This document shows, in pieces, positions 1-64,000 of a stretch of 64,000 nucleotides of DNA. The notes beneath the pieces were generated by a model. The model ran no database searches and was not told the DNA's origin. It worked only from the letters and a program-made list of their open reading frames with translations. Each line of letters starts with the position of its first letter. Within the stretch, counting starts at the first letter, position 1. The stretch is taken from contig JADQBR010000060.1 of the NCBI GenBank assembly GCA_016278515.1, positions 62,001 to 126,000 on the forward strand, in the 5' to 3' direction. A program made the translations under genes and the position numbers. Source of the DNA: Bacillota bacterium. Its GTDB lineage: Bacteria > Bacillota > JADQBR01.

Positions 1-589
1 CCTTTAACGTTTTTACCAATTCTTCTATTTTCATTGTAGAAATAGGGTCTAACGCCGAAGTAGGTTCATCCATTAACAAGACATCCGGCTCTACTGCCAG
101 TAAACGGGCAATACATAACCGCTGCTGCTGGCCGCCGGATAATCCCAATGCGGGGCTAGTCAGTCTATTTTTAACCTCTTCCCACAGCGCCGCTTGTCTG
201 AGACTTTTTTCCACCAACTCATCTAGTTGTTTTTTATCCTTGAGACCATGAATTCTAGGACCATATGCCACATTGTCGTAGATGGACTTGGGAAACGGGT
301 TAGGTTTTTGAAATACCATTCCCACCTGTTTTCTTAATTCTACAACATCCACCTTTGGTCCATAAATATCTTCTCCATCAATTAACACATTACCTTTAAC
401 AGTAGTCTCAGCAATCAGGTCATTCATACGGTTTAGCACTCTCAAAAACGTTGACTTACCGCAACCGGAGGGACCAATTAGAGCAGTAATTTGTTTTTCC
501 TCAACACTTATGTTAATTGCTTTTAATGCATGAAATGCATCATAATACATATTTAAGTCTTTGGTAGTAATCTTAACATTATCTGTCAT
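1..589 (-). CDS. pstB: Phosphate ABC transporter ATP-binding protein PstB (3' end cut by window)
   Basis: ATPase of the high-affinity phosphate importer, acting on the inner face of the membrane with PstA and PstC. The reverse strand opens with [20 protein letters not shown] and carries Walker [10 protein letters not shown], the signature LSGGQQQR and Walker [14 protein letters not shown], so it is a typical PstB. The ATG at 587-589 has an AGGTGAT ribosome site just upstream. About 196 codons are visible of the roughly 250 usual for the family; the C-terminus runs off the left edge. It is the last visible gene of the pstSCAB operon, 10 bases after pstA. Confidence 0.95.
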
Positions 590-599
590 AAAATCACCT

Positions 600-1451
600 C
601 TAACGAACAGCTTTACGCCGGAAATACGAACGTAAAATAACTGCGATTAAGTTCATAGAAAATACCAATATTATCAGTACCAATGCGGTACCGTAAGCCA
701 AAGGCCGCACCTGTTCAATGGCGTGATGCTGGGTGGCCATAATATATAAATGGTAAGGCAGTGCCATAAACTGGCTGTAAACCGAATCCGGCAAAAAAGG
801 AAGATAAAATGCTACACCTGTAAACAATATGGGCGCAGTCTCGCCCGCTGCCCGAGCCAGCCCTAAAATAACACCAGTCAAGATACCGGGGATCGCTAAG
901 GGCAATACATTAGTCTTGATTGCCTGCCACTTTGTTGCACCTAAAGCTAATGCACCATCTCTATAAGCATTAGGTACTGTCTTTAACGCCTCCTCGCTTG
1001 CAGTAATTATTACCGGCAGTGTCAATAATCCCAGTGTCATTCCTGCAGCCATCAATGAAGTTCCCAGTCCAAATAATCGTACAAATAAAGCCACCCCAAA
1101 CAAACCAAACACTATGGAAGGTACCCCAGCCAAATTTCTAATGGATAAGCGTATCAATCTGGTCATTTTTGTTTTTACGGCATATTCATTGAGATAAATT
1201 GCTGCAAAGATCCCTAAAGGAACCGCCAATACAGCAGTAATTAAGGTGACAAAAAATGTACCTATAATTGCTGGCAGGATGCCTCCCTCTGTCATGCCGT
1301 TTTTCGGAGCAGTAGTCAAGAATTCCCAAGAAATGGCGCCTGTACCTTTGATAATAATATCACCTAGAATAACAACTAATATTAGTAAGACAAATAATGC
1401 CGCAATTCTCAGTAAAGTAAAACCCGCTAATTCCCTGCCCCTACTAGTCAT
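600..1451 (-). CDS. pstA: Phosphate ABC transporter permease PstA
   Basis: Membrane subunit of the phosphate importer, 283 residues with about six hydrophobic helices. The permease EAA-type loop is seen around residues 155-185 ([20 protein letters not shown]), which contacts the PstB ATPase. The ATG overlaps the pstC stop by one base (TAATG) and has a strong AGGAGGTGG ribosome site, so translation is probably coupled to pstC. Length and order match the standard pstSCAB operon. It is expected to be controlled by PhoP through the promoter upstream of pstS. Confidence 0.95.
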
Positions 1452-2326
1452 TATTCCACCTCCTGATACCGCTGCAGTATCATATCAGATGCTAAATTTA
1501 CCAAGAAAGTCATAATGAATAAGACCAACCCCACTGCGAACAAAACATAAAAGTGAGTGGTATTAAACGGTACTTCTCCCAACTCAATAGCAACAGTGGC
1601 TGTCATAGTACGAACTGAACCTAAAAAGGAATTCGGCATGGCCGGGGCATTGCCAGTAGCCATTAGTACTGTCATCGTCTCACCAATAGCCCGTCCCATC
1701 CCTAACATGACGGCGGCAGTGATGCCTGACAGAGCTGCAGGTATTACTACTTTAACAAGCGTGGTCCATTTACCCGCTCCTAAGGCCAAGGATGCTTGAC
1801 GATAATCGTCCGGTACCGCAGTAATTGCGTCTTCCGCCAAAGAAATAATAGTGGGTAAAGACATTATTCCCAACAATATAGAACCATTTATGGCGTTCAG
1901 CCCATTAGATAAATTAAAAATTTGCGCAATCCATGGACCAAGCACCACAATACCAAAAAAACCTACAACCACTGAAGGTATGCCAGCTAATACTTCGATA
2001 ACTGGTTTAATAACCTCTCGCTCCCTAGGGCTTGCCACCTCTGCAATATATGCTGCCGTTAAAACGCCTAATGGCACTGAAAATAGCATGGCTCCAATAG
2101 TAACCATCAACGTGCTTAAAATTATGGGCAGTATTCCGAAGCTGCTTTCGTTATAGCCTCCCGGATTCCAGACAGGACCGAGCAGAAATTCGCCCGCACT
2201 TATCTGAGAAAATGCAGGCAAACTATTCTTAATAAGCAGAATAAATATTCCAGCCAGTATTAAAACTACAATAAGCGCATTACCGAGAAAAAACGTTTTG
2301 TAGAGTTTCTCCTTGAAACGATTCAT
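1451..2326 (-). CDS. pstC: Phosphate ABC transporter permease PstC
   Basis: Partner permease of PstA in the phosphate import channel; 291 residues starting MNRFKEKLYKTFFLGN. I chose the internal ATG at 2324-2326 over an upstream in-frame start because a GGGGGGAG ribosome site sits five bases before it. About six membrane helices are seen, with the EAA-type loop EDAITAVPDDYRQASLALGA in the middle. The gene follows pstS after a 74-base gap that contains a hairpin, which may lower pstCAB expression relative to the binding protein. Confidence 0.94.
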   Translation of the reverse strand: MNRFKEKLYKTFFLGNALIVVLILAGIFILLIKNSLPAFSQISAGEFLLGPVWNPGGYNESSFGILPIILSTLMVTIGAMLFSVPLGVLTAAYIAEVASPREREVIKPVIEVLAGIPSVVVGFFGIVVLGPWIAQIFNLSNGLNAINGSILLGIMSLPTIISLAEDAITAVPDDYRQASLALGAGKWTTLVKVVIPAALSGITAAVMLGMGRAIGETMTVLMATGNAPAMPNSFLGSVRTMTATVAIELGEVPFNTTHFYVLFAVGLVLFIMTFLVNLASDMILQRYQEVE

Positions 2327-2351
2327 GATACTCCCCCCAGCTAAGTATGTA

Positions 2352-2391
2352 CTCAAGAGACCCAGCATCTTTCACTAACGTTGGGTCTGAG
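2352..2391 (-). other. Intercistronic hairpin between pstS and pstC
   Basis: AGACCCA (2358-2364) pairs with TGGGTCT (2382-2388), and outer CTCA/TGAG bases can extend the stem. There is no T-run after it, so it is not a full terminator. In pst operons such a hairpin often protects or partly terminates the message so that more PstS than PstCAB is made; that role here is inference. Confidence 0.55.
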
Positions 2392-2400
2392 CACTTTGTT

Positions 2401-3303
2401 CTACTGCAAATTGTTATTGTTCTCTGCTTTAATGTCTTCCGTAACCGGGAAAAAACCTTCTTTGGTCGCAATCTCCTGTCCTTGATCACTTAGTTCAAAC
2501 TTAATAAAGTCCAGCAGGGCTCCTTCCGGTGTCCCATTAGTATATTGATATAAAGCTCTAGCTACAGGATAAGCTCCCGACATCACATCTTCTTTATTTA
2601 AGGGACTTACATAAGGGGAATTTTCATCCTTCGCAATTTTTACAACACTTAACCCTTCTGCTTGGTTACCGGCTTCATCCACTACATAACCCACACCAAC
2701 ATAACCAATACCGGCTGAGTCTGTTTTAATCCCTTCTACTATCTGAGCGTTACCATTCAGACGCTTCATATTTTCACTGTAGTCACTTTTTAAGATAGTA
2801 TCCCTAAAAAATACAAAGGTTCCGGAGTTATTCTGCCGGCCATATAATGATATTTCTTGGTCACTGCCACCCACATCTGCCCAGTTTGTAATGTCTCCGC
2901 GGTAAATTGCACCCAATTGCTCTACGGTTAAATTTTCCACCGGATTATCGGGATGAGCAATAATGGATAAGCCATCCATAGCTACTACTATTGGTACTGG
3001 TTCAACACCGTTTGACTGCGCCTGTTCTACCTCTTCATCCTTCATAGGACGTGATGCGTTGGCAATATCAACTTCGCCGTTAATAAGAGCTGCAATACCT
3101 GTACCGGAACCACCTCCGGTCACCGCTACTTTAGTTTCATTCTCTTGCATGAACTGTTCTGCCATTCTTTGTACTAAGCTTAGTTCTGTATCAGAGCCTT
3201 TGATCTGCAGCATTTCCTGGGAAGCGCCGCCTTTTGCACAGCCGCTAACTAAAAGTGTTCCCATCAATAATAAGCTAACAATAATAAATCCGATTTTTTT
3301 CAA
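2401..3303 (-). CDS. pstS: Phosphate-binding lipoprotein PstS
   Basis: Extracytoplasmic phosphate-binding protein of the Pst importer, 300 residues. The N-terminus has a lipoprotein signal with lipobox LVSGC, so Cys22 is the likely lipid anchor to the outer face of the membrane. Typical PstS phosphate-contact segments are visible: the SDTELSLVQ start, TGGGSGTGIAAL, ASRPMKDEE and GRQNNSGTFVFF. It is the first gene of the operon and lies directly downstream of a clear PhoP box, so induction by phosphate starvation is expected. Confidence 0.95.
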   Translation of the reverse strand: MKKIGFIIVSLLLMGTLLVSGCAKGGASQEMLQIKGSDTELSLVQRMAEQFMQENETKVAVTGGGSGTGIAALINGEVDIANASRPMKDEEVEQAQSNGVEPVPIVVAMDGLSIIAHPDNPVENLTVEQLGAIYRGDITNWADVGGSDQEISLYGRQNNSGTFVFFRDTILKSDYSENMKRLNGNAQIVEGIKTDSAGIGYVGVGYVVDEAGNQAEGLSVVKIAKDENSPYVSPLNKEDVMSGAYPVARALYQYTNGTPEGALLDFIKFELSDQGQEIATKEGFFPVTEDIKAENNNNLQ

Positions 3304-3364
3304 AATTTTTGCCCCTTTCTTTGACAGATTTTAATACTATTTTGTTTAGTGTTTCTATAATGCT

Positions 3365-3418
3365 AGTATAGTATTACTTTGTTAAGTTAAATTTAGACAA
3401 GTGTTAAGGAATTGTTAA
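3365..3418 (-). promoter_or_regulatory. PhoP box and promoter of the pst operon
   Basis: On the minus strand three perfect TTAACA hexamers (3413-3418, 3402-3407, 3380-3385) and one weaker CTAAAT (3391-3396) lie at an exact 11-base period, that is TTAACA-N5 repeats as in the Bacillus subtilis PhoP box. A -10-like TATACT follows at 3365-3370. The neighbouring phoP-phoR pair supplies the likely regulator. Confidence 0.85.
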
Positions 3419-3442
3419 GAATTATACCTTGAATCTTAGACT

Positions 3443-3480
3443 AAAAAGGCTCCCAAAAGCATTTACGCTCTTGGAAGCCT
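3443..3480 (-). terminator. Rho-independent terminator after phoR
   Basis: A 14-base stem (3447-3460 with 3467-3480, two G-U pairs) has a six-base loop and is followed on the minus strand by TTTTTAG. It overlaps the last codons of phoR. It separates phoPR from the pst promoter. Confidence 0.85.
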
Positions 3481-5214
3481 CACAATAAATTCCGCACCCT
3501 GTTCCGGTTTACTCTGAACACTGATGGAACCTTGATGATTTTCTATAATATGTTTTACAATAGCCAACCCTAAACCGGTGCCTCCCTGTTTACGAGAACG
3601 TGCTTTATCCACCCGATAAAATCTTTCGAAAATCCTACCTAAAGCCTTTTGGGGTATCCCCGCACCAGTATCTTTAAAAGAAATAACAGCTTTATCCTTA
3701 TCTATAGTTCCCATAATGTTGATTTTCCCATTTTCTGGCGTATACTTAATTGCATTATCCAGTAGGTTAATGACCACCTGCTCCAGACCATTACCGTCAC
3801 CTTTAACAAAAAAGAGATGAGGTAAGTTAACAATTACCTCCTGAGTTTTGGCTGCAGCTTGAGGCCGCATTTGTTCGACAACGCCGGTTATCAATCGAGC
3901 TAAGTCAACCTTCTTAAAATCTGTATAGGCTTTACCTGATTCTATTTTAGATAGTTCCAGTAAGTCATCAATTAAGCTGTTTAAGCGTTGGGTCTCTTTA
4001 GCCATTATCTTTAAGAACCGCTGTCTCACTGCAGGGGCCATGTCAGGTTCTTCTTGCATGGTTTCTATAAATCCTTTTATTGAAGTGAGTGGCGTCCCCA
4101 GTTCATGAGACACATTTGCCAATAAATCTTTTCGCATTTGTTCCACCTGGCGCAGTTGAGTAATGTCCAAAAAAACTGCAATTACGCCATTAATAACACC
4201 ATTATGAATTATAGGCGCTAAGTGAACTAAAGAAATCTGCCTTTTTGGATGCATCAAAGTAATTTCACAGCTGGTCACTTTACCATCAGCCAAAATTTTC
4301 TCAATTTCCTCGTTCAAACGATGACTGCGCATGACTTCCAAATTGTGACGTCCTGCCGCAGTTAATCCCTTAAGTCCCAGCTCCTTTTCGGCCGCATTGT
4401 TTATTAATTCAACTTCTCCTTCACTATTAAGCATCATAACCCCGCTGACCATATTATTGAGGACAGTTTCTAATTTATGCCGATGTTGATTAATCTCGAT
4501 CACTTTTTCTCTCAATATTTCAGCCATATAATTAATAGTTCGGCCAAGCACCGATATTTCATCATCAGTCGCAGGCACAAAGCGGGCTTCGAAATCACCA
4601 TTTGCTATATCTCCGGCTACTTGAGTAATTTCCTCCAGCGGCTTAGTTAAGGACGAGGCCAGTTTAAAGCTGACCAGCAAACCCAATAGCAGAGCCGCTA
4701 ACATTGCAGCTATAAGAGTTCCTTTAATCCGTGTAAAAATTAACGATATATCAGACACCGGCATAGCTAACCGCACTATGGCTAACTGATTATCTCGTTC
4801 CGTCGGCAAAGCGGCATACAGCATATCAAGCTTCAGGGTGTCGCTATAACGAGTAGCTTGACCTTCTCTTCCCTCTATGGCTTGAGCAATCTCTGGCCGG
4901 TTGCTGTGGTTTTCCATCAACTGAGGATTATAGTGGGAATCCGCCAAGACCTCGCCACTACCGTCTATAACAGTAGTTCTTAGCGAAATTTCTTCTGACC
5001 ATTTCTTCACGGCTTGCTGAAGCCCTGTATCATCTAAATCACTGGTGGCGACCAATTCTCCTATAAGTCTTGTCTCAGTGAGTAAGCTCTCTGTCAGTAA
5101 ATCACGGTAATAGTTCTGTAATGGATTTAATAATAATAAAGTGAAGACAACAAGTATAAGCAGTATCATTACCGAGTAAGTCCTTACCAATTTCCATCGA
5201 ATACTTTTTTCCAT
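3463..5214 (-). CDS. phoR: Phosphate-response sensor histidine kinase PhoR
   Basis: Membrane sensor kinase of about 583 residues that would phosphorylate PhoP. Order of parts: first membrane helix near residues 12-32, an outer sensing region, a second helix near 165-190, HAMP, a PAS domain, then the HisKA box with VSHELGTPLTSIKGF (His acceptor) and HATPase motifs NLLDNAIKYTPENG, DTGAGIP and GGTGLGLAIV. The internal ATG at 5212-5214 is preferred because GGAGAG, inside the end of phoP, lies seven bases upstream. The order phoP-phoR beside pst strongly supports the phosphate role. Confidence 0.92.
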   Translation of the reverse strand: MEKSIRWKLVRTYSVMILLILVVFTLLLLNPLQNYYRDLLTESLLTETRLIGELVATSDLDDTGLQQAVKKWSEEISLRTTVIDGSGEVLADSHYNPQLMENHSNRPEIAQAIEGREGQATRYSDTLKLDMLYAALPTERDNQLAIVRLAMPVSDISLIFTRIKGTLIAAMLAALLLGLLVSFKLASSLTKPLEEITQVAGDIANGDFEARFVPATDDEISVLGRTINYMAEILREKVIEINQHRHKLETVLNNMVSGVMMLNSEGEVELINNAAEKELGLKGLTAAGRHNLEVMRSHRLNEEIEKILADGKVTSCEITLMHPKRQISLVHLAPIIHNGVINGVIAVFLDITQLRQVEQMRKDLLANVSHELGTPLTSIKGFIETMQEEPDMAPAVRQRFLKIMAKETQRLNSLIDDLLELSKIESGKAYTDFKKVDLARLITGVVEQMRPQAAAKTQEVIVNLPHLFFVKGDGNGLEQVVINLLDNAIKYTPENGKINIMGTIDKDKAVISFKDTGAGIPQKALGRIFERFYRVDKARSRKQGGTGLGLAIVKHIIENHQGSISVQSKPEQGAEFIVRLPRA

Positions 5215-5219
5215 GCTTA

Positions 5220-5912
5220 CTACTCTCCAAACTTGTAACCTACACCCCAAACAGTAAGAATATATTGAGGGTTAGCAGGATCTTTTTCAATTTTTTGCCG
5301 CAGGTGCCTAACGTGAACATCAATGGTACGATAATCTCCGAAGTACTCCTCGCCCCATAGTAAATCTAACAATTGTTCTCTCCCATAGACCCTTCCTGGT
5401 TGCTTGATAAACAACTCTAACAGTTCGAACTCCCTAGCAGTAAAATCGATAGCGTTTCCGTTCAGGTAAACACCTCTTTTATTAAGATCCATACTCAATC
5501 CTTTATATTGCAATATATCACTAGGTCGTTTCTGCTGAGCCGATGTGTTATTTGCACGTCGTAAAATTGCCTTTACTCTAGCAATCAGTTCCCTAGGGCT
5601 AAAAGGTTTTACCAAATAATCATCCGCACCCATTTCCAAACCCAATACTCGATCAATTTCGTCTTTCTTTGCAGTTAACATGATAATAGGAATGCTTTCG
5701 TTGGTTTTCCTAATGCTACGGCATACTTCGAAACCGTCCTTACAAGGCAGCATTACATCCAATATCACTAGGTCTGGGTTTTCTTCCAGGACTTTACTTT
5801 CTGCTTCTAACCCATCCATAGCAGTAATCGTTTTGTAACCTGCATTATGCAGGTTATATGTTACCAATTCAATGATAGCTTGTTCATCATCAACAACTAA
5901 AATTTTTGACAT
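5220..5912 (-). CDS. phoP: Phosphate-response regulator PhoP (OmpR family)
   Basis: DNA-binding response regulator of 230 residues starting MSKILVVDDEQ. The receiver domain has the acidic pair DDE, the phospho-acceptor Asp in DLVILDVMLP and the Lys in DDYLVKPFSPREL. The winged-helix output domain ends in the typical GVGYKFGE. A second in-frame ATG four codons upstream is possible, with AGGGTGAT serving either. It should bind the TTAACA repeats ahead of pstS. phoR follows almost directly, so the two are co-transcribed. Confidence 0.92.
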   Translation of the reverse strand: MSKILVVDDEQAIIELVTYNLHNAGYKTITAMDGLEAESKVLEENPDLVILDVMLPCKDGFEVCRSIRKTNESIPIIMLTAKKDEIDRVLGLEMGADDYLVKPFSPRELIARVKAILRRANNTSAQQKRPSDILQYKGLSMDLNKRGVYLNGNAIDFTAREFELLELFIKQPGRVYGREQLLDLLWGEEYFGDYRTIDVHVRHLRQKIEKDPANPQYILTVWGVGYKFGE

Positions 5913-5949
5913 AATAGCAATCACCCTATCCGAAAAATAATCATCAATA

Positions 5950-6192
5950 TCAAATAATTTCTATGGATCCGCCTAGAAATTGGCCAATAACCGCACTGCT
6001 TATGGTAATAGGAATCCAAATCAGCGAAACCCCCATTTCAATACGAAGAAAAACTATAAACGGCACCGATAAGTGAACAGCAAAAAACCATTTCAAAGAA
6101 AATTTTCTCACCCTGCTTCGCCAGTACCCTAGCGGAATATTAACAAGTAAAGCGATTAAACAAGTAAAGCTAACGATTGTCAATTCCATCAT
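5950..6192 (-). CDS. Small conserved-type membrane protein, function unknown
   Basis: About 80 residues starting MMELTIVSFTCLIALL, with three hydrophobic stretches split by a basic loop (RSRVRKFSLKW), so it is probably a three-helix membrane protein. The start at the ATG-ATG pair is preferred because GGTGG lies six bases before it. It is 37 bases upstream of phoP on the same strand and may share its transcript. I do not recognise a family and assign no function. Confidence 0.6.
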   Translation of the reverse strand: MMELTIVSFTCLIALLVNIPLGYWRSRVRKFSLKWFFAVHLSVPFIVFLRIEMGVSLIWIPITISSAVIGQFLGGSIEII

Positions 6193-6345
6193 TATTATCC
6201 ACCACCAAGTTGCTGATTGCAATTTTCTATATTATCCTAACACTAATCTAGGGGCACTGTCTATTATTTGGCATAATTTTACTGGAATATTCAATGATTA
6301 TCTTGTGCATAATAAAGTTTGAAATTAAAATAAGGAGGAGATTTC

Positions 6346-6498
6346 ATGCCTGATAAAATTAAATGCACTGTTTCAAACTGTAATTTTTGGGATAACCAAC
6401 TATGCAAGGCTTCTGCCATAGAAGTAAGCGTAGATGGTGGAGGAGCCATGGCAAAAAGCGATATGCAAACTCAGTGTCATACCTTTGAAGGTAAATAA
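6346..6498 (+). CDS. DUF1540 domain protein
   Basis: A 50-residue protein starting MPDKIKCTVSNCNFWDNQ, with four Cys in the DUF1540 pattern: C-x4-C-x6-C near the N-terminus, the A-x-x-I-x-V strand, and a closing QCHTF. Such Cys-rich miniproteins are common in Clostridia and are presumed metal-binding; the function is unknown. The ribosome site AAGGAGGAG is very strong and a terminator follows at once, so it is a single-gene unit. Confidence 0.88.
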   Translation: MPDKIKCTVSNCNFWDNQLCKASAIEVSVDGGGAMAKSDMQTQCHTFEGK

Positions 6499-6504
6499 CA
6501 CCAA

Positions 6505-6538
6505 AACAATCCCGTAATATCGGGGTTGTTTATTTTTT
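6505..6538 (+). terminator. Rho-independent terminator after the DUF1540 gene
   Basis: AACAATCCCG pairs with CGGGGTTGTT around a TAATAT loop and is followed by TATTTTTTT on the plus strand. It begins within ten bases of the stop codon. Confidence 0.93.
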
Positions 6539-6628
6539 TGTCATAATCATCACCACCTCAGCATACATTTCTGTATTGTAATAAAGCTTGTACCAATTAA
6601 CAAGTTTTAAAAACAGGTGGTGCTGATT

Positions 6629-7735
6629 ATGTTAAGAAAACCCAATGCTATGATGCTGCTTGCCCTTGGGTTAATAATTTTATTAGGCATTGTTATAAAC
6701 ATGCCTGATATACCTGACAACCTACACAGCATAAAGGTATCTTATTCAGACCTGAACACAGAACGAAGCATTTCAAATTCCGAGCAGTTAAAAATTTTCG
6801 TAAGTCTATTAAATGACGACGAACAACTCTCGCCTATGCTGTGGTACGGCCGAAAACAGGTTACCCTTTCCATAGGTACTGGTGATTATGTTTATTCATA
6901 TGATGGAAAGTATCTTTACAATAACGCTAAAAGCACACGACTGCAACCGGACGAACAAACTGTCAAACTGCTCAATGATAATTTCGAAGTTTTAGCAAGA
7001 GACACTTTTGCCACTATCAAATCATGGTCTCAAGTCAACAAACTGTTACCTGTAAAGTCCACAGCAAGAATTTACGATTTAGAGACCGGTTTATCGTTTA
7101 TGGTTCAGCGCCGGGCCGGAACTTATCACGCGGACGTTCAGCCTCTTACCGAGGAAGATACCGCAATTATGAAAGATATCTTCAAAGATAAATGGACATG
7201 GAAACGAAGGGCAATTATAGTTCAAACAGGCAATATAAGAATAGCTGCTTCCATGAACGGTATGCCCCATGGTCAGGGCGCACTTAGAAACAATTTTCCA
7301 GGTCACTTTTGCATCCATTTCTATAACAGTTTAACCCACGGGAGCCGCAGTAGGGATACGGCACATCACATTATGATAGCTAAGGCGGGTGGAACTCTTG
7401 AGAGTCACCTTAAAACCGCAACCCCATTGGAAGTAGCTAATACGTTTCTTTTGGGTATGGAACAACAAGATCAGTATTTATTAAAGGTAACCAGTAAAAT
7501 AATTGAACCTAAAGATTTAAGTCTCTTGGACAATCTGGATAATTGGGAAGACATAAATTTTGAAACACCAAAATTAAAAGATGATGCCCACACTAAAATG
7601 TTTTACGTAATCCCTGTAGAACTAGGCTTGCTGCCAAAAAACTCTAACCAAAGAACATACCTTCAAAAATCGCTAGTCCTAACCAGAGAGACCCTAACCT
7701 CCCCCTGGCTCATAGACCTCCGCCTCAGCCTCTAA
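6629..7735 (+). CDS. Membrane-anchored protein with a conserved His/Asp-rich C-terminal domain, function unknown
   Basis: A 368-residue protein with one N-terminal helix (residues 8-25) that is either an anchor or an uncleaved signal, followed by an extracytoplasmic region. The ATG at 6629 is chosen because AGGTGG sits before it; an in-frame GTG 12 bases upstream overlaps that site. Residues about 145-240 match the C-terminus of the LysM protein at 36252-37508: VQR, HADV, PLT, W-x-W, IAAS, MPH, GHF, IHF and NS shared in order. The repeated His and Asp suggest a metal site or hydrolase, but this is inference. It is followed directly by a terminator. Confidence 0.75.
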   Translation: MLRKPNAMMLLALGLIILLGIVINMPDIPDNLHSIKVSYSDLNTERSISNSEQLKIFVSLLNDDEQLSPMLWYGRKQVTLSIGTGDYVYSYDGKYLYNNAKSTRLQPDEQTVKLLNDNFEVLARDTFATIKSWSQVNKLLPVKSTARIYDLETGLSFMVQRRAGTYHADVQPLTEEDTAIMKDIFKDKWTWKRRAIIVQTGNIRIAASMNGMPHGQGALRNNFPGHFCIHFYNSLTHGSRSRDTAHHIMIAKAGGTLESHLKTATPLEVANTFLLGMEQQDQYLLKVTSKIIEPKDLSLLDNLDNWEDINFETPKLKDDAHTKMFYVIPVELGLLPKNSNQRTYLQKSLVLTRETLTSPWLIDLRLSL

Positions 7736-7764
7736 AAAAGGACCGCTCCCGGTCCTTTTAATTT
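7736..7764 (+). terminator. Rho-independent terminator
   Basis: AAAAAGGACC and GGTCCTTTT form a stem around GCTCCC just after the stop at 7735, followed by a short T-rich tail (TTTTAATTT). Confidence 0.85.
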
Positions 7765-7804
7765 ACCCTGTCTTCTAAGTTTTATATTTTGCTCTTGAAC
7801 TTAT

Positions 7805-7881
7805 CCTGCCTCCTGAATCGCCCTTGAACTTTTCCTGCCTCCTGAATCGCCTCTTGCCTCTTGAATCCTGCCTCCTGAATC
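7805..7881. repeat. Short degenerate tandem repeat, three copies
   Basis: The 15-mer CCTGCCTCCTGAATC occurs exactly at 7805-7819, 7834-7848 and 7867-7881, with related CTTGAACTT spacers (period 29 then 33). It lies between two convergent genes and reaches the last codon of the minus-strand gene. No function is evident. Confidence 0.8.
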
Positions 7882-8863
7882 AATGTCCCATTAATCTGCT
7901 AAGCGGTATCAATTTAGAATACTCCTCAAGCGTAATCGATGTCTCCCAATAACCATAAGTTTTAGCCCATAAAATTACCCCAAAAAATATAACCATTACC
8001 ATAGCTCCAAATACCTTACTAGATACTGACCATTTTCCCAATCTAATTTCTAGTGCTTTTTCTTTTGGACAAACATCCACACAATTTAAACACCCTACAC
8101 ACTCAGGGGAATATACTCTCTTCGTGCTAGAAACTTTTAAAGCGCTGGGGCATGACTGATCACATTTTTTACAGTCAATACAATAGCTTTGATCTCGTTG
8201 TACTGCCATAGGACTGACCAAGGCCAGCACCCCCAGCAGCGCACCATAGGGACAAAGATAACGACACCAAAAGTGTTTAAAAAATACGGAAGCTACAACT
8301 AGGATAACGAGCACCGCTAAACCTGTTCCGCTAAGGTTTATAAAGAATTTTAACATCTTAACATCTGAAATTTTATTATAGTCATTTTGCAAGAAAAAAT
8401 AGACTGCCTGTACGGGCATATCTAAAAATATTATCTTGGCAAAAAAACCAAGCAGTAGGTACTTTATGGCCTTTAATATCACATCCAACGCCTTTGGCAT
8501 GGCCAACTGAACTCCGACTTTTGCTCCTGCTATACCTAATGCCTCAGACAATGCCCCGATTGGGCAAAGCCAACCGCAAAATCCCTTGCGCAATAAGAAC
8601 GCAGTTAGCAGTGCAGCAATAAAAATTACTAATCCTGCAGGATGAATAGGATCAAGCATGCCGCTGCTCAGCCAAAGCCGCAAAGACATTAAGGCACTAA
8701 TAGGAAGAAAGCCCTCTACCGAAGGCGGTCGCGAACTAAAGGTGCTCATCTGGCCTTCATAGTACATTACGAACTTGTAAAACTGCCAGCCAATATAGAG
8801 TAGGAATATTGACAGTGTTATTTGTATCCCATGGCGAGCATATTCTATCCGTGATTTCTTCAT
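7880..8863 (-). CDS. NapH/CcoG-like 4Fe-4S membrane ferredoxin
   Basis: A 327-residue membrane protein with about five helices. Two CWLCP-type motifs are seen (GFCGWLCPIGAL and WCRYLCPYGALLG), then two 4Fe-4S clusters in a cytoplasmic loop (CIDCKKCDQSCP and CVGCLNCVDVCP) before a last helix. This is the NapH/NosR/CcoG plan, used for electron transfer between quinone or a membrane partner and a reductase. The start MKKSRIEY at 8863 is set by GGAGG and by a promoter whose predicted transcript begins near 8882. No partner reductase gene is adjacent, so the acceptor is unknown. Regulation by a CRP/FNR-family protein is indicated by the operator at 8913-8934. Confidence 0.85.
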   Translation of the reverse strand: MKKSRIEYARHGIQITLSIFLLYIGWQFYKFVMYYEGQMSTFSSRPPSVEGFLPISALMSLRLWLSSGMLDPIHPAGLVIFIAALLTAFLLRKGFCGWLCPIGALSEALGIAGAKVGVQLAMPKALDVILKAIKYLLLGFFAKIIFLDMPVQAVYFFLQNDYNKISDVKMLKFFINLSGTGLAVLVILVVASVFFKHFWCRYLCPYGALLGVLALVSPMAVQRDQSYCIDCKKCDQSCPSALKVSSTKRVYSPECVGCLNCVDVCPKEKALEIRLGKWSVSSKVFGAMVMVIFFGVILWAKTYGYWETSITLEEYSKLIPLSRLMGH

Positions 8864-8888
8864 TTCTCTCCCTCCAAACTTATTTTCC

Positions 8889-8934
8889 ATTATACCTCAG
8901 GTCCTAACGGGTGGTTGTGATGCAAATCACAACC
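8889..8934 (-). promoter_or_regulatory. CRP/FNR-type operator at about -41.5 with TATAAT box
   Basis: The 22-base palindrome 8913-8934 has nine-base arms GGTTGTGAT/ATCACAACC around GCAA, that is TGTGA-N6-TCACA. On the minus strand a perfect TATAAT lies at 8889-8894 with a poor -35 (TCACAA) overlapping the palindrome. The predicted start is near 8882, which places the operator centre at about -41.5, the class II activator position. Confidence 0.85.
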
Positions 8935-9089
8935 TGATAAGTTTATAAATATTGGCTTTTTCGTCTCAATATTACTAAATATTTTTAAATAGCCACTTTG
9001 CAATCTAAAATTCTGTCTGTTCATACAGGAATCAGCCTTCTGCTGTCGAATATCATCATATGAACTGATGGGAGAGGAGCTTGTGTCAA

Positions 9090-10235
9090 ATGAAGTTGAA
9101 GTACTTTCGATTAGGGATCGGTCTCATTCTATCTTTTTCCCTACTAATTATATCTTTATTGCCCGCTTACGCAGACCCACTAGAGGATTTAAAAAAGCAG
9201 CAGGAACAAATCAGTAACAAAATAGAAGATAATCAAAAAGCTTTGGAAAACAGCAAACATCAAGAAAAGACCCAACTGGAACAATTACAAACTCTAAGCT
9301 CCCAATTAGCAGCCTTGGATCAGGAAATTGCTCAATTAGAAGATAATCTTGTACAGGCGGAGGAGGAGGTTAATCAGGCTGAAGAAGAACTGAAAGCCAA
9401 AATCTCCGAGCAAAACGACCGACAGGATAAATTCCGTGCTCGTTTAATCAGCATTTATGAAGAAGGTTCTGTCAGCTATTCTGAAGTCTTGTTTCAAGCA
9501 ACTAGTCTGACTGACTTACTTACTCGCATAGAATATCTTAAATCCATTGCGGATAATGATACACGTTTACTGAAAGATATAGAAACAGAGCGGGCAGACA
9601 TAGAACAGCGTAAGAATGAATTAGAAAAGGAACGCGACAAGATTGCCGCTTTAAAAAGTAAGCGGGAGCAACGACAAAATGAGATGGAACGGCAGAAAAA
9701 ACAGGAGCAATACTTACTTACTTCCATTCAAGAAAAACAAGATGAATATCTTAAAATGTTGGAACAAGAAGAACGCGAATCCAATGAACTCGCTGAAAAA
9801 ATAAGGCAGCTGCAGGCGGCTAGACGTACAACAGCGTCCCGTGGCGGCAAAATGCTTTGGCCCACTCCTGGTTACTCAAGAATTACATCTGAATACGGCA
9901 TGCGTATTCACCCAATTCTTAAAACCAAAAGAATGCATACCGGCATTGACATTGCTGCACCAATGGGAGCAAAAGTAATAGCATCCATGGGCGGAGTAGT
10001 TATCTATAATGGATGGTATGGCGCGTATGGCCGTACGGTTATTGTTGATCATGGCGGGGGGATTTCTACTATGTATCCTCACCTATCCGCTAGTTTAGTT
10101 AAGGAAGACCAAGAAGTCAGAGCGGGCCAAAAGATTGCCGAAGTTGGCAGTACAGGTTGGAGTACAGGCCCTCACATTCATTTTGAGGTTCGAAAAGACG
10201 GAGATCCTGTCAATCCTTGGCCATATCTAGATTAG
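9090..10235 (+). CDS. Secreted coiled-coil M23 peptidoglycan hydrolase (EnvC-like)
   Basis: A 381-residue exported protein: signal peptide to about residue 28 (LLPAYA), a long charged coiled coil (residues 30-255) and a C-terminal M23 LytM-type domain with HTGIDIAAP and the PHIHFEV zinc motif. This is the EnvC/CwlO-type layout seen in cell-division or wall-growth hydrolases, where the coiled coil controls the peptidase. The ATG at 9090 follows GGAGAGGAG by about ten bases; an in-frame TTG at 9081 is too close to it. A bidirectional terminator follows. Confidence 0.88.
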   Translation: MKLKYFRLGIGLILSFSLLIISLLPAYADPLEDLKKQQEQISNKIEDNQKALENSKHQEKTQLEQLQTLSSQLAALDQEIAQLEDNLVQAEEEVNQAEEELKAKISEQNDRQDKFRARLISIYEEGSVSYSEVLFQATSLTDLLTRIEYLKSIADNDTRLLKDIETERADIEQRKNELEKERDKIAALKSKREQRQNEMERQKKQEQYLLTSIQEKQDEYLKMLEQEERESNELAEKIRQLQAARRTTASRGGKMLWPTPGYSRITSEYGMRIHPILKTKRMHTGIDIAAPMGAKVIASMGGVVIYNGWYGAYGRTVIVDHGGGISTMYPHLSASLVKEDQEVRAGQKIAEVGSTGWSTGPHIHFEVRKDGDPVNPWPYLD

Positions 10236-10257
10236 GGAGAAACGAACTAAATGAGGT

Positions 10258-10290
10258 TAAAAAAAACAGCTCCAAAGGAGCTGTTTTTTA
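10258..10290. terminator. Bidirectional terminator between convergent genes
   Basis: AAAACAGCTCC and GGAGCTGTTTT pair around AAA, with A-run and T-run on the two sides, so it can end transcripts from both the M23 gene (plus) and the Crp-family gene (minus). Confidence 0.92.
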
Positions 10291-10305
10291 TTAATCTAAT
10301 TCTAT

Positions 10306-10989
10306 TTAATCCAACCATCCTTCTAATTTTTCCATATCTTTAATAATAAAATGCTGTCTTGTAAAATCTAATACATTGCTTTTCTTTAGATCATTGAGGC
10401 TTCGACTGACTGTTTCTCTGGAAGCGCCAATCATATTAGCCAGTTCCTGCTGACTGAGAGAAAGTTCAACCATAATTCCATTAGGAGTCATTTTCCCATG
10501 CTCTTTGGATAATTTTATTAATGTGCTTACCAATCGTCCAAATGTATCCTTAAGGGCTAAATCCCTGATCTGCATCTGTGCCTTTCGAAGACGTCTGCTC
10601 ATAATCTTAAGAATTTTTAAAGTAATATCTGGGTGTCCTTTAAGAAAAGTCTCCAGATCTTTATTCCTTACAATCCCCACTGTTGAATCAGCCATCACTT
10701 CTGCAGTTGCAGGAAAGGGTCCGTCGTCAAACATCAAAACTTCTGCGAAGATTTGATTCTCCCCAACAAAGTGCAGAATGTGTTCCCGGCCGTCTGCCAA
10801 AGTTTTTGTCAACTTAATACGCCCTTTTTGCACAAAATATAATGCATCGCCAGGTTCACCCTCCATAAAGATAAACATTCCTTTACGATAAGGCCGTAAT
10901 AACACTATTTCTAACAATCCTTCCAATTCCTCATTAGTCAGACCGCTAAAAACATGAACCTGTCGCAGGATTTCAGCAGTATTTTTCAT
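10306..10989 (-). CDS. Crp/Fnr-family transcriptional regulator
   Basis: 227 residues: an N-terminal cyclic-nucleotide-type beta barrel (about 20-130, GEPGDALYFVQKGRIKL), a dimerisation helix, and a helix-turn-helix with SQQELANMIGASRETVSRSL. The recognition helix keeps the R-E-x3-R of E. coli CRP that reads GTGA. It contains no Cys, so it is not an iron-sulfur FNR; the effector is unknown. The ATG follows the methyltransferase stop directly (TAGATG) with GGTGAT inside that gene, so the two are translationally coupled. It is the natural candidate to bind the TGTGA-N6-TCACA site at 8913-8934. Confidence 0.9.
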   Translation of the reverse strand: MKNTAEILRQVHVFSGLTNEELEGLLEIVLLRPYRKGMFIFMEGEPGDALYFVQKGRIKLTKTLADGREHILHFVGENQIFAEVLMFDDGPFPATAEVMADSTVGIVRNKDLETFLKGHPDITLKILKIMSRRLRKAQMQIRDLALKDTFGRLVSTLIKLSKEHGKMTPNGIMVELSLSQQELANMIGASRETVSRSLNDLKKSNVLDFTRQHFIIKDMEKLEGWLD

Positions 10990-11718
10990 CTAATCACCCC
11001 GCGTAGCAGTGATAGTCACTGCCTCAAATTTTAATATCTGATTCTTATCTAGTTCAACTTGGTAATCTTTGCGTTTAAAAGCTTTAACATCAAAATAATT
11101 TTCTGAAAGCATGTCAAGCCAACTATCCCAAGAACAAGCCCCACCCATGCACCAGGTCCAAGCGTCAGGATCCTGTTTCATTACATCCGGTATTGATCCC
11201 TGAGTAATAATATCCGCTATAACCAACCGCCCTTGAGGCTTAAGCACTCTAGTTATTTCATCTATGACCTGTTGTTTATCACAGGCCAAGTTTATACCAC
11301 AGTTAGACATTACCACTTCTACACTAGATTTAGCTAGGGGAATTTGTTCCATATCAGCGTGTAAGAATTGTACATTCTTACGCTTCATTCTACGCCTAAA
11401 ACCTATTGCTTGTTCCAGCATTTCTTTGGTAAACTCTAAACCGTATACCCAGCCTCTTTCTCCAACTAAAGGAGAAGCCAAAAAACAATCTAAACCTGCG
11501 CCGCAGGCTAAGTCAAGAACTGTTTCGCCTAATTTCAAATTAGCCTCTAATACCGGATTACCGCAAGGGAAAGACTTTTTTATTAATTCTTCGGGCATAT
11601 TACGTAACTGCTCGTTAGTATATATTTCCGCAGGAATACTGCGGCTTAATTGGCTGCTTACTCCATGCCTTACCACACTTCCATATCTTGCCTGAATTTC
11701 CTTCTTCATCTGGTTCAT
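10990..11718 (-). CDS. SAM-dependent methyltransferase, ArsM-like
   Basis: 242 residues starting MNQMKKEIQARYG; the upstream in-frame extension lacks a good ribosome site. It has a class I SAM fold with motif I VLDLACGAGLDCFLAS and the late strand RVLKPQGRLVIADI. Features shared with arsenite methyltransferases are the CGNP segment, SNCGINLACDK and a Cys pair in WCMGGACSW, which give Cys residues near the positions that bind As(III). Arsenic or other metalloid methylation is therefore plausible but unproven; no arsR or arsB gene is nearby. It is directly coupled to the downstream Crp-family regulator. Confidence 0.78.
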   Translation of the reverse strand: MNQMKKEIQARYGSVVRHGVSSQLSRSIPAEIYTNEQLRNMPEELIKKSFPCGNPVLEANLKLGETVLDLACGAGLDCFLASPLVGERGWVYGLEFTKEMLEQAIGFRRRMKRKNVQFLHADMEQIPLAKSSVEVVMSNCGINLACDKQQVIDEITRVLKPQGRLVIADIITQGSIPDVMKQDPDAWTWCMGGACSWDSWLDMLSENYFDVKAFKRKDYQVELDKNQILKFEAVTITATRGD

Positions 11719-11763
11719 ATCTGCGCATCCTCTCTCCCATAATATCAGCCTTAGATTCTCCCG

Positions 11764-11798
11764 AAAAAAACTCTCGATTTTTTGTCGAGAGTTTTTTT
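11764..11798. terminator. Terminator after the LysM/G5/M23 gene
   Basis: CTCTCGA (11771-11777) pairs with TCGAGAG (11785-11791), with an A-run before and a T-run after, so it can act in both directions. On the minus strand it directly follows the stop at 11801. Confidence 0.9.
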
Positions 11799-11800
11799 GC

Positions 11801-13195
11801 CTATAGATAATTAAACGGACTTTTAGTATTGCCATTCTGCCGCACTTCAAAATGCAAATGAGGCCCTGTGCTTCTGCCAGTGGAACCGACCCCGCCAATT
11901 TTATCTCCGGTATCTACCCGTTCACCCACACTTACGTTAATCCTTGATAAATGTGCGTATCTGGTTTGCAAGCCATTACCGTGGTCAATAAAAATTGCAT
12001 TACCGTAACCGCCATTCCAGCCGGCAAAAACAACTTTACCTTCAGCGAAAGCAAGAACACTGCTGCCAGAACGCGCTGCAATATCTACACCATCATGAAA
12101 GCTCCTACGCCCGGTAATTGGATGAGTTCGCCAACCATAGCTGCTGGTAACTCTTGAACCTTGAACCACACCATAATTACGCTGTCCGCCACGGGAAACA
12201 GTTTGTTTAGTTCCCACCCGTACTATTCGGGTAACAGGTTCAGACAACTTTTTTTCATTTATAACCTTCATAGATTCTTCCAACCCATTATAAAGGGCAA
12301 TATCATAAGTTACTTCTTTTTTTCCCTCTTCACCGGCTTTAACCAACACTTCTTGTCTGCGGTAAAGACTGTTGTCCTTACGGTATTCCGTGTCAAAGGG
12401 AATTGATTCTGCAACAGTGTTCTCCAATTCAATGATAACATCCAGCTTTGGATTAAAAGGATTTATTACCAGCTTGTCCCCTGGATAAATCTTTTCCGCA
12501 TCAGCATCCGGGTTTAACATTTCAAGTTCAGAAACAGCCATATCATGCCGCTTGGCAATCACCCAGAGATTATCACCGGATTTTACTTCAATGATAGTAG
12601 CTTCTTTTTCTTTAGCGTAGACAATTTCTTTAGCCTGATCGATATCTATAAATTCATTGGGTTGCACCATAGTCTTTTCGATATTTACGTTTTGTGCAAA
12701 ATCAGTCCTTTTAATAGATGCGTTCTCATCTATTCTTTTAAGGTACTGCTGCTGATACTCCTTTAATAAACTTTCTAATTGATTTTTATCCCTTACAACG
12801 AAAAGCGGCTCATCATCAACAACCAGTTGATAGCCTTCACTGCCGAAATTTACATCCTTAAGGATAATTTTATTAATGTTTTCTTCCAGCAAACTTCGAT
12901 CCAGTTTAGATTCTCGAACCTCAATGTCTGCCAGTTCCTGAACCGGATAACCTAATTGATCCGATAATTGCTGCTTGTACTGTTGTAAAGCATTAGTAAA
13001 ATCATCCTTATTCTTAACCTGTGCGATTGTTTTGCCACCTACCACAATATCGTATGCTTGGACCGCTGTTTGGTACCATACAAACGAAATCACCAAAATT
13101 ACAGCTAAGATACCTAGTGTCAATTTCGGATTATACGTTAGTTTTTTCCCCACCCGCTTCAACTCCTTGATGATTTTTACCCAAAAGATAGACAT
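11801..13195 (-). CDS. LysM-G5-M23 cell-wall endopeptidase
   Basis: A 464-residue envelope protein. One membrane helix near residues 25-45 acts as anchor or signal. A middle region of about 150 residues is followed by a LysM domain (IIEVKSGDNLWVIAKRHD, about 200-245), a G5 domain (about 250-330) and a C-terminal M23 peptidase with FHDGVDIAA, YAHLS and the PHLHFEV zinc motif. It would cut peptide cross-bridges in peptidoglycan at the cell surface. This domain order is common in Clostridia. It is transcribed alone and ends at a strong terminator. Confidence 0.92.
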   Translation of the reverse strand: MSIFWVKIIKELKRVGKKLTYNPKLTLGILAVILVISFVWYQTAVQAYDIVVGGKTIAQVKNKDDFTNALQQYKQQLSDQLGYPVQELADIEVRESKLDRSLLEENINKIILKDVNFGSEGYQLVVDDEPLFVVRDKNQLESLLKEYQQQYLKRIDENASIKRTDFAQNVNIEKTMVQPNEFIDIDQAKEIVYAKEKEATIIEVKSGDNLWVIAKRHDMAVSELEMLNPDADAEKIYPGDKLVINPFNPKLDVIIELENTVAESIPFDTEYRKDNSLYRRQEVLVKAGEEGKKEVTYDIALYNGLEESMKVINEKKLSEPVTRIVRVGTKQTVSRGGQRNYGVVQGSRVTSSYGWRTHPITGRRSFHDGVDIAARSGSSVLAFAEGKVVFAGWNGGYGNAIFIDHGNGLQTRYAHLSRINVSVGERVDTGDKIGGVGSTGRSTGPHLHFEVRQNGNTKSPFNYL

Positions 13196-13294
13196 TAAAC
13201 ATTTTACCCTATGATACTACATTTTTCTAGGGGCAATAGTAATATTAACTCGTAGTAACTAAAAAACCTAAATTCATTTATGGTTTTCTAGGCA

Positions 13295-13323
13295 TTGTGA
13301 AATTTTAGAGACAATGGTAATAT
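13295..13323 (+). promoter_or_regulatory. Sigma-A-like promoter of the DUF502 gene
   Basis: TTGTGA (13295-13300), a 17-base spacer and TAATAT (13318-13323) lie 49 bases before the ATG at 13372. Confidence 0.65.
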
Positions 13324-13371
13324 AGTCTAGAACACTTAATTTCTTGAAATATCTGGTAAAGGGGTTTTCAA

Positions 13372-13959
13372 ATGAAAAAAATTCTAAAATACTTCGTCAA
13401 CGGCTTACTTACATTAATTCCAATTTTCTTAACGGTGTTTATCGTCGCTAAAACACTATCGTTCAGCGACAACCTAATTGGTCAATTCTTTAGAGATTAT
13501 GGCATTAACATTCCAGGTTTGGGCTTGATTACTGCATTATTAATTATTACTGCAGTCGGCTTTCTCGCTACCAGTTGGTTTAGCAGTAAGCTGTTTCAAT
13601 GGATTGACAGCTTGTTTAGCGGCACTCCACTGATTAAAACCCTCTACTCGGTCATTAAAGATACTATCGGGTCATTTATTGGCGAAAAACGCAGCTTTTC
13701 TAAGATGGCTATGGTTGACCTAGGCACAGGAATGAAAGTCCTTGGTTTTATCACATCTGAAGAATTAGAACGGTTTGGCCTCACTGACTATGTGGCGGTT
13801 TACGTCCAGCAATCCATGCAATGGGCCGGTAATCTGGTCTTAGTTCCAAAAAGTAAAATAACTGTGTTAGACATTAGTGTAGAAGAAGGAATGAAATTTT
13901 TAGTATCCGCAGGCGTCGCTAAAACAAAAAACAACGCTTCTAAAGCAAAGGGCGATTAA
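13372..13959 (+). CDS. DUF502 family membrane protein
   Basis: A 195-residue protein with two N-terminal membrane helices (about 7-28 and 48-70) and a soluble C-terminal part. The sequence MKKILKYFVNGLLTLIPIFL, the SLFSGTPLIKTLYSVIKD segment and VYVQQSMQWAGN fit the DUF502 family, whose role is unknown. It stands alone on the plus strand. Confidence 0.88.
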   Translation: MKKILKYFVNGLLTLIPIFLTVFIVAKTLSFSDNLIGQFFRDYGINIPGLGLITALLIITAVGFLATSWFSSKLFQWIDSLFSGTPLIKTLYSVIKDTIGSFIGEKRSFSKMAMVDLGTGMKVLGFITSEELERFGLTDYVAVYVQQSMQWAGNLVLVPKSKITVLDISVEEGMKFLVSAGVAKTKNNASKAKGD

Positions 13960-14111
13960 CAGTTCAGTCAAACACTATTAGACATTAGCACCCAGATGTA
14001 TTCTCTTTCAACTGCACTATTTCCTTCCTTTCACCGGTATTTTCCGAAACTTGTTTTAAAAATTACTCTTAAAAATTCATAATAAAAAAGAGAATTTTGA
14101 AAAGCATTAGA

Positions 14112-14145
14112 CTATAAAAGCAGCCGATTGGGCTGCTTTTATAGT
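14112..14145. terminator. Terminator between convergent DUF502 and ferredoxin genes
   Basis: AAAAGCAGCC (14117-14126) pairs with GGCTGCTTTT (14132-14141). T-tracts are present on both strands, so it can serve both the DUF502 gene and the ferredoxin. Confidence 0.85.
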
Positions 14146-14166
14146 ACTGCTTATAATTTGTTGTGA

Positions 14167-14340
14167 TTAAGGTAATGAAATAGCGCCTGTTGGGCACTCG
14201 TCAACGCAGCTTTCGCATTCAGTACATTCATCTACGTCAACAACAGCTACGTCATCCTTTACAGCGATTGCTTCCATTGGGCAAGCGTCTTCACATGAAC
14301 CGCAACCCGTACATTCATCACGATCTACAACTACTGCCAT
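14167..14340 (-). CDS. 2[4Fe-4S] ferredoxin
   Basis: A 57-residue clostridial-type ferredoxin starting MAVVVDRDECTGCGSCEDAC. Two clusters are given by C-T-G-C-G-S-C-x3-CP and C-T-E-C-E-S-C-x3-CP. It is very acidic, as expected for a soluble low-potential electron carrier. AAGGAGGGG precedes the ATG. It could serve ferredoxin-dependent enzymes such as the IorBA pair in this window, though nothing links them directly. Confidence 0.96.
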   Translation of the reverse strand: MAVVVDRDECTGCGSCEDACPMEAIAVKDDVAVVDVDECTECESCVDECPTGAISLP

Positions 14341-14474
14341 TCTTAACCCCTCCTTAAATGTTTACTTTATGAAATTCGGTAGAACTTCAGTAGATTGTAT
14401 TCTTGATAAAATTAATTATCCCTTCTTTACAAATAAAAAATCTTTGCGCTATTTTTTGTAACATTCGGCAAAAA

Positions 14475-16184
14475 CTAATTTGTCAGTTGGTCACTGGTTA
14501 AAACCTGCTTCTCTCTCTCCCATACTTTGGCAAATGCGTCTACTACCCCTTCATCAAACTGGGTACCAATGTTAGCCTGCAATTCGTTAATAGCTTCATT
14601 TGCGGGCATTCTCGTGCGATATGCCCTATCAGAAGTCATTGCTTCAAAAGCATCTGCCGCTGCAATGATTTTCGCTTCTAAAGATATTTCTTCACCTTTT
14701 AGCCTTTTAGGGTAGCCCCTACCATCGACTCTTTCATGATGCTGACTGACCCAAACAGCCACCTCCTCCATGCCGGTGACCCGCTTTAACAGTTCGGATC
14801 CTTTTAGAGGATGGTGCTTAATAGTAGAAAATTCCTCGCTTGTCAATTTGTCCGGCTTGTTGAGTATTGCGTCTGGTATCCCGACTTTACCCACATCATG
14901 CAAAAGACCTGCCGCAACCAACTTATTTAGACTGTTACCATCCAATCCCATGACATCCCCAATATCCCTGGCAAATGCTGCGACTCTTTGAGAATGGTTA
15001 TGGGTGTAAGGGTCCTTAAGGTCTACCATTTTTGCTGCCAATTGAACAATCTCATCATATTTCTTTTCCAATTTGCCGGCGCTATCAATCTTTTTCAAGT
15101 ATACTGCCAGTGCATTTGTTAATATACCGGCCAACTCTAGCTGTTCCGAGCTAAACGCGCGAATGTGCTGACAATTGGCAATTATTACATGTCCAAAGAC
15201 TTCCTTCCCGTGACGGATAGGTAAAACCATAAAACTTCTAAAGCTCTTGATAAAGCTTTTAATATCAGGAATATCACTAACCATAGCTACCCAATTATGA
15301 AAATGCCGTTCATGCTCAACATCTACGATGTTTTTAGGTTTTACTAAAGAAAACAAATCACTGTTGTATATGAATTGAGGATGCAGGTTGTGATTGTCAC
15401 TTTCCAGCCTGCTATATTCCTTATCTTTGATAAAATCTTTGTAATAAACCACCGGATAATCGTCGCCCGGCAGAATAAATATCGCTTTGTCCGCATCACT
15501 AATATGGCGAATGTAGACGTCCAAGAATTCCACGATCTGCTTAATATCGGTTACTTCCGCCATAGCTGAAGCCAGTTGAGTAATCGAATCCAATACCTTG
15601 CTTTTCTTTTCAAGATTTTGTTGCTTCTGGGTAATCTTAGTGCTTCGCTTCGCACCTAAAAATACTAGCTGCCGTTTCCGGGCAAGAAAACCAACAACCA
15701 GAGCCATTAAAAAGTTTGTCATGGCATGCAGGCCAGCAGTAATCAGTGAATTATCAGCATGGGAAATAAATAAAACTGCGAATGAGGAAAACATCCCCGC
15801 AGCCAAGGTTTCTCTAAATCCGTAAAAATAGCCAATCTGCACAAATTCTATCACATATAGGAACATAAAGGAACTTAGATAGCCCCCGGTCGACTGAACT
15901 ACTGTGGAGATCAAAATAATGTCAAATATTAATAACAAGAACTGTTCAACTCGGTAGAAAAATTTGATATCTAAATAATTAACTACTTCTAAAAAACCGT
16001 ATCCTAAAATCCCAACTAATATAATGGTCAAATATTGCTGTACGCTATCAAAATAAAACTCTGTCGAAAGAGCCAACAGCAGAAGTAAAGTTCTATAGAA
16101 TTTTAACCAAGCAAAAGTTACTGAGTTCCCCTGCTGCACATAATACACTCCCTTAAGTAGCTGTATATACTTATTTCGATTCAT
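14475..16184 (-). CDS. Membrane HD-GYP cyclic-di-GMP phosphodiesterase-like protein
   Basis: 569 residues: about six N-terminal membrane helices (20-175), a GAF-like region (about 205-355) and a C-terminal HD-GYP domain (about 380-550) with HNHSQRV, GLLHDVGKVGIPD, HH and GRGYP. The HD pair and the GYP motif are intact, so hydrolysis of cyclic di-GMP is likely. The membrane and GAF parts probably sense a signal. The ribosome site is weak. It is monocistronic. Confidence 0.9.
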   Translation of the reverse strand: MNRNKYIQLLKGVYYVQQGNSVTFAWLKFYRTLLLLLALSTEFYFDSVQQYLTIILVGILGYGFLEVVNYLDIKFFYRVEQFLLLIFDIILISTVVQSTGGYLSSFMFLYVIEFVQIGYFYGFRETLAAGMFSSFAVLFISHADNSLITAGLHAMTNFLMALVVGFLARKRQLVFLGAKRSTKITQKQQNLEKKSKVLDSITQLASAMAEVTDIKQIVEFLDVYIRHISDADKAIFILPGDDYPVVYYKDFIKDKEYSRLESDNHNLHPQFIYNSDLFSLVKPKNIVDVEHERHFHNWVAMVSDIPDIKSFIKSFRSFMVLPIRHGKEVFGHVIIANCQHIRAFSSEQLELAGILTNALAVYLKKIDSAGKLEKKYDEIVQLAAKMVDLKDPYTHNHSQRVAAFARDIGDVMGLDGNSLNKLVAAGLLHDVGKVGIPDAILNKPDKLTSEEFSTIKHHPLKGSELLKRVTGMEEVAVWVSQHHERVDGRGYPKRLKGEEISLEAKIIAAADAFEAMTSDRAYRTRMPANEAINELQANIGTQFDEGVVDAFAKVWEREKQVLTSDQLTN

Positions 16185-16253
16185 TTCGAGTAATTTCCTG
16201 CACTATTTCTCAAAGATGCCCAAAGAAAAAACCGGTTACAAGGTGCCTTGCAG

Positions 16254-16294
16254 AAAAAAGTCAGTCCCCTCGGAAACAGGAGACTGACTTTTTT
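16254..16294. terminator. Terminator after the UPF0173 gene
   Basis: AAAAAAGTCAGTC (16254-16266) pairs with GACTGACTTTTTT (16282-16294). It lies just downstream of the minus-strand stop at 16299, with a T-run on both strands. Confidence 0.92.
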
Positions 16295-16298
16295 CTTT

Positions 16299-17009
16299 TT
16301 AATCTAACGTTAGGGTATCGCCGGATTGCATTACCTCACACTTGACAGCTAATTCATTTTCCACTTGTGCCTTAAAAGCACCAGCATCTTGTTTAATAAT
16401 AGGAAAAGTATCATAGTGCATGGGAATGGCAATACTGGGATTGACCCAACGAACAGCGGTGAAAGCATCCTTCGGTCCCATTACAAAATTATCACCAATA
16501 GGAAGCATCATCACATCAATTTTTCGCCCATGCTCTAGCCATTCCTTGATTAATGACATATCTCCGAAGAGACCGGTATCGCCGGTATGATAATAACTCT
16601 TGCTACCCATTTCAACTAGAAAACCACAAGGATTTCCCAGATAGGTAATAATTCCATCATCATTTGGCAATCCTGACCCATGCAGTGCTTGGATAAGCTT
16701 AATACGTCCAAATTCAAATTTGTAAGCACCGCCAATATGCATTGGGTGTGTTTTAACACCCTTATGCTGACAGTATGTAGCCAGTTCAAACGGAGCAATA
16801 ACTGTCGCGTCACATTTTTTCGCAATGGCCACAGTATCTCCCAAGTGATCTGAGTGTCCATGGGTCACCAAGACTGCATCAATATCTGAAACTTCTTCGA
16901 CAGTCATGTCAGCTGCAGGATTTCCGGTCAACCATGGATCGATTATTATTCTGTGGCTATCACTGGCAATACAGAAGCATGCGTGTCCATGAAAAGTAAC
17001 TTTGTTCAT
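16299..17009 (-). CDS. UPF0173-type metal-dependent hydrolase
   Basis: A 236-residue metallo-beta-lactamase-fold protein starting MNKVTFHGHACFCI. The metal motif HGHSDHLGD is intact, followed by HGSG, the YHTGDTGLFGD segment and a late His in PMHYDTFP. Length and motifs match the UPF0173 family; the substrate is not known. It has a good AGGGAGG ribosome site and its own terminator. Confidence 0.92.
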   Translation of the reverse strand: MNKVTFHGHACFCIASDSHRIIIDPWLTGNPAADMTVEEVSDIDAVLVTHGHSDHLGDTVAIAKKCDATVIAPFELATYCQHKGVKTHPMHIGGAYKFEFGRIKLIQALHGSGLPNDDGIITYLGNPCGFLVEMGSKSYYHTGDTGLFGDMSLIKEWLEHGRKIDVMMLPIGDNFVMGPKDAFTAVRWVNPSIAIPMHYDTFPIIKQDAGAFKAQVENELAVKCEVMQSGDTLTLD

Positions 17010-17101
17010 ACTAACCCTCCCTAAGAATGTGAATTTAATACCTGAAGGATACTTACATCCAATTCAGGCAGTAAGTGTTATTATCCCCAAACCAGCACCT
17101 G

Positions 17102-17800
17102 TTATTTAGCGAAAAGCTTTGCAAGAGAAGGATATGCAAATCCTGCATCAATAATGTCCCAAACAGAGTCTTTCTTTTCACCGAGCTTAAGATAAAGAAT
17201 ATCTCCCTCTCGTATCAACTTCGCTGCTTCAAATGACAGCTTAACCGGTTCTATGTCCATTTCCTTTTCTATGTTGTATAGTTCCGCACTGGTCCCTTCT
17301 CCCAGATGTTTCAACTCCATATAGCCCTCAATAGAATTACGATAGTCATCTCCTGGTATAATGCCAAGTTCTTTTGATTTCTCTGCTCCGTAGGCGGCTA
17401 TCATATAAGGCAGAGATTCATCGTTTCTAAGAGGACTAAGAACATGCTGTAATGAAATCACTCTGGGGAGGTCGTCTTTTAATGCATCCAGTACTGGGCG
17501 ATAAATAGCCGGCAGATCAACATCCAGGCGCTTATATGCATATTTGCAAAAGTCTTCTAGCGTCAGCATCAGGTAACGTGCCGCGGAAGGATTAAGATGA
17601 CAGTTTCTTATGGCCCAATAACTTAGAAACTCCTGAAAGTGTACCATACTAACTTCAGACAATTCATCCACTCTAATCGGACTAGAGTTAGACAAAAAAT
17701 ACAAGAACTGCTCCAGCCCATTTTTCATTTCTTTATAATCATCACTTAACTTTAATTCCTTATCTCGCAGATAGGCTGCAACGGCTTGAGTAATAAGCAC
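17102..17800 (-). CDS. Hypothetical protein with an integrase SAM-like N-terminus
   Basis: 232 residues with a GTG start after GAGGGAAG. The first 100 residues (AYLRDKELKLSDDYKEM, LSEVSMVHFQEFLSYW) resemble the helical core-binding domain of tyrosine recombinases, but no catalytic R-H-x-x-R-Y part follows. The remainder is acidic, with DDYRNSIEGYMEL and a beta-rich end. There are no mobile-element neighbours. The function is unknown; an ancient exapted domain is more likely than a broken integrase because the frame is long and intact. Confidence 0.6.
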   Translation of the reverse strand: MLITQAVAAYLRDKELKLSDDYKEMKNGLEQFLYFLSNSSPIRVDELSEVSMVHFQEFLSYWAIRNCHLNPSAARYLMLTLEDFCKYAYKRLDVDLPAIYRPVLDALKDDLPRVISLQHVLSPLRNDESLPYMIAAYGAEKSKELGIIPGDDYRNSIEGYMELKHLGEGTSAELYNIEKEMDIEPVKLSFEAAKLIREGDILYLKLGEKKDSVWDIIDAGFAYPSLAKLFAK

Positions 17801-17897
17801 CTTCCCTCAGCTCCTTTACCAAATTATTTATTATAAAAGCTTTCAATATCATTGACAGGTTATCCTGCCCAAAAGTTGTAAAAGGATTTACTTTCGA

Positions 17898-17931
17898 GAA
17901 AACCCCACCTGATGCAATCAGTGGGGTCTTT
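17898..17931 (-). terminator. Terminator of the Mrp-type antiporter operon
   Basis: ACCCCAC-CTGAT and ATCAG-TGGGGT pair with a single bulge around GCA; on the minus strand the stem is followed by TTTTC. It lies 14 bases after the stop of the last antiporter gene. Confidence 0.85.
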
Positions 17932-17944
17932 CTACGTAGGTCAG

Positions 17945-19675
17945 CTAGATATAAATATAGGAAAAAGTGACCACCATTACTAGAATAATTAAGAAAATAG
18001 TAAATCCAATAGGAAAGCGGTATTTATTCTCGTCATAAATTGCAATCCGACCAGTTTCCGGCCCCAAGGGAGTTTTTCCAGTAATAATCAGAAATGGATT
18101 ACGAAAATATGGAACCACTCGCTCTAGTAATTTGTTACCAGCTAATCCACCATAATCCCTAATGGAACAAACGGCAGTAACCAACCCAACGGTAAGATTC
18201 ACCAGAGGTTTACGGTAAAACCAGTCCGTATCCACAGATACTGTCGGTTCGCCCCCAAGTTTTGGAATAAATATCCAAAATGCCGCCAGCGTAGCAACTA
18301 ATAACTGCAGGGTAGAAATCACATGATCCAACGTATATGGTACATAAGTAGCATTGAACGGCAGTTTGGCATAAAGGAGTATTGGAGCAACACCAAAGAG
18401 TATACATAAAAAGGCTCCCCCACCCATTGCCACATGCATATTTTTAGGGATAGACACCGGTTTTATACCCTTATCCGGACCAAAAAACATGAAGTACGGA
18501 AGTTTCAAGCCAGTATGCAAAAACGTTCCTACGCTTGCCAGCAATAATAGCAGCTCTACTGAAGGCATATTATTATAACCTGCAGCAGAAATAATCATTG
18601 ATTTACTGATAAAACCATTAAATAATGGCACGCCCGAAATAGAGAAAGCTCCTACTGTGTAAAGAATTACTGTGAGCGGCATTTTCTTAAAGAAACCACC
18701 GAGTTCCGATAATTTACGTCGGCCGGTAGAATATATAACGGCTCCGGCGCCCATAAAGAGAAGAGACTTGTACAGAATATGGCTAAAAGCATGTGCTACG
18801 GCACCGTTAAGTGCCAGCTCGGTACCAATTCCCACGGCTGCTACCATATAGCCTACCTGACTAATAATATGATAGGCCAAGAGCCTTCGAATATCATTCT
18901 CCAAAACCGCATAAACCACTCCGTAGAGCGCCATAATAACCCCGGCCCAGACTAATAACTCGGTACCTGGGAAAATACGGATTAAGGTGTATACTGCAAC
19001 TTTAGTAGTAAATGAGCTCAAAAATACACTACCGGTAACGGTACCTTCGGGATAAGCATCAGTCAACCAAGCATGAAGAGGTGGAATGGCTGCGTTTATT
19101 GCAACTCCTACTAAAATCAACCAAAAAGCAACATCGTTGTTTCCTGTTAGCACGCCAACCTCAAACTGTCCTCCGGATACCTGAAGGAAAATGCCTGCCA
19201 GTAAGATATTACCGCCTAGCGTATGCACCAGAAAGTACCGCAGACCGGCACCACGGGACTGAGGATTGGCCCGATACCATATCAAAAAGACCGAAGTTAT
19301 CGCCATTAACTCCCAAAAAACAATTAAAGTCATCCAATCTCCGGCAAACACTACACCGAGAGAGCTACCTGCATATGCCAATGCTGCCGCAGCCTCTCCC
19401 CTGTTTTTAATGTGGAGAGAATAAATGCAGCCCAACAAAGACATGATGGAAAAGATTAAGGCAAAAACCCAAGATAGCTTATCTACCTTCATTAGTATTA
19501 ATTCCATATTATTAATAAAGCTATAGGTTAGCGTTGTTCCTATTTCCAACTGAAATACTGCCAGAATAGCCAGCAGCGGCCCAGCAATCATCACTGCCTG
19601 CCTAGCTCTGCGGGGCAGTACCATTGCCGCTATTGCACTTATTATTAAAATAAACCCTGGGTGAAACTCAAACAT
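17945..19675 (-). CDS. NuoL/MrpA-MrpD-like antiporter subunit, long form
   Basis: A 576-residue polytopic protein of the proton-conducting antiporter family, with about 14-16 helices. Typical features are WELMAITSVFLIW (Glu in helix 5), HAWLTDAYPEG, LAYHIISQVGYM and HILYKSLLFMGAG. It is longer than MrpD (about 490-500 residues) and has a C-terminal extension with extra helices, as in NuoL and MrpA. The ATG at 19675 is chosen for GGAGGTGAT before it; it overlaps the previous stop. It may replace the missing N-terminal half of MrpA. Confidence 0.85.
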   Translation of the reverse strand: MFEFHPGFILIISAIAAMVLPRRARQAVMIAGPLLAILAVFQLEIGTTLTYSFINNMELILMKVDKLSWVFALIFSIMSLLGCIYSLHIKNRGEAAAALAYAGSSLGVVFAGDWMTLIVFWELMAITSVFLIWYRANPQSRGAGLRYFLVHTLGGNILLAGIFLQVSGGQFEVGVLTGNNDVAFWLILVGVAINAAIPPLHAWLTDAYPEGTVTGSVFLSSFTTKVAVYTLIRIFPGTELLVWAGVIMALYGVVYAVLENDIRRLLAYHIISQVGYMVAAVGIGTELALNGAVAHAFSHILYKSLLFMGAGAVIYSTGRRKLSELGGFFKKMPLTVILYTVGAFSISGVPLFNGFISKSMIISAAGYNNMPSVELLLLLASVGTFLHTGLKLPYFMFFGPDKGIKPVSIPKNMHVAMGGGAFLCILFGVAPILLYAKLPFNATYVPYTLDHVISTLQLLVATLAAFWIFIPKLGGEPTVSVDTDWFYRKPLVNLTVGLVTAVCSIRDYGGLAGNKLLERVVPYFRNPFLIITGKTPLGPETGRIAIYDENKYRFPIGFTIFLIILVMVVTFSYIYI

Positions 19676-19907
19676 CTGTATCATCACCTCCATCCCAGAA
19701 ATGCTCAGGACGCTGAATAAATTTTTTCCCAAATAACTTAGATAACACGATAATCAAAGTGCACCCAATAAATCCATAAATTGCATCAAATGCTACGAAT
19801 TCGTGCCACCAATACTCGGCATGTGGGTGTACAAACATTACTTCTACAAGGATGAGGAGTGCAATAACTGAAGCACTAATGAACAATACCTTTTTTGTAG
19901 ATACCAT
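19668..19907 (-). CDS. Small two-helix membrane protein of the antiporter operon
   Basis: 79 residues with helices at about 8-25 and 40-60 and the segment HPHAEYWWHEFVAFDAIYG between them. It overlaps the start of the next gene by eight bases and follows an MrpD-like gene directly, so it is part of the operon and probably of the complex. I cannot name it from the sequence. Confidence 0.75.
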   Translation of the reverse strand: MVSTKKVLFISASVIALLILVEVMFVHPHAEYWWHEFVAFDAIYGFIGCTLIIVLSKLFGKKFIQRPEHFWDGGDDTDV

Positions 19908-21416
19908 TTACCACCCTCCTCCCATTGTCAATGAACTATTATTGAATATCTCCTGGGCCGAATTGACTGCCAGTTGATAAAAATGTGCTCCCGCGTCAGG
20001 GAAAATACCTAAAACGATAGCAATGCTAGCTGTGAGACAAAGAGGAATCAGCATATCCAGCCTGGCTTCGCCAATTTTAGGGAACTTTTTTGACGTAGTG
20101 AAAAAGGCCATTTGTCCCACTGGTATTAAGTATGTGGTAGCCAAGAGAGCACTACCTATCAACACTGCAACAAAAATTCCTTGGCCTCTCTGTAATGCTC
20201 CCAGAGCCAGATTCCATTTACTAATAAAACCTACGATCAGTGGCAACCCGGCGATACCTAGTGAACCGATAGTAAAAGCAGCCATAGTAAACGGCATGCG
20301 TTTACCTATACCCTTCATCTCGCTAATATTATCTTTATGCGTGGTAACATGTATCGCTCCCGCACAGAAAAATAGTGTTATTTTCATAAAAGCATGGGCC
20401 ACAATGTGATACATGCCTCCCAATAAACCCAAGGGAGTTACCAGCGCTGCCCCTAAAACCACATAGGATAACTGACCAATTGTGGAAAATGCCAGACGAC
20501 GTTTTAAGTTGTCCTGCCTCATGGCTATTAGCGAAGAAACAATTATTGTAAAAGCCGCTATCCATGCTAAGGCTGTAGCAGCACCGATCTCATCAAATAG
20601 CTGTGGCCCGAAAACAAAGCCGACGACGCGCAGCACCCCAAATGCACCAGCTTTTACTACAGCAACTGCATGCAATAAGGCACTTACCGGCGTCGGTGCA
20701 ACCATAGCACTAGGCAACCAACCATGAAGCGGCATAATACCTGCCTTTACGCCGGTTCCAATAAGCATCAAAACCGCAATTACTCTCAGTGCACCGTCTG
20801 AAGCAGTTCCGGCTAAGAACCCCCCTGCTTGAAAATCGCTTCCACCAGCAATTACTTGAATCCAAATTATTGCAATTAACATTAGCTGTCCTGCAATAAG
20901 TGTATAAGCAAGGTATTTCCTGCCGCCCTTGATGGCCTCGCGATCTCGTTTATGAACAACCAACGGATAGGTAGCAATAGTCAGTATTTCGTAAAAAATG
21001 AAAAAGGTTAGTAGGTTCCCCGCAAAGGCGATGCCCATTGTAGCCGACAGACAAATTGCAAAACTGGCAAAATAACCTGTTTGGTGTTTAGCCTTGTCTG
21101 CACGCATATAGCCGATAGAGTAAAATGATGTTACCAGCCATAGAAATGATGCCAGAGCAGCAAAAATCATCCCCATAGCATCCACCCGCAGGTAGAGGCT
21201 GACACCCTTAGCAATTTCCAGCGGAGCCAATTCTATTACTTGTCCCACCAGCACCACCGGCAGCATGGAAAATACTATAACAATCTTTGCGACAGCTGCA
21301 ATAATCGTCCAAAATTCCCGAAGGTTGGGACGCCTACCACTGAGCATAATCAAACCTGCTGCAATTAGTGACACCAGTACCGCCCATAACGGTCTATAGT
21401 CCATACCGTACTCCAT
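19908..21416 (-). CDS. MrpD/NuoN-like antiporter subunit (second copy)
   Basis: A 502-residue proton-conducting membrane subunit with about 14 helices. The key segments FFIFYEILTIATYPLVVH (helix 5 Glu), LHGWLPSAMVAPTPVSALLH and RLAFSTIGQLSYVVLG are intact. It begins directly after the stop of the upstream mrpD with GGAGG near the junction, so translation is coupled. It is one of three such subunits in this operon, which points to an expanded ion-pumping arm. Confidence 0.88.
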   Translation of the reverse strand: MEYGMDYRPLWAVLVSLIAAGLIMLSGRRPNLREFWTIIAAVAKIVIVFSMLPVVLVGQVIELAPLEIAKGVSLYLRVDAMGMIFAALASFLWLVTSFYSIGYMRADKAKHQTGYFASFAICLSATMGIAFAGNLLTFFIFYEILTIATYPLVVHKRDREAIKGGRKYLAYTLIAGQLMLIAIIWIQVIAGGSDFQAGGFLAGTASDGALRVIAVLMLIGTGVKAGIMPLHGWLPSAMVAPTPVSALLHAVAVVKAGAFGVLRVVGFVFGPQLFDEIGAATALAWIAAFTIIVSSLIAMRQDNLKRRLAFSTIGQLSYVVLGAALVTPLGLLGGMYHIVAHAFMKITLFFCAGAIHVTTHKDNISEMKGIGKRMPFTMAAFTIGSLGIAGLPLIVGFISKWNLALGALQRGQGIFVAVLIGSALLATTYLIPVGQMAFFTTSKKFPKIGEARLDMLIPLCLTASIAIVLGIFPDAGAHFYQLAVNSAQEIFNNSSLTMGGGW

Positions 21417-22916
21417 TTATTGCCCACCTCCTGGAAGAGTATACTGCAGCACTTGACTAACAATCTGTTCGTTAAAAATCCCTAGTAATAATATCCCTAC
21501 ACCAAGAACAACAATTGGAATTAACATGGCGACAGGCAATTCCCACAATCCTTTTTTGGTCTTCAATCTGTCTTTCAGTACTTGCTTACCACCAGCACTT
21601 TTTTTAAGGAAGGAATTTTCAATGACTCGGAAAAAATAAACTGCATTTAGCAAACTGCTAAGAATAATAACAACAACAAATGGCCACTTGCCGGCATTAA
21701 TGGCCCCGAGCACCAAATACCACTTGCTGAAAAATCCAGCGGTTGGCGGTAACCCTACCATAGACATTGCCGCAATAGCGAATGCGCCCATTGTCAGAGG
21801 CATTCTGCCTGATAACTCTAAATATCTGGAAATACTATGCTGACCGGTACGCCACTTGACACCCCCGGCCACCAAAAACAAGCAGCTTTTCATTATAGCA
21901 TGGTTGAAGATGTGTAATACTGCACCAATCAAACCATAGGTATTACCAATGGCAAAACCCAGTGCAATATAACCTACTTGGGCCACGCTGGAATAGGCAA
22001 GCATTCTGCGAAAATCCGACTGGGCAATAGCCATCACGGATCCTAAAATAATACCCAAAGCTGCGACCCAACCAATAACTGTTAGTATTGCAGGAACCGG
22101 ACCGCTGCCAGCTCCAACAATATAGAAAAACATTCTTAGCAAGACATACGCCGGCACTTTGGTGGCTACCCCGGCAACAAACGGTATTACTGCCGGTGGT
22201 GCAAAAGTGTAAGCATCGGGCAACCAGCCATGCATGGGAAACAAAGCCATTTTTAACCCCAACCCGATAAATATCAGTACCAATCCAATAATGACTGCGG
22301 GCGAATCCATGATAGGCTGTAATCTTTCCGCCATATCCGCCATATTAAGGGTTCCGGTAACCCCATAAAGATAGCCGATACCCAAGAGATAAAACGAAGC
22401 ACCTGCGGTACCGATAATCAGGTATCGAAAAGCTGCAACCGTGCTGCGATAGCCGCCCGAAGCAATCAAGCCATATGTAGCCAAAGAGGATATCTCCAGA
22501 AAAACATAAAGGTTAAATAAGTCACCAGTGCTGACCATTCCTAAAAGGCCGGAAATTATCAATAAGTATAAAGCATAATGTAAACCTTGTTTTAACCACG
22601 TTTCTTCTTTAAGAAAAGGCAAACCGTAAATAGCCACCATAAAGCCAATAAAAGTAATCAAAACCGTAATACCACCGGACAGCGGATCAATTACATATTC
22701 AATTCCCCAGGGGGGCGCCCACCCGGCGAAAACATAATGCCAAGTGCCATCTGTCAGAGCACGTACCAAAGCTGCCATCGAAGTTAACAAAGCTGCAAAA
22801 ACCGCTGTAATAGACACTACCCTTACTAAGCCCTTGGACAAATATGCCGCTAGCGGTGCTACTAAAGCCGCTATCAATGGTATAATAACTGTTAACACTG
22901 GATAATGTTGGCTCAT
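21417..22916 (-). CDS. mrpD: Na+/H+ antiporter subunit MrpD
   Basis: A 499-residue polytopic subunit with the canonical MrpD motifs NLYVFLEISSLATYGLIA (helix 5 Glu), PMHGWLPDAYTFAPP and MLAYSSVAQVGYIALG. Its position directly after mrpC, overlapping by four bases, matches standard Mrp operons and makes it the true MrpD. It forms the ion-translocating core with MrpC and the MrpA-like parts in the cytoplasmic membrane. Confidence 0.92.
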   Translation of the reverse strand: MSQHYPVLTVIIPLIAALVAPLAAYLSKGLVRVVSITAVFAALLTSMAALVRALTDGTWHYVFAGWAPPWGIEYVIDPLSGGITVLITFIGFMVAIYGLPFLKEETWLKQGLHYALYLLIISGLLGMVSTGDLFNLYVFLEISSLATYGLIASGGYRSTVAAFRYLIIGTAGASFYLLGIGYLYGVTGTLNMADMAERLQPIMDSPAVIIGLVLIFIGLGLKMALFPMHGWLPDAYTFAPPAVIPFVAGVATKVPAYVLLRMFFYIVGAGSGPVPAILTVIGWVAALGIILGSVMAIAQSDFRRMLAYSSVAQVGYIALGFAIGNTYGLIGAVLHIFNHAIMKSCLFLVAGGVKWRTGQHSISRYLELSGRMPLTMGAFAIAAMSMVGLPPTAGFFSKWYLVLGAINAGKWPFVVVIILSSLLNAVYFFRVIENSFLKKSAGGKQVLKDRLKTKKGLWELPVAMLIPIVVLGVGILLLGIFNEQIVSQVLQYTLPGGGQ

Positions 22917-23275
22917 TTGTCCATCCCTCGCAATATTTCAGGTTCTTCTAAGTCTTCATAGCGATCTTGGATTCTTAACAGTAGGGCAAGGGCTACCCCT
23001 GTAGTACTCAAGCTAACAACAATGGCGGTCAGCATTAATGCATGGGGCAGCGGGTTAACATATTGGTCGACACCTTCCAACCCATGAACAAGGATAGGCA
23101 GAGTTGCATCTAGTTTTTGTCCCAAAGCTAGAAAGAATATAATTACAGAAATCTGCATAATATTCATGGCCATCAGCTTTTTCATAAAATTGCGTTTGTC
23201 CAGCATCCCGTATAAACCAAAAACGAACAGGACCGCTATTAAAAAATAAATTATATTTGACAACAGCTCATTCAT
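22913..23275 (-). CDS. mrpC: Antiporter subunit MrpC (NuoK-like)
   Basis: 120 residues with three membrane helices. The family hallmark PLPHALMLTAIVVSLSTTGVALALLLRI is present (residues about 75-102), related to NuoK. It overlaps mrpB and mrpD by four bases each, so the three genes are translated together. Confidence 0.93.
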   Translation of the reverse strand: MNELLSNIIYFLIAVLFVFGLYGMLDKRNFMKKLMAMNIMQISVIIFFLALGQKLDATLPILVHGLEGVDQYVNPLPHALMLTAIVVSLSTTGVALALLLRIQDRYEDLEEPEILRGMDK

Positions 23276-23706
23276 ATATCGTCGTCCTTTCTAGTCAGAG
23301 CGTCATAAATGGCAATAATTACTCCCATAACGCAAATAGTGACACCAACTTCAATAACCAGGATTCCCAACGGCCGCAATTCTTTTGCATGCAAGTCCAA
23401 TGGAATGGCTGCGTAGTCCAAAAAATTGCCGCCCCAGATAACTGTCAAGACACCTAAACCAGCGTAAATCAACGTCCCCAAGCCGGCCAATATAATTGCA
23501 GTGTCCCCTTTCATGTCAAAGACCGCTTCCCTACCCTGTACCAATCGGGTCAGGACAACTGCGATTGCCAACAGCGCACCTGCTTGAAAACCGCCTCCAG
23601 GGCTGTACTCACCGTGGAGCAAAACATAAACACCATAAACCATAATGAATGGTACCATATACCTAAATGCAGTATCTAGTATCGTTGTTCCAAAAGGACG
23701 GTTCAT
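23272..23706 (-). CDS. mrpB: Antiporter subunit MrpB (MnhB domain)
   Basis: 144 residues with four membrane helices. The segment GEYSPGGGFQAGALLAIAVVL is the MnhB signature. It overlaps the genes on both sides by four bases. MrpB is a structural membrane subunit needed for antiport in known Mrp complexes. Confidence 0.93.
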   Translation of the reverse strand: MNRPFGTTILDTAFRYMVPFIMVYGVYVLLHGEYSPGGGFQAGALLAIAVVLTRLVQGREAVFDMKGDTAIILAGLGTLIYAGLGVLTVIWGGNFLDYAAIPLDLHAKELRPLGILVIEVGVTICVMGVIIAIYDALTRKDDDI

Positions 23707-24005
23707 TCGTCACTCCCTCCCTCTGCATTCTTCCTACCAGCAGCAGTTCTCAATATTAAAATAGTAGCAGCTCCTGCGATAAAAATCACAGTAGTTTCAC
23801 CCAAAGTATCATAACTCCGGTAATCCGCCAACACTGCAGTAACAAGGTTAGGTGATCCAGTTTCCTTATAGGCCTTCTCAATGTACCTAGGCGATACATG
23901 TTCAGCTGCCGGGGAATCTTTATCCCCAATGAGAGGCAGTCCTAAAGAACCAAACATTAGTAATCCCAGCAGCATTATTGAGAAAACCATAGATAATATT
24001 CTCAT
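23703..24005 (-). CDS. MbhE-like / MrpA C-terminal fragment subunit
   Basis: 100 residues starting MRILSMVFSIMLLG, with an N-terminal helix, an outer loop and a C-terminal helix. The segment NLVTAVLADYRSYDTLGETTV is the hallmark of the last part of MrpA, and of MbhE in membrane-bound hydrogenases, where it stands as a separate gene as here. The ATG at 24005 overlaps the previous stop as ATGA. With the next-listed gene it replaces the C-terminal domain of MrpA. Confidence 0.87.
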   Translation of the reverse strand: MRILSMVFSIMLLGLLMFGSLGLPLIGDKDSPAAEHVSPRYIEKAYKETGSPNLVTAVLADYRSYDTLGETTVIFIAGAATILILRTAAGRKNAEGGSDE

Positions 24006-24247
24006 CTTGATGCCCACCTCCCCATGCGTTTCAAGGCTGCGATAAAAAATGCCGTAGCCACAATGCCAATAACTGCTTCTGTAAAAGCAACATCCGGTGC
24101 ATTAAGTACCAAATACAACAGCACTGCAAAAAAACTTAGAGCACCAAATAAAATAACTGACGCTACCAGGTCTTTAACGTATAATGCGGTTATTCCCGTA
24201 CCTACCATCAATATCAGTAAAACCACCATAATCCATAACTGCAACAA
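24002..24247 (-). CDS. MbhD-like / DUF4040 antiporter subunit (MrpA domain)
   Basis: About 81 residues with three helices. The core DLVASVILFGALSFFAVLLY and LNAPDVAFTEAVIGIV matches DUF4040/MbhD, normally fused inside MrpA. A TTG start at 24247 is preferred because GGGGGAG lies five bases upstream; the longer frame would begin inside that site and overlap mrpG more deeply. It is a separate gene here, so MrpA is split. Confidence 0.87.
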   Translation of the reverse strand: MLQLWIMVVLLILMVGTGITALYVKDLVASVILFGALSFFAVLLYLVLNAPDVAFTEAVIGIVATAFFIAALKRMGRWASR

Positions 24248-24249
24248 GC

Positions 24250-24549
24250 CTACTCCCCCTTTCGCATCCACGGTTTCAAGCCTGCGCGATAAGCCGCCCG
24301 GCTTATGACATGCGTACCTGTGGGATTAGCTAATAAAATAAATACAACAATAAAAATCAGCTTGACACTGGTCAGTGAGAAGCCTTCATACAGTGCTAAG
24401 CCTAGAAATGACAGTAACATACCTAGCGTTTCACTTTTTCCTGAAGCATGCAAACGCGTGTAAAAGTCAGGCAGTCGCAGCACCCCTATGGCCGCTATTA
24501 GGATAAAGAAAAAACCAAGAAATAATAAAATGAGTCCTAGAATTTTCAT
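24250..24549 (-). CDS. mrpG: Antiporter subunit MrpG
   Basis: 99 residues with three helices. It shows the MnhG/PhaG pattern GVLRLPDFYTRLHASGKSETLG and ends in ANPTGTHVISRAAYRAG. It overlaps mrpF by four bases. It is a minor structural subunit of Mrp complexes. Confidence 0.94.
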   Translation of the reverse strand: MKILGLILLFLGFFFILIAAIGVLRLPDFYTRLHASGKSETLGMLLSFLGLALYEGFSLTSVKLIFIVVFILLANPTGTHVISRAAYRAGLKPWMRKGE

Positions 24550-24824
24550 GCGTCGGTATCTCCTTTCTCCCCAATATACTTTGCCAATACCACCATGCTG
24601 ATAAAGCCCAAGATGGCATAAGCCAAGGATATATCGACAAACATGGCTTCACGTTTATTATAAAACCCAATCAAAACCAACAGCAGGATTGCATCCACGC
24701 CAATGACACCTAATCCGTTTAGCCTATCGTAGATGCTTGGTCCTTTAAATACTCGAAACAACATCATCACAATAACGATAATCAAACTAATTATCATTGC
24801 CAGAAAAAAAGTCTCAACAGCCAC
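24546..24824 (-). CDS. mrpF: Antiporter subunit MrpF
   Basis: 92 residues with three helices and the MrpF signature RVFKGPSIYDRLNGLGVIGVD. The ATG shares one base with the mrpE stop. It is normally found between MrpE and MrpG, as here. Confidence 0.94.
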   Translation of the reverse strand: MAVETFFLAMIISLIIVIVMMLFRVFKGPSIYDRLNGLGVIGVDAILLLVLIGFYNKREAMFVDISLAYAILGFISMVVLAKYIGEKGDTDA

Positions 24825-25426
24825 TATGCATTACCACCTCTCTGCAGACCTATTCCCTCACCGGCTTCTTGATTGAAAACTTTAGCAACTCGCAAAGGAA
24901 GTTCGCCCAATTGTCCTTCAGGGGAAACCAAGGATTCCGCTGCACTTACCGATAAAGCATGTATCACGTAGATATTTTCTTCCAGGTCCATGGTTATTGT
25001 GCCCGGTGTGAGGGTTATGGAGTTTGCCAAAGTAGCGTGTGCCGTTGGGTCTTCCATGGCACTTTTAAATGTTACTATCTGCGGGTCAATAGGCATTTTG
25101 GGGTTTAAAACTATCAAAGCCACTTCAATATTGGCTTTGATGATTTGCCAAAGCAGCCACACCCAATAAGCCGCATACCTTCCATAAGGTATATCAAAAG
25201 CAAGAAAGCTCCTGTCAGTTCCTTTAGCTGAGGGTAACCTCAGCAGCGGTCGAGTAACAATAGTCACTACCGCGCAAGTTACAAGCCCCATAACTAAAAA
25301 CTTCACTTCAAATTTGCCGGATAAGATTACCCAAAACGCAAAAAGAGTGATAAATAAAATAGCCAAATGCTTGTATTCTGCGTTTTTAATGTTGTTCTTG
25401 CTGTCCACTGTTCTTTCCGTATTCAT
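24824..25426 (-). CDS. mrpE: Antiporter subunit MrpE, first gene of the operon
   Basis: About 200 residues starting MNTERTVDSKNNIKNAEY, with two N-terminal helices and a soluble C-terminal domain. The signature NSITLTPGTITMDLEENIYVIHAL is the MrpE hallmark. The ATG at 25426 is chosen for AGGGGTG seven bases before it. A perfect TATAAT lies at 25478-25483 on the minus strand, about 50 bases upstream, but without a good -35, so it is only a tentative promoter. It heads eleven overlapping genes. Confidence 0.92.
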   Translation of the reverse strand: MNTERTVDSKNNIKNAEYKHLAILFITLFAFWVILSGKFEVKFLVMGLVTCAVVTIVTRPLLRLPSAKGTDRSFLAFDIPYGRYAAYWVWLLWQIIKANIEVALIVLNPKMPIDPQIVTFKSAMEDPTAHATLANSITLTPGTITMDLEENIYVIHALSVSAAESLVSPEGQLGELPLRVAKVFNQEAGEGIGLQRGGNA

Positions 25427-25629
25427 TAATAGACACCCCTGCCCTTCATAAAAAATAGCTTGCACTCAAATGTAATTATTATACTTTTCCCCTGATTATT
25501 CACCTTTTGACTTTGCAGTCCATTAAAAATACCCCATATATTTATTCTTTAATGCAATTACAAATCCTTCTCGCAGTCCAATATTTATAAAATTCTGTTA
25601 TGTCTGTTTGCGAATAGTATTATCTATTT

Positions 25630-26826
25630 CTATCTTACTTTAAATGATCGCTGCATGATTAATAGACAGCCCGCCGAGATTACAATGAAGATTCCAGCAA
25701 CAGCAAAAGCATTACCCATCCCAATCCAGCCGCTGGCAATACCAAACAAAAATGATCCCAACCCTATGGAAAGATCAATGGTACTTTCCTGAATTGCCAA
25801 TACTGTACCCCTTAATTTTGTGTCCGCCAAATCTATCAACCAGGCAATCGCCGTTAACAATCCGCCTGAAAAACCGATGCCGGCTAAGATACTGCTGATA
25901 ATTAACAGCCAAGCAGCCGCTGAGGTGAAAAATAGGACTAAGGTGCCCACACCTAACATAAATAATGAAGGTAGTATTATCTGAATTCGGCCAAATCGGT
26001 CAGACAGATATCCGGCGGATAAATTACCTGCAATACCGGCAAGCCCGAAATATGTAAAGTAAATCGCCGGGTTAGACAGCTCGGTTGTTTGAGACAGAAA
26101 TAAGGAAGCAAAAGTGAGTAAAACCCCGTAGCCAACAGACACTACCGCAATACTTCCGTATACCGGCCAGAATAACCTGTTACTAAGCACCTCTACAAAC
26201 CACTTAAGAGAGTCCCTGCTTTGACTGAGAGTAACTTTCGGGGCACGAACCAACGCCATCATCGTTATAGATAATAGACCTAAGATAAATGCCAACTTAA
26301 ACCAAACATCATAATTAAAATTATTGATCACTTTCATTGCTATTGCAGGGCCGCTGAGCAGGGCGAACGTATTGACTAACCGATAGATGCCCATATAAGT
26401 GCCTAATTTGGACTGAGGCGCCATATCGGCAACCAAGGAACTGCCGCTTGAAAGAAATGCCGCCAAACCCACCGCCTGATAGATTCGAGCTAGCATTATC
26501 ATCCAGATATTCTGGCTCAATAAGAATAATAAAGGTGCAGTTCCAAAAGCAACGGTACCAATTATCAGCGGTAGTTTTCTCCCCTTAGTGTCCGTCAGTG
26601 GTCCAAAATAAATGCGCATAATGACTGCTGCAATGTAAAAAAGCGTAGCCTGTAACCCTGCATATAATTCGCTTCCACCGAGGCTTATAATGTACATTGG
26701 AAGCACCGTCAGTGATGTATAAAAGTTAATGAAAACTAAATAGGTTACAAATAAAAATGTAATTAAATTTAAGAGATAACTCCAATTACTTTGATGTTCC
26801 GTTTCTAATTTTAAGTCTGCTTCCAT
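25630..26826 (-). CDS. Major facilitator superfamily transporter
   Basis: 398 residues with about 12 helices in two halves. MFS loop motifs are seen: GPLTDTKGRKLPL between helices 2 and 3, and GYLSDRFGRIQI in the second half. It is probably a drug or metabolite exporter; the substrate cannot be told. It lies apart from its neighbours, with 306 bases upstream that contain the alr terminator. Confidence 0.9.
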   Translation of the reverse strand: MEADLKLETEHQSNWSYLLNLITFLFVTYLVFINFYTSLTVLPMYIISLGGSELYAGLQATLFYIAAVIMRIYFGPLTDTKGRKLPLIIGTVAFGTAPLLFLLSQNIWMIMLARIYQAVGLAAFLSSGSSLVADMAPQSKLGTYMGIYRLVNTFALLSGPAIAMKVINNFNYDVWFKLAFILGLLSITMMALVRAPKVTLSQSRDSLKWFVEVLSNRLFWPVYGSIAVVSVGYGVLLTFASLFLSQTTELSNPAIYFTYFGLAGIAGNLSAGYLSDRFGRIQIILPSLFMLGVGTLVLFFTSAAAWLLIISSILAGIGFSGGLLTAIAWLIDLADTKLRGTVLAIQESTIDLSIGLGSFLFGIASGWIGMGNAFAVAGIFIVISAGCLLIMQRSFKVR

Positions 26827-26923
26827 AACATCACCTGAACCTCTCTATCATCCCTTTAAAACTTTTGTAAATATAATGAATTCATTTTTCCTAACTAGAT
26901 TATTTTAACATAGTTTTCCATGG

Positions 26924-26950
26924 AGAAAAACAGGGGTAATTACCCCTGTT
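26924..26950 (-). terminator. Terminator after alr
   Basis: The 22-base perfect palindrome 26929-26950 (AACAGGGGTAA/TTACCCCTGTT) is followed on the minus strand by TTTTTCTCC. The rest of the gap 26827-27132 holds no open frame or clear signal that I can see. Confidence 0.87.
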
Positions 26951-27132
26951 ATAATTAATGTGCTGCCTAAATATTTGATTTTACCGCTAATAAGAGAAGT
27001 GCCGGTTTACACAGAGTGGCTAAATATATAAGACTATGCCGTAATTACAGCTCCGAACGAAACTTTGAAGCCTAGATTGTAGAACTCGAATCTGTTTCAT
27101 GAGTTTTGTTATTGTTTATTCCATAAACTTTT

Positions 27133-28257
27133 TCAATCTACATACAACCGAGGCATTCTTTTTCCCATCCTAGTAACTACTTCAATAGATATAGTCCCCA
27201 CATGCGCGCCCACTTCATCTGCCAATATCCGTTCTTCCCCTTGGGCACCAAACAATACGACCTCATCCCCAATTCTTACTTCCGCTAAGTCAGTCAAATC
27301 TACCATAAACTGGTCCATACAGATATTACCCACTATCGGGCACCTTTTGCTCCGCACCAATACCTCTCCCTTATTCGCCAGCTGCCTAAAAACTCCGTCC
27401 ACATACCCCATGGGCACAACACCAATTAAGGTCTCTCTTTCTGAAACAAACGTTCCACCATAACCGACCGGTGTTTCTGTCGATATAGTCTTGATTTGCA
27501 CCAGTTTTGCCTTAGCTTCCATAGCCGGATAAAGCTTTATTTTGGAAGCAGCGGCAATCTCTGGTCCGGGGTACAAACCGTACATAGCAGTACCTGGTCG
27601 CACCATATCCAAGTGCATTTCTGGAAAATTCATTGTTGCTGCACTATTTGCCAAATGTTTCTTGGGTATAACAAGCCCGTTTTCCTCAAGTTTCTCCAAC
27701 ATGATTTGAAATTTGGCAAATTGCTGCCGCGCGAAACTAGTATCTTTTATTTGATCAGCTGTAGCTAAATGACTAAAGGCTCCTTCCACAACAATATTTG
27801 GTAAGTCAAATATTTTCTTAATTTCGGGTACTGATTCTTCCACCGATGCAAAACCTAGCCGACCCATACCACTATCAAATTTCAAATGAATGGGCACCTG
27901 GCGTCCGAGGTGTTTAGCTGTTTGATTAAGCCCATCAGCCTGTTCAAAAGTAAAAATTGTCGGTATCAGATTATATTCAATTAACTTCCGGTAATCTTCC
28001 TCCGGGGTAACCCCTAGAACTAAAATGGGCTGCCAAAAACCTTTTTCCCTTAATTCAATTCCTTCTTCAACCATAATAACTGCAAATAAATTCACGTTTT
28101 CTTCCATCAGCAATTCGGCCACCTTATCCGAACCGTGACCATATCCATCTGCTTTTATTACACCCATTAACTGCGTTGGTTGTTTGACGCACTTCTTTAA
28201 ATTTCTAATATTATCCCTTAACGCCTTGACGCTGATTTCAATCCAAGCCGGGCGCAA
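27133..28257 (-). CDS. alr: Alanine racemase
   Basis: 374 residues, a PLP-dependent enzyme that makes D-alanine for the wall. The PLP lysine motif GVIKADGYGHG is at about residues 32-42, and the C-terminal domain has the catalytic Tyr segment ETPVGYGGTFVSERET and NICMDQFMVD. A TTG start at 28257 is set by GGGGGATTGAA. It lies downstream of an AGCS-type alanine/glycine symporter, so a second role in using imported alanine is possible. It ends at a strong palindromic terminator. Confidence 0.95.
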   Translation of the reverse strand: MRPAWIEISVKALRDNIRNLKKCVKQPTQLMGVIKADGYGHGSDKVAELLMEENVNLFAVIMVEEGIELREKGFWQPILVLGVTPEEDYRKLIEYNLIPTIFTFEQADGLNQTAKHLGRQVPIHLKFDSGMGRLGFASVEESVPEIKKIFDLPNIVVEGAFSHLATADQIKDTSFARQQFAKFQIMLEKLEENGLVIPKKHLANSAATMNFPEMHLDMVRPGTAMYGLYPGPEIAAASKIKLYPAMEAKAKLVQIKTISTETPVGYGGTFVSERETLIGVVPMGYVDGVFRQLANKGEVLVRSKRCPIVGNICMDQFMVDLTDLAEVRIGDEVVLFGAQGEERILADEVGAHVGTISIEVVTRMGKRMPRLYVD

Positions 28258-28295
28258 TTCAATCCCCCCTTGCCAGGAGTAAAGTATCTAATTTA

Positions 28296-28342
28296 TAAGG
28301 TGGACTTCCTCGCAACTCAAATTATCGGAGAAAACCCACCTT
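28296..28342 (-). other. Hairpin in the alr leader
   Basis: AAGGTGG (28296-28302) pairs with CCACCTT (28336-28342) around a 33-base loop that is partly self-complementary. It lies 39 bases before the alr start. There is no T-run, so it is not a terminator; it matches no riboswitch class that I recognise. Confidence 0.35.
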
Positions 28343-28483
28343 TAAAAAAGTCTGTTCTGAGAAGAAAGTCTAGGGAGCAGCAAATATATTACAAAATAAA
28401 AATACATATACGTTCATAGCGAATTCTTGGGCAACTTTTCCAAACTTTTTTGGTTATTGCACAGCTTTACACGTCTCACTTGC

Positions 28484-29878
28484 TTATGCCTTTATATCAT
28501 CGTTGATAGCCCCAATATCCTTGAGATAAAACTCTTTAGAAGTAAAGAACTCGTCTTTTAGTTCTTTAACCTTCCCACTTAACAACACGAGGGCTATCAT
28601 GTTCGGAATAACAATAGCAGCCAAGGAAATATCTAAAAACTGCCAGATTATTTCTGCGCCGCCGATAGCACCAATAAATACAGATACAACATATATATAT
28701 TTCATAACTTTAGCACCAGCCAAACCAAACAGGAATTCTGCCTGCTTTTCGCCATAGTACGTAAGTACGATAATCGTAGAAACCACAAAGAAAATCAAAG
28801 AAATGGTAACCAGGAAACCACCAGCCTGCCCAAAATAATGGGAAAATGCTTCAGTAGATAGTGCGGACGGGTCATCCATAGCGCCGGCATTCTTCCATAC
28901 ACCCGAGGACAAAACTACAAACGCAGTTGCCGAACAAACAACCAAGGTATCAATAATAATTCCTATCATAGCCCATAGCCCCTGTCTTACAGGGTGGTCT
29001 GTAGTTGCGGCTGCGTGCGCAATAGGCGCCGTACCCAAGCCCGCTTCATTAGAGTAAACACCGCGAGCAAAACCCCATCTAATTGTAGCAACAATTGCAG
29101 CACCACCAAAACCACCCACAGCAGCCATAGGTTTAAAGGCGTGGCTGAAAATTAGGCCGAGTACATAAGGAACTTGGTCAAGGCTAATAAGTAAAATTAC
29201 AATTGCTCCACCAACATACAGAAGCGCCATAAACGGGACAAGTTTTTCAGTAACTTTTGCAATACGCTTAATTCCGCCTATGACAACCAACCCAACGACC
29301 AACATAATTATAATGCCAGTAATTACCGGGCTGATATTAAACGCTTCCTGGGCAGAATTTGCGACTGCATTACCCTGTACCATAGTACTGGGAACTACCT
29401 CAAACATGAGGCCAATAGCGAACCATACACCTAGCCACTTCATGTTAAGACCCTTAGTTATATAATACATTGGGCCGCCAACATACTCACCTTTTTCATT
29501 TTTCTCACGATAATGCACAGCTAATACCGCTTCACTAAACTTGGCAGCCATACCTAGCAGAGCAATTACCCACATCCAAAATATAGCGCCAGGACCACCG
29601 AACATAATAGCCGCCGGTACACCAACGATGTTTCCGGCACCTACGGTGCAAGCCAACGCTGAAGTCAGAGCTTGAAACGGAGTGACCGTGCCTTCACCAG
29701 AGCCCTCTTTAGTAAAAATCTTACCAAAGGTATTTTTTAAAATATATCCAGCATAGCGAAATTGGAAGAAACCCAAGCGAATTGTAAGAAAGATTCCACC
29801 AAATGATAAGAGTATAATCAAAGGCGGTCCCCATAACCAACCTGATATCTTACCAACTACATCTAATAAAGATTGCAT
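28484..29878 (-). CDS. Sodium:alanine/glycine symporter, AGCS family
   Basis: 464 residues with about 10-11 helices. AGCS signatures are clear: FQALTSALACTVGAGNIVGV near residues 65-85, GGPGAIFWMW, YVGGPMYYITKGL and YSNEAGLGTAPIAHAAA. It would import alanine or glycine with Na+ across the membrane, in keeping with the adjacent racemase and with the Na+/H+ antiporter operon. The ribosome site is AGGAGGGG. Confidence 0.94.
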   Translation of the reverse strand: MQSLLDVVGKISGWLWGPPLIILLSFGGIFLTIRLGFFQFRYAGYILKNTFGKIFTKEGSGEGTVTPFQALTSALACTVGAGNIVGVPAAIMFGGPGAIFWMWVIALLGMAAKFSEAVLAVHYREKNEKGEYVGGPMYYITKGLNMKWLGVWFAIGLMFEVVPSTMVQGNAVANSAQEAFNISPVITGIIIMLVVGLVVIGGIKRIAKVTEKLVPFMALLYVGGAIVILLISLDQVPYVLGLIFSHAFKPMAAVGGFGGAAIVATIRWGFARGVYSNEAGLGTAPIAHAAATTDHPVRQGLWAMIGIIIDTLVVCSATAFVVLSSGVWKNAGAMDDPSALSTEAFSHYFGQAGGFLVTISLIFFVVSTIIVLTYYGEKQAEFLFGLAGAKVMKYIYVVSVFIGAIGGAEIIWQFLDISLAAIVIPNMIALVLLSGKVKELKDEFFTSKEFYLKDIGAINDDIKA

Positions 29879-29980
29879 TATATTCCCCTCCTAATATCCT
29901 AACATTCTAGTTTTTCAAAATATTTTCCAAAGTCATTGACAACAATAAAGAAATTCCTTATAATAACTCTTTGTAGGTTC

Positions 29981-31153
29981 CTACACGTCCAATCCAAAAT
30001 AAGAGAGTGCTGTACGGACGTGCATTTCTACGCCTAAGGGCAGAGTATTCTCATCAATATTGAAATGTGGGTTGTGATGAGGATAATCTGTCCCTTTTTC
30101 TTTGTCACCTACACCGAGAAAGTAAAAAACCCCAGGTACCTTTGAAGCAAACTCAGCAAAGTCATCACCAGCCATGGTCCTGGTTTTTGCTGTCACGTCT
30201 TCCTTAGCATTGACGACTTTCTCGGCCGCCAGCTTGGCCAAGTGCGCCATTCGTGAGTCATTACTTAACATGGGATTACCTACTTTAAACCTTATCTCAT
30301 AATTAGCACGGTGGGCTTGACAAACATGGGTAACGACCCGTTCAAAATTCTCAATGCATTCTTCACCACCTTTATATAGAAACCTAATTGACCCTTGGAT
30401 TTCCACTTTTTCTGGCACGATGGTGGTATTTGACCCAGCATGTATCTTGGTAAACATAATCACGGCAGGATTTAGCGCGTCTATCTCTCTGGTTTGTATC
30501 GCCTGCACTGCTTGAATTATGTTGGCAGCAACATTAATTGGATCAACAGACTGATAGACGAAACCAGCATGCCCTCCCTTACCCTTTATTGTAAGATAAA
30601 AGTAGTAACTAGCTGCCATTACCGGCCCGGTGCAAATATCCACTTTTCCACTTTCTAGCAAAGACCATAGATGGCCGCCAACAGATGCATCCACTTTTGG
30701 GTTTTGCATTACGCCTTCTTTTACCATTAAATATGCGCCGGCATCTTCTTCATTTGGTTGGAATACAAACTTGATATTGCCGTTTATCTTATCTCTATAT
30801 GTGGAGAGAATCTTTGCTGCAACCATTAACATAGCAATATGGCCATCATGGCCGCAAGCATGCATTTTATTATCGTTCTGTGACTTATAAGGTAGGTCAT
30901 TCTGCTCTTGCACCGGCAGTGCATCCATGTCAGTTCTCATCAAAAGCGTCTTTCCCGACTGCTTCCCCCGCAACAGACCTACTACACCAGTTTTGGCCAT
31001 TCGCGTTACTTCCAAACCTAATTCTTTAACATACCGCGCAACAATATCTGAAGTACGAAATTCCTCAAAACCAAGTTCAGGATGTATGTGAAAATCTCGC
31101 CTTAAATCAATCAACTCTTTTTTTAGCTCTTCCACCTGCCTTTTGATTATCAT
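29981..31153 (-). CDS. M20-family amidohydrolase
   Basis: 390 residues of the aminoacylase/hippurate hydrolase branch of M20 metallopeptidases. Metal and catalytic segments: HPELGFEEFRT, TDMDALPVQE, MHACGHDGHIAM, the PNEEDAG Glu pair and GDDFAEFA, then the late His in YPHHNPHFNIDE. It would release an amino acid from an N-acyl or related amide in the cytosol. It sits between an IclR regulator and an amino-acid symporter, which supports amino-acid scavenging. Confidence 0.92.
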   Translation of the reverse strand: MIIKRQVEELKKELIDLRRDFHIHPELGFEEFRTSDIVARYVKELGLEVTRMAKTGVVGLLRGKQSGKTLLMRTDMDALPVQEQNDLPYKSQNDNKMHACGHDGHIAMLMVAAKILSTYRDKINGNIKFVFQPNEEDAGAYLMVKEGVMQNPKVDASVGGHLWSLLESGKVDICTGPVMAASYYFYLTIKGKGGHAGFVYQSVDPINVAANIIQAVQAIQTREIDALNPAVIMFTKIHAGSNTTIVPEKVEIQGSIRFLYKGGEECIENFERVVTHVCQAHRANYEIRFKVGNPMLSNDSRMAHLAKLAAEKVVNAKEDVTAKTRTMAGDDFAEFASKVPGVFYFLGVGDKEKGTDYPHHNPHFNIDENTLPLGVEMHVRTALSYFGLDV

Positions 31154-31181
31154 AATTTCACCCCCTTTCCTTATTAATTTT

Positions 31182-31219
31182 TTCTGAAACTCAGTTCCTT
31201 ATATACTTGACTTTCAGAA
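31182..31219. promoter_or_regulatory. Spaced inverted repeat upstream of the amidohydrolase
   Basis: TTCTGAAA (31182-31189) and TTTCAGAA (31212-31219) form a perfect eight-base inverted repeat with a 22-base spacer, 28 bases before the amidohydrolase start and next to the iclR-type gene. It could be an operator for that regulator; this is inference. Confidence 0.4.
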
Positions 31220-31292
31220 GATATTTTTTTATTTCGCCCCCAAAACCTAGGTAAATCCTAATAAACAAATATTTCCATTCATCCTTGAAGTT

Positions 31293-32108
31293 TTATTCGT
31301 TTGCCACTTCTTGACACCCCTGGCTATTGCCTAAATGCTTAGATAACTGACAACAAGCAGTATTCAAATTTTGTTGGATGTCCATTATTTTATTAAAGGT
31401 CATTCTGAAAGATGGCCCTGAAACACTTACGGCTGCCACAATTTCGTTTTTATGATCTCGAATAGGCATGGCAATACACGATAATCCAAAGCAGAATTCT
31501 TCATTGTCAATAGCGTAGCCCTGCTTACGAACCTTTTGCAGTTCTTCTAAAAAGCCTTCCAAGTTGATAATGCTGTTATTGGTATAGGCTTTGAATTCTT
31601 GATCTTTAAGAAGGTCCTTTACTTTTGTCGTCTCCACTTCCGATAACAGTACTTTTCCTAAAGCTGTGGCATGCAGCGGTTCTCTTTGTCCAATGTGAAG
31701 ACTGGCCTTTAATGTGGTCTCCGGATCAACTTTAGATGCAATTACCACCCCATCATCCACTCTTACTCCAACGTTTACAGTTTCGCCATACTTATGACAG
31801 AGCTCTTCAAGTATACTCATTTCCAAGTTAGCCAAATTCCGTTGTCTTGGAATGGCACTGCCTAATTGGAAAAAACGCCAGCTTAAACGATATTTATTTT
31901 TTTCTGGGGTTTTTTCCACATATCTATAAGCAACCATTGTATCCAATATGCGGTGAATGGTACTCTTACCAATACCCAACTTTCTGCTAAGATCACTAAT
32001 TCCTAAACCATCGCCAGCCTCTTCACCTGCTAATATTTCAACTATTTCCAGAGCCTTTTCTAAAGTCTGTACGGGATATTTGGGACTATGATTTTGTTTC
32101 TCAGACAA
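31293..32108 (-). CDS. IclR-family transcriptional regulator
   Basis: 271 residues. The N-terminal winged helix has GLGISDLSRKLGIGKSTIHRIL (about 36-58), and the effector domain contains the family pattern LGKVLLSE and DNEEFCFGLSCIAMPIRD. It starts at TTG after AGGAGTGGTG. It probably controls the neighbouring amidohydrolase/symporter and/or dehydrogenase genes in response to a small carboxylate or amino acid; the ligand is unknown. Confidence 0.92.
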   Translation of the reverse strand: MSEKQNHSPKYPVQTLEKALEIVEILAGEEAGDGLGISDLSRKLGIGKSTIHRILDTMVAYRYVEKTPEKNKYRLSWRFFQLGSAIPRQRNLANLEMSILEELCHKYGETVNVGVRVDDGVVIASKVDPETTLKASLHIGQREPLHATALGKVLLSEVETTKVKDLLKDQEFKAYTNNSIINLEGFLEELQKVRKQGYAIDNEEFCFGLSCIAMPIRDHKNEIVAAVSVSGPSFRMTFNKIMDIQQNLNTACCQLSKHLGNSQGCQEVANE

Positions 32109-32316
32109 CTTAACACCACTCCTAAATAATAGTTTTCTATCATACAGAACACATTTTCTGCTTTGGTAACTATTACGACAGGCGCAGTCAGTTTACCTGC
32201 ATTATCTGTGTTAATTGCCGTAGTCAGGATAGGTGCGCAGAAACCATCACGACTTAGTGAGTGCACTGCCTTTGGTTTAAGATTTCATAATTATAGCAAA
32301 CACATAACTTAATTGC

Positions 32317-33552
32317 TTAGACCCAACCTCTAATCTTAATTGCAGCACTAACCTTTTGCAGCGCATTTATCCATGCCGCAACTCTCATGGAAGTTCCTTT
32401 TTCATCTGTAACTGCCTTAGTCTCTTGGTATGCTTTCATCATTCTTTCCTTAAGTTTCTCTTTCACTTTATCCATATCCCAGTAGTCATCAGTAAGCCCT
32501 TGAATACGTTCAAAGTGACAGACAATAGCACCGCCAACGTTGGTAACCACGTCAGGCACTATTTGAATGTTCCTATTCAATAAAACTGTTTCGGCCGCCG
32601 TAGTGATGGGCCCGTTAGCAGCCTCAAGAATTAATTTAGCCGCAATTTTGTCAGCGTTTTCTTCATTGATGACACTTTGAACTGCTGCAGGGATTAATAC
32701 ATCAACTTTCAGTTCCAGAACTTCTTCATTAGAGATAGCTTTAGTACCCGGGAACTTGGCCACCGAGCCGGTTTCTATCACATATTCTTCCAGCTTAGCT
32801 ATATTTATACCATCTTTTGAATAAATGCCGCCGTTAATGTCACTGACGGCAACAACCTTAAAACCTTTATCAAATAGTAGTCGTGCCGTAGTACCGCCAA
32901 CTTGGCCAAAACCTTGAACTGCTACAGTACAACCAACATCTAGTCCCGCATCTTTAAAAGCTTCCATCGCAACATAGAACACGCCTAAACCGGTGGCTTC
33001 CCAACTCCCTACCGTACCGTTAACCGCCGCCGGTTTATCATTAACCGCTGCCGGGCTATGGAAACCCATTATTTCTTCATATTCATCCAGCATCCAAGCT
33101 TGAGTCTGGGTGCTGGTTCCAATATCCGCACCAGGAACATCCACCCATGCGCCCTTAATGGGCAGCTTACGCATAAAAGCTCTGCTTAGACGTTCTAATT
33201 CCCAATTACTTAGCTTATTGGGGTCGACAATAATGCCGCCCTTACCACCGCCAGCAGGAATGCCGCCAACTGCGTGCTTAATTGTCATCCAAAGTGCTAA
33301 TGCTTTAACCTCATCCAACGTTAAGTTGGGCATGAAACGGGTGCCGTCTTTAACCGGACCTAATGCATCGTTACAGTGAACCCTGTATGCAGTAAATATT
33401 TCTACCTCACCGTTATCCATTCGCATGGGAATAGTGAATTCCATAATTCGCTTCGGTTTGCTTAACAGTTCAATAACTTTTAGATCAATCCCACCTGCTT
33501 CCCCTGCACTGTGCAAGGTATTCAAAGCTGTTTCAAATGGATTTCTACTCAT
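32317..33552 (-). CDS. Glutamate-type (Glu/Leu/Phe/Val) dehydrogenase
   Basis: 411 residues with the amino-acid dehydrogenase core: GGIPAGGGKGGIIVDPNKLS (catalytic Lys region), VPGADIGTSTQTQAWMLDEY, the nucleotide site VAVQGFGQVGGTTARLL and LEAANGPITTAAE. It interconverts an amino acid and its 2-oxo acid with NAD(P)+ and ammonia. The length fits hexameric catabolic glutamate dehydrogenase. It lies downstream of the U32-like and panB-like genes on the same strand. The 2-oxo acid made could feed an oxidoreductase such as IorBA. Confidence 0.94.
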   Translation of the reverse strand: MSRNPFETALNTLHSAGEAGGIDLKVIELLSKPKRIMEFTIPMRMDNGEVEIFTAYRVHCNDALGPVKDGTRFMPNLTLDEVKALALWMTIKHAVGGIPAGGGKGGIIVDPNKLSNWELERLSRAFMRKLPIKGAWVDVPGADIGTSTQTQAWMLDEYEEIMGFHSPAAVNDKPAAVNGTVGSWEATGLGVFYVAMEAFKDAGLDVGCTVAVQGFGQVGGTTARLLFDKGFKVVAVSDINGGIYSKDGINIAKLEEYVIETGSVAKFPGTKAISNEEVLELKVDVLIPAAVQSVINEENADKIAAKLILEAANGPITTAAETVLLNRNIQIVPDVVTNVGGAIVCHFERIQGLTDDYWDMDKVKEKLKERMMKAYQETKAVTDEKGTSMRVAAWINALQKVSAAIKIRGWV

Positions 33553-33650
33553 TTCATTCCCTCCAAACCTGTATCACTAATAGTTTTTATCGTAAAGAAC
33601 GTGTAACATGAAGGAGTCAAACTGACAGATGACCCCTTCATTTATCTTTG

Positions 33651-34601
33651 CTATGGTTGAGGAATAGACAAATCCTCTTTGTGATCGTTCATAACTATAT
33701 CAACACCGCTGCGGTCAATCCATTCTAAAATAATTTGAGCAATCTTTACTCTCATTTTAGCCAAGTTATCACCGTAATTGGGATTAGAAGAATCTATCCA
33801 AGTGTTATAAAGTTCAGCTTCAGACGGGCCTGGCTCAATTTTGAAATATACCGGTGCACAAATGCGAGCAATATCAGCAGCTTCATGATATCTCTGGAAA
33901 CCACCCATAGATTCAACGAGACTCATGTAGACATCTAATGGAATATTGACGCCGCCCTGTCTAATGGAAGAAAGCATAGGCAGTGTCAGGTCTGCCAATG
34001 GGTTGAAGCTGTCAGCGCCTAAAGCCTGTAATAAAGTACCCCCAGCTGCAGTACCATGCCCTGCAAATACTGAAACCTTAAACTTGACATCCTTGGGGAT
34101 AATACCTTCTCCTCTTAAACCCTGTAATACCGTCAACATACCTTCGTCAGTGACCAAGAAACCGCGAATTCCTGCCTCAAGACATCTGTCAATCTCCCTT
34201 AAATAATGGTACATTGCATCGTGCCCTCTCAGTCTCATGCCGGACACATATCCTTCAGGGGTGACGTATTGTCTACCCGTATCCCAACCTCTACTGCTAA
34301 CGGGGTTAACCAATATTTCCAGATTATTATCTCTGCCAATTTCAGCAAAATGCTTTAACTCTGCATCATCCAATAAAGTAGCACCTTTTACTAAAGAAAT
34401 TACTCTGTGCACCGTAACATTACGTTTCTCTGCTTCTTTAACCATGGTTTCTAGGTTTGAACAGTTTTCAATCCCGGAAATTTCTACCCTGGCATGAGCA
34501 CCACCCTCAAAACGCTGGTCGGAATCCGGTAAATCATAACGATCCCTCACCGATAAACTAGTCTTTTCTTTCAAAAACTTCTCGAATTTTTCAAAGGCCA
34601 T
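33651..34601 (-). CDS. U32-peptidase-like protein, function unknown
   Basis: 316 residues with no signal peptide and no membrane helix. Alternating strands and helices (ARVEISGIENCSN, VHRVISLVKGATL, LEILVNPVSSRGWD, GIRGFLVTDEGML, FKVSVFAGHGTAAGG) suggest a TIM barrel, and the general look is that of U32-type proteins. I cannot confirm the assignment or name a substrate. It has a strong GGAGG site and lies between panB and the dehydrogenase, so it is probably part of the same unit. Confidence 0.6.
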   Translation of the reverse strand: MAFEKFEKFLKEKTSLSVRDRYDLPDSDQRFEGGAHARVEISGIENCSNLETMVKEAEKRNVTVHRVISLVKGATLLDDAELKHFAEIGRDNNLEILVNPVSSRGWDTGRQYVTPEGYVSGMRLRGHDAMYHYLREIDRCLEAGIRGFLVTDEGMLTVLQGLRGEGIIPKDVKFKVSVFAGHGTAAGGTLLQALGADSFNPLADLTLPMLSSIRQGGVNIPLDVYMSLVESMGGFQRYHEAADIARICAPVYFKIEPGPSEAELYNTWIDSSNPNYGDNLAKMRVKIAQIILEWIDRSGVDIVMNDHKEDLSIPQP

Positions 34602-34692
34602 TTCTTTAAAACCTCCACATTTAAATTGGTTTTCTTAAACTATAATTTGTTAGGATTAATCAGCCGCAGTACAATTTGACACCTAATCAGTC

Positions 34693-35544
34693 CTATTCAA
34701 ATTCCTTAAACAACTTCTCAAAGGCTTCTTTACTATCCTTAACGTGATAGACATAATCATCTGTAGGAAACTTACCTTCCTTAACATCAGTAACATATTC
34801 TTTAAACCCGTTAATAGCGTCCTCGGCAATGTTAGCATATTTTTTTACAAATTTCGGAGTAAAGGCCTGGAACATACCCAACATGTCGCCGCATATCAGT
34901 AGTTGACCGTCACAAGGTGCGCCAGCGCCAATTGAATATACTGGAATGTCCAACTTCTTAGCCAAAAACTCAGTCAATTCCGGCGGAATAGCCTCAACCA
35001 ATATTGCATATGCCCCGGCTTCCTGAACATCTAAAGCATCTTCGATTAAATTCTTTGCAGTCCCAACGTCCCTGCCGGTCGCTCTAAAGCCACCCATTTG
35101 TCCAGAACTTTGAGGTGTTAAACCTATATGTCCACAAACCAAGATACCCGCATCAGTAATTGATCTAATACAACTTGCAACCCTTTTGCCGCCTTCCAGT
35201 TTCACGCAGTCAACATCCGCTTCCTTGAGAAAGCGAACTGCATTTTCAACAGCTTTTTCATCCGAAACCTGATAAGAACCAAAAGGCATGTCTCCTACAA
35301 TCCAGGTATTGGGAGCACCTCTGCGAACAGCCTTAGAATGAGATATACAATCTTCCATAGTAACCGGAACAGTACCGTCGTAGCCAAGCACTACCATCCC
35401 TAATGAATCTCCTACTAAAATCATGTCCATTTCGGCCTGCTCCGCAAATGAAGCCATAGGGAAATCATACGCGGTTACCCACGCTACTTGTTCACCTTCT
35501 TTTTTCATTCGGATAAAATCCAGCACATTTTTCTTCTTTGCCAT
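34693..35544 (-). CDS. panB: Ketopantoate hydroxymethyltransferase (PanB)
   Basis: 283 residues with PanB signatures: WVTAYDFPMASFAEQAEMDM, ILVGDSLGMVVLGYDGT (Mg2+ Asp), CGHIGLTPQS, the catalytic-site VEAIPPELTEFLAKKL and SIGAGAPCDGQLL. It makes ketopantoate from 2-oxoisovalerate and methylene-tetrahydrofolate for coenzyme A synthesis. panC and panD are not adjacent; its neighbours are amino-acid genes. Its upstream leader can fold into two hairpins. GGGAGG precedes the ATG. Confidence 0.9.
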   Translation of the reverse strand: MAKKKNVLDFIRMKKEGEQVAWVTAYDFPMASFAEQAEMDMILVGDSLGMVVLGYDGTVPVTMEDCISHSKAVRRGAPNTWIVGDMPFGSYQVSDEKAVENAVRFLKEADVDCVKLEGGKRVASCIRSITDAGILVCGHIGLTPQSSGQMGGFRATGRDVGTAKNLIEDALDVQEAGAYAILVEAIPPELTEFLAKKLDIPVYSIGAGAPCDGQLLICGDMLGMFQAFTPKFVKKYANIAEDAINGFKEYVTDVKEGKFPTDDYVYHVKDSKEAFEKLFKEFE

Positions 35545-35584
35545 GATATCCTCCCTTTCTTTGAACTAATAGAGCGAAAACTTG

Positions 35585-35698
35585 CATCAGGGGTTTTGTC
35601 CCGCAACTGATGTTTAGTTAACCTATCCAGGAGCTTAGCGCCACTTACCCCAATTCATCGGGGACATTCCTTAACTGGGTTATTAGTGGCGGTTAGCT
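35585..35698 (-). promoter_or_regulatory. Structured leader of panB, two hairpins
   Basis: On the minus strand the outer hairpin (35632-35698) pairs 12 of 14 bases of AGCTAACCGCCACT with AGTGGCGCTAAGCT and holds an inner CCCC/GGGG stem. A second hairpin (35585-35612) pairs CATCAG with CTGATG plus GGG with CCC, 41 bases before panB. A 'pan' RNA motif ahead of pantothenate genes is known in Firmicutes; whether this leader fits its consensus I cannot test. Confidence 0.45.
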
Positions 35699-35898
35699 AT
35701 CGGGAAATAGAACTGCATTTAATTATTAAGAAAACATTCAAATTGCTTTTGCCTTACTGCTCCGCCTAAAATCAATATAACAGTAAGCATCAATAAGGGT
35801 TTACCAGTAGTTCATGTATTTGCTTCTATAGGCATCTTCTACATGCCTTGTCATAATCCTCCTAAGAAACTAAATTTTTTCTAAGTTTTTTATACCGC

Positions 35899-36034
35899 GT
35901 TCCTATATTTAGAACACTTACTAGATCGAACCTTTAATTTACACCTCAAACGGCGACGCCACCTTTTATTATTCAAAGCTTAAACCGTGCTTCCGTCATA
36001 CTTTATGTGTGTTTTCCTGTATTTAGAACACATA
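35899..36034. repeat. Pair of 18-base direct repeats; remainder of the 35545-36251 gap
   Basis: TTCCTATATTTAGAACAC (35900-35917) recurs with one change at 36014-36031, 114 bases apart. The 35545-36251 gap contains no convincing gene: besides this pair it holds the panB leader, a duplicated hairpin block and the terminator of the LysM gene. Confidence 0.6.
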
Positions 36035-36044
36035 TCCCAAAAAT

Positions 36045-36188
36045 GAATTTGGGGTACCCGCAGGGGGCATATCCAAAACTCTAGAGCAACAAGTTGCTAA
36101 GAGTTTTGCTATACCCGCAAGGAGCATATCCAAAACTCTAGAGCAACAAGTTGCTAAGAGTTTTGCTAACGGTTTTCCAGTTGAATTT
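36045..36188. repeat. Hairpin-rich block A, duplicated at 37597-37741
   Basis: Two tandem 57-base units (36055-36111, 36112-36168) begin TACCCGCA and each contains the imperfect inverted repeat AAAACTCT-AGAGCAAC/GTTGCT-AAGAGTTTT. The flanks GAATTTGGGG and CTAACGGTT-ttccag-TTGAATTT also match the second block. It is in direct orientation with block B on the other side of the LysM gene. Confidence 0.9.
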
Positions 36189-36190
36189 CC

Positions 36191-36232
36191 AAAAAAAATA
36201 AGCGTCCTTTAAAGATTAAAAGGACGCTTATA
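36191..36232 (-). terminator. Terminator of the LysM gene
   Basis: ATAAGCGTCCTTT and AAAGGACGCTTAT form a 13-base stem; on the minus strand it is followed by TTTTTTTT. It lies 20 bases after the stop at 36252. Confidence 0.93.
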
Positions 36233-36251
36233 TACACTATTTGCTAACTTA

Positions 36252-37508
36252 CTACTTACCTGCAGCGGTATGCACTGCTTCTTGATGCTCCGGTGATAGC
36301 TGATTATCTTTATGCCTGCGGCTGTTTAAGAAGTGAATATCAAAGTGACCGCTTACGCCGTTGGACGCACCTATTTTTTCTATTGAATGTGGCATAGCGG
36401 ACGCTGAAGCAGCAATTCGATGACCGTTAACCACCACGATCACCGGACGAGTTACCCAACTCCAGCCCCCCCAGACTGATTTCATAGTTGCGGCATCTTG
36501 CGCAGTGACTGGTTCTACGTCTGCATGAAACGCCCCATATGAACGCTGCACCCGCCAACTCTTTCCGGTATTAAAATCAATAACTGTAGCCTTTGTATCC
36601 GTTGGCCATACATATTGAGCAGCGGTCCACCAATCCAGCAGCTCACCATGCTTAGAATCTACCGTTGGCTGAATAGGTACATGGTGAACAGGAATAGTTA
36701 ATTTTTGTCCATCATACAATGTATCGTTCTCTGATATATTATTTACTTTTAATAACTCGAACATAGGAATACCGTAATCTACACTGAGATTCCAAGCTGA
36801 ATCATTATGTTGTACCGTATGAGTAATATAAGTTATATATGGTTCAGTACCTTGAGGTTGCTCTGTTGGCTCTGTTGGTTCTATTGGTTCTATTGGTTGT
36901 ACGTTATTAGTGAAGGGAATTCTTAATGTTTGTCCAATGTAAAGAATAGATGCTTCATTTAAGTTATTTATCCTGAGAAATTCACTTAAATCTATGCCAA
37001 AACGCTGACTGAGCAGCCACGGCGTATCACCGCTCTTTACTATGTAGTCCTGATACTGACCCGACTCCCCAGCAGCATCCTTACTTCCAACTAACTTTGG
37101 TATCTTAATGGATTGGCCTACATAGAGAACCGTGTATTGATTCATGCCATTAATGGCTAATAACTGGTCAAGTGAAACATCAAATCGTTGACTTAGTAAC
37201 CAAGGGGTATCACCTGACTGGATTATATGGGTAAAATATTCGCCTGTGTTCTGCATCTGCTTAATTAACAGATGCTGTCCAACATAAAGCATGTCAGAGT
37301 TTAACCCGTTCAACTGGCGCAGGCTGTCTACAGTAACTCCATAACGCTGACTCAATTTCCAGAGGCTATCCCCGGCCTCTACTACATACTTTACGTAACT
37401 AGTTTGTTTTATGGTTTGCGAAACAACTTCTTTGGCAAACGCTCCAGGCGTATAAGAAAAAACAAGCATCCCGGAAATAACTGCTGCCACTAACTTTTTC
37501 CTTCTCAT
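36252..37508 (-). CDS. Secreted protein with four LysM domains and a conserved C-terminal domain
   Basis: 418 residues: signal peptide to about residue 25 (TPGAFA), then LysM domains at about 40-84, 94-137, 154-198 and 230-274 (GDSLWKLSQRYG, GDTPWLLSQRF twice, and a diverged NDSAWNLSVDYG). A linker of PIEP/TEPTE repeats (205-218) separates the third and fourth. The C-terminus (298-418) matches the protein at 6629-7735: VQR, HADV, W-S-W, IAAS, MPH, GHFDIHF. It binds peptidoglycan through LysM; the C-terminal activity is unknown. The gene is bracketed by duplicated hairpin blocks and ends at a terminator. Confidence 0.9.
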   Translation of the reverse strand: MRRKKLVAAVISGMLVFSYTPGAFAKEVVSQTIKQTSYVKYVVEAGDSLWKLSQRYGVTVDSLRQLNGLNSDMLYVGQHLLIKQMQNTGEYFTHIIQSGDTPWLLSQRFDVSLDQLLAINGMNQYTVLYVGQSIKIPKLVGSKDAAGESGQYQDYIVKSGDTPWLLSQRFGIDLSEFLRINNLNEASILYIGQTLRIPFTNNVQPIEPIEPTEPTEQPQGTEPYITYITHTVQHNDSAWNLSVDYGIPMFELLKVNNISENDTLYDGQKLTIPVHHVPIQPTVDSKHGELLDWWTAAQYVWPTDTKATVIDFNTGKSWRVQRSYGAFHADVEPVTAQDAATMKSVWGGWSWVTRPVIVVVNGHRIAASASAMPHSIEKIGASNGVSGHFDIHFLNSRRHKDNQLSPEHQEAVHTAAGK

Positions 37509-37596
37509 CCTCCGTCCCCCTAAAAATATTTAATTTGGTACTGTAGGCAATATTCGACAATTTCCCCAATCAGCCTTTATGTAAATATTTACTCTT

Positions 37597-37741
37597 GAAT
37601 TCGGGGTACCCGCAGGGAGCATATCCAAAACTCTAAGAGCAACAAGTTGCTAAGAGTTTTGCTATACTCGCAGGGAGCATATCCAAAACTCTAAGAGCAA
37701 CAAGTTGCTAAGAGTTTTGCTAACGGTTCTCAACTTGAATT
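37597..37741. repeat. Hairpin-rich block B, duplicate of 36045-36188
   Basis: Two tandem 58-base units (37607-37664, 37665-37722) nearly identical to block A, with one extra A in the stem (CTCTAAGAGCAAC). The flanking GAATTCGGGG and CTAACGGTT are shared too. It lies 89 bases upstream of the LysM start, between that gene and the selenoprotein terminator. Confidence 0.9.
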
Positions 37742-37749
37742 TTTATAAT

Positions 37750-37778
37750 AAAAAAGGCGATGACGTTAATCATCACCA
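37750..37778 (-). terminator. Terminator of the selenoprotein gene
   Basis: On the minus strand GGTGATGA pairs with TCATCGCC (one G-U pair) around TTAACG and is followed by TTTTTT. It lies 15 bases after the TAG stop at 37793-37795. Confidence 0.85.
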
Positions 37779-37792
37779 CCTTGGAAAACTTT

Positions 37793-38074
37793 CTATCTTA
37801 TTCCCGACACCTGTATTTCCTTGAAAAATGCTAAGCCTTTCAGAGAAATATCTAATCCTGCGCCTTGTATTTTAGCTTTCTTATCTAAATAAACATTAAG
37901 ACCGTCGCAATCAAACTTTTTATAATGCATCTGATTCTTGGGAGAGCCTACGGACACGGTAGGCCTACTTTCAGTACCGCATCAACTGCTAAAATGCATC
38001 AAATCAATTACCACGTCTCCCCCTTTTTGCAAAATGTAGTTCTTCGCCTTTTCGCTAATGTTAACTCCAGACAT
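37793..38074 (-). CDS. HesB-like / CC-Se-motif selenoprotein with in-frame TGA (Sec) at codon 31
   Basis: The minus strand reads MSGVNISEKAKNYILQ at its start and reaches MHFSS at residues 26-30. TGA follows at 37982-37984, then CGTESRPTVSVGSP and a further 48 residues to TAG, 93 in all with Sec31-Cys32. The part after TGA stays in frame and is protein-like (DGLNVYLDKKAKI, LKGLAFFKEIQVSGI). The N-terminus with a 'KGG-x-V-x-I-DL...(C/U)CG' layout fits the small HesB-like or CC/Se-motif (seleno)proteins of anaerobic Firmicutes. AGAGAGGTG precedes the ATG, and a promoter, a SECIS-like hairpin and a terminator are all in place. The function is unknown; a redox or metal-binding U-C pair is likely. 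Reading TGA as a stop would give only a 30-residue peptide. Confidence 0.88.
37946..37964 (-). promoter_or_regulatory. SECIS-like stem-loop after the Sec codon
   Basis: GCCTAC pairs with GTAGGC around the loop CGTGTCC, starting 17 bases after the TGA. Bacterial SECIS hairpins lie just downstream of UGA within the coding region, and their apical loop usually has a G-U pair of bases for SelB binding; this loop contains GU. The fit is by eye only. Confidence 0.7.
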
Positions 38075-38129
38075 CAGAAACACCTCTCTTTCGCAAACTA
38101 TAGTATTAACATATTGTTTCCTTATTATC

Positions 38130-38158
38130 ATTGTAAATCCTGTTTACTGCTAAGTCAA
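38130..38158 (-). promoter_or_regulatory. Sigma-A promoter of the selenoprotein gene
   Basis: On the minus strand TTGACT (38153-38158), a 17-base spacer and TACAAT (38130-38135) give a strong housekeeping promoter, about 50 bases before the ATG. Confidence 0.8.
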
Positions 38159-38267
38159 CCTTTACATAACAAAAGCCGTCTTTTCAACAGCTTAAAGCAT
38201 TAGTTAACTTCAATAACGCAGCAATATTGGCAAATTATTATTGCATCAATCAAAATTTCATACTGTA

Positions 38268-40385
38268 TCATAAAATATCTTTTTCATACATTTCTTCCAT
38301 TGAAATTTCAGATTTATCAATTTTATAGTTTAGTTCTTCCTTAATTCTCTGCATCTTCCTCACAATTGTGGACTGATTAACACCTAGAACATCCGCAGCT
38401 TTACGGATACTCCCGTATCGGTCAACCGCCTTTTCAATAATTTGCTTTTCCACTTCTAAAGTTGCCCGTTTAAGAGGCATAATTCCTTTTACCTGTATAT
38501 TTGCATTACTACGATTTTCAAATAGAAAGTCTGGTACACTATCGCCAGTAATCTCTTCCTCAGTGGAAGTTACTATAATCCTTTCTATGACGTTTTCCAA
38601 CTCCCTGATATTGCCCGGCCAATCATATTTTAGAAATAAACTAATTACTTCAGGAGAAAGGGTTTTGTTTAGGCCAAAACGCTTGCAAATATTTTTGACA
38701 AAATGCCTACACAAATGGGGGATTTCCTCTTTTCGCTCACGCAGCGAAGGAACCTTTAGCGGAACTACATTAAGCCGGAAATATAGATCTTGTCTAAACT
38801 CTTTTTTTTGCACCATCATATTAAGGTCTCGATTAGTAGCAGCAATGATTCTTACATCAACATTTCTTGGTTTAGACCCGCCTACTCTAGTTGTTGTCCT
38901 GTCCTGAATTGCCCTTAGTAGTTTTACCTGCAACTGTAAAGGGAGTTCCCCTATTTCATCCAAGAATAGCGTCCCTTTGTGTGCCACCTCAAATAACCCA
39001 GCTTTACCGTTTTTACTTGCCCCGGTAAATGCACCTGACTCATAACCAAAAAACTCGGTCTCCAGCAAGTTCTCCGGAATAGCCCCACAGTTGACAGTAA
39101 TAAATGCCTCCTTCTTCCGGTTGCTATTGGTATGAATATACTTTGCCACTATTTCCTTACCGACTCCCGATTCTCCCAAAATTAATACAGTAGAAACCAC
39201 TTTTGCAACCCTGGAGGCAATATCAAAAACTCCTTGCATAACCTTAGAATTAACAACAATATTTTGCTGTTTCAACAGCTTGTTGCGTAACTCACTTAAT
39301 TCGCTGTGATACCGTTCTGACAGCAGTTGAGATTTATTTAGCGCTTGTTTTAAGCAATTAAGCTCAGTTAAATCCCTAACGTTAATAACTATACTAGTCA
39401 GCAAATTTTCACCATTGTTAACAGGATTAGCCGTTAACAGTAGTTGCCTATCATGAAACTCACTAACCACTGAAACCCTATCGCCAGTCTCTTGAACGGA
39501 AGAAATAAGTACTTTTGGAATTTTTCTTTCTAAAGCTTCAGTTCCAATCTTCTCACCAATTAATTCATCTTTGCTTAAAGAAAGTAACTTCTCAATAGCC
39601 TTATTAGCTTTTAAGACAACTCCAGTAGCGTTAGTGACAAGCACTCCATCAAAAGATGCCTGAATCGTTGTTTCCAACTGATTATACAACTGCTTAACTG
39701 ATGATAGTTCCTTTGATATTGACTCCATTTCCATCAGATCGTGGAGAATCGCCACAGCACCTACAACTTTACCATGACTTATTATTGGTGTTTGGTTTGT
39801 TAGAAAGGATTTTTTACCTTTGCCTACCTCAATAGTTATTTTATGACCAATATTAGCAACCCCGGAATCAGCTACGGCATCTAGCTGCCTTAATATCTCT
39901 TCATAGCTGCCCTGATCATAATATAGCAGCTTCTTAGCTGCTTGATTTGCTACTCTTATCTCTCTCTCTTTTTTGACCGAAATAATACCATTATAGGCTT
40001 GATCCATTATCCCATTAACATATATATTTTGTTCATAAATCAAATCAAAGGCTCTTTCAATCACTAAGTTTTTGGAGACAATGCCCAAAACTTTATGTTT
40101 TTCCCCAAGCACAATAAACCAGCTAACCGACAATCGGGCAGCTTCCTGTATTAACAGGTCATCCGAAACCAAAAGAACATCCCTATTAATAATCTCGTCC
40201 CACTCAAGTTCGCCTTTTAGCATTGGGAAAGTTAGTGTTGCTTGCTCTAGAACGCCAACTAATGTATCATTATCTTTCACAAGCACGATGTGATGTCTAG
40301 TTTCCACCATTAATTTTATAACTGCTTGAATGTTTGTATTAATATTAATTACGGGGGTTGGTTCTACATACTTACCAATTAACAT
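38268..40385 (-). CDS. Sigma-54-dependent activator with CBS and PAS domains
   Basis: 705 residues: an N-terminal CBS-type pair (about 1-120), two PAS domains (about 125-225 and 240-345), a coiled linker and an intact AAA+ domain with Walker A GESGVGKE, the sigma-54 contact loop GAFTGA, Walker B GTLFLDEIGELPL and the R-finger region FRQDLYFRLNVVPL. The C-terminus has a Fis-type helix-turn-helix (GSIRKAADVLGVNQSTIVRKM). It should activate sigma-54 promoters of the nearby catabolic genes on sensing a ligand or nucleotide. It lies downstream of a degenerate paralogue. No -24/-12 site was found by eye. Confidence 0.93.
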   Translation of the reverse strand: MLIGKYVEPTPVININTNIQAVIKLMVETRHHIVLVKDNDTLVGVLEQATLTFPMLKGELEWDEIINRDVLLVSDDLLIQEAARLSVSWFIVLGEKHKVLGIVSKNLVIERAFDLIYEQNIYVNGIMDQAYNGIISVKKEREIRVANQAAKKLLYYDQGSYEEILRQLDAVADSGVANIGHKITIEVGKGKKSFLTNQTPIISHGKVVGAVAILHDLMEMESISKELSSVKQLYNQLETTIQASFDGVLVTNATGVVLKANKAIEKLLSLSKDELIGEKIGTEALERKIPKVLISSVQETGDRVSVVSEFHDRQLLLTANPVNNGENLLTSIVINVRDLTELNCLKQALNKSQLLSERYHSELSELRNKLLKQQNIVVNSKVMQGVFDIASRVAKVVSTVLILGESGVGKEIVAKYIHTNSNRKKEAFITVNCGAIPENLLETEFFGYESGAFTGASKNGKAGLFEVAHKGTLFLDEIGELPLQLQVKLLRAIQDRTTTRVGGSKPRNVDVRIIAATNRDLNMMVQKKEFRQDLYFRLNVVPLKVPSLRERKEEIPHLCRHFVKNICKRFGLNKTLSPEVISLFLKYDWPGNIRELENVIERIIVTSTEEEITGDSVPDFLFENRSNANIQVKGIMPLKRATLEVEKQIIEKAVDRYGSIRKAADVLGVNQSTIVRKMQRIKEELNYKIDKSEISMEEMYEKDIL

Positions 40386-40549
40386 ATTTACCTCCCCTTT
40401 TTAGACAAAATTTCCCAAATCGTTGCCTTGTTAGATATTTCTACACTTACACTTTTTCCCCTTTATTGGTTTAGTATGTTATAAAAAAGCTTATAGACCA
40501 TATCAAAACTCTTTACCTTTGACCCCATACTCAGTTACGACAAACGTAG

Positions 40550-42445
40550 CTATAAAAATTTTTCCACGTCATCTTCCCCAATTATCTCACTGGTACAATG
40601 TTGATAAATATCTTCTATAATTCGCTCCAACTGCAAAGCCTCACCATGCCAAGTCCTTTCTATTAGACTCTCCACCGCAGTAGCACTAAATTTTTTAGTC
40701 ACTCCCATTTTGTTATTTAATTTCTTCTGGAATGCCTGAACCATTTTCAGGATATCTTCTTTTTTTTCTTCAAACGTGGGGATAAATATTGGAATTACGT
40801 TTAACCGGTAGTATAGGTCATGCCTAAATTTCCCCGTTCTAATCCTGTCTTGTAGGTCAGTGTTGGTTGCGGCAATAACCCTGGCGTTCACTCTTTGCCT
40901 ACGGGCACCGCCCACCCTTGATACTTCCCCATCCTGTATCACTTTCAATAACTTGACCTGCAATTCTAAAGGTAACCATTCAATATCATCGATAAAAATG
41001 GTCCCATTGTGAGCCAGTTCTAATAAACCAGATTTCTTATATAAATCAGTATCTAAATCATCACTGCCTTCCAAACCAAACAGTTCCACTTCCAATAAAT
41101 CTTGAGGAATTTCCGAACATTTTATAAAAATGAAGGCTCCTTTACTGTAACCACTATTATCATGTATGGCCCTAGCTATTAGTTCCTTGTCCACACCAAG
41201 TTGACTATGAATTAACACGGTGGAATCTACTTGGGCTACTCTTAAAGCTAACTCCAGAATTTGTTTCATATTTGTATCCTGGGATTGAAAGAATTTGGCA
41301 TTCACCTTAGTACGAAGAAAAGATAGTTCTTTTGCATAGCTAGTGGATAATTGCTCCACCTTCTCCAGGCGTTCCTGCAGGTACAATACTTTGCTTACAT
41401 CCCGTACATTTATTACCCATTTTGAAACCTCTTGCCTGCTATCCAATACCGGCGTCAGCAAAATGTGAAGTTTATTACCGTTGAAATTAAAGTATGTAAG
41501 GGATATCGTATTTTGTTTCTCGCACATCATGGTATACAGATTTGAATTAAAAACACCTAATTCAATTAATTCCCTAATGTCTGTTTCCAACAATTTTTCA
41601 GCAGCCAAACCCAGCACATTTAGAGTTGACTTGTTTGCCTTTTCCACTAGCCCTTTATCATTAATAACCAAGATTGCATCTTTTGATAGATTGATGATAG
41701 TCTCCAGCTCATTGTTCAAGTTTTTCACGGTTGTAAGTTCTTGGCAAACATCCTCTATTTCTGAGATATCTTGTATGATACCAACAGCCCCAATCACTCC
41801 ACCATCTTGGACAATAGGAGTCCGATTAGTAATAAACTTTCTTCGACCCACCTGAAACTTTTTACCATACTGCGGCTTTCCTGTCTTCACGATATCTAAC
41901 AAACCTGCCGGAGCCACAACATCTGTTAGAAATTTACCAATAGCTTCTTCCTTAGCACATTTAGCAAACCCTTCAGCCGCCGGATTCATTGAGGTCAAGT
42001 ACCCTTGTGCATCTATTGCAAAAATTCCATTATGTGCACTATTAAAAGTTGCTTCTAATAAGTTCACCCGATATCTTAGGCCATCTAGGTAAGCCTGGTC
42101 CAACTGTTGCTTTGTAATAATGCCCAAAACTTTTTTATCAGAGTTAATAATTGGGCAAACAAGATGGTTTAGCGGCCATACCTCCTCAATTTTTGCATTC
42201 TCATCCAAAACCGTGAACTCTCGCATAAGAAATTTGGTAATGGGTGTAGAAGGATGCATATTATCTAAACCTTCTTTGAAAATGCTTTCCCGGGTTACCA
42301 TCCCTAACACTTCGCCTTTGGCGTCTAACAAGGGCAGTCCCGCTAGTTGACTGTTCAGCAGCAGACGGTATGCTTCTTCTAGTACCTGATCGGCACGCAA
42401 GCAAGTATCAATTTGTTTCATGTAATCTCTGACTTTCGCTGTCAT
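40550..42445 (-). CDS. Degenerate sigma-54-activator paralogue without GAFTGA, Walker A or HTH
   Basis: About 631 residues starting MTAKVRDYMKQIDTC, with the same layout as its neighbour: CBS pair (1-125), PAS (about 130-230), PAS (about 255-355), AAA+-like domain. The ATPase is damaged. Walker A is HSQLGVDKE instead of GESGVGKE, the GAFTGA loop is replaced by LEGSDDLDTDLYKKSG, and Walker B is IFIDDIEWLPL. The WPGNIREL motif is WHGEALQL, and the protein ends without a helix-turn-helix. The frame is long and clean, so it is not a random pseudogene. It may be a sensor or inhibitor that acts on the intact paralogue. The start at 42445 follows GGGGAG; an upstream TTG is weaker. Confidence 0.85.
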   Translation of the reverse strand: MTAKVRDYMKQIDTCLRADQVLEEAYRLLLNSQLAGLPLLDAKGEVLGMVTRESIFKEGLDNMHPSTPITKFLMREFTVLDENAKIEEVWPLNHLVCPIINSDKKVLGIITKQQLDQAYLDGLRYRVNLLEATFNSAHNGIFAIDAQGYLTSMNPAAEGFAKCAKEEAIGKFLTDVVAPAGLLDIVKTGKPQYGKKFQVGRRKFITNRTPIVQDGGVIGAVGIIQDISEIEDVCQELTTVKNLNNELETIINLSKDAILVINDKGLVEKANKSTLNVLGLAAEKLLETDIRELIELGVFNSNLYTMMCEKQNTISLTYFNFNGNKLHILLTPVLDSRQEVSKWVINVRDVSKVLYLQERLEKVEQLSTSYAKELSFLRTKVNAKFFQSQDTNMKQILELALRVAQVDSTVLIHSQLGVDKELIARAIHDNSGYSKGAFIFIKCSEIPQDLLEVELFGLEGSDDLDTDLYKKSGLLELAHNGTIFIDDIEWLPLELQVKLLKVIQDGEVSRVGGARRQRVNARVIAATNTDLQDRIRTGKFRHDLYYRLNVIPIFIPTFEEKKEDILKMVQAFQKKLNNKMGVTKKFSATAVESLIERTWHGEALQLERIIEDIYQHCTSEIIGEDDVEKFL

Positions 42446-42498
42446 ATTCTCCCCGCCTTTTACGCAAATGTTTAGAAACGATGTCAACCTTTAAATGT

Positions 42499-43113
42499 CT
42501 AAACCGTGATGGTGTCAGTAATATAATCCATTCCTAACCGGAATGCTTTCTCATTTATATCCAATATTTTGTCTGTAAAATAATCCTTCATAGCCAGAAG
42601 AAAATGCTCTTCTTTGATTGGTATAACTCCAGTGCCGCAGACCGCGCCAACCATAACCATATTAGCCACTACAGGGTTTCCTGCTTCTAAAGCTATTTCT
42701 GTTGCATTCAGAGTATACGTTTGGGCAACATGTTGTTTGATACTCTCTAGAATTTTAGTCATATCTGGATAAACCTGTTCCCCTGCCAGGACACCAATAG
42801 GATATACGGGACGGGTATTAACAACCACCTTAGTATTAGGGTTACCATACCTAGCGAGAATTCTTAAAGTTTCCATCGGTTCGAATCCTAAAATAACGTC
42901 AGCTTTTCCTTCAGGAATAAGAGGACCGGGGCTGTTATTTTTATAAAGACGCACATGGCTCATTACAGAACCTCCACGCTGGGAGGCACCGAAGGTCTCT
43001 GCCTCAACAGCCCCATAACCGGCTGCAACTCCTGCTAAAGCCATCATCTGAGAAGCAAGTACATTTCCCTGTCCGCCTACACCGGAAACGATGATGTTAA
43101 TTCTTTCTTCCAT
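42499..43113 (-). CDS. iorB: Indolepyruvate:ferredoxin oxidoreductase, beta subunit
   Basis: 204 residues of the gamma-type domain of 2-oxoacid:ferredoxin oxidoreductases: SGVGGQGNVLASQMMALAG, ETFGASQRGGSVMSHVRL and the segment ADVILGFEPMETLR. With IorA it oxidises an aryl- or related 2-oxo acid with CoA and ferredoxin to an acyl-CoA and CO2. It follows iorA with a three-base gap. Two sigma-54-type regulators lie downstream. Confidence 0.94.
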   Translation of the reverse strand: MEERINIIVSGVGGQGNVLASQMMALAGVAAGYGAVEAETFGASQRGGSVMSHVRLYKNNSPGPLIPEGKADVILGFEPMETLRILARYGNPNTKVVVNTRPVYPIGVLAGEQVYPDMTKILESIKQHVAQTYTLNATEIALEAGNPVVANMVMVGAVCGTGVIPIKEEHFLLAMKDYFTDKILDINEKAFRLGMDYITDTITV

Positions 43114-43116
43114 AAT

Positions 43117-45036
43117 TTAAACCCCCTCTTCCACAGTTATGGCACCGGCCGGACACAGACTGGCGCAGACGCCGCACCCGACACAAAGCGCCTCATCAAT
43201 GCGGCCTTTACCGGTTTCCAGGTCAATAATGTTAGCCGGGCAGCCAAAAGCTCTGCTGCAAAGATTATTACAACCGCAGTCTTTACCTACACATTTTTCT
43301 TGATCGACAGATACCCGTCGCGGCTTTTCTTTTTTGGATACTACTAGTGAACATTCTCTTCTGAGAATTAGTACTTTAGGTCCCGGTTGCGGCAGTAGTT
43401 CTAATACCATGTCTCTGGTAGTGTTAATATCATAGGGATCGGTCACGACCACATTGATATCCAGCCCGGATATAATCTCCTCCATGTTCAATGCAGGTAC
43501 CTCTATGCCTCTGGCATCTAAAGAAGAGCCAGGATGAGGTTGGTGACCTGTCATTGCTGTCGTTGAGTTATCCAGAATAACACATAAGAACTTGCCATTA
43601 TTATGTTTAGCATTTACAAGTGCCGGGATTACTGCGTGATAAAAAGTAGAATCACCAACAACCGCTATGATAGGTTGAGTAAAATCAAATTTTTGCAAAG
43701 TACCGAATCCGTGGGCAATGCCAATCCCCGATCCCATGGAGTGTACGCTTTTTACAGTATAATATCCGGTACGCCCTCTACCCATAGCGTAGCATCCAAT
43801 ATCGCCTAGGACAAACCCGTCATTTCCCTCTAGGGCCAGAGCACTTTTTAACGCCCAATAAGATGCCCTGTGAGGGCAGCCAGGGCAAAAAGCTCTATCC
43901 CGTTCCGGCAGACTTCCACCAACAGAACCGAGACAATTTGCTGTCCTGCCGCAGAAATCAGGACGCCCCAGTCCTTTAATCTCAGCTAAACTATCTATCA
44001 TTATATCCGTATTTAATTCACCAATGCCCGCGCCGAGAGGACTCTTAATATAACCATTTCGTTTTCCATAAAACTTAAAAACACCTAAGTCTTCTGCATG
44101 GTAGGCTGCAAAACTGGTGATATTTTCTTCGATAAATGGGTCTATCTCTTCGGCAAATATAATTTCTTTCTTATCTTTAAGCAAATTCACTAGGTCATCT
44201 TCCGGCAGCGGCCAGGTCATTTTTAAACTTAACACAGCAACCTCATTATGCAGCCCCAATACTTCCAAGGCTTCCTTGGCATAAAGCGTACAAGGACCAG
44301 ATGCGATAACTAAACTAGACGCGTCTTTCGGGCCTAAGTATTCCCACATATGCTGTTCAGATGCCCATTGGGCAATCTTGCGAATTTTTTGTTCCAGTTC
44401 CGGATGGGCCTGCGGAAAGCATAAAATCGGCTCAGTATATGCCGCCTTAACCGGTTCTTTGATGTGTTCCGTGTCTCCAAGACTCACTAAGGAAGTAGCA
44501 TGGCAGACGCGAGTAACGAGGCGCACTACCACAGGAAGTTTTAACGCCTCGGATAATTCAAAAGCTTTAGTAGTTAAGTCTTTAGCCTCTTGAGAATTAA
44601 CCGGCTCTAAAATTGGCAGACGTGATAACTTGGATAAATGACGAGAATCTTCTTCTTTAATGCTTGAGTGAGCAGATGGGTCATCACCAACCATAATTAC
44701 CATACCAGCATTGACACCTGAATAAGCCAAACTGGTTAAAAAATCTAATGCTACATTCATACCATCAGGTTTCAAAATAGTAAGAGAACGAACACCGGCA
44801 AAAGATGCTGCAGCAGCAGCTTCACTTGCTACTTTTTCATTGCTAGACCATTCTGCGTACAACCCAAATTGGGAGGTGGCGCTTGCAAGTATCTGCAGTA
44901 CTTCAGACGTGGGTGACCCGGGATACGACGCTGCATACTTCATGCCCGCTTCGATGGCACCACGGGCTACCGCTTCATTCCCTGTCAGCATCACCTTTTT
45001 CCCTGGGGCTTCCAGTTTAACGTTGGCTATACTCAT
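43117..45036 (-). CDS. iorA: Indolepyruvate:ferredoxin oxidoreductase, alpha subunit
   Basis: 639 residues, the usual length. The N-terminal domain has GNEAVARGAIEAGMKYAASY and PGSPTSEVL; the TPP-binding domain has FCPGCPHR, GDIGCYAMG and GDSTFYHAVIPALVNA with ILDNSTTAMTGHQPHPG. A C-terminal ferredoxin domain carries two 4Fe-4S sites (CVGKDCGCNNLCSRAFGCP and CVGCGVCASLCP). It releases low-potential electrons to ferredoxin in the cytosol. The adjacent LUD-type iron-sulfur proteins suggest that these electrons, or those of a linked 2-hydroxy acid step, pass on to them. Confidence 0.95.
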   Translation of the reverse strand: MSIANVKLEAPGKKVMLTGNEAVARGAIEAGMKYAASYPGSPTSEVLQILASATSQFGLYAEWSSNEKVASEAAAAASFAGVRSLTILKPDGMNVALDFLTSLAYSGVNAGMVIMVGDDPSAHSSIKEEDSRHLSKLSRLPILEPVNSQEAKDLTTKAFELSEALKLPVVVRLVTRVCHATSLVSLGDTEHIKEPVKAAYTEPILCFPQAHPELEQKIRKIAQWASEQHMWEYLGPKDASSLVIASGPCTLYAKEALEVLGLHNEVAVLSLKMTWPLPEDDLVNLLKDKKEIIFAEEIDPFIEENITSFAAYHAEDLGVFKFYGKRNGYIKSPLGAGIGELNTDIMIDSLAEIKGLGRPDFCGRTANCLGSVGGSLPERDRAFCPGCPHRASYWALKSALALEGNDGFVLGDIGCYAMGRGRTGYYTVKSVHSMGSGIGIAHGFGTLQKFDFTQPIIAVVGDSTFYHAVIPALVNAKHNNGKFLCVILDNSTTAMTGHQPHPGSSLDARGIEVPALNMEEIISGLDINVVVTDPYDINTTRDMVLELLPQPGPKVLILRRECSLVVSKKEKPRRVSVDQEKCVGKDCGCNNLCSRAFGCPANIIDLETGKGRIDEALCVGCGVCASLCPAGAITVEEGV

Positions 45037-45037
45037 C

Positions 45038-47158
45038 TTAATTACCCCCTTCTAGAACGCCTTTGCGATAGGCTTCATTCAGCATTAAGTAACTGGGAAC
45101 TGAATCCCCTCCACTTGTTTGTTTTAAAACCCTTTGTTTTTTATTAAGGACGGCCTGCCGTAAAAGTGGGATACGATCGTGCGGATATTCCTTGACCTCC
45201 AAGACACCCTCACTCACAGCGTTTTTAACTAACTCTTTCCCTCTATCTGTTCTTACAATTAGTGTATTCCAATTGTTGTCAAATTCCGTAGCGCCTACAG
45301 AAACATCCGCAAATTCTGATGTTGGGTCAAAGCATTGTTCGCAAGTTGGGCGAATGAAAGAACGTATTTCGTCTATCGGCCACTTATATTCCCCTTTATT
45401 GGTTTTGACCACCATTCCGTCGACTGGAATATCTAAACTTTGTATTTCCTCGTTGTTTGTCTTTTGTAATAAAAATTGATAAAAATCCGCTGTCAGTGAC
45501 CAAAAGCAAAACAATCCAATAGTTAAAGCAACCTTCTCCACCGGTAATTCTTCTCTCTTATCGGTCAGAGACTGCATTTTTTTTACTGCCAGTACTTGGC
45601 ATGGTCTGCCCACAACAGCCAAACGATTAAAACCCTCTTTGGCAGCCTGGTTAAGTAGTGATAAAGTTGGTGCAGCAGAATACTTCGACCCTGCGGCTGC
45701 TAAAAGGTCACCTCGGGTCCGAGCCAGTTTTGGTTCCGGCAACTTGCCAGGTTTTCCATCTGTTACAATCGCACCATCGATTTGACCTTTATTAATGGCG
45801 TAACCCAACAAGGCAGAAGTGACACCGGCATATTGCCCCTTTTCAGCAAACATCTTATCGGTCGCTCTTGCAAAGTAAAGATTTTCGAAATTACCCAGTG
45901 CATGGTCTTCTCTGCTTCTTCCAAAAATCTTTTGGTCCATTTGGGACCATGCTGTTTCCCCCCGGGGGCAAACAGCATAGCAATTGCCCTCGTCTAACTG
46001 GCATTGATGGATAAATGCGGATGATTCCTTGTAATTTTTAATGTAAGGACAAATACCCACGCACATCCCGCAGGAGGTACACCAACCAGGCGTCATAACT
46101 TCCTGCTGCAATCTTTTAGAAGATTGTTCGTGTTCCATAGAAATCCACTCCTTTTTTGATTGACCTGCTCTTTCAAAAACATCAGGCCAGCTAATTCCCA
46201 ACGGACAAGTGCGAGCACAATTACCGCAGTTGCTGCATTCCTCCATGCCGCTGCTGTCACCGGTTGCAAAATATGCTAATAAAGCACCTTTCCCGCCGAT
46301 CCTCGGGCTGCCGTAGCGGCCTTTGGACGTAGCGAACGCATGGCAATCGTTTAAACAAAGCCGACAATCCATACAGGCAAAAACCTCTGGAAGTCTACGA
46401 CGTAAGGCTTTCCGCCTGCCGTTATCAAGCAAAACCACATGGACTTCCCGGGGACCGTGCATACCCTTTACCAAGACACCTTCCACGTCACCGGTTTGAC
46501 TGGGCCCGGTATTAAACGACAAATAATTGCCAACCGATTTATGAAGACACTGGTCAGCTAAAAACCTACCAACTAGAAGGGCATCGTCCGTAGTTTCAAC
46601 AATTTTATCAATACCGGCAACTGCGATATGAACGTCAGCCAAGTTAGCAATGCCTCGCACATTTCCTTGAGTTTCAAAAAAGAACAGGGAACCCGTTTCG
46701 GCTACAATAGCGTTTATGCCGGTAATGCCACAACGGCAGTTGGTCATGATCCTGCGAATATCCTGCCGGACAAGGATAGACAAGTCTTTGATGGGCAGAC
46801 TGCCATATCTTTCATTCAGTATCTGGCTTGCTGCCGCCACGTCCCCTCTAAATCCTGAAATAGCGTTATTTCCCTCTAATTGTGCAATATATTCACTGAT
46901 CTCAGTTTCCCTGATATCACTAAGTACAGTGTTTATGTTAATCTCTGTTACTGTAGCTGAATGGGATTTTACAACCGATTCTGCACCTACAATACCCTGT
47001 ACTATGGAAGCAGCTTCCGTAGCACCATCCGCAATATGTACGCAGCAGCCCTTTTCTTTCAAACGATTGACCGCCAATTTCTCCAGTCTGCCAAATTCCC
47101 GCCACATTTCGTCATATCTTTCCCGGTAAGTCTCAACCAACTCTGAAGAATTTAGCAT
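45038..47158 (-). CDS. LUD - ferredoxin - FrhB fusion iron-sulfur protein
   Basis: 706 residues starting MLNSSELVETYRERYDEMW. Residues about 50-255 are a LUD domain as in LutB/LutC (VAETGSLFFFETQGNVRGIA, GPREVHVVLLDNGR). Two 4Fe-4S motifs follow (CMDCRLCLNDCH, CSNCGNCARTCP), then another (CTSCGMCVGICPY), then an FrhB/FdhB-type flavin-iron-sulfur domain to the end (YAGVTSALLGYAINKG, VVGRPCQVLAVKKM, FIRPTCEQCFDPTSEFADVSVG). The FrhB part is found in F420- or ferredoxin-linked enzymes. The fusion would link a LUD-type 2-hydroxy-acid module to ferredoxin or flavin. GGAGG precedes the ATG at 47158. Confidence 0.88.
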   Translation of the reverse strand: MLNSSELVETYRERYDEMWREFGRLEKLAVNRLKEKGCCVHIADGATEAASIVQGIVGAESVVKSHSATVTEININTVLSDIRETEISEYIAQLEGNNAISGFRGDVAAASQILNERYGSLPIKDLSILVRQDIRRIMTNCRCGITGINAIVAETGSLFFFETQGNVRGIANLADVHIAVAGIDKIVETTDDALLVGRFLADQCLHKSVGNYLSFNTGPSQTGDVEGVLVKGMHGPREVHVVLLDNGRRKALRRRLPEVFACMDCRLCLNDCHAFATSKGRYGSPRIGGKGALLAYFATGDSSGMEECSNCGNCARTCPLGISWPDVFERAGQSKKEWISMEHEQSSKRLQQEVMTPGWCTSCGMCVGICPYIKNYKESSAFIHQCQLDEGNCYAVCPRGETAWSQMDQKIFGRSREDHALGNFENLYFARATDKMFAEKGQYAGVTSALLGYAINKGQIDGAIVTDGKPGKLPEPKLARTRGDLLAAAGSKYSAAPTLSLLNQAAKEGFNRLAVVGRPCQVLAVKKMQSLTDKREELPVEKVALTIGLFCFWSLTADFYQFLLQKTNNEEIQSLDIPVDGMVVKTNKGEYKWPIDEIRSFIRPTCEQCFDPTSEFADVSVGATEFDNNWNTLIVRTDRGKELVKNAVSEGVLEVKEYPHDRIPLLRQAVLNKKQRVLKQTSGGDSVPSYLMLNEAYRKGVLEGGN

Positions 47159-47159
47159 C

Positions 47160-49286
47160 CTACATCTCCTCCCGTTCCATATCAAAGGATCTAAGTAACA
47201 GCTCCGACAAATGCACTACTTGCTGCTTGGCACCCACTCGATGCAACCCATCACTGAGCTGCAGACGGCAACCTGGACAACTAGTCACTACCATGTCAGC
47301 ATCGGTTTCCTGCAGTTGAGCCATTTTTCTTTCTGCTATTTGACCGGATAGACGGTGAAACTGAAGATTAAAAGTACCTCCAAAACCACAACATGTATCT
47401 TCAGCTACTTCCTTAACAGTCAAACTCGGTATCTGTTGCAGTACCTTTCTGTCCTGATGACCCGAAACACCTTGTTTTAAGTGACAGGGACTATGATAGG
47501 TCACAGTCTCCCTCAGTGCCCGCCTAGGTAGAAGCTGCTGATATTTCAACAAGAAACTCGAAAGATCATAGGTTTTTTCTAAAAGTCCATCCGCAATAGT
47601 CCGCCAATATGGATCATCTTGGAATAGACTTGGGTAGCCCTCAAATCCTTTACCGCAACTGGCACAATCATAAATTACCGCATCCACCTGCACCTCATTA
47701 AAGGCCTGCAGGTTATTCCGAGCTAATTTTTCAGCAGTCCGAAAGTCTCCATTAGCCTGCAAAGGTAAGCCGCAGCAGTTTTGCGTTTTAGGGATCAAAA
47801 CGTCTATCTCCTGAAAATTTAACAACACAACGGTAGCCATGGCCGTTTCTGCATAGGTTAGATTGTTTAAACAACCTACAAAGTATCCTACCTGCATGCG
47901 TTTCTGCCCAATAGCCGGTACTCTGTCCGCCGCTTGTTCCAAGAAGGGCTTTTTATTCAATAGTGGTACTTTTCGGGATGTTATGTTTCGGATTTTTGGT
48001 TGGAGACAGTCGCCATTGCGGCTCAGGAAAATTGGTGCCATGGAAAGCGCCAGTTTTTGCAACGGCTGCTTCGTCAAAAAACCCTTTAAAATTAGTGACT
48101 TTTTCCAGCCCAGGCCCTGATCCGCCACTACTTTCTTCCGCAAATCTTTTATTAGATCATCTGTGGGTATAGCATTAGGGCAGACAGTTTTACAACGGCC
48201 GCAGCCCATACAAAGTTCCAAGCCTCCTTTCACGGCTTCTGCCAAGCCATATCTGATATAGGAATGAAGAACTCCAATACCGCCAAAGAAGTTAGTGCCG
48301 AAGTTCTCACCAATTTCCGCAAATACGGGGCAGACTCTGAGACAGTGACCACAATTGATACAAGCCAAGGCATGGGCCACCGATTCACCCAATATTTCCC
48401 ACCGCCCCTGCTCCAGAAGTACTACATGCACTTCCTCCGGTCCTTGACCTTGTAGCAGTTCGTCTAACAAAACATTCTTATTGCCTGACGGTCCGCTAAC
48501 GACAGAAACGTATGCCCCAATATCCTGACCAGTGCCAAAAGCGGCAGCAGTCTTGACCACATGCAGCGCATCCTCTAAAGTAGCGACCATTTTTTCCACC
48601 CCAGCCACTACCACATGCTTTCGGGGCATGTTGGTCACAGCGCGGATGTTGCCTTCATTTTCAGTCAAGACGATAGAGCCGGTATCTGCTGAGATGGCAT
48701 TAGCACCCGTAAGACCCACCGGTGCACTTATTAAATATTCTCTCAAACTTTCCCGTGCTTTCATCACGATCGCTTCGTGGTGCGGCGGAATTTCTTCCTG
48801 TAAATTGTCACTAAAGATTTGTGCTACTCTTTCAATCGGAACATGGACAGCCGGCCCTAACGGGTGCGCTGCCGGAATATTACCCAGCTGGCAAATGCGA
48901 TCACCTAAATCAGTTTCGATCACCTCAACATTTCGTTCTGCCAACTTATTAATGAGTCCTATTTCTTTAACAGCATTACTTTTGGATTTTACAACAGGTC
49001 CAGTATCTATTACAGATAGCAGATAATCCATTGCCTCCTGATTAGTAGCAGCCCGAAACACTTTTATGCCGTTAGCCCGCATGTTTGCCACCGCTTGTTC
49101 TACTAAATCAGATAGATTATTGCGGGAGGCGGTCTTAATCTCTTGCAGATGGAGTGCCAACTCCGGTTGTTCTTGCAATACTTTTTCTATTTGCGGCCTG
49201 CGCCGAGCAAAAATTTTATGGCGAATGTCCGCTGTTACGGGGTCCGCAAGCCCTTGGTTTACCTTAAATTGAATATTGCGACCCAT
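47160..49286 (-). CDS. LutB-LutA-type fusion: LUD, 4Fe-4S and two CCG domains
   Basis: 708 residues: a LUD domain (about 75-310, LTGANAISADTGSIVLTENE, EEVHVVLLEQGR), a ferredoxin part with CINCGHCLRVCP and CMGCGRCKTVCP, then two CCG repeats (YFVGCLNN...NCCGLPLQANGD and YHSPCHLKQG...DTCCGFGGTFNLQ) as in LutA, GlcF and HdrD. In lactate- or glycolate-type oxidation complexes such modules are separate genes. Its membrane or quinone link is unknown; no membrane helix is seen. The ATG at 49286 follows AAGGTG. It overlaps nothing but is spaced one base from the next gene. Confidence 0.88.
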   Translation of the reverse strand: MGRNIQFKVNQGLADPVTADIRHKIFARRRPQIEKVLQEQPELALHLQEIKTASRNNLSDLVEQAVANMRANGIKVFRAATNQEAMDYLLSVIDTGPVVKSKSNAVKEIGLINKLAERNVEVIETDLGDRICQLGNIPAAHPLGPAVHVPIERVAQIFSDNLQEEIPPHHEAIVMKARESLREYLISAPVGLTGANAISADTGSIVLTENEGNIRAVTNMPRKHVVVAGVEKMVATLEDALHVVKTAAAFGTGQDIGAYVSVVSGPSGNKNVLLDELLQGQGPEEVHVVLLEQGRWEILGESVAHALACINCGHCLRVCPVFAEIGENFGTNFFGGIGVLHSYIRYGLAEAVKGGLELCMGCGRCKTVCPNAIPTDDLIKDLRKKVVADQGLGWKKSLILKGFLTKQPLQKLALSMAPIFLSRNGDCLQPKIRNITSRKVPLLNKKPFLEQAADRVPAIGQKRMQVGYFVGCLNNLTYAETAMATVVLLNFQEIDVLIPKTQNCCGLPLQANGDFRTAEKLARNNLQAFNEVQVDAVIYDCASCGKGFEGYPSLFQDDPYWRTIADGLLEKTYDLSSFLLKYQQLLPRRALRETVTYHSPCHLKQGVSGHQDRKVLQQIPSLTVKEVAEDTCCGFGGTFNLQFHRLSGQIAERKMAQLQETDADMVVTSCPGCRLQLSDGLHRVGAKQQVVHLSELLLRSFDMEREEM

Positions 49287-49300
49287 ACTATTCACCTTCT

Positions 49301-50251
49301 TTAGAGACAGTTATTGGCAGCCAATACGACATTAGCTTGGGAGACTATTCTGTCTATGACCTCTTGCACCGTCGGGATATCGTGAATATTTCCTGAACCT
49401 TGGCCCATAGTTAGCACACCTTTATCTAGTAATCCTTGTGCCATAACTTGTATATAAGCTTCGCCGCCAATCACCTCTTTTAGTTCTTCAAAGGAAGCGC
49501 CTTCAATTTCTTTAGCTAAAACCCATTGACTGAGCGGTGTTTTAAGCACTCGTCTGGCATTTCTAAAGGATCTTTCTATCATAATCGTATCGTTCTCATT
49601 TGCCTGGATGATTGCTGATTTTACATTTTCGTGGGCCGGCGACTCTTTGGTAACCAAAAACCTAGTTCCCATCTGAACACCATGAGCACCTAAACACAAT
49701 GCAGATGCTAATCCCCTGCCATCGGTAATGCTGCCTGCGGCTATCACGGGGATTTTCAAAGTATCCACTGCTTTAGGAATTAGAGAGGTAAGACTAACAT
49801 CATCCATTCCGGGGTGTCCGCCCCCTTCGCAACCCACCACGACCACGGCATCCGCGCCAAGCTCTTGAGCCTTTAAACCGTGACGCACCGCAGTGACCAC
49901 GTGGACAAAAATTATACCGTTATCTTTGAGCATGGGAACGAATTTTTCCGGATTACGTCCAGACGTAATGATTATTTTTATTTTTTCTTCCACGCATGCC
50001 GCAAAAAACTCGTCCATAGGCCGTCGCGTACCCAAAGTAATATTGACCCCGAAAGGCTTTTGCGTAAGCTGCCTTGTTGCGGCAATCTCTGCCTTCAATG
50101 CAGCCCCATCTTTATAAGTACCGGCAGTAATCAGCCCTAAACCACCCGCTTCCGAGACCGCAGCAGCCAATTGCGCTGTTCCTGCCCACTGCAAACCGCC
50201 TAAAACTATGGGATACTGAATATCAAATAAGTTCGTTAACTTATTATTAAT
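49301..50251 (-). CDS. FabK/nitronate-monooxygenase-like flavoprotein, start codon unclear
   Basis: About 316 residues of the NMO/FabK TIM-barrel flavoenzymes: PIVLGGLQWAGTAQLAAAVS, EAGGLGLITAG, VVVGCEGGGHPGMDD, PVIAAGSITDGRGLASAL and LGAHGVQMGTRFLVTKES. The conserved N-terminus (NKLTNLFDIQYPIVLGG) is in frame only back to TGA at 50258-50260, with no ATG or GTG. ATT at 50249-50251 (after GGTGA) or TTG at 50194 are the only starts seen. Removing one A from the run after GTG at 50262-50264 would give a normal start (MKQINNKLTNLF...). Substrate unknown; reduction of an enoyl-CoA or nitroalkane oxidation are family options. Confidence 0.75.
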   Translation of the reverse strand: MNNKLTNLFDIQYPIVLGGLQWAGTAQLAAAVSEAGGLGLITAGTYKDGAALKAEIAATRQLTQKPFGVNITLGTRRPMDEFFAACVEEKIKIIITSGRNPEKFVPMLKDNGIIFVHVVTAVRHGLKAQELGADAVVVVGCEGGGHPGMDDVSLTSLIPKAVDTLKIPVIAAGSITDGRGLASALCLGAHGVQMGTRFLVTKESPAHENVKSAIIQANENDTIMIERSFRNARRVLKTPLSQWVLAKEIEGASFEELKEVIGGEAYIQVMAQGLLDKGVLTMGQGSGNIHDIPTVQEVIDRIVSQANVVLAANNCL

Positions 50252-50279
50252 TTGTTTTCACCACTTTTCTTTAGAATGG

Positions 50280-51032
50280 CTAAGAGGCGGTACTGCCGCC
50301 GTCCACAAAAATAGTCTGCCCTGTCATAAAATCAGAATAATGGGAGGAAAGTAACAACAACGCCCCATCAATGTCTCTTTCAGTTCCTAAACGTCTCATA
50401 GGCACTCTGTTCAAAATTACATCACGCTTCTTGCTAATGAAGTCTTTTGTCATCGGTGTTTCAATATAACTGGGTGCGATTGCGTTAACCTGCACATTAG
50501 CATCCACCCATTCCAGCGCCATCACCTTGGTTAGTTGAATTACCGCTCCTTTGGAACTACAGTATGCGCCCAAAGACGGCCGTCCTTTAATACCAGCCAC
50601 CGAAGCAATATTAATTATCTTACCGGACTTTTGTTTAACCATAACTGCCCCTACTGCCTGACCCACCAAAAATACACCTTTTAAATTGGTATTGATGACC
50701 TTATCCCATTCGTTCTCTTCAAGATCCAGTAAAGGCTTGCGAACATTCATCCCGGCGTTGCTGACCAAAATATCGACTCGTCCAAACTTATTCAAGACTT
50801 GATCCACCACATTTTGCACCTGAGATTTTTTAGTTACATCAGCAGCGCATGCCAGAGAAGTTACTCCGAAACCTTTGATTTCATCAGCGACTTGCTGCAC
50901 CTCATCAAGATTGCGGCTCACGATTACTGTATTGCAGCCGAAACGGCCTAATGATTGTGCCATACCTTTACCGATTCCTTTACTACCACCAGTTACTAAC
51001 GCCACTTTTCCTTTTAATAAATCACAATGCAT
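50280..51032 (-). CDS. SDR-family dehydrogenase (FabG-like)
   Basis: 250 residues of classical short-chain dehydrogenase: TGGSKGIGKGMAQ (cofactor glycine motif), NAGMNV, the Ser in INIASVAG and the catalytic Y-x3-K in GAYCSSKGAV with Tyr and Lys present as YCSSK. It probably oxidises a 3-hydroxyacyl-CoA or reduces a 3-ketoacyl thioester with NAD(P)H. AGAGGTG precedes the ATG. It lies among acyl-CoA genes, consistent with beta-oxidation. Confidence 0.9.
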   Translation of the reverse strand: MHCDLLKGKVALVTGGSKGIGKGMAQSLGRFGCNTVIVSRNLDEVQQVADEIKGFGVTSLACAADVTKKSQVQNVVDQVLNKFGRVDILVSNAGMNVRKPLLDLEENEWDKVINTNLKGVFLVGQAVGAVMVKQKSGKIINIASVAGIKGRPSLGAYCSSKGAVIQLTKVMALEWVDANVQVNAIAPSYIETPMTKDFISKKRDVILNRVPMRRLGTERDIDGALLLLSSHYSDFMTGQTIFVDGGSTAS

Positions 51033-51169
51033 TTCTTAACACCTCTTTATATGCAAAATTTATTCCAATAACTATTCAGTGCTCCCCCCATTAATTATCG
51101 CGTGGATTTTACTGGTGTTTACCCTGAGTACCACATTAGTATGCGAACAGCAGAAGTGAATAAGTTATA

Positions 51170-51991
51170 TTATGTTTTTGTTAAAACTAGCATAGTACGA
51201 GCTTCTGCCGGCGTAGCAACCGGACGCCCGTAAAGATTAGCCAGGTTAACCACACGCTCTACTAATTGGGCATTAGACTTAGCCAGTTCTCCTTTGCTGT
51301 AGTAAATGTTATCCTCTAGACCCGTCCGGACATGGCCTCCCATCGCCATGGCAACGGTATTCATGGCCATCTGCCCGCGTCCGCCTACACCTATGGCGGA
51401 CCATGTGCTTCCTTGCGGAATGGTTTCCTCCATATGCACCAACCATTTGACCTCCGCCGGCAGTCCTCCTTTAACGCCTAGTACAAATTGAAAATGAAGC
51501 GGTGGAATTAACAGTCCTTCCTGCATTAATCTCATAGCGTTGTAAATCATACCAATGTCAAACACTTCCAGTTCGGGTTTGACGCTATAATCCAAGCATT
51601 TCTTAGCTAATTTTTTAAGAAAACCCGGTGGGTTAGCAAAAACCCGGTCCGCGAAATTCATCGTACCAGCATCAAAAGAAACGAGATCAGGCTGCAATTC
51701 TATTGGACCTAACCTCTCTGTTTCTGTCAAATCGCTGCCGCTGGTAGTAAGACAAACAATTAGGTCCGTTTTCGCCTTGATGCCCTCGTAAATTTCCCGA
51801 TAAACGTTTAGGTCCCCGGTTTGGACAGCGTTATTGTCCCGGGCATGAATGTGAACCGCCGCTGCTCCAGCCTGCCAGCAATCCACAGCCGCATCAATAA
51901 TTTCCTGAGGAAGTATGGGAACATACGGGGTATCTTCCTTAGTAATACGTGCTCCAGTCAAAGCAGCACTAATAATAACTTTATCAGACAA
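51170..51991 (-). CDS. Beta-keto acid cleavage enzyme (BKACE family)
   Basis: 273 residues if started at TTG 51991 (LSDKVIISAALTGAR read as MSDKV...), six bases after AGAGGTG; the longer GTG/ATG frame would overlap that site. Family motifs are HIHARDNN with the two metal His, CLTTSGSDLTETERLG, SFDAGTMNFADRVF and PELEVFDIGMIYNA. BKACEs exchange a beta-keto acid with acetyl-CoA to give acetoacetate and a new acyl-CoA. The 3-keto-5-aminohexanoate cleavage enzyme of lysine fermentation is one member, but the other lysine genes are absent here, so another keto acid is likely. Confidence 0.92.
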   Translation of the reverse strand: MSDKVIISAALTGARITKEDTPYVPILPQEIIDAAVDCWQAGAAAVHIHARDNNAVQTGDLNVYREIYEGIKAKTDLIVCLTTSGSDLTETERLGPIELQPDLVSFDAGTMNFADRVFANPPGFLKKLAKKCLDYSVKPELEVFDIGMIYNAMRLMQEGLLIPPLHFQFVLGVKGGLPAEVKWLVHMEETIPQGSTWSAIGVGGRGQMAMNTVAMAMGGHVRTGLEDNIYYSKGELAKSNAQLVERVVNLANLYGRPVATPAEARTMLVLTKT

Positions 51992-52003
51992 ACCCATCAC
52001 CTC

Positions 52004-52777
52004 TTAATTAAATTTAGCCGGGCGTTTCTCAAAGAATGCTTTAACCCCTTCTTCATGATCCTCTGTAGCGACACATAACCCCTGAAAACCAGCTTCCCTC
52101 TCCAATGCTGCCATTAGGGTATCTTCTTGAGCTCGGTTAATCAAAACTTTACTTAAACCAATAGCAACTGACGGCCCTTCTGCCAATTCTTCCGCCATAC
52201 CTTTTACTTCTCCAGCCAATTGCTCCGGTGGGACGATCTTATTAACCAGTCCCCAATTCAAAGCTTCCTGCGCAGATAACGTCCGCCTTAAAAGTACCAT
52301 TTCTTTAGCTCTTAGAGCACCGACCAGCTTAGGAAGCAAATAGGTGCCGCCGCCATCCGGTACCAGACCTATTTTGTTAAACGGAACACCAAATTTAGCC
52401 TGAGGAACGGCCACTACTAGATCACAAGCCACCGCTAAGATACATCCTACGCCTACTGCGTATCCGTTAACAGCTGCAATCACTGGTTTTTCCATAGTCC
52501 ATATTTGATTTACCAACGGATTAATTCCTTTTATCATTCTCTCTCTTCGCATATAGGGTTCGTTGATACGTCCCATATTACTGATGTCTCCCCCAGCGGA
52601 AAAAGCGCGTCCTGACCCAGTAAGTACCACAACTTTTACTTCAGAATTATCTGCAGCACTGGCTAAAGCCTCGGTCAGTTCCGTCTTCAGTTGGTCACTT
52701 AGGGCATTTAAATTTTCGGGGCTGTCCATGGTAATGGTAGCCACTCTACTTTCAATTATAGTTGTTACTAAAGACAA
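52004..52777 (-). CDS. Enoyl-CoA hydratase/isomerase family protein (first)
   Basis: About 257 residues of the crotonase fold. The oxyanion segments GSGRAFSAGGDISNMG and AAVNGYAVGVGCILAVACDL are seen, with VPDGGGTYLLPKLVG following. TTG at 52777 is the likely start, six bases after GGAGGTG. It hydrates or isomerises an enoyl-CoA. It differs enough from the second crotonase (59687-60466) to have another substrate. Confidence 0.9.
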   Translation of the reverse strand: MSLVTTIIESRVATITMDSPENLNALSDQLKTELTEALASAADNSEVKVVVLTGSGRAFSAGGDISNMGRINEPYMRRERMIKGINPLVNQIWTMEKPVIAAVNGYAVGVGCILAVACDLVVAVPQAKFGVPFNKIGLVPDGGGTYLLPKLVGALRAKEMVLLRRTLSAQEALNWGLVNKIVPPEQLAGEVKGMAEELAEGPSVAIGLSKVLINRAQEDTLMAALEREAGFQGLCVATEDHEEGVKAFFEKRPAKFN

Positions 52778-52819
52778 TTCACTCACCTCCAAATTAGTAT
52801 AAATATAACAAGAAACTCT

Positions 52820-54247
52820 CTAAAAAAAGTATTTGTTAAATATAGCGATTAACCCCCATATCAGTGGTAACATCATTAAAGCATAGACATAGTTTTTTCT
52901 GATTGCTATTTCTAATGGTGATTTGTCCAGCATCCCGGCCATCATTAGATTAAGTGCAGCAAAAGGTGAAATTACAATCCCCACTCCCCACCCCACTATT
53001 AAGCCTAATGCCAACAACATAGGATCCCACTGCACTGTAAACAGCGGTAGACTAGATACCATAGCGGTTATAGTGATAATTGGATTGAGCCCAATTATAA
53101 ATAACGCCGTAATACACAAAGAAATAGCCATCATTGAGACAAAAGGATCCTGGCCTGCAACCTTTTCCAGAGCAGTCACGAAATAATTGCCTAAATAAGA
53201 TACAGTCAGTGCAGCACCAAATATTCCAGCGCCGGTAAATAGCACTACCTCATTGGCGTGCCGTGGCAATTCCTGTTGACAATAGTCTGTAATGATCTCT
53301 GGCAAAGCGGATAATTTATGCAGATATCCCAGCCAAATAAGCGGAAAAATCAAGGAAGCAGTTGGTACCAATACCAATATCTCTATCTTGTACCATGTTT
53401 CTAGCAAAACAATTACTACAAGCAGTAACAATCCGAAGGCCATCAGTTCCAATAATTTGCGGTAATCTACTGAATATTTCTCTTCCTTGGCAGCATTTTC
53501 CTCATGCATCACCTGAGGAACTTTGTATATCCATTTATGGATTACATCCAATGCGAATCCCAGAGCTAAAACGGAAATACTTATCAGCACGCCATAGGGA
53601 AAGAGATCAATCCAGTGGACACCGGTCATACTCAGTACTAAGCCAACAGAAAAAAAGTTGGGAGACCAAAAAATGCATGCCGTAAATCCTCTAATTGACG
53701 CAAGAGCAATTAATTCTTGGCGTTCCTTCCCTCCTTTACCGCCCAATAGTTGATTGACTATATGAATAGCCGCCAAATTAAAAACCGCGCCTGTTAAAAA
53801 GGTAAAAATCATGACAAAACCATACACCTGAAAGTTCTTTTTAACATTACGCCGAAACAGTCCCTCCACAGAAGCCAGGTAATTGCCGTACCGTAAAGGA
53901 ACACTTAAAAATGGTAGCGTAACAAACAAAACTATTAAATCCATGTTTGCAGCGATGCCGTGGCTCCAATCAGAAACTTGAGCTTTGGATAAAATAAGAA
54001 TTAGGCTGGCAAGGCCGATTAGAGAGAAACCCACGATTTTGGATATTCCGTGGGCTGCCGGTGCACTTAATACTAATAAGGCCGCCATGATAACAGTGGC
54101 ACTAACCATCAAAAAGTTTGCGTGCAGAAAAGAACCACTTAAAAAAAAGAAGGGTAGAACCCCGGTTAATGCAATCCGTATCGAATAGGCTGCGTTGCGC
54201 CTGCCTTGTTGAAATGTCTGGGTAGTCTCTATTTCCTGTGTTCCCAA
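52820..54247 (-). CDS. Putative 12-helix carboxylate-type transporter
   Basis: 475 residues with about 12 hydrophobic helices and a TTG start after GAAGTGG. Segments such as LFVTLPFLSVPLRYGNYL, SPNFFSVGLVLSMTGV and LNPIITITAMVSSLPLF have the feel of ion-transporter-superfamily carriers (CitT, DASS or TRAP-M like). I cannot fix the family. Its place between TRAP genes and acyl-CoA genes suggests uptake or export of an organic acid. Confidence 0.7.
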   Translation of the reverse strand: MGTQEIETTQTFQQGRRNAAYSIRIALTGVLPFFFLSGSFLHANFLMVSATVIMAALLVLSAPAAHGISKIVGFSLIGLASLILILSKAQVSDWSHGIAANMDLIVLFVTLPFLSVPLRYGNYLASVEGLFRRNVKKNFQVYGFVMIFTFLTGAVFNLAAIHIVNQLLGGKGGKERQELIALASIRGFTACIFWSPNFFSVGLVLSMTGVHWIDLFPYGVLISISVLALGFALDVIHKWIYKVPQVMHEENAAKEEKYSVDYRKLLELMAFGLLLLVVIVLLETWYKIEILVLVPTASLIFPLIWLGYLHKLSALPEIITDYCQQELPRHANEVVLFTGAGIFGAALTVSYLGNYFVTALEKVAGQDPFVSMMAISLCITALFIIGLNPIITITAMVSSLPLFTVQWDPMLLALGLIVGWGVGIVISPFAALNLMMAGMLDKSPLEIAIRKNYVYALMMLPLIWGLIAIFNKYFF

Positions 54248-54305
54248 AATGAATCCACTTCCCTTTTACAAATTCCTGGGCCTAAACGTATTGGATAAGC
54301 TCATG

Positions 54306-56210
54306 TTAACCTACTATGGTTTCCGCCCCAGCCTGTGCCTCCTGTTTTAATTTCAAATGCCTTTTTCGCATTTGCAGTATAATAGCCAATGCTGCAAATG
54401 AAATCCCTATTGCATCCGTCGTAATCTGAGTGTTAATTAAGAGCAGCGCAGCCGCCAAAAATGCAACCCGTTCCACAACTCCAGCTTTAGTTACCATCCA
54501 GCCTTGAATACCGAACGCTATCATAGCCACTCCGGCAAGAGAGGTTACAACAGCTATGATGATCTTTAACGGTGAGCCAATGAGAATCAATGCAGGACCA
54601 TACGCAAACATGAATGGGACCACATAGGCCACAATGCCAAAACGCGTTGCTGTTATCGATGTTCGCATGGGGTCGCTCTGCGCGACTGCCGATGCCGCAT
54701 ATCCGGCAATAGCCACCGGTGGAGTGATAACGGACACTACCGCAAAATAAAGCACGAACAAATGGGCTGCCATGGGTTCCAGCCCTAAGTTAACCAAAGC
54801 GGGAACACCCAAAGTTGCCGTGATAATGTACGCAGCGGAAGTGGGGAGTCCCATACCTAAAATAATACAGGTAATAGCAGTCAGTATCAGGGCTAAAAAT
54901 AAATTGCCACCGGAAAGCGTTACGATCAGGTTGGAAAACCTCAGTCCTAATCCAGTAATTACCACAACGCCAATCACAACACCGGCAGTAGCGCAGGCAG
55001 CGACTACCACCAAGGAATTTCTTACCCCCAATACAAGGGAATCCAGAACATCCATTAAACTCATTCTATCCTTCTTACGCACCACCCCAATTAAAAGCAT
55101 TAATCCAGTAGCAAACAAAGCTGATTTAGTGGGACTATAAGCCACTATTACTAGTAAGTAAATTAAGAGACAGATAGGAAATAAAAACAACCATCCATCC
55201 CGCATTACATCTTTAACTATGGGTAAATTTTCTTTGGAAAGCCCCTTTAAACCCAATTTCACTGCTTCAAAATGCACCATTAAGCCAACAGAAATAAAGT
55301 ACAGCAAAGCTGGAATTGTGGCAGCTAAGGCGACCTCCGAGTAAGAAACACCCATCATTTCCGCCATGATAAATGCTGCCGCACCCATAACTGGCGGTAA
55401 AATCTGACCGCCAGTAGAAGCAGCAGCTTCTACTGCCCCAGCAACATGAGGTTTATATCCAACCTGCTTCATTAACGGAATTGTAAATGCACCAGTGGTT
55501 ACCACGTTGGCTGCTGCTACCCCGTTAATTGTGCCCATAAATGCACTGGATACCACCGCACTCAATGCCGGCCCACTGCGGCTACGCCCAGTGGCGGCAA
55601 AAGCTAAATCAATAAAGAATTTGCCTCCGCCGGACTTCTCCAGCACAGCGCCAAAAATAACAAACAAAATTACGAAACTTGAAGAAACCGCCAATGGCGT
55701 ACCCCAGAGACCCTCATGGGTATAAACCACCTGTTCTACCACTTGAATAAAGCTATAACCTCTATGAGCTAGCAAAGACGGTAGATAAGGTCCGGCAAAC
55801 GCATACCCGATAAAAGACAGGCCGATAATGGTCAAGGGCAAACCACCGATTCTTCTAGTTACCTCAAATACCAACAGCACCAGTGTAGACCCCACAATTA
55901 TATCTCCCAAACTTGACCCTACCAGTGCCCTGGCGGCAAGCTGTTCCGGCGTTGCGAAGCTTATCATATACGCCGCTACAAGAAGAGTCAAACCGATCAA
56001 AGAATAATTGACTACCCGACCTACGCGGCCTCCCTTAGTTAAAGGATAGTAGAGTAAAATAAGGACCATCGCAAAATATAGGTGAATACTCCGTTGGAGC
56101 ATTGCCGTGAGCAAACCAAAGCCACCGGTATATATTTGAAAAAATGCCATGGCCAATGCTAAAACCCACGCGAAATTGACGATATTTTTAAATTTATCCC
56201 GGCTGGTCAA
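54306..56210 (-). CDS. TRAP transporter permease, fused small/large subunits (first)
   Basis: About 634 residues with roughly 16-18 helices, the 4TM/12TM fusion used by TAXI-type TRAP systems. Conserved large-subunit segments are GKFFIDLAFAATGRSRSGPA, SAFMGTINGVAAANVV, AAASTGGQILPPVMGAAAFI and LPTSAAYIITATLGVPALV. A TTG start at 56210 is supported by AAAGGGGTG; an ATG 27 bases upstream overlaps the previous gene and lacks a ribosome site. It moves a carboxylate with Na+ or H+ together with the adjacent binding protein. Confidence 0.92.
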   Translation of the reverse strand: MTSRDKFKNIVNFAWVLALAMAFFQIYTGGFGLLTAMLQRSIHLYFAMVLILLYYPLTKGGRVGRVVNYSLIGLTLLVAAYMISFATPEQLAARALVGSSLGDIIVGSTLVLLVFEVTRRIGGLPLTIIGLSFIGYAFAGPYLPSLLAHRGYSFIQVVEQVVYTHEGLWGTPLAVSSSFVILFVIFGAVLEKSGGGKFFIDLAFAATGRSRSGPALSAVVSSAFMGTINGVAAANVVTTGAFTIPLMKQVGYKPHVAGAVEAAASTGGQILPPVMGAAAFIMAEMMGVSYSEVALAATIPALLYFISVGLMVHFEAVKLGLKGLSKENLPIVKDVMRDGWLFLFPICLLIYLLVIVAYSPTKSALFATGLMLLIGVVRKKDRMSLMDVLDSLVLGVRNSLVVVAACATAGVVIGVVVITGLGLRFSNLIVTLSGGNLFLALILTAITCIILGMGLPTSAAYIITATLGVPALVNLGLEPMAAHLFVLYFAVVSVITPPVAIAGYAASAVAQSDPMRTSITATRFGIVAYVVPFMFAYGPALILIGSPLKIIIAVVTSLAGVAMIAFGIQGWMVTKAGVVERVAFLAAALLLINTQITTDAIGISFAALAIILQMRKRHLKLKQEAQAGAETIVG

Positions 56211-56223
56211 AATAACACCCCTT

Positions 56224-56766
56224 TCAATGTATATCATTAAGCATTATTGCTAATAGGGTCTGGTACCGCTGCCAACGCTCGATGTCAAAAGTAACCCTGG
56301 TCCCAGAAGGTACCAGGTCGGGAAGGGATATCTTTTCTCCCTTAACATAAAGCATCTGTGGGACTGTATATGCCACCCTAATATTCCAATCATCTACCGG
56401 AAATATTCCGTATTTGTCGATATTGGTAACGTAGGCATAACCATCATCAGCCATATAAAAATCACCAGGGTATGTGTTTTCTCGGTCATCGTAGTTAAAG
56501 ACTTGAAAACGGTGGCTTACCGGGTAGATAAAGTCCTCTTTATCTACCCGGTAGTTTTCCTCCACCCAGCCTTTCTCGTAAGAATGGATAAAACGAAATT
56601 TAATCATATCTCCAGGATGAACTACTTTAGAATATAGTAGTCCAGCACTTCTATTAGGTCCGCGCAAAGTTACCACTTGATTGGTACTTAATAATACGAA
56701 CGCCATCGCGCCAACCATGATTGCCCCTATCAAAAGAATGTTTAGTTTTTCCTGTCCAGCAATCAT
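56224..56766 (-). CDS. DUF1850 protein of the TRAP operon
   Basis: 180 residues with an N-terminal helix (about 10-30) and a soluble outer domain. The segment FRFIHSYEKGWVEENYRV matches DUF1850, which is often encoded between TAXI and TRAP permease genes. The role is unknown; an accessory of the transporter is likely. GGAGTGAT precedes the ATG. Confidence 0.85.
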   Translation of the reverse strand: MIAGQEKLNILLIGAIMVGAMAFVLLSTNQVVTLRGPNRSAGLLYSKVVHPGDMIKFRFIHSYEKGWVEENYRVDKEDFIYPVSHRFQVFNYDDRENTYPGDFYMADDGYAYVTNIDKYGIFPVDDWNIRVAYTVPQMLYVKGEKISLPDLVPSGTRVTFDIERWQRYQTLLAIMLNDIH

Positions 56767-56788
56767 CGGTTTATCACTCCAGCTTTTA

Positions 56789-57859
56789 TTACTTCATTTC
56801 CGGCGGAACTAGTTCGTCAGGAATATCCATTCCTTTCTCTTTATAGTACCTAATGGCTCCCGGATGTAGCGGAATGGTCATACCTTCCATTGCAGTTTCT
56901 AAAGTCATGTTTTTCACTACCACATGAACGTCCTTCCACTCATCGCGATAGTCATAAGTGGCTTTTACTATTTGATAAGCATCTTCTTCGCTCATTTCAT
57001 CGGTAGTCATGATTAACCCACGATAAGCCAGTGTTGGAATTGGCTCAGTTTGCCCTTTATATGCGTTGGCAGGAATGGTAAAAGGGAAGAAACCAGGCAG
57101 CTTATCAGCCAATGTCTGCTGGGCTTCTGGAGTTAACCCTAACAACTTAACATTATGTGTTACTGCCAATTCGGTAAAAGCTCCGGTTGGCACCGGCATC
57201 AAGGACATGGATAGGTCAACGTTGCCATCCTTAAGTCCTGTCACATGGTCCGGAACACCCAGGAACTGTTCTTTCACATCATCGTAAGTTATACCGTATT
57301 CTTCCAAGACAGTCTTTGAAAAAACTTCAGTACCGCTGCCGGGCGCACCCACCCCAATAGATTTACCAGCCGCATCTTCTAGACTTTCTATACCGGTACC
57401 TTCGACGGTAATAAACTGGGCCGTTGTTGGATAGCTGCTCATTAATCCCCGCAAATTCTTCTGCTGTTTACCTTCGTACATATCCAAGCCCTGATAAGCT
57501 TTCATCGAAATATCAGGCTGTGCAAAGACAACCTCTACGTTTCCTTCAACTAAGTTACGGACATTCTCCAAACTGGCAGCACCGGTCTCAGCGTTAGCCT
57601 TAATATTGGGAACGTGCCTGTTAATTGTGGCTGCAATCCCACCGCCAATCGGGTACCAAGCTCCAGCTGTAGATGCTGTGGCGATGGATATCCACTTTTC
57701 TTCTTTTGCAGAAGAATTATCATCAGAAGAGCTGTTATCGTTGGTAGGTTGATTATTGTCAGTAGTATCACTTCCTCCACCACCGCAGGCCGTCAGAGTA
57801 AACATCAGTATTCCTATTAGAAGTACTGGCAATAATAATTTTAAAGTTTTCTTTGTCAT
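56789..57859 (-). CDS. TAXI-family TRAP solute-binding lipoprotein (first)
   Basis: 356 residues with a lipoprotein signal (LTACGGGG, Cys25) and a Ser/Asp/Asn-rich linker. The TAXI core is seen: STAGAWYPIGGGIAATINRH, GAASLENVRNLVEGNVEVVFA and GVGAPGSGTEVFSKTVLEEYG. It catches an acidic solute outside the cell and hands it to the fused permease. It ends HPGAIRYYKEKG, like its second copy. The 181-base gap before it contains an inverted repeat TTTCAG-N6-CTGAAA (57937-57954). Confidence 0.93.
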   Translation of the reverse strand: MTKKTLKLLLPVLLIGILMFTLTACGGGGSDTTDNNQPTNDNSSSDDNSSAKEEKWISIATASTAGAWYPIGGGIAATINRHVPNIKANAETGAASLENVRNLVEGNVEVVFAQPDISMKAYQGLDMYEGKQQKNLRGLMSSYPTTAQFITVEGTGIESLEDAAGKSIGVGAPGSGTEVFSKTVLEEYGITYDDVKEQFLGVPDHVTGLKDGNVDLSMSLMPVPTGAFTELAVTHNVKLLGLTPEAQQTLADKLPGFFPFTIPANAYKGQTEPIPTLAYRGLIMTTDEMSEEDAYQIVKATYDYRDEWKDVHVVVKNMTLETAMEGMTIPLHPGAIRYYKEKGMDIPDELVPPEMK

Positions 57860-58040
57860 TAGATCTTACCCCCTTAATTATTAGTACCCTTTTTCTAGGT
57901 CAATCCTTTTCACCAACATACTGCTCTCAGATAATTTTTCAGGTTTTTCTGAAATATAAGAAAAGCCGTAGTCGCATACACAGGATATAGTGCTGCAACG
58001 TGGGGCGTTATGATATTGCCAGATTTTTTTCTAAGAATTA

Positions 58041-58490
58041 TTATTCTTTGGGCCTGCGGCGAAGCATAATTGTATGTTCACCTTCCTGAACCACCTGCCC
58101 CCTCTGGTTTATTAAATGCAAGTTTTGTATCATGATGCCCCGGTCCGACTTAGATGTATCTCGTTTTTCTTTAATAGTTACTTTTGCATGCACTGTGTCA
58201 CCAAAAAAGATTGGGCCTTTGAAGTTCCAGGTCAACCCTAAAAATGCCATTACTGTTCCTTCGAAGATGCTCATTCGAGTCTTCAAGCCCGTAGATACAG
58301 CTAGTCCCAACAACCCATGAGCGATACGCTGACCAAATATGGTCTGTTTGGCAAATTCCGAATCAGTGTGTAAAGTATTATAATCCCCTGACAAACCGGC
58401 AAAGGCCATTACGTCCGATTCGGTAATAGTCCTGGCGGTGGTAGTATATTCTTCACCGATTTCGATGTCTTCAAAATATTTTCCTGCCAA
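58041..58490 (-). CDS. MaoC-family (R)-hydratase
   Basis: About 149 residues of the hot-dog fold: AGKYFEDIEIGEEYTTTART, then the hydratase dyad segment AFAGLSGDYNTLHTDSEFA with the catalytic D-x4-H, and FGQRIAHGLLGLAV. A TTG start at 58490 follows GGAGGT by seven bases; the longer frame starts inside that site. It would hydrate an enoyl-CoA. It follows the acyl-CoA dehydrogenase gene by 18 bases. Confidence 0.9.
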   Translation of the reverse strand: MAGKYFEDIEIGEEYTTTARTITESDVMAFAGLSGDYNTLHTDSEFAKQTIFGQRIAHGLLGLAVSTGLKTRMSIFEGTVMAFLGLTWNFKGPIFFGDTVHAKVTIKEKRDTSKSDRGIMIQNLHLINQRGQVVQEGEHTIMLRRRPKE

Positions 58491-58508
58491 ATTACTTACC
58501 TCCAATGC

Positions 58509-59669
58509 TTAGGCATCTACCTTAAACTCTTTTAGCAAGCGATTAGCAATAATGATTTTCTGAATTTCGCTGGTCCCCTCGTAAATTCGGGTAATTCTGG
58601 CGTCACGATAAAAACGTTCAATTGGGAATTCTTTCATGTATCCCATGCCTCCATGTACCTGAACAGCCATATCAACCACCTTAGCTAAAACCTCGGAAGC
58701 GAACAGTTTTACCATGGAAGATTCTTTAATAACCGGGTCTCCGTGGTCTGCTGCCCAAGCAGTACGATAGGTTAAATAACGAGCTGCTTCCGTCTGAGTA
58801 GCCATATCCGCCAGCATCCACTGAATCCCTTGGAAAGATGCAATTGGCTGACCAAATTGTATCCGTTGCTGTGCATAGGTGGTACACAGTTCAACCAGCT
58901 TATTACTAGTACCGACACAGCGCGCACCGAGAGTAATTCTTCCCTTGTTTAATATCTTTAGGGCATTGGCATAACCCCGACCTATTTCTCCAATTACGTT
59001 TTCCTGAGGTACTTCGCAATCTTCAAAAACCAATTCAGAAGTGTAGGAACCTTTTAAACCCATCTTCTTTTCGACAGTACCTACGGAAAAACCGGGAAAG
59101 TTCTTCTCGACAGCAAAGGCCGTAATGCCACCCCTAGCTCCCTTAGACTTATCAGTTATCGCCATTACAGTAATAACATCAGCCACAGGGCCGTTGGTAA
59201 TAAAATGCTTCAAACCGTTTATCACCCATTTACCATCTTTTAATTCTGCCGTAGTCTTCAGATTAGTTGCATCTGAACCAGCGTTAGGCTCGGTTAAAGC
59301 AAAGGCACCAATCAATTCGCCCGTGGCCATACGTGGTAAATATCTCTGTTTTAAATCCTCTGAGGCCATTTCGACAATACCAGTTGAACCGATACCAGTG
59401 TGGGCTCCCAACAGGCTGCTAAAACCGTTTTGAGTGCGCCCTAATTCTTCCAGGATGATACAACGTTCTAAAAGATTTAACCCTGTACCGCCATATTCCT
59501 CAGGGATGCTCATACCGAAAAGCCCCAACGCTTTTGCTTGTTCGATAATTTCTTCAGGTATCTTATCATTCTCTTCTATTTCTTGTGCTTTCGGTTCGAT
59601 GACCTCTTCGGCAAAACCCCTGATATTATATCGTAGTGCTTGTAGTTCTTCTGATATAGTAAAATCCAT
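58509..59669 (-). CDS. Acyl-CoA dehydrogenase
   Basis: 386 residues, the full family length. Seen are IPEEYGGTGLNLLERCIILE, GAFALTEPNAGSDATNLKT, KMGLKGSYTSELVFEDC, RIQFGQPIASFQGIQWMLAD and QVHGGMGYMKEFPIERFYRD, with the catalytic base Glu in RIYEGTSEIQKIIIA. An FAD enzyme that makes the 2,3-double bond of an acyl-CoA. No etfAB is in the window, so its electron acceptor is encoded elsewhere, or one of the LUD proteins serves; that is inference. Confidence 0.95.
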   Translation of the reverse strand: MDFTISEELQALRYNIRGFAEEVIEPKAQEIEENDKIPEEIIEQAKALGLFGMSIPEEYGGTGLNLLERCIILEELGRTQNGFSSLLGAHTGIGSTGIVEMASEDLKQRYLPRMATGELIGAFALTEPNAGSDATNLKTTAELKDGKWVINGLKHFITNGPVADVITVMAITDKSKGARGGITAFAVEKNFPGFSVGTVEKKMGLKGSYTSELVFEDCEVPQENVIGEIGRGYANALKILNKGRITLGARCVGTSNKLVELCTTYAQQRIQFGQPIASFQGIQWMLADMATQTEAARYLTYRTAWAADHGDPVIKESSMVKLFASEVLAKVVDMAVQVHGGMGYMKEFPIERFYRDARITRIYEGTSEIQKIIIANRLLKEFKVDA

Positions 59670-59686
59670 TAGTATAGCACCTCCCT

Positions 59687-60466
59687 TTATTTACCCTTAA
59701 AATTACTTGCTCTCTTTTCCAGAAATGCCGATGTTCCTTCCATGCGATCTTCTGTACCGAATGCCACTGTTTGCGCAAACTTTTCAAAGATCAAACCTGA
59801 AAAGATATCGGTATTCATACCCATATTTATTGCCGCTTTCGCCAAGCTCACCGCTACCGGGCCTTTTTTAGCAATCTTGGTAGCTATCTCTTTGGTCTTC
59901 GCCATTAAGGCTTCCTGGTCAGCTACAATGTGATTAAGCAACCCCAAATCCTTTGCTTCTTCAGCACTGATAATATCACCGGTAAAAATCAATTCTTTGG
60001 CCTTAGCCAAACCTACGTACCGTGCCAAACGCTGCGTGCCTCCGGCTCCCGGGATAATACCCAAGTTAACTTCCGGCTGCCCCAGTTTGCTTTTTCCCGT
60101 GGCTACACGCATATCACAGGCCATGGCCAATTCACAACCACCCCCTAACGCATAGCCGTCAATAGCAGCAATCACAGGTTTAGTAAGATTCTCTATAAAA
60201 TTCAAAATATCATTGGCTTCAGATTTTAAGACATCCAAAGTCCCTCTTTCCCTTAGGCTCCTAATATCTGCACCCGAGGCAAAAGCCCTGCCGCCGGCAC
60301 CAGTAATAACCAGCACCTGCACATCATCATCATCTCTCATCTGACGTGCTGCATCTCTAATCTCATTCCAAGTCTGCGGGTCTAGGGCATTACGAACTTC
60401 AGGCCTATTAATTGTAATAATTCCTATTCCCTCTTCCTTAGTAATCAATACGTTCTGCAACGTCAT
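59687..60466 (-). CDS. Enoyl-CoA hydratase (second)
   Basis: 259 residues with crotonase motifs: GAGGRAFASGADIRSL, AIDGYALGGGCELAMACDMRVA and the glutamates in LGQPEVNLGIIPGAGGTQRL, both present as in true hydratases. AGGGGTG precedes the ATG. It lies between the acyl-CoA dehydrogenase and a TRAP permease. Confidence 0.94.
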   Translation of the reverse strand: MTLQNVLITKEEGIGIITINRPEVRNALDPQTWNEIRDAARQMRDDDDVQVLVITGAGGRAFASGADIRSLRERGTLDVLKSEANDILNFIENLTKPVIAAIDGYALGGGCELAMACDMRVATGKSKLGQPEVNLGIIPGAGGTQRLARYVGLAKAKELIFTGDIISAEEAKDLGLLNHIVADQEALMAKTKEIATKIAKKGPVAVSLAKAAINMGMNTDIFSGLIFEKFAQTVAFGTEDRMEGTSAFLEKRASNFKGK

Positions 60467-60484
60467 TTGCTAACACCCCTCTTT

Positions 60485-62464
60485 TTATTGTTTTAAGAGT
60501 ACCCCAACATTTTCCTCTGAGCGACTTAGGCGCAGTTGCAAGAATAGAACCGCTGCCATTAGCCCAAAGCCAACCAAATCCGTTATTGGACCCGGGTTTA
60601 CTAAAGATATTGCCGAAATCAATAGCAGCAGTCTCTGCCAATTTGGCACCGCTCTTATGAAAAATCCTTGAATGCCGGCAGCAAAAGCTGTCAAGCCCAA
60701 CGCAGTGGTCGCCACTCCTAAAACTATCTGCCCCAAATCGCCTTGTAGAATTAATGTTGGGTTGTAGACAAACATATACGGTAGCAAAAACCCCGCCAAC
60801 CCGATGCGTACTGCTTCCAATGAAGTTTTCATGGGATTGGCTCCCGCTATCCCCGATGTAATGTACGACGTGATAGCAACCGGCGGTGTAATGCCGGAAA
60901 CAATGCCAAAGTAGAAAACAAATAAGTGGGCTGCCATAACCGGCACGTCGATATTGGTTAAACCACCAACAGCTACCGTTGCTAGAACCACATAAGCCGA
61001 AACAGTTGGCATCCCCATTCCTAAAATCATAGAAGCAACCATGATTAAAAATAACATTGGCAGCAAATGACCGCCTGACAAATCAACGGCAACCCGGGAA
61101 AACCTTATTCCCAGTCCCGTTAGCAGTACCGCACCAGTAATGATACCAGCACCGGCGCAGGCCATAACAGTTGCCATGGAGGTACGTACACCATTCTCCA
61201 AAGCAGCCATCAATTGGACAAAATTCATGCGCGTTTCCTTTTTAATAAAACTCAACACGTAAACTAAAATCAAAGCCCAAAGACCTGCCATCATGGGACT
61301 GTATCCCTTAACCATCAAGACCACTATCAAAATCAAGGGAAGCATTAAATAGCCGCGATCACGCATAACATGCCAAAAATCAGGAAGCTGTTCTTGTGGT
61401 ATTCCCTGCAGGCCCTGCCTGCCTGCTTGAAAGTAAATCACCAAGCCCGCCACTAGGAAATAAAGAATCGCAGGAATGGCAGCATAAGCCGCGATTTTAA
61501 TATATGGAATCCCGGTATACTCAGCCATGATAAAAGCTGACGCCCCCATAATAGGCGGCATAATTTGCCCCCCTTGGGATGCTACCGCCTCTACCGCACC
61601 GGCAAATTCTGGGCGATAGCCAACCTTTTTCATTAATGGAATGGTAAAGGAGCCGGTCATAGTAGCATTTGCCGCTCCGTTGCCGGTGATGGTAGCCATC
61701 AAACCGCTGGATACCACTGCCGCGAGGGCAGGGCCGCCTCTTTTTCTACCAGTCAAGGCAAACGCAAATTCGATAAAGAAACGTCCCGCTCCGGACTTCA
61801 GTAGCAATGAACAGAACAGCAGAAATAGAATTAAAACTGTTGACGCCACGTAAATCGGCGCTGTAAAAATTCCCAAAGTAGTTATAAATAAGTTATCAAT
61901 CATCTTATCGTAAGTGAAGCCGGGGTGCCCCATTAGGCCGGGAATCCAGGGCCCTACAAAAATATAAGCCCAAAATATAAAAGCTAAAATCGCCATAGCC
62001 CAGCCCACCGTACGCCGAACGCCTTCTATCACCAAGAAGATCATGATGGTACCTACCACCATATCGAAAGTTGTGGGGTTTCCTTCACGCAAAGCAATCT
62101 CTGGATAAGCTTGATAGATGAATATAGTAACTAATATTGATAGAAGCAAAGGCACACCGTCAAACAGCCAGTGTATACTTGCGCGACCTTTTTTAAAAGG
62201 GACCCAGGAATAACAAAGAACTAAAAAGATTGACGTAAATATCCCCCGGTGCTGCCAAGCCGGCAGGCCCCCAAAGCCTGCCGAATAAATCACATATATT
62301 GCCAAGAATATGGCCAACAGGGAGCTGGCTAGCCGCCCCACCCTGACCGTCAAAGCGACACCGTCATGGTTATAAATGGCCTTTTCCAAGTAACTAGGTT
62401 CCTGTTCTTCCTTTATTGAGAGGTCTATTTCGCCGACATTTACTACATTTTCCTTTTCACTCAT
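60485..62464 (-). CDS. TRAP transporter permease, fused small/large subunits (second)
   Basis: 659 residues with roughly 18 helices. Segments GAGRFFIEFAFALTGRKRGGP, SGLMATITGNGAANATMTGS and AVASQGGQIMPPIMGASAFI parallel those of the first permease, so the two are paralogues. It follows its own TAXI gene by 28 bases. There is no DUF1850 gene in this copy. Confidence 0.93.
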   Translation of the reverse strand: MSEKENVVNVGEIDLSIKEEQEPSYLEKAIYNHDGVALTVRVGRLASSLLAIFLAIYVIYSAGFGGLPAWQHRGIFTSIFLVLCYSWVPFKKGRASIHWLFDGVPLLLSILVTIFIYQAYPEIALREGNPTTFDMVVGTIMIFLVIEGVRRTVGWAMAILAFIFWAYIFVGPWIPGLMGHPGFTYDKMIDNLFITTLGIFTAPIYVASTVLILFLLFCSLLLKSGAGRFFIEFAFALTGRKRGGPALAAVVSSGLMATITGNGAANATMTGSFTIPLMKKVGYRPEFAGAVEAVASQGGQIMPPIMGASAFIMAEYTGIPYIKIAAYAAIPAILYFLVAGLVIYFQAGRQGLQGIPQEQLPDFWHVMRDRGYLMLPLILIVVLMVKGYSPMMAGLWALILVYVLSFIKKETRMNFVQLMAALENGVRTSMATVMACAGAGIITGAVLLTGLGIRFSRVAVDLSGGHLLPMLFLIMVASMILGMGMPTVSAYVVLATVAVGGLTNIDVPVMAAHLFVFYFGIVSGITPPVAITSYITSGIAGANPMKTSLEAVRIGLAGFLLPYMFVYNPTLILQGDLGQIVLGVATTALGLTAFAAGIQGFFIRAVPNWQRLLLLISAISLVNPGPITDLVGFGLMAAVLFLQLRLSRSEENVGVLLKQ

Positions 62465-62492
62465 CCGTCTTCACCCCCTTATCTGTTGCAAG

Positions 62493-63575
62493 TTATTTCG
62501 CCACTCCTATTTCCTTATAATACTTCAAAGCGCCGGGGTGTATGTTAGTTTCTGGGTCAGGTATTCCAGTATATCCGGTTTCCGGATCAAACCACTTACC
62601 GCGAACCGGCTGCTCTTCTTGAATCCGTTTAACATTCTCCCAAAGATTCTTAGTTAATTCATATGCTACATCATCAGCTACATCTTTATTAACCACTAAT
62701 ACCCCCATGGTGACCAGGGCAGGAACTTCATCTGTTTGGTTTTTATACGTGTTTGCAGGTACTTTCCAATCAACTGCATAACCATATTGTTTTTCATCTA
62801 TCTTGTCGATGGTATCCTGAGACAAAGGAAGCACCTTTATGGGTTTAGTTGCATCCACTTCTGTGAAAGCAGTTACGTTGGGCGATCCGCCGGCTACTGC
62901 CATTTGAATAATACCGTCACGCAGCGTATTTGCAGCATCGGTATAGCTGCCTAGCGATACTTTTCCGCCAGCAGCCTCATAAGCTTCATAGGAGTCATAG
63001 CCTAATTCAGCTAGCACGCGCAGGAAAGTCTGTTCACTAGAATATCCCGGTTTGCCTGGGTTTACATGAACTTTAGCCTCAATAGCCTCTTCCACACTGT
63101 TGATATCCGCATTACTGTTTAACGTAACAAAATTCCACCAAGTAGGATATAATGCCCCAATAGCCATTATTTTCTCTTGCTTTTCACCTTCAAATGCACC
63201 TACTCCTTTAAGCCCATCTATGAAGTTAGATGCAAAAGTTAAGCCAGATTGGGCATTTTCCCCCTTATTCACAGTTCGTACGTTACCAACTGCTCCGCCT
63301 TCAATTACTGTGACGTCCAACCAATCAACATTGTCCATCCAAATATCAGAGAAAAGGACGGACATTGGGTACCAACCGGAACCGGTGGGGCCGCTGGCAT
63401 GAACATGTCTTACGAGATCATGCTTCTCGGCAACCTGTTTACCGTTGTCAGTCTTAGAACCATTATCATTGGAATTAGAACCAGAATCCGCGCTGTCTCC
63501 TCCGCCGCAGCCGTTAGCTACTAAGGCCAATGCAATCATTAATACCATCATAACCAGAAATACCTTTTTTTTCAT
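62493..63575 (-). CDS. TAXI-family TRAP solute-binding lipoprotein (second)
   Basis: 360 residues with lipoprotein signal VANGCGGGD (Cys23) and a Ser/Asn-rich linker. The TAXI features are GPTGSGWYPMSVLFSDIWMD, VNPGKPGYSSEQTFLRVLAELGYD and the ending HPGALKYYKEIG. It differs from the first copy in the ligand region, so it likely binds another acid. It is the first gene of the supercluster in this window and has GGAGG before the ATG. Confidence 0.93.
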   Translation of the reverse strand: MKKKVFLVMMVLMIALALVANGCGGGDSADSGSNSNDNGSKTDNGKQVAEKHDLVRHVHASGPTGSGWYPMSVLFSDIWMDNVDWLDVTVIEGGAVGNVRTVNKGENAQSGLTFASNFIDGLKGVGAFEGEKQEKIMAIGALYPTWWNFVTLNSNADINSVEEAIEAKVHVNPGKPGYSSEQTFLRVLAELGYDSYEAYEAAGGKVSLGSYTDAANTLRDGIIQMAVAGGSPNVTAFTEVDATKPIKVLPLSQDTIDKIDEKQYGYAVDWKVPANTYKNQTDEVPALVTMGVLVVNKDVADDVAYELTKNLWENVKRIQEEQPVRGKWFDPETGYTGIPDPETNIHPGALKYYKEIGVAK

Positions 63576-64000
63576 TTTAAACCTCCTAAAATTATTTACC
63601 TAGTTTTCAAACAACACATTAAAATCTTTGCTTTGATGCATCACCCCCGTTCGTAAAAATCTGATATGTTCAGGTAAGCAAGTAATATAATCAACCCATG
63701 TGCTTGTTTAAAACTTTAAACATTCAGAATATTCCAGAGATAAAAAATTGTATTAGTTCTAAGAATATTAATGCAATAAGTATGCCATATAATCTGAGTT
63801 ATATAGCATTAATGTGTCTGTCTTCTTCGCGTTTTTGTGTGCACTTTAGCATCACCTTTTGCAATTATGCAAATATTTAAATTTTATAGAAAATTCAAAA
63901 GTTCATTAGATCCCATTTTCTAAACTGAACTCTGTCTCTATCCCTAATATGAACCTCAAGAATTGGTTCCTATACGCTGGCAGATCTGCGCACATTCCTT
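63576..64000. other. Upstream region of the supercluster; no gene seen
   Basis: This 425-base AT-rich stretch holds no convincing open frame. TTTGCA-ATTA-TGCAAA at 63858-63873 is a 16-base palindrome that could be an operator. A 14-codon minus-strand tail that ends at TGA 63956-63958 may be the end of a gene outside the window, but it is too short to judge. No clear sigma-54 or sigma-A promoter was found by eye. Confidence 0.5.

Follow-up and report, generated by a model that had tools for sequence, protein, structure and literature searches.

A minus-strand gene in the window (the whole stretch of DNA analyzed, 64,000 nucleotides from a Bacillota bacterium) is, judging from its sequence, a new member of a known, uncharacterized selenoprotein family, NF041239, with selenocysteine (Sec) directly followed by cysteine (the U-C motif). 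The in-frame TGA at codon 31 almost certainly specifies Sec, with a SECIS hairpin to direct it. The best overall explanation, to which we give a probability of about 0.8, is a selenoprotein with a SECIS, an A-type carrier fold, and a thioredoxin-linked selenol role. Coding past the UGA, the Sec machinery, the SECIS, the family, and the fold are well supported by comparison of sequences; actual Sec insertion, a thioredoxin link for the window gene, and its substrate are inferred.

The gene and its family

The frame starts with an ATG at 38074, ends with a TAG at 37795-37793, and comprises 93 codons in the window sequence. The features of the locus are as follows.

38130-38158, minus strand: promoter-like site, TTGACT-N17-TACAAT (scan; consensus match only)
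38081-38088, minus strand: ribosome binding site, GAGAGGTG (read from the sequence)
37793-38074, minus strand: predicted selenoprotein coding sequence, NF041239 family, 93 codons (profile match, family alignment, dN/dS)
37982-37984, minus strand: TGA codon 31, predicted to be read as selenocysteine (of the 77 family stretches, 59 have TGA and 14 have Cys in this column)
37979-37981, minus strand: TGC codon 32, the adjacent Cys of the U-C motif (U-C in 17 of 59 TGA members)
37945-37965, minus strand: predicted SECIS hairpin, GGCCUAC-CGUGUCC-GUAGGCU, loop at 37952-37958 (covariation, codon bias, RNAalifold)
37754-37782, minus strand: terminator-like hairpin, then a T run (scan; consensus match only)

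An earlier, sequence-only reading had described this minus-strand frame, with its TGA at codon 31 and the Cys codon that follows, and had remarked that plain ORF calling yields only an opposite-strand frame at 37925-38203. The frame is present as claimed, and the opposite-strand frame is the only one at the locus in the mechanical ORF list. The observation itself is confirmed, and its interpretation as a selenoprotein of the CC/Se-motif family is supported. The sequence-only reading had also proposed a complete single-gene unit. The ribosome binding site, whose 3' end lies 6 nt ahead of the ATG, can be read directly; the promoter-like and terminator-like sites are consensus matches from a scan, the promoter-like sites (6 vs 2.7 expected) lending weak support and the terminator-like sites (4 vs 0.5 expected) stronger support. 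The gene is probably a selenoprotein gene in a single-gene transcription unit.

Other features of the window were noted in passing. Just 3' of the gene, at 37610-37722, are two tandem copies of a 58-bp unit that looks like a REP-type element; its palindromic core (AAAACTCTTAGCAAC..GTTGCTCTTAGAGTTTT) occurs eight times in the genome, often 58 bp apart. Tandem sigma-54 activators are encoded at 38268-40385 and 40550-42487, with a best match to the PrdR model that falls under its cut-off; a CBS domain was detected in the first. An arsenite methyltransferase-like protein is encoded at 10990-11898 (best match NF008823, under cut-off).

For family searches, the window protein was queried with Cys written for U. 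It matches NCBIfam NF041239 ("CC/Se motif family (seleno)protein", Moor_selen_rel) with 82.7 bits (E 1.4e-23), compared with a curated cut-off of 40 bits. The match spans the TGA, covering residues 4-91 of 93 and profile positions 3-90 of 91, and is far stronger than chance would give. A 2026 review (PMC13188914) lists NF041239 in its Table 1 as a predicted selenoprotein in Moorella thermoacetica with the motif CxxU, so this kind of family is already known. The window protein shares its length, a full-length profile match, the TGA column, and overall sequence with the family, but it has U-C (SSUCG) and lacks a Cys at the CxxU position. CxxU is common rather than diagnostic, given the 17 U-C members.

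NF041239 was found in 89 of 399 genomes sampled from the phylum, most matches having one in-frame TGA, and 77 distinct stretches were extracted for the family alignment. The 59 TGA members counted are all recognized by the family model or by its rebuilt profile. Their partner Cys varies (CxxU in 23, U-C in 17, UxxC in 8, UxxxC in 1, and none within four residues in 10), and hence Sec is the constant element. Eight members carry Sec and have no Cys anywhere in the aligned domain (L056, L057, L058, L059, L061, L065, L068, and L092). Five of the 18 stretches without a TGA in the window's column have one a single column away (divergent members L087 5294-5581, L085, L078, L080, and L064, with SCU, GCU, GTU, and GUV), as though the position of Sec had moved. 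Neither outcome that the sequence-only reading named as refuting it was seen: homologs extend beyond the TGA, and the genome does encode Sec machinery. Relative to the nearest homolog, which is 68% identical to the window protein, dN/dS is ~0.21 (0.24/1.15) for the part before the TGA and falls to 0.06 (0.19/2.99) for the part that follows; the latter value argues that the part after the TGA is under selection as a protein. Contig scans of genomes found nothing with the single sequence P0001 and one locus with a 4-sequence alignment; an alignment of 30 sequences varied too much to be useful for this purpose.

The genome also encodes the Sec machinery that the sequence-only reading had predicted, with selA, selB, selC, and selD all found. 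The tRNA-Sec scores 71 bits, and ARAGORN agrees, with a TCA anticodon; selA and selB adjoin the tRNA-Sec gene on one contig; and selD is present twice, both copies containing a single in-frame TGA (L011 and L012, at G000:C93:13497-14414 and C162:15647-16564). A second NF041239 gene in the same genome has one TGA.

A predicted SECIS hairpin and its possible imprint on the protein

The hairpin was missed in the sequence-only reading. With the U of the UGA as position 1, positions 22-26 form the five core pairs with 34-38 and enclose a loop of 7 nt. The window's own hairpin has a seven-pair stem, the loop CGUGUCC, and an energy of -9.0 kcal/mol. Published rules for bSECIS elements (PMC13188914) specify a G in the first two loop positions, a loop of 3-9 nt, a stem of 4-16 bp, a distance of 16-37 nt from the UGA, and an energy of at most -7.5 kcal/mol; the window hairpin agrees with these constraints. 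Within the window's genome, the exact motif is confined to the two NF041239 genes. When viral contigs were scanned for the hairpin, two matches turned up, neither with a family protein, and both were taken as chance.

What evidence is there that the stem is real? First, in a gap-free alignment of 41 non-redundant TGA relatives, every sequence forms the five core pairs (relatives with standard spacing; three with other spacing or loop were left out). In this set, 95.9% of cells pair across the core and outer pair, vs 89.4% in shuffled and at most 39.8% in slid controls, and two-sided changes number 26 cells vs 6.9 shuffled and 0-9 slid. Second, RNAalifold finds the same helix, with six pairs. 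A synonymous-codon shuffle is not significant in most single genes, and the signal is convincing only when genes are compared. Plain minimum free energy folding of the 50 nt that start at the UGA fails to recover the hairpin (z 0.13). Third, codon choice is biased. The SECIS is encoded within a conserved family peptide, P-[AT]-V-x-[AV]-G, and so protein constraint alone might mimic the stem. However, third codon bases are nearly fixed, which disfavors protein constraint as the sole cause. The Val40 codon is GTG in 57 of 59 cases vs 97 of 433 elsewhere in the same genes, and the Ala/Thr39 codon ends in C in 55 of 55 vs 210 of 478 elsewhere. The GTG preference is absent from genes without a TGA in the window's column.

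The SECIS may also have left a mark on the amino acids. Among 55 cases, residues 39 and 42 are A/A in 32, T/V in 17, A/V in 6, and T/A, which gives an A-C mismatch, in none; that is, Thr39 goes with Val42 and Ala39 mostly with Ala42, as fits base pairing, with Ala/Val accommodated by a G-U wobble. Cys-type members have lost both the 39/42 pattern and the codon imprint. In the reading that we propose, the peptide encodes a near-invariant SECIS, and RNA pairing would therefore couple the two residues. The coupling has a Fisher p of 1.5e-9 with ancestry ignored; on the tree there are only 4-6 independent pairs, ~2 in the predicted direction and none opposite, so the coupling alone is not significant.

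Fold, gene neighborhoods, and possible roles

The sequence-only reading had called the protein HesB-like. As a statement of remote homology this stands; as membership in TIGR01911 or Pfam Fe-S_biosyn it does not. The window protein matches neither the HesB-like selenoprotein model TIGR01911 nor any Pfam model up to E 10, and it has no match to PF01521 (Fe-S_biosyn) at the gathering threshold of 26.3 bits. Weak Fe-S_biosyn matches occur in 13 of 30 NF041239 members, all sub-threshold (best 23.1 bits; best E 9.2e-5). A sequence search of solved structures found no relative. Profile comparison with hhalign aligns the protein to HesB-like TGA selenoproteins with 97.8% probability (E 8.7e-13), Sec on Sec, and to IscA-type carriers with 88%, the Sec/Cys columns again aligned; thioredoxin and reversed controls give ~1%. 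An AlphaFold model built from four sequences has a pLDDT of 85.7 (a single-sequence model, pLDDT 42, was discarded), and its best solved Foldseek matches are E. coli SufA and IscA (2d2a: E 3.7e-4, probability 1.00). Profile comparison, model, and Foldseek together make a HesB/IscA/SufA-like (A-type carrier) fold very likely, and in the aligned models Sec31 occupies the position of the first cluster-ligand Cys. With TIGR01911 proteins, the window protein thus shares remote full-length homology and Sec at the first ligand position, but its motif is UCGT rather than UxGP. With IscA, SufA, and ErpA (PF01521), it shares the predicted fold and first-Cys position, but it is unrecognized by the Pfam model, Sec replaces Cys, and C-terminal Cys-x-Cys cluster ligands are found in neither the window sequence nor the family alignment.

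Gene neighborhoods suggest a partner. Same-strand neighbors within ~170 nt include thioredoxin in six genomes of a single family, a thioredoxin-thioredoxin reductase fusion at two loci, a CoA-disulfide reductase-rhodanese fusion at three, and, at three more, a membrane-anchored thioredoxin-like protein with a CcdA-like protein (identified by eye) after it. Such neighbors occur at 14 of ~60 loci and represent only four family-level lineages; elsewhere, NF041239 neighborhoods are diverse. The window gene itself has a sigma-54 regulator and a LysM protein as neighbors, with no thioredoxin gene adjoining. A helix-turn-helix gene near 13 loci was rejected as a partner because it is on the opposite strand. 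Divergent members L073, L086, L074, and L078 lie beside genes for a CstA transporter (Pfam-tested in L073 only) or a LytS/LytTR-type regulator (called by eye).

The same-strand neighbors lead us to infer that thioredoxin and disulfide-reductase systems service this protein, which would act as a selenol carrier or reductase. SelB would bind the SECIS hairpin, which places its loop 23 nt beyond the UGA, and would bring Sec-tRNA(Sec) to codon 31, with translation running on to residue 93. Thioredoxin or a related disulfide reductase would recycle the product, a small selenol/thiol carrier or reductase, and in the U-C subgroup Cys32 would be the resolving partner. Taken as a claim of its own, the thioredoxin-linked redox role has a little under an even chance of being correct. 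A similarly tentative standing, just short of even, applies to the joint reading that P-[AT]-V-x-[AV]-G, the family's most conserved stretch, owes its conservation mainly to the SECIS that it encodes and that the protein is a single-Sec A-type carrier, now a thioredoxin-linked selenol protein.

Two other roles are unlikely, to about the same degree. One is a Sec-containing iron-sulfur carrier or insertion protein resembling IscA/ErpA, in which Sec would ligate a cluster, perhaps one held jointly by the two subunits of a dimer. The protein resembles A-type carriers in fold, with Sec where they have their first ligand Cys, and the window's own genome has no other PF01521 protein. However, the C-terminal CxC ligands are missing, the four residues on either side of Sec include no Cys in ten TGA members, and the recurrent neighbors are disulfide-reducing systems rather than recognized isc/suf genes. 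The other is a protein for arsenic, mercury, or selenium handling that would bind the metal or metalloid at a vicinal selenol-thiol pair. U-C and C-C sites are indeed vicinal, which does not hold for CxxU, UxxC, or Sec-only members; several members, most of them Cys forms, adjoin ACR3-type transporter, ArsC-like, or arsenite methyltransferase-like genes (Cys or Sec members L077, L075, L069, and L066), yet most TGA members have no such neighbors. That the TGA is a true stop, giving a 30-residue product or marking the remnant of a gene whose Cys codon was lost, is highly improbable given the TGA column conserved across the family, selection that persists beyond it, SECIS covariation and codon bias, and complete Sec machinery in the genome.

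What are the implications for the family and for the reading that we prefer, a SECIS-directed selenoprotein with an A-type fold and a thioredoxin-linked role? NF041239 is widespread in the phylum and has no known function, and its TGA-containing genes escape plain ORF calling. The family itself had already been named; new here are the SECIS, with the mark that it may have left on the amino acids, the predicted fold, and a testable functional link. Together, the fold, Sec at an Fe-S ligand position, and recurrent thioredoxin/disulfide-reductase neighbors would give this family its first testable role.
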